NCBI GenBank assembly: GCA_020847755.1
Contig: JADLBK010000213.1
Span: 1 to 54,713, forward strand
DNA length: 54,713 nt
Origin: Flavobacteriales bacterium
Lineage (GTDB): Bacteria > Bacteroidota > Bacteroidia > Flavobacteriales_F > PHOS-HE28
Reading direction: 5' to 3'
The notes beneath the pieces are model-generated. The model had not been told where the DNA came from, made no database searches, and saw nothing but the letters and a program-made list of their open reading frames with translations. The translations under genes were made by a program, and so were the position numbers. Of this stretch, positions 1-54,713 are shown piece by piece. Within the stretch, counting starts at the first letter, position 1, and each line of letters starts with the position of its first letter.

Positions 1-112
1 AGGGCGTTTCCTTCAGTCAATGGAATATTTACAGTTCCGTTGTTTGATGTCTGAATTAAAAATCTGTATTTGTTGTCTGTCATTTGTTTTATATCTCGTC
101 TTTCTTAAAATT

Positions 113-203
113 ACGCCCAACGGTTCGCAGCTTGCCGCAGCGCCTTTTGTGCGTGGGATCTTTGGTGCGTTGGGAGGCGTTGCGGCAAGGTGCTGTTATG
201 GGT
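113..203 (+). repeat. attC-like imperfect inverted repeat (candidate recombination site)
   Basis: Left arm 126-144 CGCAGCTTGCCGCAGCGCC pairs with right arm 176-194 GGCGTTGCGGCAAGGTGCT (17 of 19 positions pair, one of them wobble). It is bounded by CCCAAC (116-121) and GTTATGGG (195-202), resembling R''/R' boxes, with an unpaired GGTT patch and a 31-nt central loop. Confidence 0.6.
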
Positions 204-430
204 CGGCGGCGTCTTCCGCATTTGGTCCCGCCCATTGCTGCAAGATAGTGGCTTGCTGTCAGTGGACAAGAGGGACTCAGAACCCGGCCCGGCTGTTCGC
301 ATTTGGGGCTTTGAAGGTTAGGCGCAGTGGACACCATTGCGCTCAGGCACTTGTTGGCAACTCGGGGCGATCGTGAATAGCGGTCGAAGGTCGGTCGGTA
401 ACTTGCAACGCTCGACGAAGAGCAATAGAC

Positions 431-1639
431 ATGAACGTACTCGACTCTTTTGCAGGTGCCGGAGGCTTTAGCTTAGGCTTCTCTATGCATCCTGACTATC
501 ACATCGTTGGCGGCATTGAACTGGACGCATGGGCGGCAGAGACGTTTGAGGCAAACCACCCTGGTACCCGAACACTCGTTGGACCGATTGAGAGCTTCAG
601 CGATCGCAAGCTCAGGGCAGCCTTCACTGACCGACCGGACATTATCCTCGGCGGCCCCCCGTGTCAAGGATTCTCCATAGCCAACCGGAAAGCTGGTGAT
701 CCGAAAGACCCTCGGAATAGTCTCTTCCGTGAGTTTGTGCGCCTTGGTCGTGTCTTTGAGCCAGAGGTGATGGTCATGGAGAACGTGCCAAATCTTATCA
801 AGGCCCGGACCCATGGTGGGGAGTTGGTTATAGACATCATACGACGAGAACTTGAGGGTCTGGGCTACCATGTCTACCACACAATTCTGAGTGCAACCGA
901 CTACGGTGTGCCACAGATAAGAAAACGCCTATTTGTGATTGCCTCAGAGCGGCCACTTGACAACCCTTTCCCGACACCAACGCACTATGTAGAAGGCCAA
1001 CAGGCTGTAATAGGAGGAAGAGTGCTGCGCCGGTGTCCTACGCTATGGGATGCAATAAGTGACCTACCGGACATTGAGGCACGGGAAGGAGCGCCCGTCA
1101 TGGAGTACACTATGCCTCCAGCCAACGACTTCCAAAGGGCGATGCGTGATGGCTCGGCACATGTCTACAACCACACCTCAATGAAGCACTCAGCGCGTAT
1201 GGTAGAACGGTTTGCGTCAATGGCGTGGGGAGACTCAACAACCGATGTGCCTGCGCACTTGCGACCACAAAGGAGAAACGGTGGAGGCGAACTGTCGGAT
1301 AAGGCATACGACCAGAATAACAGGCGCATGTCGGCCAACAAGCCGTGCCACACGATCGCCGCTTCGTTCTACGCCAACTTTGTTCATCCGTACAAACACC
1401 GGAACTTCACGCCACGCGAAGGAGCAAGAATCCAAACCTTCCCGGATACCTTCGTCTTCAAGGGTTTGCCAACTGTTGTAAGTCACAAGCTGTTGCAGCG
1501 CGAAGGAAGGCATGACGAGAAGCATCTTTGTCAATACAACCAGATTGGCAACGCCGTGCCGCCATACTTGGCACGAGCAGTTGCGAGCAACCTTTCAGAG
1601 CAACTAATTGAGCAAGTCGCAGATGTACGTGCATGGTGA
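431..1639 (+). CDS. DNA (cytosine-5-)-methyltransferase (Type II R-M)
   Basis: DSFAGAGGFSLGF motif I, GGPPCQGFS motif IV, ENVPN motif VI, and QIGNAVPPYLARAVASNL C-terminal motif X. Confidence 0.97.
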   Translation: MNVLDSFAGAGGFSLGFSMHPDYHIVGGIELDAWAAETFEANHPGTRTLVGPIESFSDRKLRAAFTDRPDIILGGPPCQGFSIANRKAGDPKDPRNSLFREFVRLGRVFEPEVMVMENVPNLIKARTHGGELVIDIIRRELEGLGYHVYHTILSATDYGVPQIRKRLFVIASERPLDNPFPTPTHYVEGQQAVIGGRVLRRCPTLWDAISDLPDIEAREGAPVMEYTMPPANDFQRAMRDGSAHVYNHTSMKHSARMVERFASMAWGDSTTDVPAHLRPQRRNGGGELSDKAYDQNNRRMSANKPCHTIAASFYANFVHPYKHRNFTPREGARIQTFPDTFVFKGLPTVVSHKLLQREGRHDEKHLCQYNQIGNAVPPYLARAVASNLSEQLIEQVADVRAW

Positions 1640-2492
1640 CAACATCTCTAAGAAGGAGACATCGGTTGACAAGTACCGCGACGAAGCCTCCAAGCGATAC
1701 TTGGCAGAAATACGGCTGAAGTATGATGCATGGAAGGCGGCAAACACAGCGCTACAAGGACCATCCAAGGACATACAGTCCGGAGATAGCGAGATCATCG
1801 CCGAGCGCGTTCGACTCTTCAATGACTACAAGGAGTTCATTGAACAGCAACACTACGCTGAACACTTTGACTCACGATCGAACCTCCATTCTTCCGTGTT
1901 GGAAGAGTTCATCTACTACCTGTTCAGTGATCTGGTGAAGTCCTTCTCGCCGAGCGCTCTTGTGGGTAAGGCCCAAGCGTTCAAGGACATTTTCTTTCAC
2001 GCATCCAACTACGCCGATATGGTGCGGAAGCCGAGCACCAAGATCGAGAAGAAAGACCATGACTTCGTGATCGGCATCAACGTTCATTCCAAGATGCACA
2101 CTTCAGGGCATTCGGAAGAGGAGGTCGATGTGTTTCAAATACCAGCCGTCGCCATCGAGTGCAAGACGTATTTGGATAAGACGATGCTTGAAGGCTCATC
2201 CACTTCAGCAGAGCAACTACGCCACAAAAGCCCCAACGCGATGTATATCGTCGTCGCCGAATGGTTGAAGTTGACAGAGAACGTGAACCTTTCAAAGTAC
2301 CGGGTGAACCAGATTTACGTGCTGCGCAAGCAGAAGAACACGGACCGGGAATACAGATACCTTGAAGGCTATCAGAAGAACCCCGTGTATCCCGAAGTTG
2401 TTGAGCACTTGTTCAACAGTGTTCGGCACCATCTAACTACGGACTGGGAAACAGGAACCGTGAACGGCCTTCAGCGCGGCTGGCTCCTTTAG
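1608..2492 (+). CDS. Type II restriction endonuclease, probably Bpu10I/DdeI-like family
   Basis: Overlaps the 3' end of the methyltransferase (TTG 1608, or ATG 1623). PD-(D/E)XK-like EEVDVFQIPAVAIECKTYLDKTMLEG. Family call is from recognition only. Confidence 0.7.
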   Translation: MSKSQMYVHGDNISKKETSVDKYRDEASKRYLAEIRLKYDAWKAANTALQGPSKDIQSGDSEIIAERVRLFNDYKEFIEQQHYAEHFDSRSNLHSSVLEEFIYYLFSDLVKSFSPSALVGKAQAFKDIFFHASNYADMVRKPSTKIEKKDHDFVIGINVHSKMHTSGHSEEEVDVFQIPAVAIECKTYLDKTMLEGSSTSAEQLRHKSPNAMYIVVAEWLKLTENVNLSKYRVNQIYVLRKQKNTDREYRYLEGYQKNPVYPEVVEHLFNSVRHHLTTDWETGTVNGLQRGWLL

Positions 2493-2500
2493 TTAGAGGA

Positions 2501-2617
2501 ATGAACTACATGCACCCACGCCACCGGATGTTACTCGACCTTCTCAAAGGACTGTGGTGGCTGGTGTCCGGGCAGTGGTGGCGCAACCGCCAACGCTGGC
2601 GCAAGACCTATGATTAG
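2501..2617 (+). CDS. Small Trp/Arg-rich ORF (38 aa), hypothetical
   Basis: MNYMHPRHRMLLDLLKGLWWLVSGQWWRNRQRWRKTYD; starts 9 nt after the endonuclease stop, preceded by TTAGAGGA. Confidence 0.35.
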   Translation: MNYMHPRHRMLLDLLKGLWWLVSGQWWRNRQRWRKTYD

Positions 2618-2782
2618 TCAGTCCTTTCCGGCGGAGCCGGTTCTTTCTCTTCAGCCCTCCGAAGTTCTCGGGTGGCATTGGCTGCCGCCCTTTTCTGGGT
2701 TCTCAGCCGGGCCGGGTTCTGTTGTATTTTTCAGAGCGAGGGCTTTGTGTTGGGCGTATTCGCCGCTGACCCATAACTAGTT

Positions 2783-2801
2783 ATTGACGCATTGCGTCAA
2801 T
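2783..2801. repeat. Perfect inverted repeat ATTGACGCA-T-TGCGTCAAT
   Basis: 9-bp arms with a 1-nt spacer, in the gap between the R-M genes and the recombinase 3' end. Confidence 0.85.
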
Positions 2802-2874
2802 TTCTGGACTTTGGAGGAGCTGTCCTATTGCGTATATCCCACCGAACGGGAGGCTAAAGCGCAACTGGTAACCT

Positions 2875-4089
2875 CTACAGGTCCAGGTCATCGAGGGGGC
2901 TGCGGATCTTGCCAAGGGCCTTGGTGCTGACGTGGGTGTAGATCTCGGTGGTTTTACTTGAGCAGTGCCCTAACAGGGCCTGAATGTAGCGCAGGTCGGT
3001 CCCCTTCTCCAAGAGGTGGGTGGCGAAACTGTGCCGGAGGGTATGCACGGTGGCCGGCGTGGCGACACCGGCCTTCTCCCGAGCCCGATGGAAAATGACC
3101 TGGACACTGCGCGGAGAGTATGGGCCGCCATCGGGCCCCTCGAACAGATGGCGCTTCGGCTTGTAGGCGGCCAGATACTCCTCCAAGCTGGCCTGTGCCT
3201 TTCGGCTCAGCAGGGTGATGCGGTCCTTGTTGCCTTTGCCACCCCGAACGATCAACTGCCCGCGTTCCATGGCCAGGTCCTGCCGTTCGAGTCCGATAAG
3301 CTCACTAAGTCGCAGCCCGGCGGAGTAGATGAGCATGAGGATGCACCGGTGTTTCAGGTTGTCCACACTGCGCAAGAGCGAGACCACCTCTTCCTCGCTG
3401 AGCACGGAGGGCAGTTTCCGCTCCTTCCTCGGCCGCTCGATGAAGGTGACCCGCCGCGCATCGCCCACCACGTTCAAGTAGTAGTACCGGATGGCGTTCA
3501 CCGCCTGGTTCAGGGTGCTGTTGCTCACCTTGCGCACGGTGGCCAGGTGATGCTGGAAGGCCTCGATGTCCTCCGTGCGGATGTCGTTCGGGTGCTTCTG
3601 CGGGAAGTGCACGAAGAGTTGCTTCACGGCGCTCTGGTACACCAGGATGCTGCGTGGACTGTAGCGGGCGACCTCCAGTTTGCGCCGCATGGTGGCCAGC
3701 GCATCCGCTTGAACAGCGGACAGCACGGGCGCTGGGTTCGTTGGGCGTGCTGTGGCCGGTGCGGTGGCCGGGTGCTTCGCTCCGCCTTCCACATGGGCCT
3801 TTGGTGCGGGCGGTGTCGCCGATCGGGCGGGTGCGGCGGTTCCACTGTTCTTCCGCAAGCCGTTCATGTCCACCCAGGCCCTGCCCTTGAATGCCCCGAA
3901 AATGGCCTTGATGTGCTCCGGCGCGTTGGGCGTGTACCAGCAGCGGTGGGTCCTGCTCCACCGGGCGCCGGCGTGCTTGGCGGCGGCGATCAGTTCAGCG
4001 TCGTAGGGAAAGTGCAGCGCGATGCAGCGCCGGGCGTGGTGAACCAGGTGCTCCAGCTGCACTGCGCGATCGATGGCCTTTTCGTCCAT
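2875..4089 (-). CDS. Tyrosine recombinase/integrase (Xer/IntI-like) with extra N-terminal domain
   Basis: Catalytic motifs SAGLRLSELIGL, HTLRHSFATHLLEKG, LLGHCSSKTTEIYTHVS. C-terminus KIRSPLDDLDL resembles IntI ...RSPLDAL. N-terminal ARWSRTHRCWYTPNAPEHIKAIF module. Confidence 0.95.
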   Translation of the reverse strand: MDEKAIDRAVQLEHLVHHARRCIALHFPYDAELIAAAKHAGARWSRTHRCWYTPNAPEHIKAIFGAFKGRAWVDMNGLRKNSGTAAPARSATPPAPKAHVEGGAKHPATAPATARPTNPAPVLSAVQADALATMRRKLEVARYSPRSILVYQSAVKQLFVHFPQKHPNDIRTEDIEAFQHHLATVRKVSNSTLNQAVNAIRYYYLNVVGDARRVTFIERPRKERKLPSVLSEEEVVSLLRSVDNLKHRCILMLIYSAGLRLSELIGLERQDLAMERGQLIVRGGKGNKDRITLLSRKAQASLEEYLAAYKPKRHLFEGPDGGPYSPRSVQVIFHRAREKAGVATPATVHTLRHSFATHLLEKGTDLRYIQALLGHCSSKTTEIYTHVSTKALGKIRSPLDDLDL

Positions 4090-4182
4090 GGCGGAAAGGC
4101 AAGATAACGGCGCACGGGACTCCTCCGTGGTCGCGCCAGGGTGCGGAACGAAGCCGCCGGGCGGGTGTCCTTGCCCCGTGCC

Positions 4183-4566
4183 CTACCGCTTGCTGCGGTC
4201 CACCTCCTTCACCAGCTTGCCGCGCTCGTAGTGCAGTTCGCGGTAGATCTGGCCGTCGGGGCTGTAGTCGTAGTGGATGCCGTGCTCCAGGCCGTTCTCC
4301 CAGCTCTCCAGGTACTTCCTGGTGCCGCTCTCGTAGTAGTAGGTCCACTGGCCGTGCTCCACGCCCTTGAGGAAGTGGCCGGTGTATTCCAGCTGGCCGT
4401 TGGGGTAGTACACCTTCTCCATCACCTTCTCGGCCTCCTCGCCCTTGCCCTTCATGAAGATGACCACCTCGGGCTTGCCGTTGGGGTGGGTGGAGGCCAC
4501 GAACTTGTGGGTGCCACAGGCGGCCAGCAGGGTGGCCAGGAGGAGGAGGGGGAGTGCCCGCTTCAT
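4183..4566 (-). CDS. MORN/YwqK-like repeat lipoprotein
   Basis: Lipobox LLLATLLAAC; repeats YYPNGQLEYTGHF, YYYESGTRKYLESW, YSPDGQIYRELHY. Start at ATG 4566, inside the longer listed ORF. Confidence 0.85.
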   Translation of the reverse strand: MKRALPLLLLATLLAACGTHKFVASTHPNGKPEVVIFMKGKGEEAEKVMEKVYYPNGQLEYTGHFLKGVEHGQWTYYYESGTRKYLESWENGLEHGIHYDYSPDGQIYRELHYERGKLVKEVDRSKR

Positions 4567-4610
4567 GCTCCGGCGAAAGTAGGGCACGGCGGCCGACCGC
4601 CGGTGGGCCG

Positions 4611-7130
4611 TCAGAACCAGGCGATGAGCTTCACGTTGAGGCGGCGCGGTGTGAGGTTGTCGGGGATGGCGTAGAAGCGGCCGCTCACGTCCTGCACCCA
4701 GGTGTAGTCGATGGTGTTGTTGATGTTGAGCAGGTTGAAGACCTCCACGCTCACCCACATGTCGTTGATGTGGCGCAGGAAGCCCTTCTTCTCCTGCCCG
4801 CGCGCGCCGAGCAGCTGCTTGCTGAAGCCGATGTCCACCCGGCGGTAGAGGCCCGTGCGCAGGGTGTCGCTGTAGCGGTCGTCGTTGGGCGGTCCGAAGG
4901 GCAGGCGGGTGCCGAAGACCAGGTTGAGGTGCACCTTGAAGGTGGGCCAGCGCGGCATCTCGTCCTGGAAGTAGAGGGCGAAGTTGACGCGCTGGTCGGT
5001 GGGCTTGGGGATGTAGCCCGGCTCGATGCGCGTGGAATCCACGGCCACCTGGTCGAAGGTGTAGCCCGGGCGGATGGTGTCGCCGGCGGCGTTGAAGCGC
5101 AGGTAGTGGAAGTCGTCCGTCAGGTCCTCCTGCACGGTCATCACGCTCACCCCGGCCCACGACTCGATGCCGGGGATGAGCTCGCCGTTGAGCTTCAGGT
5201 CGAGCCCCGCGGCGTAGGCCCGGGCGTTGTTGCGGCCGTAGTAGCGGATGCGCACGTTGTCCACCTCGTAGGGGATCACGTTGTCCATGTGCTTGTAGTA
5301 GGCCTCGGTGGTGAGCTTGAAGGGGCGCTGGAAGATGCGCAGCTCGCGCTCCCAGCCGAGCAGGAAGTGGATGCTGCGCTGGGCGCGGATGTCGGGGTTG
5401 AGCTGGCCATCGAAGCCGCGCAGTTCGCGGTAGAAGGGGGGCTGGTAGTAGAGGCCGGTGGCGAACCAGAAGCGGTGGCGGCGGTCCACGGTGTCGCCCT
5501 TGTGGGTCACGCGCGTCCATCCGGGGGCGAAGGTGGCGCGCAGGCGGGGGCTCACCACGGTCTCCTGGTTGTAGCTCCACCAGTTGGCGCGCAGGCCGGC
5601 GTTGAGGCCCCAGCTGCGGCCGGGGCGGGTCTCCCAGGTCCATGCGTTCTGCACGTAGGCGCTGGCGCGGTAGCTCTCCAGTTCGGCGCGGCTCTTGAGC
5701 ACGTAGCTCAGCTCCAGGTCCTCGCCGTCGCTCTGCGGGATGCTGTAGTCGGCCGAGTCCACCATGGTCCACTCGCTGAGGCGGTCGCTGATGGTCTCGC
5801 GGCGGCCGTCGACGCCCCATTGCAGGTAGCTCTTGCGCAGCTGCTTGTAGCCGCGGTGGGCCACAGTGACCACCTGGGCGCTGAGGTCGTTGCGGGCATG
5901 GTCCAGGTAGCCGCCCACGCCCAGGTTGCGCACCACCTCGCCGAACTGGTCGCTGCCCAGGTCGCGGTCGAGCTCATCGAGGAAGTACTGGCCCAGCACG
6001 TCGAAGGTCTCGGTCTCGCGCGTGTCGAAGGCGCTGACGGTGAACTTCAGCAGGGCGTCCTTGCCGGCCTTCCAGTTGAGGTTGAGGGCGCCGGACCAGG
6101 TGTCGAACTCGGTGCGCTCGCGGCCCTCGAAGAAGACGGTGAAGCGCAGGGCCTGGTTGAAGTTGCCGAACTCGGTCTGCCGGCTCTGGGGGATCAGGCG
6201 GTACTGGTTGCTGGAGTAGAGGCCCAGGAAGCCGAGCTCCACCTTGTCGCTGAGGTCGTAGGTCCAGTACGATTGCAGGTCGAGGTAGCGCGGGTCGTAT
6301 TCGCCGCGGGTGTCGAGGCTGCGCAGCAGGTAGGCGTTGGTGCGGTAGCGGAAGCCGGTGATCTGCCGCAGGCGTTTCTTCAGCATGGCGCTCTCCAGGT
6401 GGATGGCGCCGCCCTGCAGGCTGGCCATGGCCGACCCGGCGAAGCCCTTGGGGCGCTTGTAGGTGATGTCGAGCACGCTGCTGAGCTTGTCGCCGTAGCG
6501 GGCCTCGAAGCCGCCGGCGCTGAAGTGGATGCGCTCGATGAGGTCGGGGTTGGGGAAGCTGAGGCCCTCCTGCTGGCCGGCGCGCACCAGGAAGGGGCGG
6601 TACACCTCGATGCCGTTGACGTACACCAGGTTCTCGTCGAAGTTGCCGCCGCGCACGCTGTAGCCGGAGCTCAGCTCGTTGCGCATCACCACGCCGAGCT
6701 GGCCGCTGAGCAGGGCCTCCACGCCGCCCATGGGGCTGGGCATGAAGCGGGTGAGCTTGGCGTCGAGCACGGTGATGCCGGCGTCGCGCTCGCTGTCGCC
6801 GCTGCGCACGTCCACCTGCCCCAGGGTGTTCACGGGCAGCTCCACGTCCAGCCGCTGGCGCTCGCCGGCGCGCACGGTCACCCGGCGGTCCTGGGTGCTG
6901 CCGGCGAAGCTGAAGCGCAGCAGCAGCTCCACGCCGGCGGGCACCTTCAGTTCGTAGCGGCCGTCGTCGGCGGTGGTGGTGCCGCGGGCCATGCCGTCCA
7001 CGAACACGTTGACGAAGGGGGCCACGCGGCCGTCGGGGGTGCGCACGGTGCCGTACAGGGTGCCCTCCTGCTGAGCGAGGGCGGAGAGCATGGGGAGCAG
7101 GAACAGCGCGAGCAGGGCGGTGCGCAGCAT
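4611..7130 (-). CDS. TonB-dependent outer-membrane receptor with carboxypeptidase-regulatory-like N-terminal domain
   Basis: Signal peptide, GTVRTPDGRVAPFVNVFVDG, plug-like GGVEALLSGQLGV...YSVRGGNFDENLVYVNGIEVYRP, C-terminal VKLIAWF. Start chosen at ATG 7130 downstream of TACTTTGC. Confidence 0.93.
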   Translation of the reverse strand: MLRTALLALFLLPMLSALAQQEGTLYGTVRTPDGRVAPFVNVFVDGMARGTTTADDGRYELKVPAGVELLLRFSFAGSTQDRRVTVRAGERQRLDVELPVNTLGQVDVRSGDSERDAGITVLDAKLTRFMPSPMGGVEALLSGQLGVVMRNELSSGYSVRGGNFDENLVYVNGIEVYRPFLVRAGQQEGLSFPNPDLIERIHFSAGGFEARYGDKLSSVLDITYKRPKGFAGSAMASLQGGAIHLESAMLKKRLRQITGFRYRTNAYLLRSLDTRGEYDPRYLDLQSYWTYDLSDKVELGFLGLYSSNQYRLIPQSRQTEFGNFNQALRFTVFFEGRERTEFDTWSGALNLNWKAGKDALLKFTVSAFDTRETETFDVLGQYFLDELDRDLGSDQFGEVVRNLGVGGYLDHARNDLSAQVVTVAHRGYKQLRKSYLQWGVDGRRETISDRLSEWTMVDSADYSIPQSDGEDLELSYVLKSRAELESYRASAYVQNAWTWETRPGRSWGLNAGLRANWWSYNQETVVSPRLRATFAPGWTRVTHKGDTVDRRHRFWFATGLYYQPPFYRELRGFDGQLNPDIRAQRSIHFLLGWERELRIFQRPFKLTTEAYYKHMDNVIPYEVDNVRIRYYGRNNARAYAAGLDLKLNGELIPGIESWAGVSVMTVQEDLTDDFHYLRFNAAGDTIRPGYTFDQVAVDSTRIEPGYIPKPTDQRVNFALYFQDEMPRWPTFKVHLNLVFGTRLPFGPPNDDRYSDTLRTGLYRRVDIGFSKQLLGARGQEKKGFLRHINDMWVSVEVFNLLNINNTIDYTWVQDVSGRFYAIPDNLTPRRLNVKLIAWF

Positions 7131-7172
7131 GGGCGGCAAAGTAACGGTGCCCGCTTCAGCTTGGTATGCGGC

Positions 7173-7907
7173 TCAGCGGGGCCGCAGGGCCGCGCGCACG
7201 GCGGCCAGCAGGTCCGCGGCGCTGCGGTAGCCGCTGCACACCGGCCGGGTGCTGCCCTTGTGCACGAGGAACACGGCCGGAAAGCCCTGCACGCCGAGGT
7301 CGGCGGAGCGCCGCATGTCCGCCTCGAAGGCGAGCTTGGCGGCCGGGTCGGCCATGGCTGCGGTGAGCTGGGCACCATCCACGCCGTGGCGCGCGGCGAG
7401 GGTGGGATAGAGGGCCTTGTCGTTGAGGTCGAGGCCGTCGCGGAAGCAGGCGTGCTGCACCTCGTGCGCGAAGGCGACGGTGCGGTCGGGGGCCAGCGTG
7501 CGGAAGGCGGCGATGGCCAGGCTCGGCGGCACGCTGCTGCTCCAGCGCGTGCCCTGGCGCAGCTGCTCCTTGTAGGGCTCGCCGATGCGCACACCGGTGT
7601 ACGACTCCAGCCGGGGGATGGCGCCCAGGATGTAACCGGCCATGTCGCCCATGGGCCCTTCGCGGTCGCCGGTGACCATGCCGCCGAGCACGAGCTGCAC
7701 GTCGATGCTGTCGGCCAGCTGCCGCCGCACTTCGTCCAGCTCGTGGCCGAACGCGTAGCACCAGCCGCACAAGGGGTCCATCACATAGAGCAGCACGGGT
7801 CGTTCGTCGGCCATCGCGGTGGGGTCGGGTGAGGGGTGCGGCCCGACGGTGGGTCCCAGGCCGAGGAAGAGCAGGACGGTGGCGGCGAGGGCGGGTGGCG
7901 GTGTCAT
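7173..7907 (-). CDS. DsbA/FrnE-family thioredoxin-fold oxidoreductase
   Basis: VLLYVMDPLCGWCYAFGHEL (CxxC), RQGTRWSSSVPPSLAIAAFR, GVQGFPAVFLVHKG. Confidence 0.9.
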   Translation of the reverse strand: MTPPPALAATVLLFLGLGPTVGPHPSPDPTAMADERPVLLYVMDPLCGWCYAFGHELDEVRRQLADSIDVQLVLGGMVTGDREGPMGDMAGYILGAIPRLESYTGVRIGEPYKEQLRQGTRWSSSVPPSLAIAAFRTLAPDRTVAFAHEVQHACFRDGLDLNDKALYPTLAARHGVDGAQLTAAMADPAAKLAFEADMRRSADLGVQGFPAVFLVHKGSTRPVCSGYRSAADLLAAVRAALRPR

Positions 7908-8194
7908 CCGGTGGCCAGGACAGCGCGGACGTTCTCGATCAACTGATCGGGGCCGCCGTAGTGCTCCAGCAGACGGATCCCCCGCGAAGCGCAAAAGGAC
8001 CGCAGCTCCTGGCGGGGACCTTCCTCGACACCGCCGCCCAGGATGAGCAGCGCGGTGGGCCCCTGCTCCAACCGGGCGAACAGCGCGCCGTCCTCCATGA
8101 AGCCCTCCGCAGCATGTCCGGCGCTGCGCAACTGATGGTGCACCAGCGCCATGATGCTGGGGTTGCGGCCGAAGTAGACGATGGGGTCGTTCAT
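7904..8194 (-). CDS. Hypothetical 96-aa protein, translationally coupled (ATGA) to the DsbA-family gene
   Basis: MNDPIVYFGRNPSIMALVHHQLRSAG...; stop overlaps the next ATG; TACCTTGG box just upstream. Confidence 0.75.
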   Translation of the reverse strand: MNDPIVYFGRNPSIMALVHHQLRSAGHAAEGFMEDGALFARLEQGPTALLILGGGVEEGPRQELRSFCASRGIRLLEHYGGPDQLIENVRAVLATG

Positions 8195-8390
8195 GGACGG
8201 GACCAAGGTACACAGCATGCCGGCAGCCCTGCGGCGCGTGGACGGAGGGGGCCTCCGCATCGATGGAGGCGGGGTCCGGATCCATGGAGCGGCGGACCCA
8301 GGGCGGATGGCGCCGGTCCCGATCGAAAAGGGGGGCTGTTTGTAGTTAACCGAAAGGTTTAATAAGTTCGCCCCGCCGATCGGAACGACC

Positions 8391-8741
8391 ATGTCCCCCT
8401 CCATCGCCACCGACCGCCTGAGCCGGACCTTCCACGCGTTGAGCGACCCCACGCGGCGGGCCATCCTGTCGCGGTTGTCCGAGGGTCCTGCCTCGGTGAA
8501 CGAGCTGGCGGCCCCGTTCGCGATGAGCCTGCCGGCGGTGAGCAAACACCTGAAAGTGCTCGAACGTGCACAGCTTATCCAGCGGGGCCGGGAGGCGCAG
8601 TGGCGCCCATGCGCACTGAAGGCCGCACCCTTGAAGGAGGCGGATGCGTGGATCGAGCAGTACCGCGCCTTGTGGGAGGCGCGCTTCGACCGGTTGGACG
8701 CGTACCTGCAGGAGCTGCAGGGGAAGAGACCGAAGGAGTGA
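8391..8741 (+). CDS. ArsR-family HTH transcriptional regulator
   Basis: FHALSDPTRRAILSRLSEGPASVNELAAPFAMSLPAVSKHLKVLERAQLI. Confidence 0.96.
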   Translation: MSPSIATDRLSRTFHALSDPTRRAILSRLSEGPASVNELAAPFAMSLPAVSKHLKVLERAQLIQRGREAQWRPCALKAAPLKEADAWIEQYRALWEARFDRLDAYLQELQGKRPKE

Positions 8742-9154
8742 TGCGCCACGAACACCTGCTCATCGATGCGCCCGTGGCCGCTCTGAACGGAGTGCCGGCG
8801 GACGAGGAACGACGTGATGGCCTCGTTTTCACCCGGGCGTTCCGCGCCAGCCCGGAGCACATGATGCGTCACTGGCTGGAGCCCGGGCTGCGCCAGCGCT
8901 GGCTGCCTTTGCCGGCCCCTGCACGCATGCTGCCGATCGCACAGGCCTTTCCCACCTCGTTGCGCGCCACGGTGACGGACGGCACCCATTCCGCCTACCT
9001 GGAACTGCTGCTGCAGGATGATGGTCCTGTGACGGTCCTGCGGCTCACCATCGTCCCCGTTGCGCCGCTCACGCGCGACATGCTCATCAACACCGGCCAC
9101 GGCGACCGCTGGGAAGCGGCGCTCTATGCCCTGGCCGATCTGCTTGCACCCTGA
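8741..9154 (+). CDS. SRPBCC/AHSA1-like protein
   Basis: Overlaps the ArsR stop (TGATG). FTRAFRASPEHMMRHWLEPGLRQRWLPLPAPA; divergent member. Confidence 0.75.
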   Translation: MRHEHLLIDAPVAALNGVPADEERRDGLVFTRAFRASPEHMMRHWLEPGLRQRWLPLPAPARMLPIAQAFPTSLRATVTDGTHSAYLELLLQDDGPVTVLRLTIVPVAPLTRDMLINTGHGDRWEAALYALADLLAP

Positions 9155-9157
9155 CCG

Positions 9158-9655
9158 ATGATCGCGCACGCACAACTCGTCGGCGACCGTGGCATCACCA
9201 TCACCCGCCCCATGTTGGCGCCGCAGGCGCTGGTGTGGAAGGCATGCACGGAGCCGGAGCACATCGACCGCTGGTGGGGACCGGACGGATACACCAACCG
9301 TACGCTGCGGATGGAGTTCCACGTGGGCGGCGAATGGGAGTACACCATGACCGGACCGGATGGCACCGTGTGGGCGAACCTGATCACCTACCGGGAGATC
9401 GAGCCCATCCGTCGGATCGCCTACGACCACGGCGAACCCGGGGACCCCAGGCAGTTCGAGGCCGAGCTGCGCTTCGAGGCAATGGACGGCGGCACACTGG
9501 TGACGCTGCACACCGTGTTCCCGAGCAAGGAAGTGCGTGACCTGGTGGTGGAGCAGTACGGCGCCATGGAAGGTGGACAGCAGACGCTCGCCCACCTGGA
9601 TGGATACACCGCGGAGTGGATGGAACAAGGGCTCGAAGAACGTCCTCGCCCATGA
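9158..9655 (+). CDS. SRPBCC/AHSA1-family protein
   Basis: ITRPMLAPQALVWKACTEPEHIDRWWGPDGYTN...FHVGGEWEYTMTGPDG. Confidence 0.92.
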   Translation: MIAHAQLVGDRGITITRPMLAPQALVWKACTEPEHIDRWWGPDGYTNRTLRMEFHVGGEWEYTMTGPDGTVWANLITYREIEPIRRIAYDHGEPGDPRQFEAELRFEAMDGGTLVTLHTVFPSKEVRDLVVEQYGAMEGGQQTLAHLDGYTAEWMEQGLEERPRP

Positions 9656-10074
9656 GCATATCCACCCGCATCACCGTCACCGCATTTGTCGCGAAGCCCG
9701 TGGCCCACGTCTGGACGATCTGGACGGACCCCGCGCACATCACGCAATGGAACGCCGCCACTGACGACTGGCACTGCCCCAAGGCCAGCAACGACCTGCG
9801 CACGGGCGGCAGGTTCAGCAGCACCATGGCGGCCCGCGATGGGAGCTTCAGCTTCGACTTCGAGGGCGTGTACGACGATGTGCAACCACACCGGCGCATC
9901 GCCTACACCATGACCGATGGCCGCACATGCGAGATCCTCTTCAGCGAAGTCGACGGTGGCACGCAGGTCACCGAGCGCTTCGATGCCGAAACGCAGAACC
10001 CCGTGGAGATGCAACGCGCCGGCTGGCAGTCCATCCTGGACCGCTTCAAGGCGCATGCGGAGGCGCAGGCTTGA
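9652..10074 (+). CDS. SRPBCC/AHSA1-family protein
   Basis: ATGA overlap with the preceding gene; VAKPVAHVWTIWTDPAHITQWNAATDDWHCP. Confidence 0.9.
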   Translation: MSISTRITVTAFVAKPVAHVWTIWTDPAHITQWNAATDDWHCPKASNDLRTGGRFSSTMAARDGSFSFDFEGVYDDVQPHRRIAYTMTDGRTCEILFSEVDGGTQVTERFDAETQNPVEMQRAGWQSILDRFKAHAEAQA

Positions 10075-10102
10075 TCCACTTCACGCATTCATCACGAACC
10101 TC

Positions 10103-10588
10103 ATGAGCACCAAGGTCGGGATCGTTCCCCACGGTGATCGCGCGATCCGGATCACGCGCACCTTCCATGCACCGCGCGAGCTGGTCTTCGATGCGATGAC
10201 CAGGGCCGAGATGATGTTGAACTGGTTCCATGGTGCGACCGGTTGGACGCTCGTTGTGTGCGAGATCGACCTGCGGGTGGGTGGCACCTACCGATGGGTC
10301 TGGCGGAATGCTGACGGACAGGAGATGGGCATGGGCGGTGTGTACAAGGAGATCGTCCGGCCCGAACGCCTCGTGACCACGGAGAAGTTCGATCAGGCGT
10401 GGTACCCCGGTGAAGCCGTAGGAACGATCGTGCTCACTGAAGAGGGTGGGATGACCTTGATGACCTTGACCGTTGAGTATGAGTCACCGACCGCACGCGA
10501 TGGTGTGCTCGCTGCGGAAATGGGGGACGAGATGGAGGTCGGCTACCAGCGCCTCGATCGGTTCCTGTTGCAACGCGATCCTGCATGA
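10103..10588 (+). CDS. SRPBCC/AHSA1-family protein
   Basis: ITRTFHAPRELVFDAMTRAEMMLNWFHGATGWTLVVCEIDLRVGGTYRWVWR. Confidence 0.92.
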   Translation: MSTKVGIVPHGDRAIRITRTFHAPRELVFDAMTRAEMMLNWFHGATGWTLVVCEIDLRVGGTYRWVWRNADGQEMGMGGVYKEIVRPERLVTTEKFDQAWYPGEAVGTIVLTEEGGMTLMTLTVEYESPTARDGVLAAEMGDEMEVGYQRLDRFLLQRDPA

Positions 10589-10974
10589 CCGCTCGCTTCG
10601 ACCCTGCCGTGAACGCCTTGCTGGACGCTCACGATCACCCCTTGCGGAAGGAGATCGATCACCTGCGGACCATCATCCTTGATGCCGACGGGTCGATCGA
10701 GGAAGGGGTGAAGTGGAATACGGCCAGCTATCGAACGACCGACTGGTTCGCCACCTTGAACGGTCCGAGGCATGTGAAGGAGCCGATGATCATCCTGCAT
10801 GCCGGTGCCAAGGCGAAGGGCATCGTGTTGAAGGACCGCGTTCCCGACCCGGAGGGCCTGTTGAAGTGGATGGGCAACGACCGGGCGCAGGTCGTATTCA
10901 AGGACGCGGCGGACATCAAGGCGAAACAGAATGTGCTGCGGGCCATCGTCAGCGCTTGGGTCGAACTCGTGTAA
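10585..10974 (+). CDS. DUF1801-domain protein
   Basis: EGVKWNTASYRTTDWFATLNGP...ILHAGAKAKGIVL; ATGA overlap with the upstream gene. Confidence 0.8.
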   Translation: MTARFDPAVNALLDAHDHPLRKEIDHLRTIILDADGSIEEGVKWNTASYRTTDWFATLNGPRHVKEPMIILHAGAKAKGIVLKDRVPDPEGLLKWMGNDRAQVVFKDAADIKAKQNVLRAIVSAWVELV

Positions 10975-11010
10975 CGGCCGGGAATGTCAACCCCCAACTC
11001 AGCTTGAGCC

Positions 11011-11472
11011 ATGATCAGCACGCCAGAGACCATCACCACCGCCGAAGAGGCCACAGCCACCATCCACCTGGTGATCCCTTGCCGGGAGATGGGCCGCCAC
11101 ATGGACCCGGCGATCCAGGAGATCATCGCGGCCATCACCGGCCAGGGGCTCCGGATCACCGGCCCGATGTTCTGCCATCACCATCGGCGTCCCACCGACA
11201 GCTTCGACTTCGAGATCGGCTTCCCGGTGTCGGGTCCCGTGAGAGAGGACGGGCGCGTGCGGAACACCAGGCTGCCCGCCGTGCAGGTGGTGCGCGCCGT
11301 GTACGAAGGGCCGTATGACGGGCTTGGAGAGGCCTGGGGTGAGCTGCAGGGCTGGGTGCGCGCACAGGGGATCCCGGGGACGGGTCGGTTCATCGAGCGC
11401 TACCTGAACAACCCGGACGAGGTGCAGGACCCGAACGCGTACCGCACTGAACTGAACTGGATCATCGGCTGA
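11011..11472 (+). CDS. GyrI-like/AraC effector-binding domain protein
   Basis: FDFEIGFPVSG...LPAVQVVRAVYEGPYDGLGEAWGELQGWVRAQG...RTELNWII. Confidence 0.85.
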   Translation: MISTPETITTAEEATATIHLVIPCREMGRHMDPAIQEIIAAITGQGLRITGPMFCHHHRRPTDSFDFEIGFPVSGPVREDGRVRNTRLPAVQVVRAVYEGPYDGLGEAWGELQGWVRAQGIPGTGRFIERYLNNPDEVQDPNAYRTELNWIIG

Positions 11473-11475
11473 AGC

Positions 11476-11844
11476 ATGCGGTCCACGGACGACTACCTCG
11501 CGGCCTTGCCGGCCGATCAGCGCAACGCCTTGGAGGTGCTGCGGCAACGGATCCTGGCCGCTGTCCCCGGCATCGAGGAGCATTTCGGCTATGGCGTGCC
11601 GGCGTTCAAGTACCGGGGTCATCCGCTCGTGTACATGGGCGCTTCCAAGCGGCATTGCGGGCTGTACGGTTCCGTTCCCCAGGGCTTCACGGACCTGTTG
11701 AAGGGCTATGCCGTCACCAAAGGAGCGATCCGCTTCACCCCGGAGAAGCCGCTGGCTGCGGCCCTGGTGAAGGCCCTGGTGAAGGCGAAGTGCGCGGAGA
11801 TCGACGTGCGCTGGCCGGCGAGGTCGTCCCGACCACGGCGTTGA
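11476..11844 (+). CDS. DUF1801-domain protein (YdhG-like)
   Basis: DDYLAALPADQRNALEVLRQRILAAVPGIEEHFGYGVPAFKYRGHPLVYMGASKRHCGLY. Confidence 0.88.
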   Translation: MRSTDDYLAALPADQRNALEVLRQRILAAVPGIEEHFGYGVPAFKYRGHPLVYMGASKRHCGLYGSVPQGFTDLLKGYAVTKGAIRFTPEKPLAAALVKALVKAKCAEIDVRWPARSSRPRR

Positions 11845-11878
11845 GCGAACCCCCACGTGCACCAACACGGACCATCCG

Positions 11879-12256
11879 ATGAACAAGCTCAACCTCCTCT
11901 ACTGGATCATCACCACGCTCTTCAGCGCCTTCATGATCTTCTCCAGCTATGGCGGCCTCGTCCTGCACGATGAGGCCGTGGCGCTGTTGCACGGTCATCT
12001 GGGCTACCCGATCCACTTCATCCGGTTCATCTCCGTCGCGAAGGTGCTGGGCGCCGTCGCCATCCTGTTGCCGATGGTGCCCGGCCGGGTGAAGGAGTGG
12101 GCGTACTTCGGCTTCTTCATCGATCTTCTGGGAGCCATCGTGTCCTTCGCCGCGGTGGGCGATCCGATCGCCAGCTGGGCGCCGATGTTCCTGTTCATCG
12201 GCGTGTTGGTGTGGGCCTACATCCTGCACCACAAGCGCCGGTCAGCCATGGCCTGA
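11879..12256 (+). CDS. DoxX-like membrane protein
   Basis: Four predicted TM segments; LLYWIITTLFSAFMIFSSYGGL...RFISVAKVLGAVAILLPMVPGRVKEWAYFGFFIDLLGAIVSF. Confidence 0.85.
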   Translation: MNKLNLLYWIITTLFSAFMIFSSYGGLVLHDEAVALLHGHLGYPIHFIRFISVAKVLGAVAILLPMVPGRVKEWAYFGFFIDLLGAIVSFAAVGDPIASWAPMFLFIGVLVWAYILHHKRRSAMA

Positions 12257-12283
12257 CCCGTGTGGGGCGGCTACCTTCGTCGC

Positions 12284-12787
12284 ATGGATGTCATCGCCTT
12301 GCTCCACGGCAACAACGTCGCCACCCCCGCCTCGGACGAGATCCGCATCACGCGGGTGTTCGACGCGCCCCGTGCACTGGTGTGGAAGGCCTGGACCACC
12401 CCGGCCATGCTCGTGCAGTGGTTCGGCTGCGCGGTCTTCACCACCATCAGCGCCGAGGCGGATGTCCGGGATGGCGGCACCTGGAGGGTGGTGATGCGCA
12501 CCCCGGACGGTGAGGACATCCCCAGTTCCGGCACCTATACCGCGGTCCGTCCGGTCGATCATCTCGCGTTCACCCACCAGTGGGAGAAGGCACCGGTGGA
12601 CGTGAACCCGGCGCACCACCGCACGCTCGTCACGGTCGACCTGCACGAGGACGGGCCCCGCACACGGCTCGAGTTCCGGCAGACGGGTCTTGCTTCGGAG
12701 GCCTCGCGCGACAGCCACATCGGAGGCTGGTGCGACAGCCTGGATGCGCTCGCTATCGCGATCGGCCGGACGGTGCTCCCGGGGTGA
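12284..12787 (+). CDS. SRPBCC/AHSA1-family protein
   Basis: ITRVFDAPRALVWKAWTTPAMLVQWFGCAVFTTISAEADVRDGGTWRVVMRTPDGEDIPSSGTYTAV. Confidence 0.92.
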   Translation: MDVIALLHGNNVATPASDEIRITRVFDAPRALVWKAWTTPAMLVQWFGCAVFTTISAEADVRDGGTWRVVMRTPDGEDIPSSGTYTAVRPVDHLAFTHQWEKAPVDVNPAHHRTLVTVDLHEDGPRTRLEFRQTGLASEASRDSHIGGWCDSLDALAIAIGRTVLPG

Positions 12788-12802
12788 GCCGGAGCGGCCC
12801 GC

Positions 12803-13186
12803 TCAGTGGTTGATGATGATCACCGGCGCGTTCTGGATCTTCCTGTCCGAGCGCGAGACGGACCGCATCATCATTTCGCCCTTCTATTCCTTGATGGCGT
12901 ACACCGCCGCCACAGGCCCTTTGGGGCCGGTGCCGGGCTGTGCGATCTGCGGGTTCTTGCGCTCGATGGTCGGGATCGAGGGGGCCGCGAACCGGGCGAT
13001 GACGGTGGCGTGGTCGAAATTGATGTTCGAGGCCGTGACGCTCGTGGCCGGTTCCGCATGGATCGCCTGGCCGTTCACCAGCGGGGTGAAGGGCAGCCCA
13101 TCCTCGGAGTACACCGTGAGGTCGTGGGCGATCCGGGCCGAAGCGGACAGGGCGGTGCTCAGAGAGACCAGGAAGAGCGTGCGCAA
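12803..13186 (-). pseudogene. Exported protein resembling the N-terminal part of DUF4476 proteins, interrupted by an in-frame TAG at 12886..12884
   Basis: Signal-peptide-like start, DLTVYSEDGLPFTPLVNGQAIHAEPATSVTASNINFDHATVIARF...VYAIKE, TAG, then the same frame continues KGEMMMRSVSRSDRKIQNAPVIIINH to TGA. Start (TTG 13186) is tentative. Confidence 0.6.
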
Positions 13187-13260
13187 CAGGACGTTGATGC
13201 GGATGGAATGGGGCTCAAAGATGTCCGCGCACCGGTGTGCGGGTCCGTGCCCGGTGGTCA

Positions 13261-13902
13261 TTACTTGCGCAGCAGCTTGAACGCGTGGGTCCACTGGTTG
13301 CGGATGAAGCCGGGGATGCACCACAGGATGCACAGCGGCTCGATGGCGCGCGCGCCCTCCGCGCCGCCCATGTCCTCGGCCTCCCAGCCGAACTGATCGA
13401 GGATGGTGACCACCTGTTGCTTGGCGCCGGCGTCGTTGCCGCAGATGAACATGGTGGGCCGGGTGCCGCCGAAGTCCGGGTCCACCATGAAGGCGTTGCC
13501 CACGCTGTTGAACGCCTTCACCAGGTGCGCCCTGGGGTTGGCGCGTTGCAGGCGCTCCATCAGACTGTCCTCAAGCGTGGTGAAATAGCGCAGCACCCCG
13601 TTCTCCGGCGGAGCGTCGGCGATGGGGTTGGTGGTGTCGATCACCGTCTTGCCGGCCAGGTCGTCCGCATCGCACAGCCGCAGGGCGGCCTCCGCGGCGG
13701 TGCCCTTGCTGCACAGCACGATCACATCGGCCCAGGCGCCCACCTCCTTGTGCGTGCCCACGCGGCCGGTGGGATGCTTGTCCAGCCAGCCGGCCACCTT
13801 GTCCGGGTTGCGCGTGGCGATGGTCACATCATGTCCGTGCTTCAGGAAACCGGAGGCGAGCACCTGGCCCACCATGCCCGTACCGAGGATGCCGATCTTC
13901 AT
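13261..13902 (-). CDS. NADPH-dependent F420 reductase-like / NAD(P)-binding protein
   Basis: MKIGILGTGMVGQVLASGFLKHGHDVTIATRNPDK (GxGxxG); VKAFNSVGNAFMVDP. Confidence 0.88.
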   Translation of the reverse strand: MKIGILGTGMVGQVLASGFLKHGHDVTIATRNPDKVAGWLDKHPTGRVGTHKEVGAWADVIVLCSKGTAAEAALRLCDADDLAGKTVIDTTNPIADAPPENGVLRYFTTLEDSLMERLQRANPRAHLVKAFNSVGNAFMVDPDFGGTRPTMFICGNDAGAKQQVVTILDQFGWEAEDMGGAEGARAIEPLCILWCIPGFIRNQWTHAFKLLRK

Positions 13903-13965
13903 GGGTCTAGGGGTTGTCCCTCGAAAGGTAGGGACGGGCACATGCTCCCATCGCACCTTTGCGGC

Positions 13966-14775
13966 ATGAACGCCACCGATCCCCGGGCCACCGCCTTCCT
14001 GCGCCTGCTGACCATCATGGACGAGCTGCGCACAGGCTGTCCATGGGACCGCAAGCAGACCATGGCCACCCTCCGTCCCCTGACCATCGAGGAGACCTAC
14101 GAACTGGGCGACGCCATCCTGGAGGAGGACCTGGACGGGGTGCGCAAGGAGCTGGGCGACCTCATTCTGCACATCGTGTTCTATGCCCGGATCGGGTCCG
14201 AGCTTGGAGCCTTCGATGTCACCGATGTGCTGAACGGCATCTGCGACAAGCTCATCCACCGGCACCCGCACATCTACGGGGATGTGACGGTGCAGGACGA
14301 GGAGGAGGTGAAGGCCAACTGGGAGCGGATCAAGCTGCAGGAAAAGGGTGGCGTGGCGGGCGCCGAACGCAGCGTGCTGGAGGGTGTGCCCAAGGGCCTC
14401 CCTTCCCTGGTGAAGGCGGTGCGCGTGCAGGACAAGGCGCGTGGCGTGGGCTTCGACTGGGAGCACCGCGACCAGGTGTGGGCGAAGGTGCACGAGGAGC
14501 TCGCCGAACTGAAGCGCGAGGTGGACGCGGGATCCGAACGCCGCGCTGATGAGGTGGGCGATGTGCTCTTCAGCGTGGTGAACTACGCGCGCTTCATCGG
14601 GGTGGACCCCGACGAGGCGCTGGAACGCACCAACCGCAAGTTCATCCGGCGGTTCCAGTATCTGGAGCGCGAGAGCCGCAAGGACGGCCGTGAACTGGGC
14701 GCAATGACCCTGGCCGAGATGGACCGGTACTGGGACCGCGCGAAAGAGGAGGAGCGACGCCCCGGGGTGCAGTGA
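13966..14775 (+). CDS. mazG: Nucleoside triphosphate pyrophosphohydrolase MazG
   Basis: GCPWDRKQTMATLRPLTIEETYELGDAI, two MazG-type EExxE...D motifs, PHIYGDV, LPSLVKAVRVQDKARGVGFDW. Confidence 0.96.
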   Translation: MNATDPRATAFLRLLTIMDELRTGCPWDRKQTMATLRPLTIEETYELGDAILEEDLDGVRKELGDLILHIVFYARIGSELGAFDVTDVLNGICDKLIHRHPHIYGDVTVQDEEEVKANWERIKLQEKGGVAGAERSVLEGVPKGLPSLVKAVRVQDKARGVGFDWEHRDQVWAKVHEELAELKREVDAGSERRADEVGDVLFSVVNYARFIGVDPDEALERTNRKFIRRFQYLERESRKDGRELGAMTLAEMDRYWDRAKEEERRPGVQ

Positions 14776-14843
14776 GCCGGAGTTGGCGAAGGCGGCTTCC
14801 CGGGATCGTCGGGCACCCGGGTCGGAGCGCCGATCTTTGCACC

Positions 14844-16973
14844 GTGCCCCGGCGGTCTTTCCTCGCTCTTCTCGCGTTCGCCTGTGCTCCGGTGGTACCG
14901 GTGGCGGCCCAATGCGTCAATCCCATCGGCACCTTCCCGTACAGTGAAGGGTTCGAGAACGGGCCACAGTGGACCGCGGGCGGCATCAGCAGCGACTGGG
15001 CCTGGGGCACTCCGGCACATCCCTCGATCAACAGCGCAGGGGGCGGCGTGCGCAGCTGGTGCGTGGGCGATCTCACGGGCACCTTCTACAACTATGGTCA
15101 GCTGAGCTGGTTGGAGAGCCCCTGCTTCGACATGTCCGGGCTGGATCACCCCTGGATCTCCTTCAAGATCTTCTGGGAATGCGAACGACAGTACGACGGC
15201 ATGACCTTCCAGCTGTCGTTGAACGGCGGCCAGACGTGGAGCAACGTGGGGGCGTGGGGCGATCCGGTGGACTGCCTCAACGACAACTGGTTCAACGCGG
15301 GCAACATCACCAACCTGACCTCGGCCAGTCCCAAGCACGGTTGGAGCGGGCGCAGCGGTGCCACCAGCGGCAGTTGCCAGGGCGGCTTCGGCAGCGGCGG
15401 CTGGGTCACGGCCAAGCACTGCATCCCGGCCGCATCCAACCAGCCGCAGGTCATCTTCCGCTTCCTGTTCGGCGCCGGCACGCAGTGCAATGGCTACGAC
15501 GGCATCGCCATCGACGACATCCTCATCCAGGAGGCGGAGGGCGCCATCGCGGACTTCACCTGGACCTGCGCCGGGGCCACGGCCAGCTTTGCGCCGGTGG
15601 CGGGCGGGTGCCCTTCATCCTGGGCATGGGACTTCGGCGATCCGGCGTCCGGCGCGCAGAACAGCTAGTTCTCCCAGAACCCGTCGCACACGTTCTCCGG
15701 TCCGGGCACCTACGCCGTCACCCTCACCACCGACGGACCGTGCAGCGATCCGGTGAGCATCACGCTTCCGGTGGTGGTGCCCGAGGTGAGCGTGGACGTC
15801 ATCGATGCGGATTGTTCCGGCAGCCTGGGCTCGGCATCGGCCGTGGTGGCCACGGGCACGACCGGCATCACATACTCCTGGTCGCCGGGCGGAGGCACCG
15901 CTGCGTCGATCACGGGCCTTGTGCCGGGCAGCTACACCGTGACCGTGACGGAGGCGGGCGGCTGCTCGTCCTCGGCCACAGGGGTGGTGAACGGCCCGGT
16001 GCCGGTGCAGGTGCAGGCCATGGCCGATACCCTCGTGTGCGAGGGCACGGCGCTCACGCTCCTCGCCACGAGCAGTGGGGGTTCCGGTGCCGTCCAGTTC
16101 ACCTGGTCGCCGACCGGGCCGGTGTTGAACCCCGTGGTCGCCGGCACGTATTCGGTGGTGGCCGTCGATGCCGCCGGGTGTACGAGCACTGCGGAGGATG
16201 TGGTGGTGGGCGTGGCGCCTCTTCCGCAGCCCACCGTGCAGGTGGACGCCTTGGCGGGGTGTGCACCGCTCTGTGTATCGCTGGCCGCGCAGGGCGTGGG
16301 AGCCGGAACCACCACGTGGGACCTGGGCGATGGCACCACCGCGAGCGGTCCGGTCGTCCAGCATTGCTATGCGCAGGAGGGAAGCTTCGTGCCGACGGTG
16401 GTGCAGGAAGTGCTTCCCGGCTGTGCCGGGACGGCGAACGGTGGACCGGTGATCGTGAACGCACCGCCCGTGGCGGCCTTCACCGTGCCGGCGGTGGTGC
16501 AGGAGGGGGCCGGCGCGGTGCCGATCGTGGACGCCTCGCAGGATGCGGTGCTTTGGTCGTGGGACCTGGGTGACGGCTCCACGGCGAGCGGCCCGCAGCC
16601 TCAACACACGTACGCGGACCTGGGATGTCGCACCATCACCCTGGTGGTCACCGATGCGGAGGGCTGCACCGATGCCAGCTCCGCGGAGGTGTGCGTGGAA
16701 GGGGACTACGCGTTCCACGCGCCCAACGCGTTCACCCCGGACGCGGACGGCATCAACGACGTCTTCCTTCCGATCTCCACCGTGCAGCGCCCGCAGGCCT
16801 ACGAGCTGCGCATCCATGACCGCTGGGGCGCCGTGCGTTTCCTGTCCACCGAACCGTCCGAGGGCTGGACGGGTGAGGGTGAGCCACAAGGCGTGTATGC
16901 TTGGACGGTGATGCTGCGCGATGGGTTCGGCACACGGCGCATGCACCGCGGGCACGTGTCGCTGTTGCGGTAG
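14844..16973 (+). pseudogene. Secreted PKD-repeat protein with T9SS/gliding-type C-terminal domain, interrupted by an in-frame TAG at 15666..15668
   Basis: VNPIGTFPYSEGFENGPQWTAGGISSDWAWGTP... first half, then WDFGDPASGAQNS-TAG-FSQNPSHTFSGPGTYAVTLTTDGPC in the same frame, further PKD repeats, and C-terminal NAFTPDADGINDVFLPISTVQRPQAYELRIHDRWG. Confidence 0.85.
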
Positions 16974-16978
16974 GCCGG

Positions 16979-17740
16979 TCAGCGGGCCCGGGCCTGGGGA
17001 TCCTGCACCGGTGTGGCACCGCGGGAGGATCCACGGTCCCGCTTGCGGCCGGCGTGCATGCCCCAGTTCACCGACAGGCACACCAGGTTGGCCTTGAGCC
17101 CCGCGTAGGGGAGGCGCTCCACCCCGTCGATCACTTCGCGGTAGGCCGTGTTGTGGAAGTTGGTCAGCACGTACTTCACCGACACGTTGAAGCCGAGCGG
17201 GGCCTGCACCCCGAGCATCACGCTCTGGAAGAAGGGTTGTGTCCGGTCGCTGAACCACACGTTGAACTTGTCCTCCTTCTTCTCGTTCACGTAGCGCTTC
17301 TCCTTGTAGTTGAAGGGCAGCTCCAGTTCGTAGCCGGCGAAGACGAGCACCTTGTGCATGCGCCCCAGCTTGATGCCCAGCGGAAGTCCGAGGGTGTATG
17401 TGCGGTACTTGTACCGTTCGTTGCTCCCGGGCACATCGTAGATGAAGCCCAGGTTGCGGATGCCCAGACCGCTGAAGAAGCCCACATGCGCACCGGCGTC
17501 CCAGTGCACCAGCACGCGCGGGTTCACGAAGGGGGCGAACCGCACGATGCCGCCCTGACCGGAAGGCACCGGGTCGCGCGACACGTTGAGCACGGGGAAG
17601 GAGAACACCCACTCGCTGCCGTTGGTGAGGTAGAACGTGCGTGGGTCGGGCCGCTGGGGAGGCGTGAAGGGCGAGGTCTGCGCGAAGAGGGCCCCTTGGA
17701 CGAGCAGCGGGATGAGGGTGGCGAGGAGGCGGGTGCTCAT
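16979..17740 (-). CDS. Hypothetical outer-membrane beta-barrel-like protein
   Basis: Signal peptide; alternating strand-like segments LGIRNLGFIYDVPGSNERYKYRTYTLGLPLGIKLG. Confidence 0.7.
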   Translation of the reverse strand: MSTRLLATLIPLLVQGALFAQTSPFTPPQRPDPRTFYLTNGSEWVFSFPVLNVSRDPVPSGQGGIVRFAPFVNPRVLVHWDAGAHVGFFSGLGIRNLGFIYDVPGSNERYKYRTYTLGLPLGIKLGRMHKVLVFAGYELELPFNYKEKRYVNEKKEDKFNVWFSDRTQPFFQSVMLGVQAPLGFNVSVKYVLTNFHNTAYREVIDGVERLPYAGLKANLVCLSVNWGMHAGRKRDRGSSRGATPVQDPQARAR

Positions 17741-18348
17741 GGGCGTGGCGTGGCAAGGTCGCGCAGGGCCAGGTAGACGCGATGCATCGGAAGGCCCATC
17801 ACCGTGTAGAAGCTGCCTTCGATCCGGGCCACGGCGGTGTAGCCGATCCAGTCCTGCACCCCATAGGCGCCGGCCTTGTCCAGCGGGTGGTGGCGCTCCA
17901 CGTAATAGGCGATCTCCTCGGGCGCCAGGCTGCGGAAGGACACGCGGGCCACATCGCTGAAGCGGATCATCTGTTCCGTGGTGCGCAGGCAGACCCCGGT
18001 GACCACACGGTGGGTGCGCCCGCTGAGCAGGCCGAGCATGCGCCGGGCGTCCGCATCATCCAGAGGCTTGTTCAGCAGCAGGCAGGTGCCGGGTTCCTCG
18101 TCGAGCAGGACGGTGGTGTCGGCGGTCACCAGCACCTCGTCCGCGGCGAGCTCGGGCGTGTAGGCCGTGGCCTTTCGGACGGCGAGGTGTTCCGCCACCT
18201 CGTCCGGTGGGAGGTCCTCCGGAGGGGTCTCATCCACATCGAGGGGCACCACCCGCAGCGGCAGTTCCAGGCCTTCCAGCAGCTGGCGCCTGCGGGGCGA
18301 CGCGGAGCCGAGCACGATCCGCCAGGGGAGCAGGGGGCGCGCGCTCAT
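17737..18348 (-). CDS. maf: Maf-family nucleotide pyrophosphatase
   Basis: IVLGSASPRRRQLLEGL, VTADTTVLLD, LSGRTHRVVTGV, GAYGVQDWIGYTAVARIEGSFYTVMGLP. Confidence 0.96.
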   Translation of the reverse strand: MSARPLLPWRIVLGSASPRRRQLLEGLELPLRVVPLDVDETPPEDLPPDEVAEHLAVRKATAYTPELAADEVLVTADTTVLLDEEPGTCLLLNKPLDDADARRMLGLLSGRTHRVVTGVCLRTTEQMIRFSDVARVSFRSLAPEEIAYYVERHHPLDKAGAYGVQDWIGYTAVARIEGSFYTVMGLPMHRVYLALRDLATPRP

Positions 18349-19310
18349 GACAGGTCCAGCAGGAGGGGCACCAGCAGGCCGTAGCCGACGGCGAGCACCA
18401 TGGCGACCTTCATCACGATGCCGGCGCGGACGTGGGCGGGGCGGTCGTGGGCGTTCCAGGTGAGGCCGGCGCTGATGAGCAGGGTGAGGACGAGCAGGGC
18501 GATATACCAGTACGAGAGGCGGTCGTCGAGGAAGGCACGGCGCAGGAGCAGCAGGGCGGCCACGAGCACCAGGGTGTGCACCAGCACGATCGCGCGGGCG
18601 GCGCCCATGCCCCACACGATGGGGATCGTGCGGCAGCCCAGGGCGCGATCACCGGGCACATCGGCCATGTCCTTCTGCAGCTCGCGCACCAGGGTGGCCA
18701 CGAAGGCGAAGCCCGTGAAGGCGAAGACCCAGTACCAGATGACGCGGAAGTAGAAGTGCACGGCGGCCTCATCGTTGAAGGCGGAGAGCAGTTCGCCGGC
18801 ATGCAGCCGCTGTGCGAGGGGGATCTCGTAGAGCCCGACGGTGAGCGGCACCAGCGCGGTGAGGGTCGCCACCAGGCCGTTGCCGATGATGAGCTGGCGC
18901 TTGAAGGTGGCGCTGTAGGTCCACAGGGCGCCGATGGCGAAGGGCGGGATGACGGCCAGCCGCCACAGCCCCGTATGCGCCACCACGGCCCAGCCGCAGA
19001 GCAGGCCCAGGCCGCTCAGCACGAGGTGGGCCGCCATGGCCTTGCGCCGGGGCACGGTGCGCCCCACGATGAGCGCATCGGGTTTGTTGATGCGGTCGAT
19101 GCGCGTGTCGAAGTAGTCGTTGATGATGTTGCCGCCCGCGGCGATGAGGACGGTGCTGCACACCAGCAGGATGAACCAGGGCGCGCCCAGGCCGAGCTTG
19201 AGACCGCTGGCGCCGAGCAGACCGCCCACCACACCGTGGCGCATCACCACCATGGTGCCGGCGATGATCAGCAGGTTCACAGGGCGGGTGAGTCGGAGGA
19301 GGTCCAGCAT
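18345..19310 (-). CDS. UbiA-family prenyltransferase (geranylgeranylglycerol-phosphate geranylgeranyltransferase-like)
   Basis: NIINDYFDTRIDRINKPDALIVGRTVPRR (NDxxDxxxD); multiple TM segments. Confidence 0.93.
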   Translation of the reverse strand: MLDLLRLTRPVNLLIIAGTMVVMRHGVVGGLLGASGLKLGLGAPWFILLVCSTVLIAAGGNIINDYFDTRIDRINKPDALIVGRTVPRRKAMAAHLVLSGLGLLCGWAVVAHTGLWRLAVIPPFAIGALWTYSATFKRQLIIGNGLVATLTALVPLTVGLYEIPLAQRLHAGELLSAFNDEAAVHFYFRVIWYWVFAFTGFAFVATLVRELQKDMADVPGDRALGCRTIPIVWGMGAARAIVLVHTLVLVAALLLLRRAFLDDRLSYWYIALLVLTLLISAGLTWNAHDRPAHVRAGIVMKVAMVLAVGYGLLVPLLLDLS

Positions 19311-19313
19311 CGG

Positions 19314-19844
19314 TCACCAGGTGTGAGCCCCGTCGGTCAACCAGCGCCCCTGCACCTTCAGCGCCTGCTCCAGCACGTCGCGTACGCAGCCCCCGCCGCC
19401 GGGCAGTCGGCTCACGTAGTGGCTGATGGCCTTCACCTCCTCGGCGGCATCGGCCGGGCAGCAGGCCAGCGCCACGCGCTGCATCACGCGCAGGTCGGGG
19501 ATGTCGTCGCCCATGTAAGCGGAACGCGCGGGATCGAGACGCTGTTCGGCGATCAGGCGCTCCACGAGTTCCAGCTTGTCGCGGCTGCGCGTATGCACCT
19601 CGGTGACGCCCAGCCGCTGGAAGCTCTGCACCACACCGTCGCTGTGGCCGCCGGTGACGATGACGATGCGCAGGCCCTCGCGCACGGCATGCTGCACGGC
19701 GTAGGCGTCGCGGGTGTGGAAGGTGCGCACCGGGTCCATGCCGGGCATCAGCAGCACACGGTTGTCGGTGAACACGCCGTCCACGTCGAACAGGAAGGTG
19801 TCCAGGGCCGCGAGGCGTTCCTTGTAGGTGGGTTCAGCGGCCAT
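19314..19844 (-). CDS. KdsC-like HAD phosphatase
   Basis: FLFDVDGVFTDNRVLL, VTGGHSDGVVQSFQRLGVTEVH, AYMGDDIPDLRVMQRVALACCPADA. Confidence 0.93.
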   Translation of the reverse strand: MAAEPTYKERLAALDTFLFDVDGVFTDNRVLLMPGMDPVRTFHTRDAYAVQHAVREGLRIVIVTGGHSDGVVQSFQRLGVTEVHTRSRDKLELVERLIAEQRLDPARSAYMGDDIPDLRVMQRVALACCPADAAEEVKAISHYVSRLPGGGGCVRDVLEQALKVQGRWLTDGAHTW

Positions 19845-20622
19845 CGGGCGGTCGGGGATGGCGCTTCGCGATCAGGTCGGAGAGCAGCGCATAGGCGCGG
19901 CGAAGGTCGGGATCGCCCGCCAACGCGGCGAGGTGGCGGGCCAGGGTGCCCTGGTCGCCGCGCCGCGCCGGTCCGGTGAGCGCCTGATCGGGGCCCACGG
20001 CGGCGGCCTTCGCGGCGGTGGCCTTCCACAGCGGGGTCAGGAGGTCCGGCGCGATGCCGCCGTTCTCCAGCAGGGTGCGGGCCTCGGCGAAGAGCGCCAC
20101 CGGGAAGTTGGAGGCGAACACGGCGGCCAGGTGCACCAGCCGGCGCTGGTCCAGGGGCAGCTCCACCACCTTGCCGCTCAGGCTGCGGGCCAGGTCGAGC
20201 AGGACACGGCGGGCCTCGTCGCCGTTGGCGTCCACCACCAGCGGCACATGGCTGAGGTCCGCGGGTTCGCCGGGGCTCAGGCTCATCACGGGCCACAGCA
20301 CGCCGCGATGCGCATGGGGCAGCAGGCGGTCCATGTCGGAAGCGCCGGAGAGGTGCGCCACCACGCCTTCGCGCGCACCGATGCGGGCGGCCACCGGTGC
20401 GATGGCATCATCGCTCACGGCCAGCAGGGTGAGCGCAGCCGGGGGAAGCCGCTCATCCAGCCCGAACGGTGTGGTGCGCAAGGCCAGGGCCAGCGGTTTG
20501 GCCGAGTGGACCGCACGCCCCACCACGCCGGCCAGCGGAAGTCCGGCGCGGGCGATCGCATGCCCGAGGTGATGGGCCGCGCGGCCCGTTCCCACCAGCA
20601 GGATGCCTTCGCGCAGCGGCAT
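19834..20622 (-). CDS. Rossmann-like / DUF2520 family protein
   Basis: ILLVGTGRAAHHLGHAIARAG; AVFASNFPVALFAEARTLLENGGIAPDLLTPLWKATAAKA. Confidence 0.88.
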   Translation of the reverse strand: MPLREGILLVGTGRAAHHLGHAIARAGLPLAGVVGRAVHSAKPLALALRTTPFGLDERLPPAALTLLAVSDDAIAPVAARIGAREGVVAHLSGASDMDRLLPHAHRGVLWPVMSLSPGEPADLSHVPLVVDANGDEARRVLLDLARSLSGKVVELPLDQRRLVHLAAVFASNFPVALFAEARTLLENGGIAPDLLTPLWKATAAKAAAVGPDQALTGPARRGDQGTLARHLAALAGDPDLRRAYALLSDLIAKRHPRPPDGR

Positions 20623-20624
20623 GG

Positions 20625-23414
<2,790 letters not shown>

Positions 23415-23439
23415 CGAGGTGCCTCCCGCTCCATGGGCG

Positions 23440-23829
23440 CTACACGCCCACCTGGTTCTGTTCGTTGTACTTGCTGGGGCACTTCATCAGCATGTCGGTG
23501 GCGTGGAACTCACCGTTCTCGCTGGCCTCGCCGATGAGCACCAGCCGTTCGCTGCGCTCGAAGTCCTGCGGCTTGGCCTTGGCCAGCTTCACGCGGCAGC
23601 TGCGCCCCTGCAGGTCCTGCATGGTGAACTCCGTCAGGCTGGCGTTCACGCTGGGTTCGTACACGATGGCCTGGCTGCGGTCCAGCACGCCCACCACGTG
23701 GTACTCGCGGCCGGGGTTGGCCAGGGCCTCATCGAGGTCGGCATAGGTGCTGCTGTCGCTCAGGGAGCCGATCAGGGCGGCGATGGCCACGGCGATGATG
23801 GCGATGGCGATGAGGTGGCTGCGTTTCAT
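23440..23829 (-). CDS. ccmE: Cytochrome c maturation protein CcmE
   Basis: N-terminal TM anchor, EYHVVGVLDRSQAIVYEP, SERLVLIGEASENGEFHATDMLMKCPSKY. Confidence 0.9.
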   Translation of the reverse strand: MKRSHLIAIAIIAVAIAALIGSLSDSSTYADLDEALANPGREYHVVGVLDRSQAIVYEPSVNASLTEFTMQDLQGRSCRVKLAKAKPQDFERSERLVLIGEASENGEFHATDMLMKCPSKYNEQNQVGV

Positions 23830-24062
23830 GCGTCGCGGTCGGTTTCGCGGCGTTGGCGTTCCAGGCGGGTGAGGCGTCGGTCGAAGGCGGCCATCCATGC
23901 GGCCAGGCCCAGCAGCACCACCGCCACCACGGCGATCACGGCGTGCATGCGGCCCGACCCGTACAGGGTGTCGGCCAGCCAGGAGGGCGCTTCCACGGCC
24001 GCAAAGGTACCCAGCGGGAAGAGGGCGGCGACGAACAACAGCGTCAGGCGGCGGTCACGCAT
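23826..24062 (-). CDS. CcmD-like small membrane protein
   Basis: Position between ccmC and ccmE; two hydrophobic segments; ATGA overlap with ccmE. Confidence 0.65.
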   Translation of the reverse strand: MRDRRLTLLFVAALFPLGTFAAVEAPSWLADTLYGSGRMHAVIAVVAVVLLGLAAWMAAFDRRLTRLERQRRETDRDA

Positions 24063-25071
24063 GGTCGTGGAGGCGTTGCAGACGGTCCAGACGGCGGGCC
24101 AGCGTCCACGCCCAGGTGCCCAGCAGCATCCAGCCGAGCACCGCAGGGTAGAACACCAGCCGCAGCCGGTCGTCCAGGTCGTATTGGTTGAAGGCCGGGT
24201 TGCCGCCGTTGCCCGGATGCAGCGAATCGCTGAGGCGGGGCAGCACCATCAGGAAGACCATCATCAGCACGTAGGCGAAGATGTTGTACACCGCGGCGAG
24301 GCGGGCGGCCTTGTGCGGGTCGCTCACCGATCCGCGCAGCACCAGATATGCGGCGTAGACCAGGGTGGTGACGGCCGCGCCGTTGAGCTTCGTGTCGCTG
24401 GTCCACCAGCCGCCCCAGGTGACGCGGGCCCAGATGCTGCCCGTGATCAGGCCCAGCACGGCGAAGAGCAGGCCCACATGCACGGCGGCGAGCGCGGCGC
24501 CATCGTGGTCGAGCGAACCGGAACGCAGGTGCCGCAGGCTCATCACCACCGAGATGGACATCAGCAGCATCATGGTGAACCACATGGGCACGTGGAAGAA
24601 CAGGTTGCGGATGCTCTCGGTGAGCAGGCTGCGGTTGGGGAAGCGGAAGCCCGGCGCCTGGGCGTGGTCCGTGGAGGGCGCGCAGGGGCGGTCCGTGATG
24701 CCCGCGCCCCGGCCTTCGGTCCAGAAGGCGTCCAGCAGGGCCAGCGTGTCGCCATCGGGCGGAAGCACCACCAGGTGGGTCAGGTCGGCGCGCAGACCCG
24801 CCGGCACGTCCACGGTGGCGGTCAGGTGCGTGGCGTCCACCACCACGACGCGGTCCGCGCACACGCGCTGACCGTCGTTGCTGATCCAGACCCGGGGTGT
24901 GGCGGCTTGGGAGAAGGTGGTGCGGTAGGTGGTGATGCGCAGCTCCACCGGGCCGGGGGCGATCCGGTCCCGGTCCACATGCACGAGGGCGGGGGCGAGG
25001 TCGACACCGAGGCCGAAGCACACCACGGCCAGCAGCAGCGCGATGCCCAGGGCCTTCCACCAATGCCTCAT
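24055..25071 (-). CDS. ccmC: CcmC-like cytochrome c biogenesis protein
   Basis: FFHVPMWFTMMLLMSISVVMSL, TGSIWARVTWGGWWTSDTKLNGAAVTTLVY (WWD motif). Confidence 0.92.
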   Translation of the reverse strand: MRHWWKALGIALLLAVVCFGLGVDLAPALVHVDRDRIAPGPVELRITTYRTTFSQAATPRVWISNDGQRVCADRVVVVDATHLTATVDVPAGLRADLTHLVVLPPDGDTLALLDAFWTEGRGAGITDRPCAPSTDHAQAPGFRFPNRSLLTESIRNLFFHVPMWFTMMLLMSISVVMSLRHLRSGSLDHDGAALAAVHVGLLFAVLGLITGSIWARVTWGGWWTSDTKLNGAAVTTLVYAAYLVLRGSVSDPHKAARLAAVYNIFAYVLMMVFLMVLPRLSDSLHPGNGGNPAFNQYDLDDRLRLVFYPAVLGWMLLGTWAWTLARRLDRLQRLHDHA

Positions 25072-25739
25072 CAGTCGCGCCAAAGGTAGGGGAACAGCAG
25101 GTAGGCCAGGGCCACGGTGAGCACGTCGATCAGCAGCAGCCAGAGCAGGTAGGTGCCGGTGATGTTGAGGCCGATGCCGTCGAGGGCGAGCTTGCTGGCC
25201 CGCAGGGCGCTCAGAAGCAGGGGCAGCACCAGGGGCAGGCCCAGGACGGCGGTGAGCCCCACGCCGTTGCCGGCGCGCGCGGCGATGGCGGAGATGAGCG
25301 TGAGCACCGCGGCGAAGCCGGTGCCGCCCAGGGCCACGGTGAGCAGGAAGAGGGCGACATCGGCCTCGCGCAGGGCATGGCCGCCGAGCAGCAGGATGTA
25401 CACCGCCACGGTGACCAGGGCCAGGGCCAGCATCAGCACCATGCTGTAGAGGGTGCGCGCGATCACCACGCTGCGCGGGTCGGCCAGGGTGTGCAGGTAG
25501 AGCTGGCGCCCGGCGTCCTCGCGCTGGAAGGCGCGCGTGAGGGTGTTGAAGGCCGCGAAGAGCAGGATGATCCACAGCAGCGCGTTCCACACCGGGGTGG
25601 CCGTGCCGGTGCGCAGGGCCAGGAAGCCGATGTAGCAGGCGCCCACCGAGTACAGCAGCAGACCGGCCCACGCGGCGCGCTGCCGCAGGTCAAGGGCGAG
25701 CTCCAACCGCACGATGGCGGCGATCTCCGAGGGGCGCAT
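25071..25739 (-). CDS. ccmB: Heme exporter protein CcmB
   Basis: Polytopic; LWIILLFAAFNTLTRAFQREDAGRQLYLHTLADPRSVVIARTLYSM; ALGGTGFAAVLTLISAIAAR. Confidence 0.92.
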   Translation of the reverse strand: MRPSEIAAIVRLELALDLRQRAAWAGLLLYSVGACYIGFLALRTGTATPVWNALLWIILLFAAFNTLTRAFQREDAGRQLYLHTLADPRSVVIARTLYSMVLMLALALVTVAVYILLLGGHALREADVALFLLTVALGGTGFAAVLTLISAIAARAGNGVGLTAVLGLPLVLPLLLSALRASKLALDGIGLNITGTYLLWLLLIDVLTVALAYLLFPYLWRD

Positions 25740-25769
25740 GCGGGCCCAAAGCTACCCGCGGCGCAGCGA

Positions 25770-26600
25770 TCACTTCCTGCGGGAGGCTTTCACCGACACG
25801 GCGCTCTTGGCGTACACCAGGTAGATGTCCACGTAGGGCCGCATGAGCTTGGGCATGGACCTGTTCTTCTCCACCGGCACGATCAGCACCACCTTGTCGT
25901 CCCAGCTGGCACCCACGAAGGCCTTGTACTTGCCGAACCGGCTGATGAGGGCGCTCCGCTCCTCATAGGTGTCGATGCCATCGGGCCAGTTGCGTTCGTG
26001 GCTGCGGAAGGCGACGGCCTCGATCTCCGGGATGCTCATTCCGGCGTCGGCCAGGGCCTGTCGCGCGACCGCATCGGAGCCCAGATCGTAGGTGGCGTAC
26101 ACCTCGGCCGGTTTCAGGATCGTGGCCTGATCGCGGTCCTTCCAGCGCGGACCCCGGCTGATCTCGGGGCGCTGGCGTGCGGGTGCCGCGTCGGCCAGGC
26201 CGACATCGGCCACGGCCAGGAAGAGGTCGGCCGTGGGCCGCAGGTCCTCCGGCATGTGGATGTTGTCCTTGGCGGGGATCATCACCACCGTGTACGGCAC
26301 CGTGTCCTCGCGGAAGCTGAACATGCGGTAGCCGACGTAGTTGCCGATGTAGGGGGCGCTGGCCTGCCGGGCGCTGTCGTTCATCAGCGAGACGGGCCAG
26401 AACTGGGCTCCGCTGTTGGTCACCACCATCGTCTGCTGGTCCTCCGGCAGCCCGGTGGCCTGCAGGGCGGCCTTGGCGGACCGGCCTTTGATGAGGTCAT
26501 TGCCGGTGTGGATGGCGTCCCATCGGGTGATCCGCACCTGTTGCTGGGCCTGAAGGGCGAGCACGCAGCACGCCGCGAAGAGGGTGAAAAGGGACCTCAT
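25770..26600 (-). CDS. Hypothetical exported protein
   Basis: Signal peptide FTLFAACCVLALQAQQ; no family recognised. Confidence 0.75.
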   Translation of the reverse strand: MRSLFTLFAACCVLALQAQQQVRITRWDAIHTGNDLIKGRSAKAALQATGLPEDQQTMVVTNSGAQFWPVSLMNDSARQASAPYIGNYVGYRMFSFREDTVPYTVVMIPAKDNIHMPEDLRPTADLFLAVADVGLADAAPARQRPEISRGPRWKDRDQATILKPAEVYATYDLGSDAVARQALADAGMSIPEIEAVAFRSHERNWPDGIDTYEERSALISRFGKYKAFVGASWDDKVVLIVPVEKNRSMPKLMRPYVDIYLVYAKSAVSVKASRRK

Positions 26601-26698
26601 GGGGATCGATCGGCACCTTCCTACGGAGAAGGTCGGCCGAAAGGTACCTCGGGCCCGGACCGCGAACGATCCGCACCTTCGCGTGTTCCTTCACCACC

Positions 26699-27271
26699 AT
26701 GCTTCGAACCCTGTTCTCCGGAATGTTCCTGCTTTCCCTCTTCGGCTGCGGCCGTGCCCAGGGGCCCATCACCCCCGTGGCCCCGGTCGCCCCGTTCCAT
26801 GCACTGAAGGCCACCGACATCACGGGCGCACCGGTCGACCTGTCGGCCTACAAGGGCCATCCCGTGCTCATCGTCAACACCGCGAGCCGCTGCGGCCACA
26901 CCCCGCAATACGCCAAGCTGCAGGAGCTGTACACGCGCTACGAGGCGAAGGGCTTGGTGGTCCTGGGTTTCCCCAGCAACGATTTCCTGCGCCAGGAGCC
27001 GGGTGAGAACGCCGAGATCGCGGAGTTCTGCACGAAGAACTACGGGGTCACCTTTCCCATGATGGCCAAGGTGGAGGTGAAGGGGGAGGGCCGCGACCCG
27101 GTGTACCAGTGGCTCACGCGCAAGGACCTGAACGGCGCGGTGGACAGTAAGGTGAAGTGGAACTTCCAGAAATACCTCGTGGACGGACAGGGCCGCTTGA
27201 TCGGTGTGTTCGATCCCGGCACCGACCCGCTGGACCCGGCCATCACCGCCCTCATCGACGCCAACCTATGA
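26699..27271 (+). CDS. Glutathione-peroxidase-family lipoprotein (copy 1)
   Basis: Lipobox-like LLSLFGC; LIVNTASRCGHTPQYAKLQELYTRY, LGFPSNDFLRQEPG, VKWNFQKYLVD. Confidence 0.93.
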   Translation: MLRTLFSGMFLLSLFGCGRAQGPITPVAPVAPFHALKATDITGAPVDLSAYKGHPVLIVNTASRCGHTPQYAKLQELYTRYEAKGLVVLGFPSNDFLRQEPGENAEIAEFCTKNYGVTFPMMAKVEVKGEGRDPVYQWLTRKDLNGAVDSKVKWNFQKYLVDGQGRLIGVFDPGTDPLDPAITALIDANL

Positions 27272-27852
27272 ACCGCTCCGCCCCGCTGTTGCTCTGCGCG
27301 CTCATGGCCTGTGGCGCACCGCCCAAGGCGACCACGACCACCTCGTCCACTTCGACGGAAGCCACCTCGACCATGCCTGAGTTCCACATGCTTTCGGCCA
27401 CCACCATCGATGGCCGGCCGTTCTCCTTCGAACAGCTCAAGGGGCGTAAGGTGATCATCGTGAACACGGCCAGCGAGTGCGGCTACACGCCGCAATACGC
27501 CCAATTGCAGGAGCTGTACGATGCGCACAAGGACAAGGGGCTTGTGGTGCTCGGCTTCCCCAGCAACGATTTCGGCGGCCAGGAGCCGGGCGCCGAGGCG
27601 GAGATCGCCGCCTTCTGCTCGAAGAACTACGGCGTCACCTTCCCGATGATGAGCAAGGTGCGCACCACGGGCGCCGAGCAGCACCCCGTGTACACCTGGC
27701 TCACCCGTCGCGACCGGAACGGCGTGCTGAACGCGGAGGTGAAGTGGAACTTCCACAAGTTCCTCATCGACGAGCAGGGCGTGCTGCAGAAGGAGCTGCC
27801 GAGCAGTGTGAGCCCGTTGGACCCGGTGGTGCTGGCGTGGGTGGAGGGGTGA
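27268..27852 (+). CDS. Glutathione-peroxidase-family lipoprotein (copy 2)
   Basis: Lipobox-like LLCALMAC; IIVNTASECGYTPQYAQLQELYDAH, LGFPSNDFGGQEPG, VKWNFHKFLID; ATGA overlap with copy 1. Confidence 0.93.
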   Translation: MNRSAPLLLCALMACGAPPKATTTTSSTSTEATSTMPEFHMLSATTIDGRPFSFEQLKGRKVIIVNTASECGYTPQYAQLQELYDAHKDKGLVVLGFPSNDFGGQEPGAEAEIAAFCSKNYGVTFPMMSKVRTTGAEQHPVYTWLTRRDRNGVLNAEVKWNFHKFLIDEQGVLQKELPSSVSPLDPVVLAWVEG

Positions 27853-27887
27853 TCGCGGTCCGGTCGGCGGATCATCTTTGCAGCATC

Positions 27888-28613
27888 ATGCACGGCGGAC
27901 CCGTTGACATCCTTTGCATCACCGCACATCCGGATGATGCGGAGATCTCCTGCGCCGGCACCCTGATGCGGCAGATCGAGCTGGGCCACAGCGTGGGTCT
28001 GGTGGAGCTGACGGCCGGCGAGCTCGGCACCCGCGGCAGCGCCACCCTGCGACGCCAGGAGGCCGAGGCGGCCATGAAGGTCATCGGCGCGCGGTTCCGC
28101 TACGACCTGGGCCTGCCCGACGGCTTCTTCCGCTCGGAGCGCGAGGTGCTCCTGAAGGTCGTCACCGTGCTGCGCCTGCACCGGCCGCGCGTGGTGATCA
28201 CCAACGCGGTGCGCGACCGTCATCCCGACCACGGCCGGGGTGCCGATCTGGTGCGGGAGGCCGCGTTCCTCAGCGGCCTGCGGCGCATCGACACCATCTT
28301 CAGCGGCAAGCCGCAGGAGCCCTGGCGGCCCACCACGTTGTTGCACTGCGTGCAGGACAACTGGATCGATCCCGACCTGGTGGTGGACATCACCCCCTTC
28401 TGGGACCGCAAGATGGAGGCGTTGATGTGCTTCCGCTCGCAGTTCTACGACCCCACCAGCACCGAACCGGAGAGCCCGATCGCCACGCGGGAGTTCCTGC
28501 CTTTCCTGGAAGGGCGGCATCGGGCGATGGGTCGCATCATCCATGCGCCGTACGGCGAAGGCTTCACGGTGCAGCGCGCGCCGGGCGTGCGCGATGTGAT
28601 GGAACTGGCGTGA
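27888..28613 (+). CDS. bshB1: Bacillithiol biosynthesis deacetylase BshB1
   Basis: DILCITAHPDDAEISCAGTL, ELTAGELGTRGSATLRRQEA, NAVRDRHPDHGRGADL. Confidence 0.94.
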   Translation: MHGGPVDILCITAHPDDAEISCAGTLMRQIELGHSVGLVELTAGELGTRGSATLRRQEAEAAMKVIGARFRYDLGLPDGFFRSEREVLLKVVTVLRLHRPRVVITNAVRDRHPDHGRGADLVREAAFLSGLRRIDTIFSGKPQEPWRPTTLLHCVQDNWIDPDLVVDITPFWDRKMEALMCFRSQFYDPTSTEPESPIATREFLPFLEGRHRAMGRIIHAPYGEGFTVQRAPGVRDVMELA

Positions 28614-28620
28614 GGTCCGC

Positions 28621-29874
28621 TCAACGCCCCACCAGCCGGAGCAGCCGATCGAGGTCCGCGCGGCCGGGCCGGTGATCGCGGAGGCGGGCACCACTGAGGG
28701 TCGTGAAGCGCCAGCCCTGATAGGCGGCGTTCACCAGGTAGGCCAGCGAGGCGGTCATGGCCGCGCCCAGGGTGCCCCAGGCCGGCACCAGCACCAGGCC
28801 GGCGGCGATCGTCACCATCAGCCCAAGCCCCGAGCCCACGGCGTTGTGCACGTTGCGGCCCACGCCGCTGAAGTAGTGGCTGTAGGCCTGCGAGGCGGCC
28901 ATGCCCACGATGCCGGGGGCGAGGCAGGCCAGCAGGGGGCGCACGCCGGTCACCTCGGGCCCGAAGAGCAGGGCGTACACCGCATCGGGCAGCAGCAGGG
29001 CCACCAGCAGGGCGCCGGCCGCGGCCGCCACCGAGGCCTTGAACACCGTGAGGGTGAGCGCGCGCTGCCGCTCGGCGGACGGCTCGTTGCTCACCGCGCT
29101 GTACAGCACCATGCCCAGGCTCCGCGGCACCAGCCAGGCGCCCTCGGCCAGCTGGGTCGCCACTGAGTACACGCCCAGCGCGGCCAGCCCCAGGAAGTGC
29201 TCGATGAGGTAGTAGGCGAAGCGGTAGTTCAGCAGTTGCATGGTGTTGGCCCCCTGCACGTGCAGCCCCTGCAGCACCATGCGCCGCAGCAGGCCGTCCA
29301 CCCCGGGCAACGCGCGGCCCGGCGCGCGCTGCACCAGGGCCCAGGCGCTGAGGCCCAGCGTGGTGGCGAAGGCCGCATAGGAGGCCTGCACATAGGCCTC
29401 CACCGAAGCGCCTCCCGGTGTGCGCACCAGGGCTGTGAACACGACGAGCAGCACCAGCCCGTGCAGGGCGGTGATGCGGTTGTAGGCCCCGATGCGCTGC
29501 CGGCCGAGCAGCACGTTCAGGTGGATCGTGTAGAACGATTGCATCAGCGCGAGCACCACCACATGGCCGGACATGCCCTCGGGCACCAGCGGAAGCAGCT
29601 TCAGCACGACGAAGGCGACCAGGGCGGTGAGCACGGCCCAGCCGTAGGCGGGCCGAAGCAGGGCCGGCAGCGGGGCGCGCGGCACCAGGTGCACCAGCGC
29701 GCCGCCGCCCACCACGTTGTTCAGCAGTTGCACGAGCGTGATGGCGAGCACGATGAGGCTGATGGCGCCCAGACCCGCCGCGCCCAGCAGATGGCCGGCC
29801 ACCATGATCACCAGCAGGTTCGCCAGCGTGGTCCACGCACGGGCGATCACCGAACCGATGGCGGGGCGGATCAT
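28621..29874 (-). CDS. Polysaccharide flippase/oligosaccharide translocase-like membrane protein
   Basis: Polytopic; ANLLVIMVAGHLLGAAGLGAISLIVLAI; MQLLNYRFAYYLIEHFLGLAALGVYSVATQLAEG. Confidence 0.88.
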   Translation of the reverse strand: MIRPAIGSVIARAWTTLANLLVIMVAGHLLGAAGLGAISLIVLAITLVQLLNNVVGGGALVHLVPRAPLPALLRPAYGWAVLTALVAFVVLKLLPLVPEGMSGHVVVLALMQSFYTIHLNVLLGRQRIGAYNRITALHGLVLLVVFTALVRTPGGASVEAYVQASYAAFATTLGLSAWALVQRAPGRALPGVDGLLRRMVLQGLHVQGANTMQLLNYRFAYYLIEHFLGLAALGVYSVATQLAEGAWLVPRSLGMVLYSAVSNEPSAERQRALTLTVFKASVAAAAGALLVALLLPDAVYALLFGPEVTGVRPLLACLAPGIVGMAASQAYSHYFSGVGRNVHNAVGSGLGLMVTIAAGLVLVPAWGTLGAAMTASLAYLVNAAYQGWRFTTLSGARLRDHRPGRADLDRLLRLVGR

Positions 29875-31568
29875 GGATGCAGCCGGGCGAAGAGGGTGGA
29901 GAGTTTCCGTTGTCGTTCGCGCGCGGCGCGGTCCGGCACCCGCAGGAAGCGCTTGCCGTCGACGAGCGTCACTTCGCCCACGGCGCTCACCGTGTGCAGG
30001 CCCTTGGAGTAGGCGCAGTTGGTGATGGGGCCCACCGTGCGCACCGCCTCCTCGTGGAAGGCCGTGGGGCTGAGTTCGAGCACGCGGTGGAACACCACGC
30101 GACCCCCGTACGTGAGGCTGCTGTCCTGCCCCGGACGGTACAGGGCACCATGGTGCACGAAGGGCGTGCCGGCCGGACGCGCGGAGCGCACATCGGTCTT
30201 CACCGGGTTCAGGGGATGTGGCAGGAAGGGCCCGTGGAGGTCCGCGGCATGATAGAGGAAGAGCTCGGTGTTGGTGAGCGGCGCCTTGGTGCCGAAGAGC
30301 CACCAACGGCCGTTCCAGTGCACCGGGGTGGGGTCGTACAGCGGCTCCTCCAGCAGGGTGGCCACGGGCTCCATCCGGGAGAGCGTTTCGTCGAGCACAT
30401 AGAGCTGCACACAGCCCAGCGCCGCCTGCTCGGGGATCACGCAGATGCGCCCCTCATGCCGCAGCACGAACGGGTAGGAGAGATGGTGTGGAAGGTCGAG
30501 CAGCGTGCGCGAGCGCTTCAGCACGTTGTCGCGCTTGGGTCGCAGGCGTGCGATCTCGCCTTTGGCGCGCGCATGGTCGTACTTCTCGTACAGCACATGC
30601 AATTGCCCCTCGGCGTCGGTGAACCCGAAGGGATCGGCGCGGAACGAGCGCTCGGCGGGCGCCGGAAGCCAGCGCACGTTCAGGCTGGGCTTCTCCTCCA
30701 GCAGCCGGTGGATCGGCTGGTTCAGCACGCCGATGTTCCACTCCTCGTGCCGCGTGAGCGATGCACGGTGGAAGCGCAGCTTGTTGCGCAGCTGCACGAC
30801 CAGGAAGCGCAGGAAGGTGAGGTTGCCGGGATAGCGCAGGATCGGTGCGGTGGTGCCGCTCTGGCGGCCCTGTGCGGCATCCGGGTCGCCGGCCAGGATG
30901 CGGCGCATGACCAGGGCGGGCCATGCGGCGCTGTGGCGCAGCACGGTGTCCACGGTCTCCCGCAGGGAATGGTCCACCACGCCGAACCAGCCCTTGTGCA
31001 GGATGCGGCCGCCATCCAGCTTCTCGGTGAGCCGCGGTAGCACGGCCCCCATCACCGGTTCGCCGCGCAGGAGCTCCCAGAGGCCGGGAGGGCCGCCGCG
31101 GTAGTGCTCCTCATCGCCGTGGTGGAAGCTCCACACCCCGTGGGTGGCCGCCTCCAGCACCTCGCCCCGCAGGATGTTGAAGCCGAAGCGCAGCAGCACA
31201 TCGGGGCGGTGCGCACGGATGCGGGCGATGTCCTCGGCGCTGAAGTACTGGCCATGGCCGCGGCGTTCCACGGTGCACGCGATCGCCGGCACGCCGTGCA
31301 GCAGTGCGCTCACATACTCGGGCGCCATCGCGGCCGGCCTGAAGTGCTTCCGGCGGTAGCGCAGGTAGAGCGCGATCCGCCAGGGATGGCGAAGGAGCCG
31401 CTGCCCCAGGCTGCGCGGTGCAGCTGGCGTGGGCGTGGGCCGCACCACGAGCACCAGGTCCACGCCATCCACGGCCAGCACGTGGCGCAGGCATTCGGCC
31501 TGCCAGTGCTGCAGCACGGCCCCATCGCACAGCAGGCCCACGCGGAGCCGGGGTTCGGTGGCGTTCAT
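29871..31568 (-). CDS. Formyltransferase-like domain fused to a GIPC-transferase-like glycosyl domain
   Basis: N-terminus FGFNILRGEVLEAATHGVWSFHHGDEEHYRGGPPGLWELL (formyltransferase-like). C-terminus RSFRADPFGFTDAEGQLHVLYEKYDHARAKGEIA...YPFVLRHEGRICVIPEQ. Confidence 0.8.
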   Translation of the reverse strand: MNATEPRLRVGLLCDGAVLQHWQAECLRHVLAVDGVDLVLVVRPTPTPAAPRSLGQRLLRHPWRIALYLRYRRKHFRPAAMAPEYVSALLHGVPAIACTVERRGHGQYFSAEDIARIRAHRPDVLLRFGFNILRGEVLEAATHGVWSFHHGDEEHYRGGPPGLWELLRGEPVMGAVLPRLTEKLDGGRILHKGWFGVVDHSLRETVDTVLRHSAAWPALVMRRILAGDPDAAQGRQSGTTAPILRYPGNLTFLRFLVVQLRNKLRFHRASLTRHEEWNIGVLNQPIHRLLEEKPSLNVRWLPAPAERSFRADPFGFTDAEGQLHVLYEKYDHARAKGEIARLRPKRDNVLKRSRTLLDLPHHLSYPFVLRHEGRICVIPEQAALGCVQLYVLDETLSRMEPVATLLEEPLYDPTPVHWNGRWWLFGTKAPLTNTELFLYHAADLHGPFLPHPLNPVKTDVRSARPAGTPFVHHGALYRPGQDSSLTYGGRVVFHRVLELSPTAFHEEAVRTVGPITNCAYSKGLHTVSAVGEVTLVDGKRFLRVPDRAARERQRKLSTLFARLHP

Positions 31569-32707
31569 CGGGCCTGTTGGAGGGCGCGCAGCAGGGTCCG
31601 GCCCACGGCGTCCGGTCCGTAGCGGTCGTTCACCCCGGCGCGGATGGCGTCGGGGCGGTAGCGGTCGGCCTCGCGGGTGAGCCGCACCAGCGCGTCGGCC
31701 AGCGCGGCGTCATCGTCCACGGGGATCAACAGGCCGTTCATCGGGGTGATGAACGCTTCGGGGCCGCCACAGCGTGTGGCGATCACCGGACGCCCTTGCG
31801 CCAACGCCTCGCCTGTCACCACGCTGAAGGTCTCCACCCGGCTGTTCACCACCACGGCGAAGGTGCGGGCCATGTGGTCGAGCACGGCGCTGTTGGGCAG
31901 GCGGCCGAGGAACCGCACGTGGTCGGCCAGTCCGAGGGTGCGCGCCAACGCCTCCAGTTCGGCGCGGTCCGGGCCATCGCCGATCACGGTGAGGCGGAGC
32001 GAGGGCTCGTGCGCACGGGCCCGGGCCAGCGCGCGCAGCACGCCGCTCACCCGCTTGATGCGGTCCACCAGGTCGGCCACCATCAGGAAGTGGCCCGGCA
32101 GGCCGGCGGGCGGCAGCGGGCGGTCGAGCCCCGGGATGGTGTTGGGCACCACCACCGCCTCGGTGCACAGGCCGTGGCGCACGAGGGCCGCGCCCAGGTG
32201 GGGGCTCACGGCGATGAAGGCGCGGGCGCGGCGGGCGATGGCGCGGACGAAGGCCTTGAAGAGCGGTCCTTTCCGGGCGAAGGTGCCGTCCAGGTATTCG
32301 CTGCTCTGTTCCGCCAGCACGAAGGGGATGCCGCGTCGGCGCAGGCGCAGGGCCACCAACGCGGGCCGCACCAGGATGTAGGCCAGCACCAGGTCCACGG
32401 CCGGGCGCTCACGCTCCAGGACCTGCAGTGCGCGCGCGGCGGTGCGCAGGTGGCGCCACAGGTTGACGGCCTTGCGCAGCGGCGCCAGCGGCCAGGTGCA
32501 GGCGCGGTACACAGCGCGCAGCTCCCACAGCCCGTCGACGGTGCCGGACGTGAGGGTCATCGGAGCGGGGGCATCGGGATCGGCCTGTACCACCAGCACG
32601 CTCACCGGCGTATGGCGGGCCAGCGCCAGGGCCTGCTTGCGGATGAAGTCGCCCAACTGCGGGTCGCGGGGACCGGGGTACCACTTGGGGATCAGGAGCA
32701 CATGCAT
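31565..32707 (-). CDS. Glycosyltransferase family 4 protein
   Basis: MHVLLIPKWYPGPRDPQLGDFIRKQALAL, VIGDGPDRAELEALARTLGLADHVRFLGRL, GEALAQGRPVIATRCGGPEAFI. Confidence 0.95.
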   Translation of the reverse strand: MHVLLIPKWYPGPRDPQLGDFIRKQALALARHTPVSVLVVQADPDAPAPMTLTSGTVDGLWELRAVYRACTWPLAPLRKAVNLWRHLRTAARALQVLERERPAVDLVLAYILVRPALVALRLRRRGIPFVLAEQSSEYLDGTFARKGPLFKAFVRAIARRARAFIAVSPHLGAALVRHGLCTEAVVVPNTIPGLDRPLPPAGLPGHFLMVADLVDRIKRVSGVLRALARARAHEPSLRLTVIGDGPDRAELEALARTLGLADHVRFLGRLPNSAVLDHMARTFAVVVNSRVETFSVVTGEALAQGRPVIATRCGGPEAFITPMNGLLIPVDDDAALADALVRLTREADRYRPDAIRAGVNDRYGPDAVGRTLLRALQQAR

Positions 32708-32802
32708 CGCCCGGCGCAAGGTAGGCAGCCCCTGCGGGCCGATCGGAGCAACGGCATGGCGGCGTATATTTGCGGCCCCGTTGCTCCCGCGATGGGGACA
32801 TG

Positions 32803-32876
<74 letters not shown>

Positions 32877-32885
32877 CGAAGGACG

Positions 32886-32908
32886 AAGCCCCGTGAGGGG
32901 CTTTGTTC
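32886..32908 (+). terminator. Rho-independent-like terminator after tRNA-His
   Basis: AAGCCCC-GTGA-GGGGCTT followed by TGTTC. Confidence 0.7.
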
Positions 32909-32951
32909 GTTCCGGGTGGAAGCGTTCCCGCGGCGCGGCTAGGGGAAACAC

Positions 32952-32978
32952 GAACGCCCCGCACAAGGCGGGGCGTTC
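32952..32978. terminator. Strong hairpin between convergent tRNA and peroxiredoxin units
   Basis: GAACGCCCCGC-ACAAG-GCGGGGCGTTC, perfect 11-bp stem. Confidence 0.7.
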
Positions 32979-32996
32979 ACGATCTGCGGCCGTGGC

Positions 32997-33647
32997 TCAG
33001 GCCAGCTGCTTCTTCGCCAGGTAGAAGTCCACCTTCTCCAGGCTCTCATCCTTCAGGCGGGCATCCAGGTCCTTCAGGGTCTTGGGCGGCGGGATGATCA
33101 CCTTGTCGCCCTTGCGCCAGTTCACCGGCATCGCGCAGGCGTGGGCATCGGCGGTCTGCAGGGCCTCCAGCACGCGCATGATCTCGTCCATGTTGCGCCC
33201 CACGTTCAGCGGGTAGTACATGATCAGGCGGATGGTGGCGGCGGGGTCGATGAAGAAGACCGCGCGCACCGCCGCCGTGTTGCTCGTGTTCTCGTGCAGC
33301 ATGCCGTACAGCTTGGACACGCGCATGTCGATGTCGGCGATGATCGGGAAGTCCAGGTACACGCCGGTGCGCTCGCGCACGTTCTGCACCCAGGCCACGT
33401 GGCTGTGGATGCTGTCGATGCTGAGGCCGATCAACCGGGTCTTGTGCGCGGCGAACCAGTCCTTGTGCCGCGCGAACTCGCTCAACTCGGTGGTGCACAC
33501 CGGGGTGAAGTCCGCCGGATGGCTGAACAGGATGGTCCAGTGGTCCTTGATGTACTCACTGAATTTCAACGGACCGTGCGTGGTGTTGGCCTCGAAATCG
33601 GGGGCCTTGTCGCCGATGCGCGGCATGCTCGGGATGGGGGTTTCCAT
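32997..33647 (-). CDS. Peroxiredoxin (1-Cys/Prx6-like)
   Basis: HPADFTPVCTTELSEFAR, GLSIDSIHSHVAWVQNV, RLIMYYPLNVGRNMDEIMRVLEALQ. Confidence 0.95.
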   Translation of the reverse strand: METPIPSMPRIGDKAPDFEANTTHGPLKFSEYIKDHWTILFSHPADFTPVCTTELSEFARHKDWFAAHKTRLIGLSIDSIHSHVAWVQNVRERTGVYLDFPIIADIDMRVSKLYGMLHENTSNTAAVRAVFFIDPAATIRLIMYYPLNVGRNMDEIMRVLEALQTADAHACAMPVNWRKGDKVIIPPPKTLKDLDARLKDESLEKVDFYLAKKQLA

Positions 33648-33791
33648 GGGTCGTTGGATCTGCAGCGGCAAAGCTAACCGGGCCTTTTCGGTGCGGAGGT
33701 GATGAGGGTCACCGAGGGGAGGTGCGGTTGAAAACTATTTCCAGTCCGACCGGATAGAATTGGTCGTTGTTGAAGTATAGCTTGTGTGCTG

Positions 33792-34787
33792 ATGAAACGA
33801 ACGTTGCCATTTCTGTTGGTTGGGCTATTGAGGCTTCCCGGCGTAGCGCAGAACCTCGTACCCAATGGGAGTTTCGAAGAGTACGATACATGTGCGTCAC
33901 CGCTGGTCGGCTATGGTATGTATGCTACTGGTTGGCTGAACCTGCATACCCAGTCAGCCGATTACTTCAATGCATGCAATACGGGAGGCGTTGTGGATGT
34001 GCCCTACAGCCAGTTCGGGTACCAGTATCCGGCGGATGGAGACGCATATGTGGGCATGGCGACGGCCTTCCCTGGATTGGATTGGTACCGGGAGATGGTG
34101 GGCATCGAATTGACCGAGCCCTTGCAGCCGGGTGTTCCAGTGTGCCTCTCGTTCAAGATGGCCGTGGGTGGTTTCGGAAGCTGGAGTGGCAACTCGAGCT
34201 TCAGAACGAGCAAGGGAGTGGGGCTGAAGTTCCTCACTCAGCTGCCCACCGACTGGCAGAGCTACCTCTACCCCAACAGCGCCGCACTGTTCTTGGATGA
34301 AGTACCCACGGATACCTCTCAATGGTATGCGGTGTCAGGTACATACACGCCTGATTCGGCTTACACCCATTTGGTGGTGGGTAATTTCTTCTCCGATTCG
34401 ATCAGCGAAGTCACCATCTTGGATTCGACAGGATTTGGAACGTTTGAGGCGTCTTACGCATTCATCGACGATGTGCGTGCATCCTTTACCTTATCTTATT
34501 GCACCCAAGAAGTAGGCGTTGAGGAGGCGGGTATGGAGGCGCTGATGGCCTACCCTGTGCCGTGCTCAGATATGCTGCGGGTGCGCATTCGTGAAGGTGC
34601 TGTGCGGCCCCTTCACTATTCCCTGCGCGATATGGCGGGCCGGGAATTGGTGCACGGGCTACCGGAACCCGATGCTGGGGAGTTCATAATCAACACCCAG
34701 CACCTGCCCAGCGGGGTCTACGTACTCCAAGTGACCACAACGCAAGGGAGCTTGCCCGCCCTTTCTGTCATCCATGTATCACCCTAA
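33792..34787 (+). CDS. T9SS-type secreted protein, paralog A
   Basis: Signal peptide; NLVPNGSFEEYDTC...DYFNACNTGGVVDVPYSQFGYQ; C-terminal T9SS-like AYPVPCSDMLRVR...LPSGVYVLQVTT. Paralogous to 35221..36207. Confidence 0.85.
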   Translation: MKRTLPFLLVGLLRLPGVAQNLVPNGSFEEYDTCASPLVGYGMYATGWLNLHTQSADYFNACNTGGVVDVPYSQFGYQYPADGDAYVGMATAFPGLDWYREMVGIELTEPLQPGVPVCLSFKMAVGGFGSWSGNSSFRTSKGVGLKFLTQLPTDWQSYLYPNSAALFLDEVPTDTSQWYAVSGTYTPDSAYTHLVVGNFFSDSISEVTILDSTGFGTFEASYAFIDDVRASFTLSYCTQEVGVEEAGMEALMAYPVPCSDMLRVRIREGAVRPLHYSLRDMAGRELVHGLPEPDAGEFIINTQHLPSGVYVLQVTTTQGSLPALSVIHVSP

Positions 34788-34801
34788 AAAACGCTCGGAT
34801 C

Positions 34802-35182
34802 ATGAGAACGCGAATTTGCTCATTGGCCGGTCTTGTAGCTTTCTTTACCGCGACGGTGGTCGTGGCGCAAGATGCGGATCATCTGACCACCAACGGACTT
34901 GGACAGTCGTTTCTGGCGCCGGATGCCCTTGTTCCGGGAGGGCTCGGTGTCCTGCCCGTGAACCTCACCGTTGGCACCGCCGCTGGCCTCAACGCCACCC
35001 TCCGCGTCCGCGGCGACCAATTGCCGGTGAACGATGCGTTCGTCGGTACATCCCTCGCCACCTTCCGCACGGATGTGGGCAATGGGAACAACCAGAACTG
35101 GAGCATGGTACGGGGCACACTGGAGATCGGGCGGCTGTGGCACGCAGGAAGGCGAACGGTTGAAAACTATTTCGGGTGCTGA
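34802..35182 (+). pseudogene. Truncated 5' copy of the tail-fibre-domain gene
   Basis: Residues ...ATLRVRGDQLPVNDAFVGTSLATFRTDVGNGNNQNWSMVRGTLEIGRLWH match the gene at 36220..38736, then the frame runs into the next promoter region and stops. Confidence 0.85.
34994..35143 (+). repeat. 150-bp near-identical direct repeat, copy 1 (pair with 36409..36558)
   Basis: Read side by side, four mismatches over 150 bp; the stretch from TTGCCGGTGAACG to GGGCGGCT is identical. Confidence 0.95.
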
Positions 35183-35220
35183 GGTGGACAATTCAGAACA
35201 CGCGGAGCATAGCTTGGGAC

Positions 35221-36207
35221 ATGAAGCGAAGGTGGATACTAGCTGTGGCGTTGCTGATCGGGCGCAGTGGCGTAGCGCAGAACTTTGTGCCCAACGGGAG
35301 TTTTGAGGAGTATGCCATCTGTCCCGACTATTTCAGCCAATGGGCTTTGGTAGAGGGCTGGACGAGTCCGTACACCCTGAGCAGCGATTATTTCAATGCC
35401 TGCTCAGCAGGGGTGATCGCTGGCGTGCCGCTCAACCAGTTCGGGTATCAGCTGGCTTATGATGGTGATGGGTACATGGGCTTGGCCACCTATGCCCAAG
35501 GCGATCCGGACTACCGAGAGGTCATCGCTGCGGAACTTCTTCAGCCACTACAGGTAGGAGTTCCGGTCTGTGTCTCCATGAAAGTGACTTGTGGCGGTTT
35601 CGTCGCGGGTTCGGCCAATTCCGCGGCTTGGCGAGCGCGCGGGCCTGGGCTGCGCTTTTTTGTGGAACTCCCGACCGATTGGGGTGCGCTCCTATATCCG
35701 AACGATGCGGTGATCCACATGGATACGGTGCTGGCCGACACAACGGATTGGATCGATGTCAGTGGGACCTACGTACCGGACTCCGCCTATCGCTTTCTGG
35801 CCATCACCAATTTTTTCGCCGATTCGCTGAGTTGGCCTGAAGTACAGGACATAGGAGGGGGGTTTCCTTTGGCATACGCTTTTGTTGACGATGTGCGGGT
35901 TTCCGAAAACCTATCCTACTGTGGTTCGAACGTGGGTGCGGTTGAGCGTACAACCACGGGTATACAAGTGGTATGGGACGCGATAGGGAACGTGGTGACC
36001 ATTCGCTCCGACGACCCGTTATTGTCAAGTACGCCAATCGTTCTGCTGAATACACAAGGCCAGTTGGTGCGCGAGGTGCGGTGGCCGCCGGGTGCTTCCC
36101 AGATCGTGTTCTCAACGGCGGACTTGGACGCTGGCTTGTACGTGTTGAACTACGGCGGTAGTCGAGGCGCCGCCAGTTTCTTACGCCTCGTTCACTCCCC
36201 CCCCTAA
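35221..36207 (+). CDS. T9SS-type secreted protein, paralog B
   Basis: NFVPNGSFEEYAIC...DYFNACSAGVIAGVPLNQFGYQLAYDGDGYMGLAT...YAFVDDVRVSENLSYC; diverged paralog of A. Confidence 0.85.
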   Translation: MKRRWILAVALLIGRSGVAQNFVPNGSFEEYAICPDYFSQWALVEGWTSPYTLSSDYFNACSAGVIAGVPLNQFGYQLAYDGDGYMGLATYAQGDPDYREVIAAELLQPLQVGVPVCVSMKVTCGGFVAGSANSAAWRARGPGLRFFVELPTDWGALLYPNDAVIHMDTVLADTTDWIDVSGTYVPDSAYRFLAITNFFADSLSWPEVQDIGGGFPLAYAFVDDVRVSENLSYCGSNVGAVERTTTGIQVVWDAIGNVVTIRSDDPLLSSTPIVLLNTQGQLVREVRWPPGASQIVFSTADLDAGLYVLNYGGSRGAASFLRLVHSPP

Positions 36208-36219
36208 CACGTCGACGCC

Positions 36220-38736
36220 ATGTACAACCTCCTTCTTCGAACAGCGCCGCTCGCCTTGGTGCTCGCACTGTCCTTGCCGTCATTCGGCCAAGGCAACAAC
36301 ATGTTCCAGTCCACTGGAGCAGGTGATCAGTATCTGGCTCCCTCGCCGCCGCTGTTCCCGTTCGCACCGCGCAGTGTGAACATCGGCACGTTGCCGATTG
36401 GCTTGGCAGCCACCCTCCGCGTGCGTGGCGACCAGTTGCCGGTGAACGATGCGTTCGTCGGTACATCCCTCGCCACCTTCCGCACGGATGTGGGCAATGG
36501 GAACAACCAGAACTGGAGCATGGTACGGGGCACACTGGAGATCGGGCGGCTCTGGCACACCAATCCTAGCACCGCGTTCGTGGTGCAGGCCCGTCAGCCC
36601 GATGGCAACCTGTGGCTGCGGAATTCCGAGAGCGACGGCGTCGTCGTCCACTTCAACGGTACGGCAGGTACACTGCTGAACGGCTATACCTTGAACCGGC
36701 AAGCCTTCGTGGCCATCGGCGAGGACGGGGCCCAGGCCGGTCTTGGTCCCAACGCCCCGTGGTCCCGTGTGCATCTGGTGCATCCCACGCAAGGTGCGTC
36801 GCCGGCCACGTTCGGCTACCGCCCGCAGTTCCGCAATGGCATCACGCTCACGGGCAACAGCGATCTGGCCTACGTGGGGCAGCTCTACGACCAAGGTGCG
36901 GCGGGCACCGGCGCCGAGCAGGATGACAACAGCGCGTTCGGCTTCGTGTGGGGCGATAACGCCCTGCCGGCCGGCGATGCCCATGCCTGGGACCATGCGA
37001 CCTTCCGGTTCGTGGGCGCGCTGGGTGTGGGCGGCTCGGCGGGCACGGTGAACGGCCTGGAGCTCCTGCGCCTGCGGCCCTACCGCGCCAACGCCAACGA
37101 CCCGGTGCAGGGCTTCGTGGGCATCGGCGACTATGTGAACAGCGCCACGCAGCCCAGCGAGCGGCTGGATGTGCTCAACGGCAAGGTCCGCATCCGATCC
37201 CTGCCCACCGATCCGCCGAGCAGCAGCAACGAGGTGGTGACCGTGAACATGACCACCGGTGTGCTGGAGCACCGCCCCTTCAGCAACCTGCCGAACAACT
37301 GCGAGTGGGAGATGGGGAGCCTGGTGCAGCACGTGTGGACCGCCGAAGGGGCCGCCGATCCGGCGTGCCCGGATGCGGCGGAGAACGTGGGGATCGGTAC
37401 ACCGACGCCTACCGCCAAACTGCATGTGGTGGATGACACGCCGGATGCCAACAACGCCATCGTCGGCGTGCGCTGCATCGTGCAAGGTGCGAGTCTCTCC
37501 TCCAACGGGCTGGACGTGCAGGTGACCTCCGGAACGGGTGCGGTGAGCACCACGCGCATCGGCGGCAATTTTTTCAGTGAGGATGCGGAGAACCAGAACT
37601 ATGGCGTGAAGAGCGTGGCTCAGCTGACCGTGGCACAAGGCGGAGGTTCGCAAGGGAACCGCGGCGTGTACGGTCAGGCCGACCTTCGCGGAGGCATCAC
37701 GCTTTACAACACCGGTGTGGAAGGGCAGGCCTCCTTCTCGGCCGGCTCGCTGGCCACCAACAACCTCGGTGTCCGGGGTTTCGCCTCCGGCCTCAACGAT
37801 CCCGGACTGCTCAACAATGTCGGGGTCATGGGCCAAGCCTCGTTCGCTCGCCAGAACTACGGGGGTTGGTTCTTTGCGGAGTCCACCGGACCAGGTGAGA
37901 ACTACGGGGTCCTTGCCCGTGCGAACAACGCCTCCTCGAACAATTACGGGATCTATTCCTACGCACCTGTAGGACCGAACAACTGGGCGGGATACTTCAA
38001 CGGGGACGTTTGGATCCAGGGCAATGGATTCGTCAATAATGGTATACCGATCATGTCGGATGAGAACTTGAAGACGAACGTTGCTGCTCTAGCGAACGGG
38101 CTGTCGCGTGTTCTTCAATTGCAACCGAAGACCTACACGTTCAGAACGACAGATTTTCCCATGATGAACCTGAGCACAGGTGACCAGATCGGGTTGATCG
38201 CTCAGGAGGTTCAACAGGTAGTGCCTGAAGCGGTTACCAGTGCCATGTTCCCAGCTCAGTTTGACTCGTTGGGCAACCAGGTCAGCGCGGCCTTTCCGGT
38301 GATGGGCGTGGACTATATCAAGCTCATTCCTCTGCTGATCGGGGCGATCCACGAGCAACAGGCCCAGATCATCGCCATGCAACAGGACCTGGCCGATTGC
38401 TGCGCCAGCACGGGGTCCACCGATGGTCGCGCTCCTCAACCCGGCACCGATCACCGGTCGATCCCCGTGGCGGGGGAGGGCGATGCGCGCCTCACCATCA
38501 CGCCGAACCCCTTTCAGGATCAGGCGGTGATCGGGTTCGAGCTCCCGCGGTCGGCGCGGGTGGCGCTGCTGGTGTGCGATGGCCTGGGCAAGGAGCTCTT
38601 CACCCTGTTCGAGGGCAGCTTGTCCGCCGGTCCGCAGCGGCGCGACTGGGACACGGGCTACCTGGCGCCCGGCCTGTACCACGTGACCCTTCTGGTCGAT
38701 GGCGAGCCAATGATCCGCAAGGCGGTGAAGCTTTAG
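36220..38736 (+). CDS. Tail-fibre/endosialidase-chaperone (S74-like) domain protein with T9SS C-terminal domain
   Basis: MSDENLKTNVAALANGLSRVLQLQPKTYTFRTTDFP...GLIAQEVQQVVPEAV; C-terminal TPNPFQDQAVIGFELP...APGLYHVTLLVDGEPMIRKAVKL. Confidence 0.9.
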   Translation: MYNLLLRTAPLALVLALSLPSFGQGNNMFQSTGAGDQYLAPSPPLFPFAPRSVNIGTLPIGLAATLRVRGDQLPVNDAFVGTSLATFRTDVGNGNNQNWSMVRGTLEIGRLWHTNPSTAFVVQARQPDGNLWLRNSESDGVVVHFNGTAGTLLNGYTLNRQAFVAIGEDGAQAGLGPNAPWSRVHLVHPTQGASPATFGYRPQFRNGITLTGNSDLAYVGQLYDQGAAGTGAEQDDNSAFGFVWGDNALPAGDAHAWDHATFRFVGALGVGGSAGTVNGLELLRLRPYRANANDPVQGFVGIGDYVNSATQPSERLDVLNGKVRIRSLPTDPPSSSNEVVTVNMTTGVLEHRPFSNLPNNCEWEMGSLVQHVWTAEGAADPACPDAAENVGIGTPTPTAKLHVVDDTPDANNAIVGVRCIVQGASLSSNGLDVQVTSGTGAVSTTRIGGNFFSEDAENQNYGVKSVAQLTVAQGGGSQGNRGVYGQADLRGGITLYNTGVEGQASFSAGSLATNNLGVRGFASGLNDPGLLNNVGVMGQASFARQNYGGWFFAESTGPGENYGVLARANNASSNNYGIYSYAPVGPNNWAGYFNGDVWIQGNGFVNNGIPIMSDENLKTNVAALANGLSRVLQLQPKTYTFRTTDFPMMNLSTGDQIGLIAQEVQQVVPEAVTSAMFPAQFDSLGNQVSAAFPVMGVDYIKLIPLLIGAIHEQQAQIIAMQQDLADCCASTGSTDGRAPQPGTDHRSIPVAGEGDARLTITPNPFQDQAVIGFELPRSARVALLVCDGLGKELFTLFEGSLSAGPQRRDWDTGYLAPGLYHVTLLVDGEPMIRKAVKL
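36409..36558 (+). repeat. 150-bp near-identical direct repeat, copy 2 (pair with 34994..35143)
   Basis: See copy 1. Confidence 0.95.
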
Positions 38737-38767
38737 GACGATCCGCCTTCGTCGGAACCGATCCGGT

Positions 38768-38815
38768 CCATGTCCCCATGTGGTCATCCGCACATGTGCT
38801 CATGTGCGCATGACC
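38768..38815. repeat. Degenerate period-8 tandem repeat (nCATGTGn), able to fold as a hairpin
   Basis: CCATGTCC CCATGTGG TCATCCGC ACATGTGC TCATGTGC GCATGACC; 38782-38815 pairs GGTCAT..GCACAT with ATGTGC..ATGACC. Confidence 0.8.
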
Positions 38816-38821
38816 ATCGCT

Positions 38822-39805
38822 TCACGCGCCGTGCTTGCGGTTGCTCAGCACCGTGTCGATGCTCCACGGGATGCGCTCGGCGAAGGGCGCTTTGCGATGG
38901 GGACAGCCGTCCAGCGCGCAGATGTGGCAGCTGGTGGGGATGCAGGGGTCCATGTGGATGAAGAGCTCCACGGTGCGGCCAAGGCGTTCGTTCACCACGG
39001 CCTCGATGGCGCCGATCTCGCGGTGGGCCTCCTCCAGGCTGTGGTACCAGGGCAGGGTGACGTGGCAGTCCACATGCAGCACGCTGCCGTAGGCGATCAT
39101 GCGGAAGTTGTGGACGTCCACCCACGCCGGACGGCGGTGCTGTTCAAGCACGGCCACCACGCGTTCGCCCAGCTCCAGGTCGGCCTCGTCCATGATGCCC
39201 GCCACCGAGCGGCGGAACACGCGCAGGCCGGTGAGCAGGATGTAAAGGGCGAAGGCGATGGCGAAGACCTGGTCGAGCCACAGCAGGCCGGTGAAGCGGA
39301 TCAGCACCAGTCCCACCACCAGGGCCACGGTGCTCCAGGCATCGCTCAGCAGGTGGGTGCCGCCGGCCTCCAGGGTGATGGAATGGCTGAGGCGGCCGCG
39401 GCGGCGCAGCATCAGCCCCATCACAAGGTTGATGGCACCGGCGGCGATGGCGAGCCCGATGCCGGTGTCGATGTCGTGCAGCGGGGCGTGGGTGAGCAGG
39501 CCCTGCACGGCGCGGGCGATGATGAGCAGCGCGGCCAGCATCACCAATCCGCCCTCGATGCCGGCGCTGATGAACTCGACCTTGCCGTGGCCGTACGGGT
39601 GCTCGCGGTCGCGCGGTTTAGCGGCCAGCACGAGGCTGTAGAGCGCGAAGCCGCCGGCCACCACGTTCACGATGCTCTCCAGGGCGTCGCTGAGCAGGGT
39701 GGTGCTGTGGGTGAGGTGCCAGGCCAGGAACTTCACGGCCATCACGGCCACGCCGATGCCCAGGATCCACGCCTGCAGGCGGATGTTGGCACGGCCCCCC
39801 TCCAT
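38822..39805 (-). CDS. Cation diffusion facilitator family transporter
   Basis: STTLLSDALESIVNVVAGGFALYSLVLAAKPRDREHPYGHGKVEFISAGIEGGLV; GGTHLLSDAWSTVALVVGL. Confidence 0.95.
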   Translation of the reverse strand: MEGGRANIRLQAWILGIGVAVMAVKFLAWHLTHSTTLLSDALESIVNVVAGGFALYSLVLAAKPRDREHPYGHGKVEFISAGIEGGLVMLAALLIIARAVQGLLTHAPLHDIDTGIGLAIAAGAINLVMGLMLRRRGRLSHSITLEAGGTHLLSDAWSTVALVVGLVLIRFTGLLWLDQVFAIAFALYILLTGLRVFRRSVAGIMDEADLELGERVVAVLEQHRRPAWVDVHNFRMIAYGSVLHVDCHVTLPWYHSLEEAHREIGAIEAVVNERLGRTVELFIHMDPCIPTSCHICALDGCPHRKAPFAERIPWSIDTVLSNRKHGA

Positions 39806-39835
39806 GCGGCAAGTTTACGCGGCTATCTTGGGGCC

Positions 39836-40465
39836 ATGGATGAACTGGCCCAGGCCATGAAGGCCATGCCCGCCCTGGAGGGCGAACTGGTGCGCAAGAT
39901 GATGGCCGACGGCCGCGTGGTGGAGGTGCCCGCCGGCACCGAGCTGTTGCACGAAGGCGCCTATGTGCACGAGCTGCCGATCCTGCTTGAAGGCCTGGTG
40001 CGTGTGTTCATCGGCCACGAGGACAAGGAGCTGCTGCTCTACTTCATCGAGCCGAGCGACAGCTGCGTGATGAGCTTCGCGGCCATGACGGGCCGCACGC
40101 CCAGCCGCATCAACGCCGTGGCCGAGCGCCCCAGCAAGCTGCTGATGGTGCCCGAGGCCAAACTGCGCCAATGGATGCGCGAACACCCCTCGCTCAGTGA
40201 GCTCTTCTTCCAGCAGTACCACGAGCGCTACAACGACATGCTGCACACCGTGGAGCAGGTGGCCTTCGGCGACCTGCCCACGCGCCTGATGGACCACCTC
40301 AAGCGGTTGAAGGGCGTGACGGGGGATGAGCTGCTGGACGTGCGCCACGCGCGGCTGGCGCAGGAGCTGGGCTCGGCGCGGGAGGTGATCACGCGTACGC
40401 TGCGCAAGCTGGAGGACGAGGGCCGCATCCGGCAGCTGCCCGGCGGCATCCGCGTGCTCGGGTGA
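39836..40465 (+). CDS. Crp/Fnr-family transcriptional regulator
   Basis: cNMP-binding-like fold VEVPAGTELLHEGAYVHELPILLEGLVRVFI; HTH RLAQELGSAREVITRTLRKLEDEGRIRQL. Confidence 0.94.
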   Translation: MDELAQAMKAMPALEGELVRKMMADGRVVEVPAGTELLHEGAYVHELPILLEGLVRVFIGHEDKELLLYFIEPSDSCVMSFAAMTGRTPSRINAVAERPSKLLMVPEAKLRQWMREHPSLSELFFQQYHERYNDMLHTVEQVAFGDLPTRLMDHLKRLKGVTGDELLDVRHARLAQELGSAREVITRTLRKLEDEGRIRQLPGGIRVLG

Positions 40466-40510
40466 CCCAGGTCACCGGCCCAGGCGCGCAAGAGGCGTCA
40501 CTTTCGCCGC

Positions 40511-40630
40511 ATGGCCGCCCTGCCGAAATGGATGAAGCTGGTGCTCGTGTGCATCGCCTGCATCGGCATCGCCCTGGGGGTGGCCCTCGTGATCCGATCA
40601 TTCACCACACCATCACCCTCTGCGCCATGA
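40511..40630 (+). CDS. Small single-TM protein (39 aa), coupled to the downstream DUF2892-like gene
   Basis: MAALPKWMKLVLVCIACIGIALGVALVIRSFTTPSPSAP; stop overlaps the next ATG (ATGA). Below the cutoff of the supplied ORF track. Confidence 0.55.
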   Translation: MAALPKWMKLVLVCIACIGIALGVALVIRSFTTPSPSAP

Positions 40631-40842
40631 TGAAGAAGAACGTCGGCACCATCGACCGCATCGTCCGCATCCTGCTCGCCCTCGTGTTCGGCTACCTGTA
40701 CTTCTCCGGCACCGTGACCGGTCTGGTGGGCACCGTGCTGCTCGTGCTGGGCGGCATCTTCGTGCTCACCGCGCTGCTGGGCACCTGCCCGATCTACAGC
40801 GCCCTGGGCATGAGCACCTGCCCGGTGAAGCAGAAGGGCTGA
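40627..40842 (+). CDS. DUF2892-like (YgaP TM-like) small membrane protein
   Basis: MKKNVGTIDRIVRILLALVFGYLYFSGTVTG...LTALLGTCPIYSALGMSTCP. Confidence 0.93.
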   Translation: MMKKNVGTIDRIVRILLALVFGYLYFSGTVTGLVGTVLLVLGGIFVLTALLGTCPIYSALGMSTCPVKQKG

Positions 40843-40940
40843 GCGCCGGTGCGTCCGCATCGAACAGGGCCGCTCCCGCAAGGGGGTGGCCCTGTGCGTT
40901 CCTCGGGGGCTGCGTAACCTTGCGGCCCATCCCCGAGGCC

Positions 40941-42251
40941 ATGCTCTACCTGCTCATCGCCCTCATCTTCATCGTCGGCTACGCCGGCATCGCGCTGGAG
41001 CACCCCCTGAAGGTGAACAAGGCCGCGAGCGCCGTGCTCACCGGCATGCTCATCTGGACGGTGATCATGCTGGGGCACGAGCGGCTCTTCCCCGCTGGTG
41101 AAGGCGGCCACGAGCATCTGCTGCACCAGCTGTACGAGCACATCAGCGAGATCGCCAGCATCCTCTTCTTCCTGCTGGGCGCCATGGCGGTGGTGGAACT
41201 GATGGATGCGCACGAGGGCTTCCGCGTCATCACCGACCGCATCCGCAGCACCAACAAGCGGGCCCTGCTGTGGGTGATCGGCATCCTCACCTTCTTCCTC
41301 AGCGCCGCGCTGGACAACATGACCACGGCGATCGTGATGGCGGCGCTGCTGCGCAAGTTCATCCGCGACAAGGACGACGTGTGGACCTTCGCCGGCCTGG
41401 TGATCATCGCGGCCAATGCCGGTGGCGCCTGGAGCCCGATCGGCGACGTCACCACCATCATGCTGTGGATCGGCGGGCAGGTCACCACGGCCAACATCAT
41501 CCTCAAGCTGTTCCTGCCGAGCGTGGTGTGCCTCGTGCTGCCGTTGCTGTGGTTGTCCGTGCGGGCCAAGGGGCGCCTGAACCTGGTGGACCTGCCGCCG
41601 CAGCAGGAGGAGGGTTCCGCGGCGCGCCTGGGCACCCGGGAGAAGTACCTCGTCTTCTTCATCGGCATGGCCACCCTGCTGGGGGTGCCGCTCTTCAAGT
41701 CGGTGACGCACCTGCCGCCCTTCATGGGGCTGATGCTCGGCCTGGGCGTGCTGTGGGTCTTCACCGAGTTCATCCACCTGCGGCATCCGCAGTGGACCGA
41801 GCGCAGGCACATGACCGTATCGTCGATCCTTTCGCGCGTGGACCACAGCAGCATCCTGTTCTTCCTGGGCATCCTGCTGGCGGTGGCGGGCCTGCAGGTG
41901 GCGGGTCACCTCACGGACCTGGCCCGGCTGCTCGACCGTTCGCTGGGCAACATCTACGCCATCAACACGGTGATCGGCGCGTTGAGCGCCATCGTGGACA
42001 ACGTGCCGCTGGTGGCGGCCGCCATGGGCATGTACCCGATGACGCAGTTCCCGCCGGACCATGCCTTCTGGGAACTCTTGGCCTATTGCGCGGGCACGGG
42101 CGGCAGCATGCTCATCATCGGCAGCGCGGCCGGCGTGGCGGTGATGGGCATCCTGGGCATCGACTTCATGTGGTACGTGCGCCGCATGACGGTGCCGGCC
42201 GCCCTGGGCTACATCGGCGGCATCCTCACGTTCTGGCTGATGTGGCACTGA
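40941..42251 (+). CDS. nhaD: NhaD-type sodium:proton antiporter
   Basis: HISEIASILFFLLGAMAVVELMDAHEGF, LSAALDNMTTAIVM, NAGGAWSPIGDVTTIMLWIGGQV, VDNVPLVAAAMGMYPM. Confidence 0.95.
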   Translation: MLYLLIALIFIVGYAGIALEHPLKVNKAASAVLTGMLIWTVIMLGHERLFPAGEGGHEHLLHQLYEHISEIASILFFLLGAMAVVELMDAHEGFRVITDRIRSTNKRALLWVIGILTFFLSAALDNMTTAIVMAALLRKFIRDKDDVWTFAGLVIIAANAGGAWSPIGDVTTIMLWIGGQVTTANIILKLFLPSVVCLVLPLLWLSVRAKGRLNLVDLPPQQEEGSAARLGTREKYLVFFIGMATLLGVPLFKSVTHLPPFMGLMLGLGVLWVFTEFIHLRHPQWTERRHMTVSSILSRVDHSSILFFLGILLAVAGLQVAGHLTDLARLLDRSLGNIYAINTVIGALSAIVDNVPLVAAAMGMYPMTQFPPDHAFWELLAYCAGTGGSMLIIGSAAGVAVMGILGIDFMWYVRRMTVPAALGYIGGILTFWLMWH

Positions 42252-42293
42252 GCGCCTGTTCCAAGCGATCACGAACAGGCTCCGAGCCCGTCC

Positions 42294-42809
42294 TCACACC
42301 GTGGGGATGCCGTGCAGCTTGCACAGCCAACCCAGATGCCCGATGTGGCTGCCTTCGTGGCGGATGGCGTGCATGAGCACATCGCGCACCTGACCGGCCC
42401 CACCGAAGGGCAGGCCGGTGGGGTTGGGGCGGCTCAGGGCCTCCTCGTCCAGCGTGGCCACATGCGCGATGGCCTGGCGGTGCACCTCGTGGAACATGTG
42501 CAGGACCTCCTCCACGTGCGGCCGTTCGTCCTCCGGTGCGCCGTGGGCGCCCAGGGTGTAGTGCTTGGCCCAGCTGAACTTGATGACCGGTCCGCCGGTA
42601 CTGCGCAGCAACAGGCCGTTCTCGCTCGTGGCCAGGTGCGCCACCAGCCAGAAGGCCGAGTTCAGGGCCTTGCCCTCGCACACGAACCGCTTGTGGAGGG
42701 TGCCGTTGGTGCCGTCGGGGTCGGCCTTCAGCAGGCGGCCGAGGTAGTACATCGTGTAGTCCCGGGTGCGGTCCATCATGGCCGCCAGGAAGCGTGCTTC
42801 GTCGATCAT
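42294..42809 (-). CDS. DinB-like protein
   Basis: Helical, metal-ligand-like His pattern (LVAHLATSENGLL ... HEVHRQAIAHV ... HAIRHEGSHIGHLGWL). Confidence 0.75.
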   Translation of the reverse strand: MIDEARFLAAMMDRTRDYTMYYLGRLLKADPDGTNGTLHKRFVCEGKALNSAFWLVAHLATSENGLLLRSTGGPVIKFSWAKHYTLGAHGAPEDERPHVEEVLHMFHEVHRQAIAHVATLDEEALSRPNPTGLPFGGAGQVRDVLMHAIRHEGSHIGHLGWLCKLHGIPTV

Positions 42810-42830
42810 GCGGGCAAGGTAGCGCGGCGA

Positions 42831-43976
42831 TCAGCCCCGCGCGGCCAGCAGTTCCTCCAGGTGGCGCCGCAGGGTGAGGCCGGCGCTGTTCCAGTTCAAC
42901 CGCTCATGGTGCTCGTTCAGCGCGCCATGGGCCAGTGCGCGGTACCGGTCGTGGTCGAGCATGAGCCCGGCGATGCATGCGGCGTAGGCGTCGGCATCGG
43001 CCTCCAGCGGCAGGGCCATGCCGTTGAACCCATCCCTGACCGAGCTGGGGGTTCCGCCGACGGCGGTGGTGATGCACGGGACGCCGAAGGCGTTGCATTC
43101 GCTGAAGACGATGGGCGAGCAATCGGCGCGGGTGGGGAGCAGCAGGAAGTGGGACCGCTGGATGAGGTTGGCGATGCGGCGCTGCCCGGTCGCCGTGTTC
43201 TTGGCGATGAAGGGGACCACCTCCACGTAGGAAGGGAGCTTCGCACCGGGCGGCGTACAGCCCACGATGGTGAGCCGCACCGCGAGCCCCTGCGCATGCA
43301 ACCGTTCCGCGGCGCGCAGCGCGAGGTCACCGCCCTTGCGCTCCCAGCTCACCGCCAGGAAGAGCAGCTCGCAACGTTCCATCGGTCGGCTGTCGATCAC
43401 CTGCTCGATGCGGGAGCGCGCCGGGATGCGGTCCAGGTTGCAGCCGAAGGGCACCACCCGGATGCGCGACGGGTCGGCGTCATAGTGCTCCACGGCGGTG
43501 CGCGCCGCCCACTCGCTCGAATAGATGGCCAGGTCGCAGCTGCGCAGTGCCTCCCGTTCCAGGTCGTGCCCCTGTTGCAGATAGCGCCTGGGGTAGTTGC
43601 GGTACTCCGGGTACAGGTCGAGGATGCCCGCGAAGGTGGCGTCGGTGTAGAACACCTTCGGCCGGTCGCTCTGCAACAGGGCCACCGGGATGCTGCTGGG
43701 CGAGAAGATCACATCGCAATCGCTCTGTGCGAGCGCCTCGCCGATCTGTCCGGCGAAGCGTTTCGCCATGGCCGTGGTGCGTTCCACCGGGAAGATGCTG
43801 TCCGGCGAGATCCAGTGCTGGACCTTGTTCACCGCCTTGCGCAGCAGCACGCGGGTGCGCTGCAGCTCGCCGAGGTCGCGCATCTGCACCTGCTGGTCCT
43901 CCAGGCTTTTGGCAATGAACCGCACCGTGCCGCTCCAGGCCCGGACGTCGGTCGGGTCCATGCTGGTGGCATACAT
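42831..43976 (-). CDS. Glycosyltransferase family 4 protein
   Basis: SWERKGGDLALRAAERLHAQGLAVRLTIVGC, LLPTRADCSPIVFSECNAFGVPCITTAVGGTPS. Confidence 0.92.
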   Translation of the reverse strand: MYATSMDPTDVRAWSGTVRFIAKSLEDQQVQMRDLGELQRTRVLLRKAVNKVQHWISPDSIFPVERTTAMAKRFAGQIGEALAQSDCDVIFSPSSIPVALLQSDRPKVFYTDATFAGILDLYPEYRNYPRRYLQQGHDLEREALRSCDLAIYSSEWAARTAVEHYDADPSRIRVVPFGCNLDRIPARSRIEQVIDSRPMERCELLFLAVSWERKGGDLALRAAERLHAQGLAVRLTIVGCTPPGAKLPSYVEVVPFIAKNTATGQRRIANLIQRSHFLLLPTRADCSPIVFSECNAFGVPCITTAVGGTPSSVRDGFNGMALPLEADADAYAACIAGLMLDHDRYRALAHGALNEHHERLNWNSAGLTLRRHLEELLAARG

Positions 43977-44170
43977 CAACCGCAACGGGGCGGTGCGTGT
44001 CCGCAGGTCACGGACCTTCAGGCGTTGCTCGCGCACAGGTGGAGCGGAGGTTCGCCGCCCATCGTACAAAGGTGCTGCGCGCGGCACCATATCGTCAACA
44101 CCGTTCGGTGGTCCTTGCCACGCGAACGGTGAAGGGATGCGTCGCCCGGCGGGTCGGGTACCTTTGCCGC

Positions 44171-45247
44171 ATGACCGGCAACAGCACGGGGCGGCTCTTT
44201 CGCCTCACCACCTTCGGCGCCAGCCACGACGCGGCCATCGGCGGGGTGGTGGAAGGCTGTCCGGCCGGGCTGCACCTGGACCTGGAGGCCGTGCAGCAGG
44301 AGCTGGACCGCCGACGTCCGGGCAGCACCGAACTTGGCACGGCACGCCGCGAGGACGACCGCGTGGAGCTGTTGAGCGGCGTGATGGACGGGGTGACGCT
44401 GGGCACGCCGATCGGTTTCCTGATCCGCAACACCGACGCCCGCCCGCAGGACTATGCGCACCTGAAGGACACGTACCGGCCCGGCCATGCGGACCTCACG
44501 TGGGAGCAGAAGTACGGCGTGCGCGATCACCGGGGCGGTGGCCGCAGCAGTGCGCGGGAGACCGCCTGTCGCGTGGTGGGCGGCGCGATCGCGCGGCAGC
44601 TGCTCGCCACGGCGGGGGTGCGGGTGCAGGCCTGGGTGTCGCAGGTGGGCGAGGTGCGTCTCGGCGAGGAGCCCTTCGATGCCGCCGACACCTGGTCCAG
44701 CCCGGTGCGCTGTCCGCATCCACCCACCGCTGCGGCCATGGCGGCCCTGATCGAGGCGGTGCGGGCCGAAGGGGACAGCATCGGTGGCTGCGTCAGCGCC
44801 CGCCTTTCGGGGATCCCCCCCGGCCTGGGTGAACCGGTGTTCGACAAGCTGCACGCCGACCTGGGCAAGGCCCTGTTGAGCATCAACGCGGTGAAGGGCT
44901 TCCAAGTGGGTTCGGGCTTCGCCGCGGCGGCCATGCGCGGCTCGGCGCACAACGATGCCCTGGAGCCCGATGGCACCGGCGGCATCCGCAGCGTCACCAA
45001 CCGCGGCGGTGGCGTGCAGGGCGGCATCAGCACCGGGGCAGACATCCTGTTCGACGTGGCCTTCAAGCCGCCCGCCACCGTGATGCGGCCGCAGGCCTCG
45101 GTGGACCGCGAGGGGCGGCAGGTGGTGCTGGAGGGTCGCGGCCGCCATGACCCCTGCGTGGTACCGCGCGCCGTGCCCATCGTGGAGGCCATGGCCTGCC
45201 TGGTGCTGGCCGACCATCTGCTGCGGCAGCGCTCGGCGCGCCTCTGA
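44171..45247 (+). CDS. aroC: Chorismate synthase
   Basis: FRLTTFGASHDAAIGGVVEGCPAGL, YRPGHADLTWEQKYGVRDHRGGGRSSARETACRVVGGAIA, GGIRSVTNRGGGVQGGISTG, RHDPCVVPRAVPIVEAM. Confidence 0.97.
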   Translation: MTGNSTGRLFRLTTFGASHDAAIGGVVEGCPAGLHLDLEAVQQELDRRRPGSTELGTARREDDRVELLSGVMDGVTLGTPIGFLIRNTDARPQDYAHLKDTYRPGHADLTWEQKYGVRDHRGGGRSSARETACRVVGGAIARQLLATAGVRVQAWVSQVGEVRLGEEPFDAADTWSSPVRCPHPPTAAAMAALIEAVRAEGDSIGGCVSARLSGIPPGLGEPVFDKLHADLGKALLSINAVKGFQVGSGFAAAAMRGSAHNDALEPDGTGGIRSVTNRGGGVQGGISTGADILFDVAFKPPATVMRPQASVDREGRQVVLEGRGRHDPCVVPRAVPIVEAMACLVLADHLLRQRSARL

Positions 45248-45346
45248 CCGATCTTCCATCCACGATCGTTGTTCGCAATCCGAACGGATCACGGCCGCGA
45301 TCGCCCGGCCACCGCATGATCTTTGCACCCTCATCCCGAACACACC

Positions 45347-48184
45347 ATGGGCAAATGGTTCAAACGCATCGTCATCGCCGGGGTCGTCCTGGTGGTGCTG
45401 CTGATCGCCGCCATCATCCTCATCCCCGTCCTGTTCAAGGACCGCATCGAGGCCCTGGTGAAGGAACAGGTGAACGCCACCCTCAACGCCACGGTGGAAT
45501 GGGGTGAGTGGGACATCACCCTGCTGCGCAGCTTCCCCGACCTCACCGTGGAGGTGGCCGGCGTGAAGCTGTGCAACAAGGCCCCCTTCGAAGGGGTCTG
45601 CCTGGCCGACATCGGCTCGCTCACCGCCACGGTGGACATCAAGAGCGTGTTCGGCGACAAGGTGGACATCAAGCGCATCGGCCTGGTGAGGCCGCGGATC
45701 CATGCCGTGGTGCGCGCCGATGGAAAAGCGAACTGGGACATCACCCTGCCCGACAGCAGCGCGGCGGAAGCCCCGGCCGACACGGGCGGCGGCTTCTCCA
45801 TCGGTCTGCGTGAATACTGGATCGAGGATGGGCGTGTGGTGTACGACGACAGCACCCTCGCCTTCCGCATGGACCTGCTGGGCCTGGACCACAAGGGCAC
45901 GGGCGACTTCACGCAGGACCTCTTCACCCTGAGCACCACCACGCATGTGGACACCGTGGACGTGCTCTTCGACGGCGTGCGCTATCTGCAGCGCGCGGTG
46001 GCCGACATCCGCGCCGACCTGGACATGGACATGGCGGGCATGAAGTTCACCTTCAAGGAGAACGAGGCCGTTGTCAACCGCCTCACCCTGGGCTTCGACG
46101 GCTGGCTGGCGATGCCCGCGGACGACATCGACATGGACATCACCTGGGCGCTGAAGAAGAACGAGCTGGGCGCGCTGTTGTCGATGGTGCCCGCGGCCTT
46201 CGCCAAGGACCTGGAAGGGGTGGACATGAGCGGCACGGCGGCGTTCGGCGGCTATGTGAAGGGCACCTACAACGACAACACGATGCCCGGCTTCGGCCTG
46301 GACATCGCCGTGGACAACGGTCGTTTCAAGTACCCCGACCTGCCCGAGAGCGTGGAGCGCATCCAGGTGAAGGCCTCCATCGTGAGCCCGCAGGGCAAGG
46401 ACCTGGACGGCATGGTGATCGACGTGCCCGTGTTCGCCATGCAGGTGGCCACCAACCCGGTGAGCGCCCGGCTGCACCTGGAGCGGCCGATGAGCGATCC
46501 GCGCGTGGACCTGGCGGCGCAGGCCAAGCTCGACCTCGCCAGCCTGAAGCGCGTGGTGCCCATGGAGAAGGGCGACGAGCTGAACGGCACGCTCGATGTG
46601 GACGTGAAGGTGAAGGGTGCCGTGAGCGACATCGAGGCGCAGCGCTTCGAGAAGTTCACCGCGGAAGGACGCGTGCTGCTGAGCGGCATGACCTACCGCA
46701 GCGACTCGCTGCCCTGGCCGGTGGGCATCACCACCCTCGACCTGGCGCTCAGCCCGCGCTACCTGGCGCTGAACGGCTTCGACGGCACCCTGGGCGGCAG
46801 CGACGTGCGCGCCAAGGGCCGCTTCGACAGCTACCTGCTGTGGTGGCTGAAGGACAGCACCCTCACCGGCACCTTCGACGTGGCCAGCCGCCGCTTCGAC
46901 CTCAACGAGCTGATGGGCCCCGAGGAGCCCGCCACGGCGGAGAGCGCCCCGGCCGACACCGCCGCCATGACCGTGATCGAAGTGCCCGCGAACATCAACT
47001 TCCGCCTCAGCGCCGAGGCCGGCGAGGTGCTCTACGACGACCTCACGCTCACCGGCCTCAAGGGTGGCGTGCACATCCACGACCGGCGGGTGGACCTCAA
47101 CAAGCTGGTGTTCGGGCTCTTCGAGGGGCGCGTGGGGCTCGACGGGTCCTACGCCACGCCGGAGAAGGGCACGCCGGTGGCCGAACTGCGCTACGACATC
47201 CGCGACATGGACATCGAGAAGACCGTGCAGTACGTGGAGACCGTGCAGAAGCTCGCGCCCATCGCCAAGACCTGCAAGGGCAGATACAGCACCACGCTGA
47301 GCATGCGCACCGAACTGGATGCGGCGATGAGCCCGGTGATCGAGAGCCTCACCGGCCAGGGCACGCTCAGCACGCGCAACGTGCGGGTGGACGGCTTCCA
47401 GCCGCTGGTGGACCTGGCCAAGGCCTTCAAGGTGAAGGGCATCGAGAACACCACGCTGCCCAGCGTGGACTTCAGCTACGAGTTCCGCGACGGCAAGATG
47501 ATCACCAAGCCCTTCGATGTGAAGATCGACCGGATCAAGGCCAACGTGGGCGGCAGCACGGCCTTCGCCGACCAGGCCATCGACTACGACCTGAAGGCCA
47601 AGGTGCCCACCGACATGTTCGGTGCGCAGGCCAACCAGCTGGTGGCCGGCTGGCTGGGCCAGGCGAACCAGGCGCTGGGCAGCGGGTTCCAGATGCCGGC
47701 GGAGATCGCGGTCACCGCGAAGATCACGGGCACCATCGACAAGCCGGTGGTGAAGCCGGTGTTCGCCGGTGGTGGCAGCAACCTCACCCAGACGATCGTC
47801 ACCGAGGTGAAGCAGGAGCTGAACCAGCAGATCGACAAGGCCAAGGAGGAGGCCATCGCCCGCGCCCGCGAGGAGGCCGCCAAGCTGCTGGCCGAAGCGC
47901 AGAAGCAGGCGGACAACCTGAAGGCCACCGCGCGGCGCGAAGCGGCCAACATCAAGGGGCAGGCCTACAAGGCCGCCGACGACGAGCTGGCGAAGGTGAC
48001 CAACCCGCTGGCGAAGATGGCCGCCAAGGCCGTGGCCGATGCCGCCAAGAAGGAGGCCGACAAGCAGGAGCAGAAGGCCATCGCCGAAGCCGATAAAAAG
48101 GCCGACGGCATCGTGGCCGAGGCCCGCAAGCAGGGCGATGCCCTCATCGCCAAGGCCGAGCAGACCAACACCACGATCAGGTAG
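45347..48184 (+). CDS. AsmA-family protein with Ala/Lys/Glu-rich coiled-coil C-terminus
   Basis: N-terminal TM, VEWGEWDITLLRSFPDLTVEVAGVKLCN, C-terminal repeat-like KEEAIARAREEAAKLLAEAQKQADNLKATARREAANIKGQ. Confidence 0.93.
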   Translation: MGKWFKRIVIAGVVLVVLLIAAIILIPVLFKDRIEALVKEQVNATLNATVEWGEWDITLLRSFPDLTVEVAGVKLCNKAPFEGVCLADIGSLTATVDIKSVFGDKVDIKRIGLVRPRIHAVVRADGKANWDITLPDSSAAEAPADTGGGFSIGLREYWIEDGRVVYDDSTLAFRMDLLGLDHKGTGDFTQDLFTLSTTTHVDTVDVLFDGVRYLQRAVADIRADLDMDMAGMKFTFKENEAVVNRLTLGFDGWLAMPADDIDMDITWALKKNELGALLSMVPAAFAKDLEGVDMSGTAAFGGYVKGTYNDNTMPGFGLDIAVDNGRFKYPDLPESVERIQVKASIVSPQGKDLDGMVIDVPVFAMQVATNPVSARLHLERPMSDPRVDLAAQAKLDLASLKRVVPMEKGDELNGTLDVDVKVKGAVSDIEAQRFEKFTAEGRVLLSGMTYRSDSLPWPVGITTLDLALSPRYLALNGFDGTLGGSDVRAKGRFDSYLLWWLKDSTLTGTFDVASRRFDLNELMGPEEPATAESAPADTAAMTVIEVPANINFRLSAEAGEVLYDDLTLTGLKGGVHIHDRRVDLNKLVFGLFEGRVGLDGSYATPEKGTPVAELRYDIRDMDIEKTVQYVETVQKLAPIAKTCKGRYSTTLSMRTELDAAMSPVIESLTGQGTLSTRNVRVDGFQPLVDLAKAFKVKGIENTTLPSVDFSYEFRDGKMITKPFDVKIDRIKANVGGSTAFADQAIDYDLKAKVPTDMFGAQANQLVAGWLGQANQALGSGFQMPAEIAVTAKITGTIDKPVVKPVFAGGGSNLTQTIVTEVKQELNQQIDKAKEEAIARAREEAAKLLAEAQKQADNLKATARREAANIKGQAYKAADDELAKVTNPLAKMAAKAVADAAKKEADKQEQKAIAEADKKADGIVAEARKQGDALIAKAEQTNTTIR

Positions 48185-48227
48185 CGAAGGGGCATGGCCC
48201 TTGCGGGGCGCTGTGAAGACGAACGGC

Positions 48228-50291
48228 ATGAACGACATCACCAAGGCCGCGCTGACCGCCGTGGCGCTGCTGCTCGGTGCGCCCGCCATGGCGCAGGACG
48301 GGGAGAACGACCCGTGCGGTCCGCCCACGGACAAGAAGGTGCTGAAGCTGCTGGACGAGGCCGCCAAGGCGAAGGACGGCGCCGCACGCCACCAAAAGCT
48401 GAAGGAGACCCAGGAGGTGGACCCGGACTGCGCCGAATGCCTCTTCCAGCTCGGCATCTCGGCGTACAAGCGGGCGCGTGAAGGCGGGGCCGACCTCAAG
48501 CCCGCCATCACCTACTTCGAGCGCCTGCAGGCCCGCTGCCCCGACCGGCACAGCGATGTGCACTACTACCTCGGCGCCGCGCACTATGCCAAGGGCGAGT
48601 ACGCCGAAGCGGCCAAGGCCTTCCAGGCCTTCCTGAAGTTCCCCACCGAGGACCAGAGCAAGTTCAGCAAGGACGTGGACAAGAAGACCGCCGATGTGGA
48701 GGAGCTGATGCCGGAGCTGCGGTTCCACATGGACTTCTACCGCAACACGGCGCCGCTTGATCCCCGGCCACTGCCCAACGTGTGCACGGCGGCGGACGAG
48801 TACCTGCCCATGCTGAGCCCGGACAACGAGCTGCTGTTCTTCACGCGCAAGAGCAAGTACCAGGCGAAGGGCGACCTGGTGGCCAAGGACGTGGAGGAGC
48901 TCACCGAGAGCCGGCGTCCCGCCGGGTCCAAGGACCATGACAAGGGCCGCGCGCTGCCCGACCCCTTCAACCTGGGCGACAGCTACGGCGGGGTCACCAT
49001 CAGCGTGAACAACCGCGAGATGTTCGTCACCGTGTGCGGCGCGCCCGATGCGAAGGGCTATCGCAACTGCGACCTCTTCCGCTCGCACTACAACACGCAC
49101 ATGGACTTCGGCAGCGGGCAGCAGAAGTGGGAGTGGACCGGGCTGGAGGACCTGGGCCCGGCGGTGAACACGGCCGACGGCTGGGAGAGCCAGCCCACGC
49201 TGAGCGCCGACGGCCGCACGCTCTACTTCGCCACCGTGCGCCCGGACAGCAAGGGCACGGACATCTATTTCAGCACGCGCGACGGTCAAGGCGTGTGGAG
49301 CAAGGCGCAGCCCGTGCCCGGCCCCATCAACACGGCGGGCGATGAGAAGGCCCCCTTTCTGCACAGCGACAGCCGCACGTTGTACTTCGCCGCGCGGCCG
49401 GCGGTGGACGAGAACGGCGAGGCCCAGGAGGGGCGGGGGCACCGTGGCATCGGCGGCTACGACATCTTCTTCAGCCGCATGAAGGACGATGGCAGCTGGG
49501 ACACGCCCCGCAACATCGGCCACCCCATCAACACCGAGCAGGACGACCACGGGCTGATCGTGAGCGCCGACGGCCGCACCGCGCTCTTCGCCAGCAGCCG
49601 CTTCCGCGGGGTGGGCGGGCTGGACATCTACGGCTTCGCCCTGCCCACCGACGCGCGCCCGGAGGACATCCTCATTGTGAAGGGCGAGGTGCGCGACGAG
49701 AACGGCGAGGTGGTGTCCGACGCCAAGGTGGAGATCACCTACATGGACACGCGCCGCACCGAGGTGCTGCAGGTGGACCCCACCGACGGGCGCTACGCCA
49801 CGGTCGTCAACCTGCGCAAGGGCGCCGATGTCATCATGACCGTCACCAAGAAGGACCACGTGTTCGACTCGCGCGCCTTCAGCCTGGCGGACACCGTGCG
49901 CGGGGTCACCGCCGAGGTGGACATGACCGTGCAGCGCATCGCGGTGGGCCGCAGCTACAAGGTGAACGACATCACCTACGCCACCAACTCGGCGGAGATC
50001 ACCAAGGCCAGCGAGCACATCCTCGACCAGCTCATCCGCTTCCTGAAGGACAACCCCACGGTGAGCATCCGCATCGAAGGCCACACGGACAACGTGGGCA
50101 ACGACGCGGACAACCTGGCCCTGAGCAACGACCGCGCCTTCACCGTGATGGGCTACCTGCAATCCCATGGCATCGCCGCCAAGCGCCTTGCCTTCAAGGG
50201 CTATGGCGCCGGCAAGCCCGTGGCCTCCAACGACACCGAGGCCGGCCGCGCGCGCAACCGCCGCACCGAGTTCGTCATCGTGGGCCGCTGA
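48228..50291 (+). CDS. TPR / PD40 / OmpA-family C-terminal domain protein
   Basis: TPR-like N-terminus, PD40 repeats (QPTLSADGRTLYFATVRP), C-terminal IRIEGHTDNVGNDADNLALSNDRAFTVMGYLQSHGI...NRRTEFVI. Confidence 0.95.
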   Translation: MNDITKAALTAVALLLGAPAMAQDGENDPCGPPTDKKVLKLLDEAAKAKDGAARHQKLKETQEVDPDCAECLFQLGISAYKRAREGGADLKPAITYFERLQARCPDRHSDVHYYLGAAHYAKGEYAEAAKAFQAFLKFPTEDQSKFSKDVDKKTADVEELMPELRFHMDFYRNTAPLDPRPLPNVCTAADEYLPMLSPDNELLFFTRKSKYQAKGDLVAKDVEELTESRRPAGSKDHDKGRALPDPFNLGDSYGGVTISVNNREMFVTVCGAPDAKGYRNCDLFRSHYNTHMDFGSGQQKWEWTGLEDLGPAVNTADGWESQPTLSADGRTLYFATVRPDSKGTDIYFSTRDGQGVWSKAQPVPGPINTAGDEKAPFLHSDSRTLYFAARPAVDENGEAQEGRGHRGIGGYDIFFSRMKDDGSWDTPRNIGHPINTEQDDHGLIVSADGRTALFASSRFRGVGGLDIYGFALPTDARPEDILIVKGEVRDENGEVVSDAKVEITYMDTRRTEVLQVDPTDGRYATVVNLRKGADVIMTVTKKDHVFDSRAFSLADTVRGVTAEVDMTVQRIAVGRSYKVNDITYATNSAEITKASEHILDQLIRFLKDNPTVSIRIEGHTDNVGNDADNLALSNDRAFTVMGYLQSHGIAAKRLAFKGYGAGKPVASNDTEAGRARNRRTEFVIVGR

Positions 50292-50305
50292 CGCGGATTT
50301 GGAAC

Positions 50306-50335
50306 TTGTTGATAAGCGGATACTTTTGTTGATAA
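50306..50335 (+). promoter_or_regulatory. Two direct copies of TTGTTGATAA, 20 bp apart, upstream of the secreted protease-like gene
   Basis: 50306-50315 and 50326-50335; a -7-like TACTTTTG lies at 50321-50328; ATG at 50347. Confidence 0.55.
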
Positions 50336-50346
50336 CTTTTCTTGAC

Positions 50347-52434
50347 ATGCGCTACGTCATCGGGGTGACCCTTGTCCTGCTTGGGTCCAGTGCACAGGCC
50401 CAGGTGGCCCATGGGGGCGCCCCTGTGGGCTGGGGCGGCTCCTCCGGCCCCATGGTCGGCCTTCCGTCGGTGGTGCTGCCCGCCCTGGACCGGGCCGTGC
50501 TGGTGCAGCAGGAGGCGGACAGCCCCGCCGTCGGTTTCCGCTACGGGGTGCAACGCCCGGTGGCCGCCGAGGTGCCGGCGCAAGGCCAGTGGATCGGCAC
50601 CGCCGACGACCGCCGGGTCTGCCGCCTGATGATCGAGAGCCCCGGCGCGGTGATGCTCAGCGTGCAGTTCAGCCTCTTCGACCTGGTGCCCGAGGCGCGG
50701 GTCTACCTCTACGACCGCGAGCGGCAGCGCTACCTCGGCGGCTTCACCGAGCAGAACGAGCTGCCCGATGGCACCCTGGCCACCGCGGTGCTGCCGGGCG
50801 ATGCGGTGGTGATCGAACTGGTGGAGCCGGCGACGGCCCGGGCGACCTCCCGCCTGGAGGTGGGCAGCATCACGCACGGCCATCGTGACATCTTCCACTT
50901 CGGCGAGCAGGGCCTGCTGCGCGATTACGATCCCGGTTTCCAGAGCGCGCCGTGCAACATCAACGTGGCCTGTCCGGAAGGTGCCGGGTGGGAGCAGCAG
51001 ATCCGGTCGGTGGCCATGTTCCTGCGGCCCGATGGCAACGGCTGCAGTGGCTCGCTGATCAACAGCACGGCGCAGCAGGGCCAGCCCTACTTCTACTTCG
51101 CCAACCACTGCCTGGTGCCGGCCACCATCGGCCAGTGGGTGTTCTACTTCAACTACCAGGCGCCCGGCTGTGTGGGCACGGTGGGCAACACCGGCCAGAC
51201 GGTGACCGGCGGGGTGCTGCGCTCGGCCTATTTCTATGACGACTTCGCGCTGCTGGAGCTGCTCAATGCGCCGCCCGCCAACTACGGGGTGTTCTATGCG
51301 GGCTGGGACCGAAGCGGCGCGGTGCCGCAGGCCAGCGCCATGATCCACCACCCGAACTACGACGTCAAGAAGATCAGCCTCAACGACGATCCGTGCACCA
51401 GCTACCAGGACGCCAACGGCATTCAGATGTGGCGCAGCGAGTGGGACCTGGGGGTGAGCCAGGCGGTGAGCAGCGGGGCGCCGCTGTTCGACCAGAACAA
51501 GCGCATCGTGGGGCACATGACCGAGGGGACCTACAGCTGCACGGACCCGCAGCAGAACTGGGCGGGTGCGGCCAAGTTCAGCGAGAGCTGGGACGGGGCC
51601 TCGGCCGGCACGCGGCTGCGCGACTGGCTGGACCCGGCCAACAGCACGGTGGTGCTGGGCGGATACGATCCGCAGAACACGCCGCTGCCCACGCTGCGCG
51701 TGCGGCTCAAGGCCTTCCTGCAGGGGCCGTACAATAGCGTGGCGCTGAACATGAACGGCACCCTGCGCGCCAGCGGCCTGGTGCCCCTCACCGAGCCGTA
51801 CACCGCGCTCGGCTATGCCCATGTGGCGGGTGGCGGGGGGGAATCCACCACGCAGGCGGTGCTCAACGTCACCGGCACGGCCTCGGTGGTGGACTGGGTG
51901 GTGGTGGAGCTGCGCAACAAGAACAACGCCGCGCAGGTGCTGGCCAGCCGCAGCGCCCTGCTGCTGCGCAACGGCAGCATCGTGGCGGTGGACGGCACAT
52001 CGGACCTCAGCTTCCAACTGCCGGTGGACGACTACCACATCGCGGTGCGCCACCGCAACCACCTGGGCGTCATGACGCAGAACCCGCAGCCGGTGGGCAC
52101 CACGGCGGTGCTGCGCGACCTCAGCAACGGCTCGGTGCCCCTGAACGGCGGTGCGGCGGCCACGGTGAACGTGGGCGGGGTGCTGCTGATGCCGGCCGGT
52201 GACGGCACGCGCAACGGGCAGGTCAAGTACACCGGCGGCGGCAACGACCGCGACCCCATCCTCACGCGCATCGGGGGCACGGTGCCCACGGCCACCACCA
52301 CCGGCTACCATCCGGAGGACCTGAACCTGGACGGGGTGGTGAAGTACAGCGGGGGGGCCAACGACCGCGATGCGGTGCTGCAGGCCGTGGGGGGCACCAC
52401 GCCCACCGCGGTGCGCAACGCTCAGTTGCCCTGA
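50347..52434 (+). CDS. Secreted trypsin-like serine endoprotease-like protein with dockerin-like C-terminal repeats
   Basis: Signal peptide; FANHCLV (His), FYDDFALLEL (Asp), VSSGAPLFD (Ser); C-terminal GDGTRNGQVKYTGGGNDRDPILTRIGGT / DLNLDGVVKYSGGANDRDAVLQAVGGT. Confidence 0.85.
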   Translation: MRYVIGVTLVLLGSSAQAQVAHGGAPVGWGGSSGPMVGLPSVVLPALDRAVLVQQEADSPAVGFRYGVQRPVAAEVPAQGQWIGTADDRRVCRLMIESPGAVMLSVQFSLFDLVPEARVYLYDRERQRYLGGFTEQNELPDGTLATAVLPGDAVVIELVEPATARATSRLEVGSITHGHRDIFHFGEQGLLRDYDPGFQSAPCNINVACPEGAGWEQQIRSVAMFLRPDGNGCSGSLINSTAQQGQPYFYFANHCLVPATIGQWVFYFNYQAPGCVGTVGNTGQTVTGGVLRSAYFYDDFALLELLNAPPANYGVFYAGWDRSGAVPQASAMIHHPNYDVKKISLNDDPCTSYQDANGIQMWRSEWDLGVSQAVSSGAPLFDQNKRIVGHMTEGTYSCTDPQQNWAGAAKFSESWDGASAGTRLRDWLDPANSTVVLGGYDPQNTPLPTLRVRLKAFLQGPYNSVALNMNGTLRASGLVPLTEPYTALGYAHVAGGGGESTTQAVLNVTGTASVVDWVVVELRNKNNAAQVLASRSALLLRNGSIVAVDGTSDLSFQLPVDDYHIAVRHRNHLGVMTQNPQPVGTTAVLRDLSNGSVPLNGGAAATVNVGGVLLMPAGDGTRNGQVKYTGGGNDRDPILTRIGGTVPTATTTGYHPEDLNLDGVVKYSGGANDRDAVLQAVGGTTPTAVRNAQLP

Positions 52435-53180
52435 TCGCGCAGCTTCTCCTCGTTGCGGCGCATCCGCAGGTTGAGGCCCTCCACCAGGATGCTGAAGGCC
52501 ATGGCGAAGTAGATGTAGGCCTTGTTGATGTGGCTGCCGGTGCCTTCCATCAGCAGGGCCACGCCGATCATCACCAGGAAGGCCAGCGCCAGCACCTTCA
52601 CCGTGCCGTGCTTGTTGACGAAGGCGCTGATGGCGTCGGAGGCGATGAGCATGATGAACACCGCGGCGATGACGGCCAGCACCATGATGAGGATCTCGTT
52701 GCTCATGCCCACGGCGGTGATCACGCTGTCCAGTGAGAACACGATGTCGATCAGCACGATCTGGGCGATGATGCCGGACATGCGGGCCGCCTTTCGGGTG
52801 GCGCTCTCCTTCTCGCGCTTCTGCTCCACCTTGGCGTGGATCTCCACGGTGGCCTTGTAGATCAGGAAGAGGCCGCCGAGGATCAGCACCAGGTCGCGGC
52901 CGCTCACGCTGTGGTCCATCACGCTGAAGAGCGGGTCCTTGAGGCTCATCACCCAGCTGAGGCTGAGCAGCAGCAGCACGCGGGTGATCATCGCCAGGGC
53001 CAGGCCGATGCGCCGGGCCTTGCGCTGCTGCTCCTTGGTGGGCAGCTCGCCGCTGAGGATGGAGATGATGATGATGTTGTCGATGCCCAGCACGATCTCC
53101 ATCACGGTGAGCCAGACGAGGGCGATCCAGCCGTGGGCGGTGAGGAAGACCGAGGGGTCGAGCTGGGAGAGGTCGATCAT
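52422..53180 (-). CDS. TerC-family integral membrane protein
   Basis: WIALVWLTVMEIVLGIDNIIIISILSGELP, IVLIDIVFSLDSVITAVGMSNEI. Confidence 0.96.
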   Translation of the reverse strand: MIDLSQLDPSVFLTAHGWIALVWLTVMEIVLGIDNIIIISILSGELPTKEQQRKARRIGLALAMITRVLLLLSLSWVMSLKDPLFSVMDHSVSGRDLVLILGGLFLIYKATVEIHAKVEQKREKESATRKAARMSGIIAQIVLIDIVFSLDSVITAVGMSNEILIMVLAVIAAVFIMLIASDAISAFVNKHGTVKVLALAFLVMIGVALLMEGTGSHINKAYIYFAMAFSILVEGLNLRMRRNEEKLRDQGN

Positions 53181-53214
53181 GATGGGGGAAGCGGGCGCGA
53201 AGTTATCCGGCGCA

Positions 53215-54713
53215 TCAGTGCGGCACGGTGCGCATCACGGTGATGGTCTCGTTGCGGTTCACGGGGTTCAGCCAGTGCACCACGCGGTCCACCAGCCCGG
53301 GCTCGGCCACCGCCACGCCGTGCAGAGGGCCCAGGAGGGCGGTCATGCGGGCCTTGCGCGCGTCCAGGTCCTCCTGTCCGATGAAGAGCACGGCGTCCGG
53401 GCGTTGGTCGGCGGGCAGGCGGGCGATGAGGCCGGCGAGGTCCTCCGCGGGATCGGCGTAGGGCAGCTGGCTGGCCTGCCATTGGCCCAGGTAGTACATG
53501 GGCATCCAGGGGGGCTCGTGCTCCACGGTGTCGTCCACCACCAGGCCGTGCACGGGCGGCCCCTCGCGCAGGGCCAGCATGGCCTCCACGCGGCTGCGCT
53601 TGCTGTAGGTGAAGGTGATGGCGACCAGCAGCACGGCGTTGAGGCCCCAGGTGAAGCGCATCACCCCGCGCCAGAGGCCGGGCCGCGCCCGCCACCAGGC
53701 CGAGCCGGCGCGGAAGGCCTCCCAGGCGGCGAAGCCCAGCACGAAGGCCAGCGGCACGATGGGCAGCAGGAAGCGCTCCTGCTTGTTGGGGAACCAGGAG
53801 TGGATGGCCAGGAAGAGCATCACCGGCAGCCAGAGGAGCCACGGCCGCGTGCGGCGGAACAGGCCGAAGAGCACCGCCAGGCTGAGGGGCGGGATGAAGA
53901 TGCCCCCCAGCAGCAGCAGGTAGTTGTACCACGGCTGGTCGAAGTAGGTGGTGGTGTTGGCCAGGTTGTAGCGCACGTACTCGGTCATCTCGGCGAAGGG
54001 GCGGCCCCAGATGAAGAGGTCGATGCCGCCCTGCAGCAGGACCAGCGGCAGCAGCACGCCGGCGCCGTAGCGCAGCCCATCGGCCCATCGGCGCATCGCC
54101 AGCAGCACCAGGCCGGGCCCGGCGGCGAAGAAGATGGTCTGGAAGCGGATGTTGATGGCCATGCCGATCCACACGCCGGCCAGCAGCACCGCGCGCGGGG
54201 CCGGGCGCTCGTCCTTCACCAGCTGCCAGGCGGCGAGCATCAGGAAGGGGATGCACACCACCTCCACCAGGTTACGCACGGCCAGGAACGGCATGAAGTA
54301 GAAGAGGGCCAGGAAGAGTCCGGTGTTCCAAGCGATGGTCCGGTCGCCAAGACGAAGCGCGATGCGATATCCCACACGGACCACGATCAGGCTCCATAGC
54401 GCATGCAACACGCGGACGACCACCATCAGCGCTTTCGGGTCGGTCATGCCCAATGCCTTGAGTCCGGAGAATAGCAAATAGTGAAGCCCGACATAGACGA
54501 AGCTGTGCCCGCTGGGCCGAGGGTCCTCACCCTGGTTCCACGGTAGCCAGTTGTTGTAGTCATGTCCATCCACCCAGCTGCCGGCCGCCTCGATGATCAG
54601 GAAATGGTCATCATGGGCGAAATAGCCACCGCTGAAGAATGCCGCCACCATGCGCGGTAGTAGGGCCAGCGCGGTCAGCACCGCCAGGGGATGTTCCTGA
54701 ACATAGCGGCGTA
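53215..54713 (-). CDS. Mannosyltransferase-like/ALG-type polytopic glycosyltransferase, 5' end truncated by window edge
   Basis: YFAHDDHFLIIEAAGSW..., multiple TM segments; the frame stays open to the window end (RRYVQEHPLAVLTALALLPR). Confidence 0.8.
   Translation of the reverse strand, partial: RRYVQEHPLAVLTALALLPRMVAAFFSGGYFAHDDHFLIIEAAGSWVDGHDYNNWLPWNQGEDPRPSGHSFVYVGLHYLLFSGLKALGMTDPKALMVVVRVLHALWSLIVVRVGYRIALRLGDRTIAWNTGLFLALFYFMPFLAVRNLVEVVCIPFLMLAAWQLVKDERPAPRAVLLAGVWIGMAINIRFQTIFFAAGPGLVLLAMRRWADGLRYGAGVLLPLVLLQGGIDLFIWGRPFAEMTEYVRYNLANTTTYFDQPWYNYLLLLGGIFIPPLSLAVLFGLFRRTRPWLLWLPVMLFLAIHSWFPNKQERFLLPIVPLAFVLGFAAWEAFRAGSAWWRARPGLWRGVMRFTWGLNAVLLVAITFTYSKRSRVEAMLALREGPPVHGLVVDDTVEHEPPWMPMYYLGQWQASQLPYADPAEDLAGLIARLPADQRPDAVLFIGQEDLDARKARMTALLGPLHGVAVAEPGLVDRVVHWLNPVNRNETITVMRTVPH

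Follow-up and report, generated by a model that had tools for sequence, protein, structure and literature searches.

An integron-like cassette array in Bacteroidia adjoining a tyrosine recombinase from an I2-less sister clade of IntI

Classical integrons, including the sedentary chromosomal ones, place an attI site beside the integrase gene and recombine cassettes at a G|TT crossover. Their attC sites combine R''/R' and L''/L' arms with an unpaired spacer and a variable loop, and their cassettes hold about one ORF each, share one orientation and carry mostly unknown cargo. The class 1 integron layout is general background and serves here for comparison. Surveys recognise integrons by I2, the IntI-specific domain (PMC2426708, PMC8352920, PMC9668308), a domain that cassette capture has been described as requiring (PMC7790495). 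In Archaea, attI has been reported immediately downstream of intI (PMC9668308), an arrangement also familiar from inverted bacterial integrons; the IntIs of both keep the additional domain. An "integron-like" subgroup of simple tyrosine recombinases has been delineated in a study that calls the insertion essential for integron function (PMC8138268), and its relevant passages mention neither cassettes nor attI or attC in connection with members lacking it. A complete integron in Bacteroidetes proper has been reported only for Salinibacter (PMC9024848).

The window, as the whole 54.7 kb stretch of DNA analysed here is called, opens inside an integron-like cassette array that is truncated by the contig end. 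Its relevant features are as follows.

1–120, minus strand: start of cassette 2, TTGGGCGTAA..., truncated by the contig end
From 83, minus strand: ORF of cassette 2, with its ATG at 83, MTDNKYRFLIQTSNNGTVNIPLTEGNA...
115–204, minus strand: attC-like site of cassette 1; R'' (204–195) is GACCCATAAC and the R' core (121–115) is GTTGGGC
G121|T120, minus strand: crossover in the attC-like site of cassette 1
121–2776, minus strand: cassette 1, 2656 bp; first bases TTATGGGTC, complementing its own R'' at 10/10 positions
121–348, minus strand: 3' shell including the attC-like site, common to cassettes in loci L053 and L054 (94–96%)
431–1639, plus strand: C5 cytosine DNA methyltransferase, cassette 1 cargo (PF00145, E 2.7e-59; PADLOC MTase_II, 2.8e-120)
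1623–2492, plus strand: Bpu10I-family type II restriction endonuclease, cassette 1 cargo (PF09549, E 4.7e-29)
2620–2776, minus strand: 5' shell, ~157 bp, with 95% identity to the R-M cassette of another species in L053
2777–2865, minus strand: attI-like site and leader, ending AATAACTAG|TT, with the crossover between G2777 and T2776
2875–4089, minus strand: tyrosine recombinase of 404 aa, read here as an I2-less integron integrase (PF00589, 1.8e-38; PF13495, 2.2e-19)
3850–4068, minus strand: N-terminal domain of the recombinase, strand-strand-helix-strand-strand-helix-strand, with a W-S...C-W-Y motif; DUF5710/HARP-like

This locus very likely represents the start of a chromosomal integron, whose integrase comes from an I2-less sister clade of IntI and bears an extra N-terminal domain; recombination itself is inferred. 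All evidence for this reading is sequence evidence, with neither a recombination assay nor reads showing excised circles. A preliminary description had noticed an R-M pair near an attC-like fold and a recombinase, which holds, both genes being confirmed by PF00145 and PF09549. It had placed the pair merely between the two. That placement needs correcting: cassette 1 carries both R-M genes as its cargo, oriented antisense to the array, with the attI-like site separating them from the recombinase. The endonuclease starts at ATG 1623, overlapping the end of the methyltransferase gene. The ends of cassette 1 recur in L053, but the cargo differs there.

The inverted structure described at 113–203 also holds, with its boundaries refined to 115–204 and its reading assigned to the minus strand. 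Folded as placed in the array, the site is only moderately non-random (z −2.17; 8/200 shuffles equally good), while joined to the first bases of its own cassette, as in an excised circle, it reaches −31 kcal/mol (z −8.86; 0/200 shuffles). The 10-mer of the R''/start pairing occurs only twice in the 54.7 kb, at the two predicted positions, 195 on the plus strand and 2777 on the minus strand. Copies of the site in two other genomes (G005 and G040) diverge at G|TT. No Rfam family matches the site, a pattern scan of viral contigs gave no match, and a DNA search of its own genome and order recovered only two close copies of the exact window site, a scarcity attributed to the quick divergence of such sites.

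The attI-like site lies between cassette 1 and the recombinase, on the 3' side of the latter. Across 20 genomes of the genus, the DNA 3' of the recombinase is conserved up to the GTT core in most loci and unrelated beyond it, and an identical first-cassette start is found behind different recombinase backbones. Class-wide, the attI-like consensus reads ATA.ACAAA.G|TT, and the conserved leader ending in G|TT lies mostly 36–250 bp 3' of the recombinase gene. The attI is in this sense directly documented, and the integron criterion of a tyrosine recombinase gene adjoining an attI-like cassette entry site is met. Unlike in classical integrons, attI sits 3' of the integrase gene, and the array therefore runs in the reading direction of that gene.

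Cassette walking yielded 109 tandem cassettes in 53 loci from the genus and many Bacteroidia families, starting at G|TT just 3' of the recombinase, with arrays of up to five cassettes in the genus and up to seven in other families. Arrays were detected in 26/38 loci against 5/760 shuffles, and in 29/56 named loci against 2/280 shuffles. The first 10 bases of a cassette complement its own R'' at all 10 positions in 64/108 cases and at nine in 43/108, jointly 107/108, and own-arm complementarity is 37.1 versus 18.1 for swapped arms. In the array, R'' and R' need not match, because the R' there belongs to the next cassette. The 109 sites fold well beyond shuffles (median z −5.54; 97% below −3) compared with −0.15 for body controls. 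The walker demands R'' complementarity and a stem, and the fold statistics on walked sites are thus partly conditioned; the shuffle, swapped-arm and body controls limit this conditioning without eliminating it. Homology between sites of different loci most often ends 2–3 nt past the crossover G, and exact duplicate cassettes occur within one array. The longest ORF is forward in 100 cassettes, reverse in 6, the R-M cassette of the window among them, and missing in 3. Also satisfied, therefore, are three further integron criteria: tandem cassettes that each end in an imperfect-palindrome attC (49–178 nt, its arms separated by up to 178 nt) bearing R''/R' cores and crossing over at G|TT; cassette starts complementary to the R'' of the same cassette; and cassettes consisting mostly of single ORFs that share an orientation. 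The R''/R' and L''/L' layout with its unpaired spacer and variable loop, and a cargo that is mostly unknown, are likewise shared with classical integrons. The G|TT boundaries, the tandem arrangement and its linkage to the recombinase, the complementarity within each cassette, the folding, and the duplicated and shared cassette ends are observed rather than inferred. Several loci, such as L164, L172 and L199, gave no array on walking with ~10 kb of downstream sequence, and blast found attC-like copies in some loci of this kind. Scans requiring strict RYYYAAC/GTTRRRY matches plus a fixed stem recovered few sites and were dropped in favor of walking.

The recombinase comprises an N-terminal domain (residues ~8–79), a disordered linker (81–117) and core-binding and catalytic domains (125–404), with all catalytic residues present. 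Its AF2 model has a pLDDT of 86, and its nearest solved chains are VchIntIA (2a3v) and XerA. In alignment with 2a3v, the numbering jumps from 207 to 248 where I2 sits. I2 is missing from all 115 family proteins examined, so the criterion of an IntI-specific domain is not met: the interval from the box-I/K region to HxLRH has a median of 63 residues in these proteins, compared with 105 in 32 IntIs and 71 in four Xers. The catalytic residues are intact in at least 112/115. Further departing from classical integrons, the window protein scores 213.6 bits against TIGR02249, under the curated cut-off of 265 that serves as the IntI-family criterion, and most members carry the N-terminal domain, which neither IntI nor Xer has. 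Against NCBIfam NF040815 (recomb_XerA_Arch) the window protein reaches 226 bits, above the cut-off of 220, and like those proteins it aligns through the catalytic core without the insertion. Unlike them, the family has attI, cassettes and the N-terminal domain. The W and S of that domain are conserved in >90% of aligned rows. PF18974 matches 5/33 rows, with the window row below cut-off; HARP PF07443 matches one of 33 (E 0.0021); and the fold match to SMARCAL1 HARP (4o66) is weak (rank 14, probability 0.54, TMt 0.52, E 0.24). Homology to HARP is hence a possibility and no more. Phage and ICE integrases are marked by att sites flanking a single element and by an arm-binding domain. No element-type att structure was seen here; the N-terminal domain might conceivably bind DNA, its only matches being these weak DUF5710/HARP ones.

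Phylogenetically, the family groups with IntI in one clade (94/90), fulfilling the criterion of placement with IntI, and the family emerges as the sister of IntI (91/87). This sister relation is read directly from the tree with moderate support; when additional long-branch rows are included, IntI branches from within the family. XerC and XerD form a separate clade (100/99), and the same genus genomes encode homologues of both in genes of their own, so that the family does not qualify as chromosomal Xer. Archaeal XerA was left out of the tree, and the grouping with IntI instead of XerC/D sets the family apart from NF040815 only within that sampling. The preliminary description had held that a tyrosine recombinase without the IntI insertion, carrying an extra N-terminal module, might mobilize cassettes through attC-like sites. 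Its account of the protein stands, and mobilization is supported, with recombination inferred and not demonstrated experimentally. Neither outcome that it regarded as refuting materialized: further folded copies do occur beside orthologues in the genus and many families, and the recombinase falls outside the chromosomal XerC/D clade. Relatives of the recombinase are widespread and diverse, occurring in 120/198 sampled genera of class Bacteroidia. Classical IntI above the TIGR02249 cut-off was found in 107/393 genomes of the phylum, only one of them from this class, and in none of 44 genomes of the genus. The genus search gave no match in any of 14 named control genomes, and the phylum search, with its 107 genomes above cut-off, therefore serves as the positive control.

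In the proposed mechanism, the recombinase would bind two substrates. One would be the attI-like site on the 3' side of its gene, in double-stranded form. The other would be the bottom strand of the attC-like site folded as an imperfect hairpin, in which R'' and R' pair, an asymmetric spacer stays unpaired, L'' and L' pair except at an internal mismatch or bulge, and the terminal loop varies. A single strand exchange at G|TT would join the circular cassette to attI. Because exchange would take place at attI, the newest cassette would adjoin the integrase, its ORF starting ~30 nt from the junction. Exchange between attC-like sites would excise cassettes, and repeated capture would build the array. 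Recombination by the window enzyme, the folded single strand as its substrate and the replacement of I2 by the N-terminal domain are all inferences. Because capture is described as needing I2 (PMC7790495), the lack of this domain counts against recombination of single strands through the known mechanism. A bolder reading, toward which the evidence does not quite tip, posits that an I2-independent integron lineage, common across Bacteroidia and sister to every classical integron, captures cassettes as folded single strands through a different structural solution, plausibly the HARP/DUF5710-like domain acting as a DNA-structure-binding module.

An unlikely alternative is that cassettes are exchanged in double-stranded form, attI with attC or attC with attC, through two strand exchanges, the palindromes being merely pairs of binding sites and the system ancestral to integrons. 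In its favor, all 115 proteins lack I2, the part of IntI that recognizes extra-helical bases and prevents a second exchange, and IntI itself retains an activity on double strands that is considered ancestral (PMC7790495). Against it stand the R''/start complementarity, the folding and the excess of own-arm over swapped-arm pairing, all marks expected of hairpin selection, and the separation of the arms, unlike that in compact double-strand sites.

Far less room remains for two other proposals. Another enzyme might recombine the arrays, the neighboring recombinase being incidental; the candidates are a classical IntI acting in trans and the XerC/D of the host, as happens with dif-module elements. 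CALIN arrays without IntI are indeed known in many phyla (PMC9668308), and the genus has XerC and XerD homologues. However, an attI-like leader directly follows the recombinase gene and ends where cassettes begin; the absence of classical IntI from the genus and its near absence from the class make action in trans unlikely; and G|TT cores with such long imperfect palindromes are not dif-like, judging by the commonly known dif-module layout. Alternatively, the system may be a degenerate integron, a fossil whose integrase lost I2 secondarily and no longer recombines attC. The missing I2 and the interruption of some members would fit this view. It is opposed by the intact catalytic residues, the breadth and diversity of the family, and the exact cassette duplicates and identical cassette starts on different backbones, which imply recent movement. 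Both proposals are very unlikely.

With an I2-less integron as the preferred reading, no published description of such a family was found in the open-access literature searched, in which subscription papers were scarce and preprints nearly absent, and which cannot prove novelty. Since search tools and textbooks treat I2 as essential, I2-less integrons of Bacteroidia appear to have been overlooked. If the family works as its sequences suggest, a large cassette reservoir has escaped notice, with R-M systems and relatives of resistance genes among its contents. An evolutionary question also becomes testable: is I2 required for single-strand cassette recombination, or did a sister lineage find a different solution? 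Were the bolder reading true, I2 would not be the founding innovation of integrons, and their common ancestor would already have used attI and attC.

As to cargo, the suggestion that these are defence cassettes holds only in part: C5 methyltransferases account for 3/100 cassette ORFs, and most of the genes carried are not defence genes. Among the interrupted recombinases, that of G040 contains a TGA, and G033:C2 is split.

The system around the window's recombinase very likely behaves as an integron, every testable feature at the level of the platform being met, with recombination itself inferred and not shown. The anatomy and boundaries of the locus, set out here, are established, as are the complementarity, folding, linkage to the recombinase and distribution described below.

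2875-4089, minus strand: recombinase, matching the phage-integrase catalytic domain and SAM_4
2776-121, minus-strand array: cassette 1, holding in antisense to the array its cargo, a restriction-modification (R-M) pair of a C5 methyltransferase and a Bpu10I-family endonuclease
from 120: cassette 2, whose ORF from 83 runs off the contig

In the preliminary description, an attC-like fold (113-203) and a recombinase enclosed an R-M pair, and all three elements were confirmed; its claim of a convergent recombinase at 2875-4089 without the IntI insertion likewise held. Base 1 of the window is also base 1 of its contig, in a genome of 264 contigs, so the array is truncated on the left.

In an integron array, the bases following the crossover belong to the cassette, and pair with its own R″ once it is circular. 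The key test thus compares the cassette-start bases after the crossover G with the R″ of the same cassette's far-end site. Directly past the recombinase stop, on its 3′ side, the minus-strand sequence is ...AATAACTAG and then, across the crossover, TTATGGGTC..., while the fold at 204-115 opens with GACCCATAAC, a 10/10 complement of the cassette 1 start. This pairing 10-mer has one copy per strand in the 54.7 kb window, precisely at the cassette start and R″. In its array context the site folds only modestly (z -2.17); rejoining the start of its own cassette brings it to -31 kcal/mol (z -8.86). Full complementarity, a unique 10-mer and the stronger fold with its own start therefore define cassette 1 as 2776-121.

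The same properties recur across 109 cassettes (median length 939 bp; sites of median 128 nt, range 49-178), in which R″/start complementarity is 10/10 in 64, 9/10 in 43 and 8/10 in 1. Arm pairing is 37.1 within a site versus 18.1 between arms of different sites, and only 0.8% of swapped pairs reach the own-arm median. Bottom-strand folds have a median z of -5.54 versus -0.15 for equal-length body segments; that the substrate is single-stranded remains an inference. In 100 cassettes the longest ORF shares the array's direction and in 6 it opposes it, its start lying a median of 30 nt into the cassette. Sites of different loci are ~80-95% identical, whereas cassette bodies differ, and the homology most often stops 2-3 nt beyond the crossover G. 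The consensus leading up to the crossover is ATA.ACAAA.G↓TT (arrow, crossover). Exact duplicates occur inside arrays: the fourth and fifth cassettes of L057 (945 bp) and the first and fourth of L177 (773 bp).

Recombinase orthologues of ~60-79% identity, distinct from XerC/XerD, are present in about half of the genus genomes (45 genomes). When 20 genus loci are aligned at the recombinase stop, the leader in most ends in GTT, followed by unrelated sequence, and two main leader types pair with two recombinase C-terminus types. Loci of unlike type share a first-cassette start (window with L053; L054 with L071; L061 with L064). Walking from cassette to cassette by complementarity and stem gave genus arrays of 1-5 cassettes; in other families, most loci with enough downstream sequence carry arrays, with seven walked cassettes in one complete genome. 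The first locus set was positive in 26/38 loci versus 5/760 shuffles, and 80 named loci (Gillisia, Arenibacter, Algoriphagus, Maribacter, Flavobacterium, Spirosoma and uncultured Bacteroidota) gave 29/56 among those with enough sequence versus 2/280. Many contigs stop no more than a few hundred bases from the recombinase 3′ end, the pattern that repeats there would produce. One complete genome (G002:C1) has two different integrase copies ~145 kb apart (455533-456744 and 600450-601658), 65% and 79% identical to the window integrase and with differing leader types. In L053, L058, L062 and L067, just past the last walked cassette comes a conserved CCGAAT(G/T)ACCAC with a mini-cassette-like inverted repeat ahead of it, perhaps the platform's fixed distal boundary.

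The enzyme lacks I2, the IntI-specific insertion, and probably belongs to a sister family of IntI, not to IntI itself. The span from the GKG of box I to HxLRH has a median of 63 residues in 115 family proteins (exactly 63 in 89, 64 in 19), versus 105 in IntI (n=32) and 71 in Xer (n=4), and alignment to VchIntIA skips from 207 to 248 exactly at the I2 position. The window recombinase passes the NCBIfam mixed XerA/integron model but fails the IntI model (213.6 versus a cut-off of 265 bits); failing the IntI-defining test, it is not named IntI. Catalytic residues are retained, and catalysis of the recombination by this protein is inferred. Nearly every family protein has an extra N-terminal domain, missing from both IntI and Xer and marked by a W-S...W motif; in an AlphaFold model it is confident and separate (~8-79), with a disordered linker attached. 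It is weakly linked with DUF5710 as well as with the substrate-recognition domain of SMARCAL1, HARP, whose described fold of five strands and two helices (PMC4666394) is likewise that of the modelled domain. Its role is inferred from sequence alone, and replacement of I2 by it is a hypothesis.

In a tree built without the I2 columns, the family forms one clade (91/87) and IntI another (100/99). Support of 94/90 sets their union apart from XerC/D and from an IS91-linked recombinase of Rhizobium; when further long-branch rows are included, IntI branches among the members of the family. This Rhizobium recombinase, encoded on a plasmid (L115:5007-5870) and 40% identical, is an outgroup to that union, and the very next gene encodes an IS91-family transposase. 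Relatives at E 1e-40 or better occur in 217/394 good genomes and 120/198 genera of a class sample. Classical IntI exceeds its cut-off in 107/393 phylum genomes, only one of the 107 in class Bacteroidia, so that the two lineages look complementary. This distribution bears on the rival reading that IntI acts in trans on the arrays, and makes it unlikely. Family members also appear in MAGs labelled Rhodobacteraceae, Nitrospirae, Thermodesulfovibrionales, Undinarchaeales, Armatimonadetes and WOR-3 (L154, L158, L190, L191, L195, L198, L218, L223), for which either binning error or transfer between phyla is possible.

Reference surveys pick IntI by its additional domain (PMC2426708, PMC8352920, PMC9668308), and IntegronFinder 2.0 found a single complete integron in Bacteroidetes proper, in Salinibacter (PMC9024848). 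I2 has been described as required for cassette capture and absent from every other protein (PMC7790495). A recombinase classification noted incomplete conservation of the insertion within its integron-like subgroup (PMC8138268); the members without it are likely proteins of the present family, and the relevant sections tie no cassettes to them. No description of an I2-less integron system was found in the open-access literature searched.

As to cargo, window segments 2620-2776 (~157 bp) and 121-348 (~228 bp) are 5′ and 3′ shells common to R-M cassettes of different species (window, L053, L054, L071), within which the R-M genes differ (Bpu10I type, TdeIII type, other C5 methyltransferases) and are mostly antisense to the array. 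The first cassette of L063 (G023:C32; ORF 1386-2201, minus strand) encodes a Sul3-like dihydropteroate synthase, scoring 352 bits to Sul3 (cut-off 475) and matching Sul1 and Sul2 too; it may be related to mobile genes for sulfonamide resistance. Other cassette ORFs (alignment A3) encode two ABC-F ribosomal-protection-like proteins, a LinB-like nucleotidyltransferase domain, a beta-lactamase-fold protein and a caspase-like peptidase, and the majority of the cargo has no family match. The third cassette of L071 (8230-9534) carries a second, diverged tyrosine recombinase of 435 aa and 33% identity.
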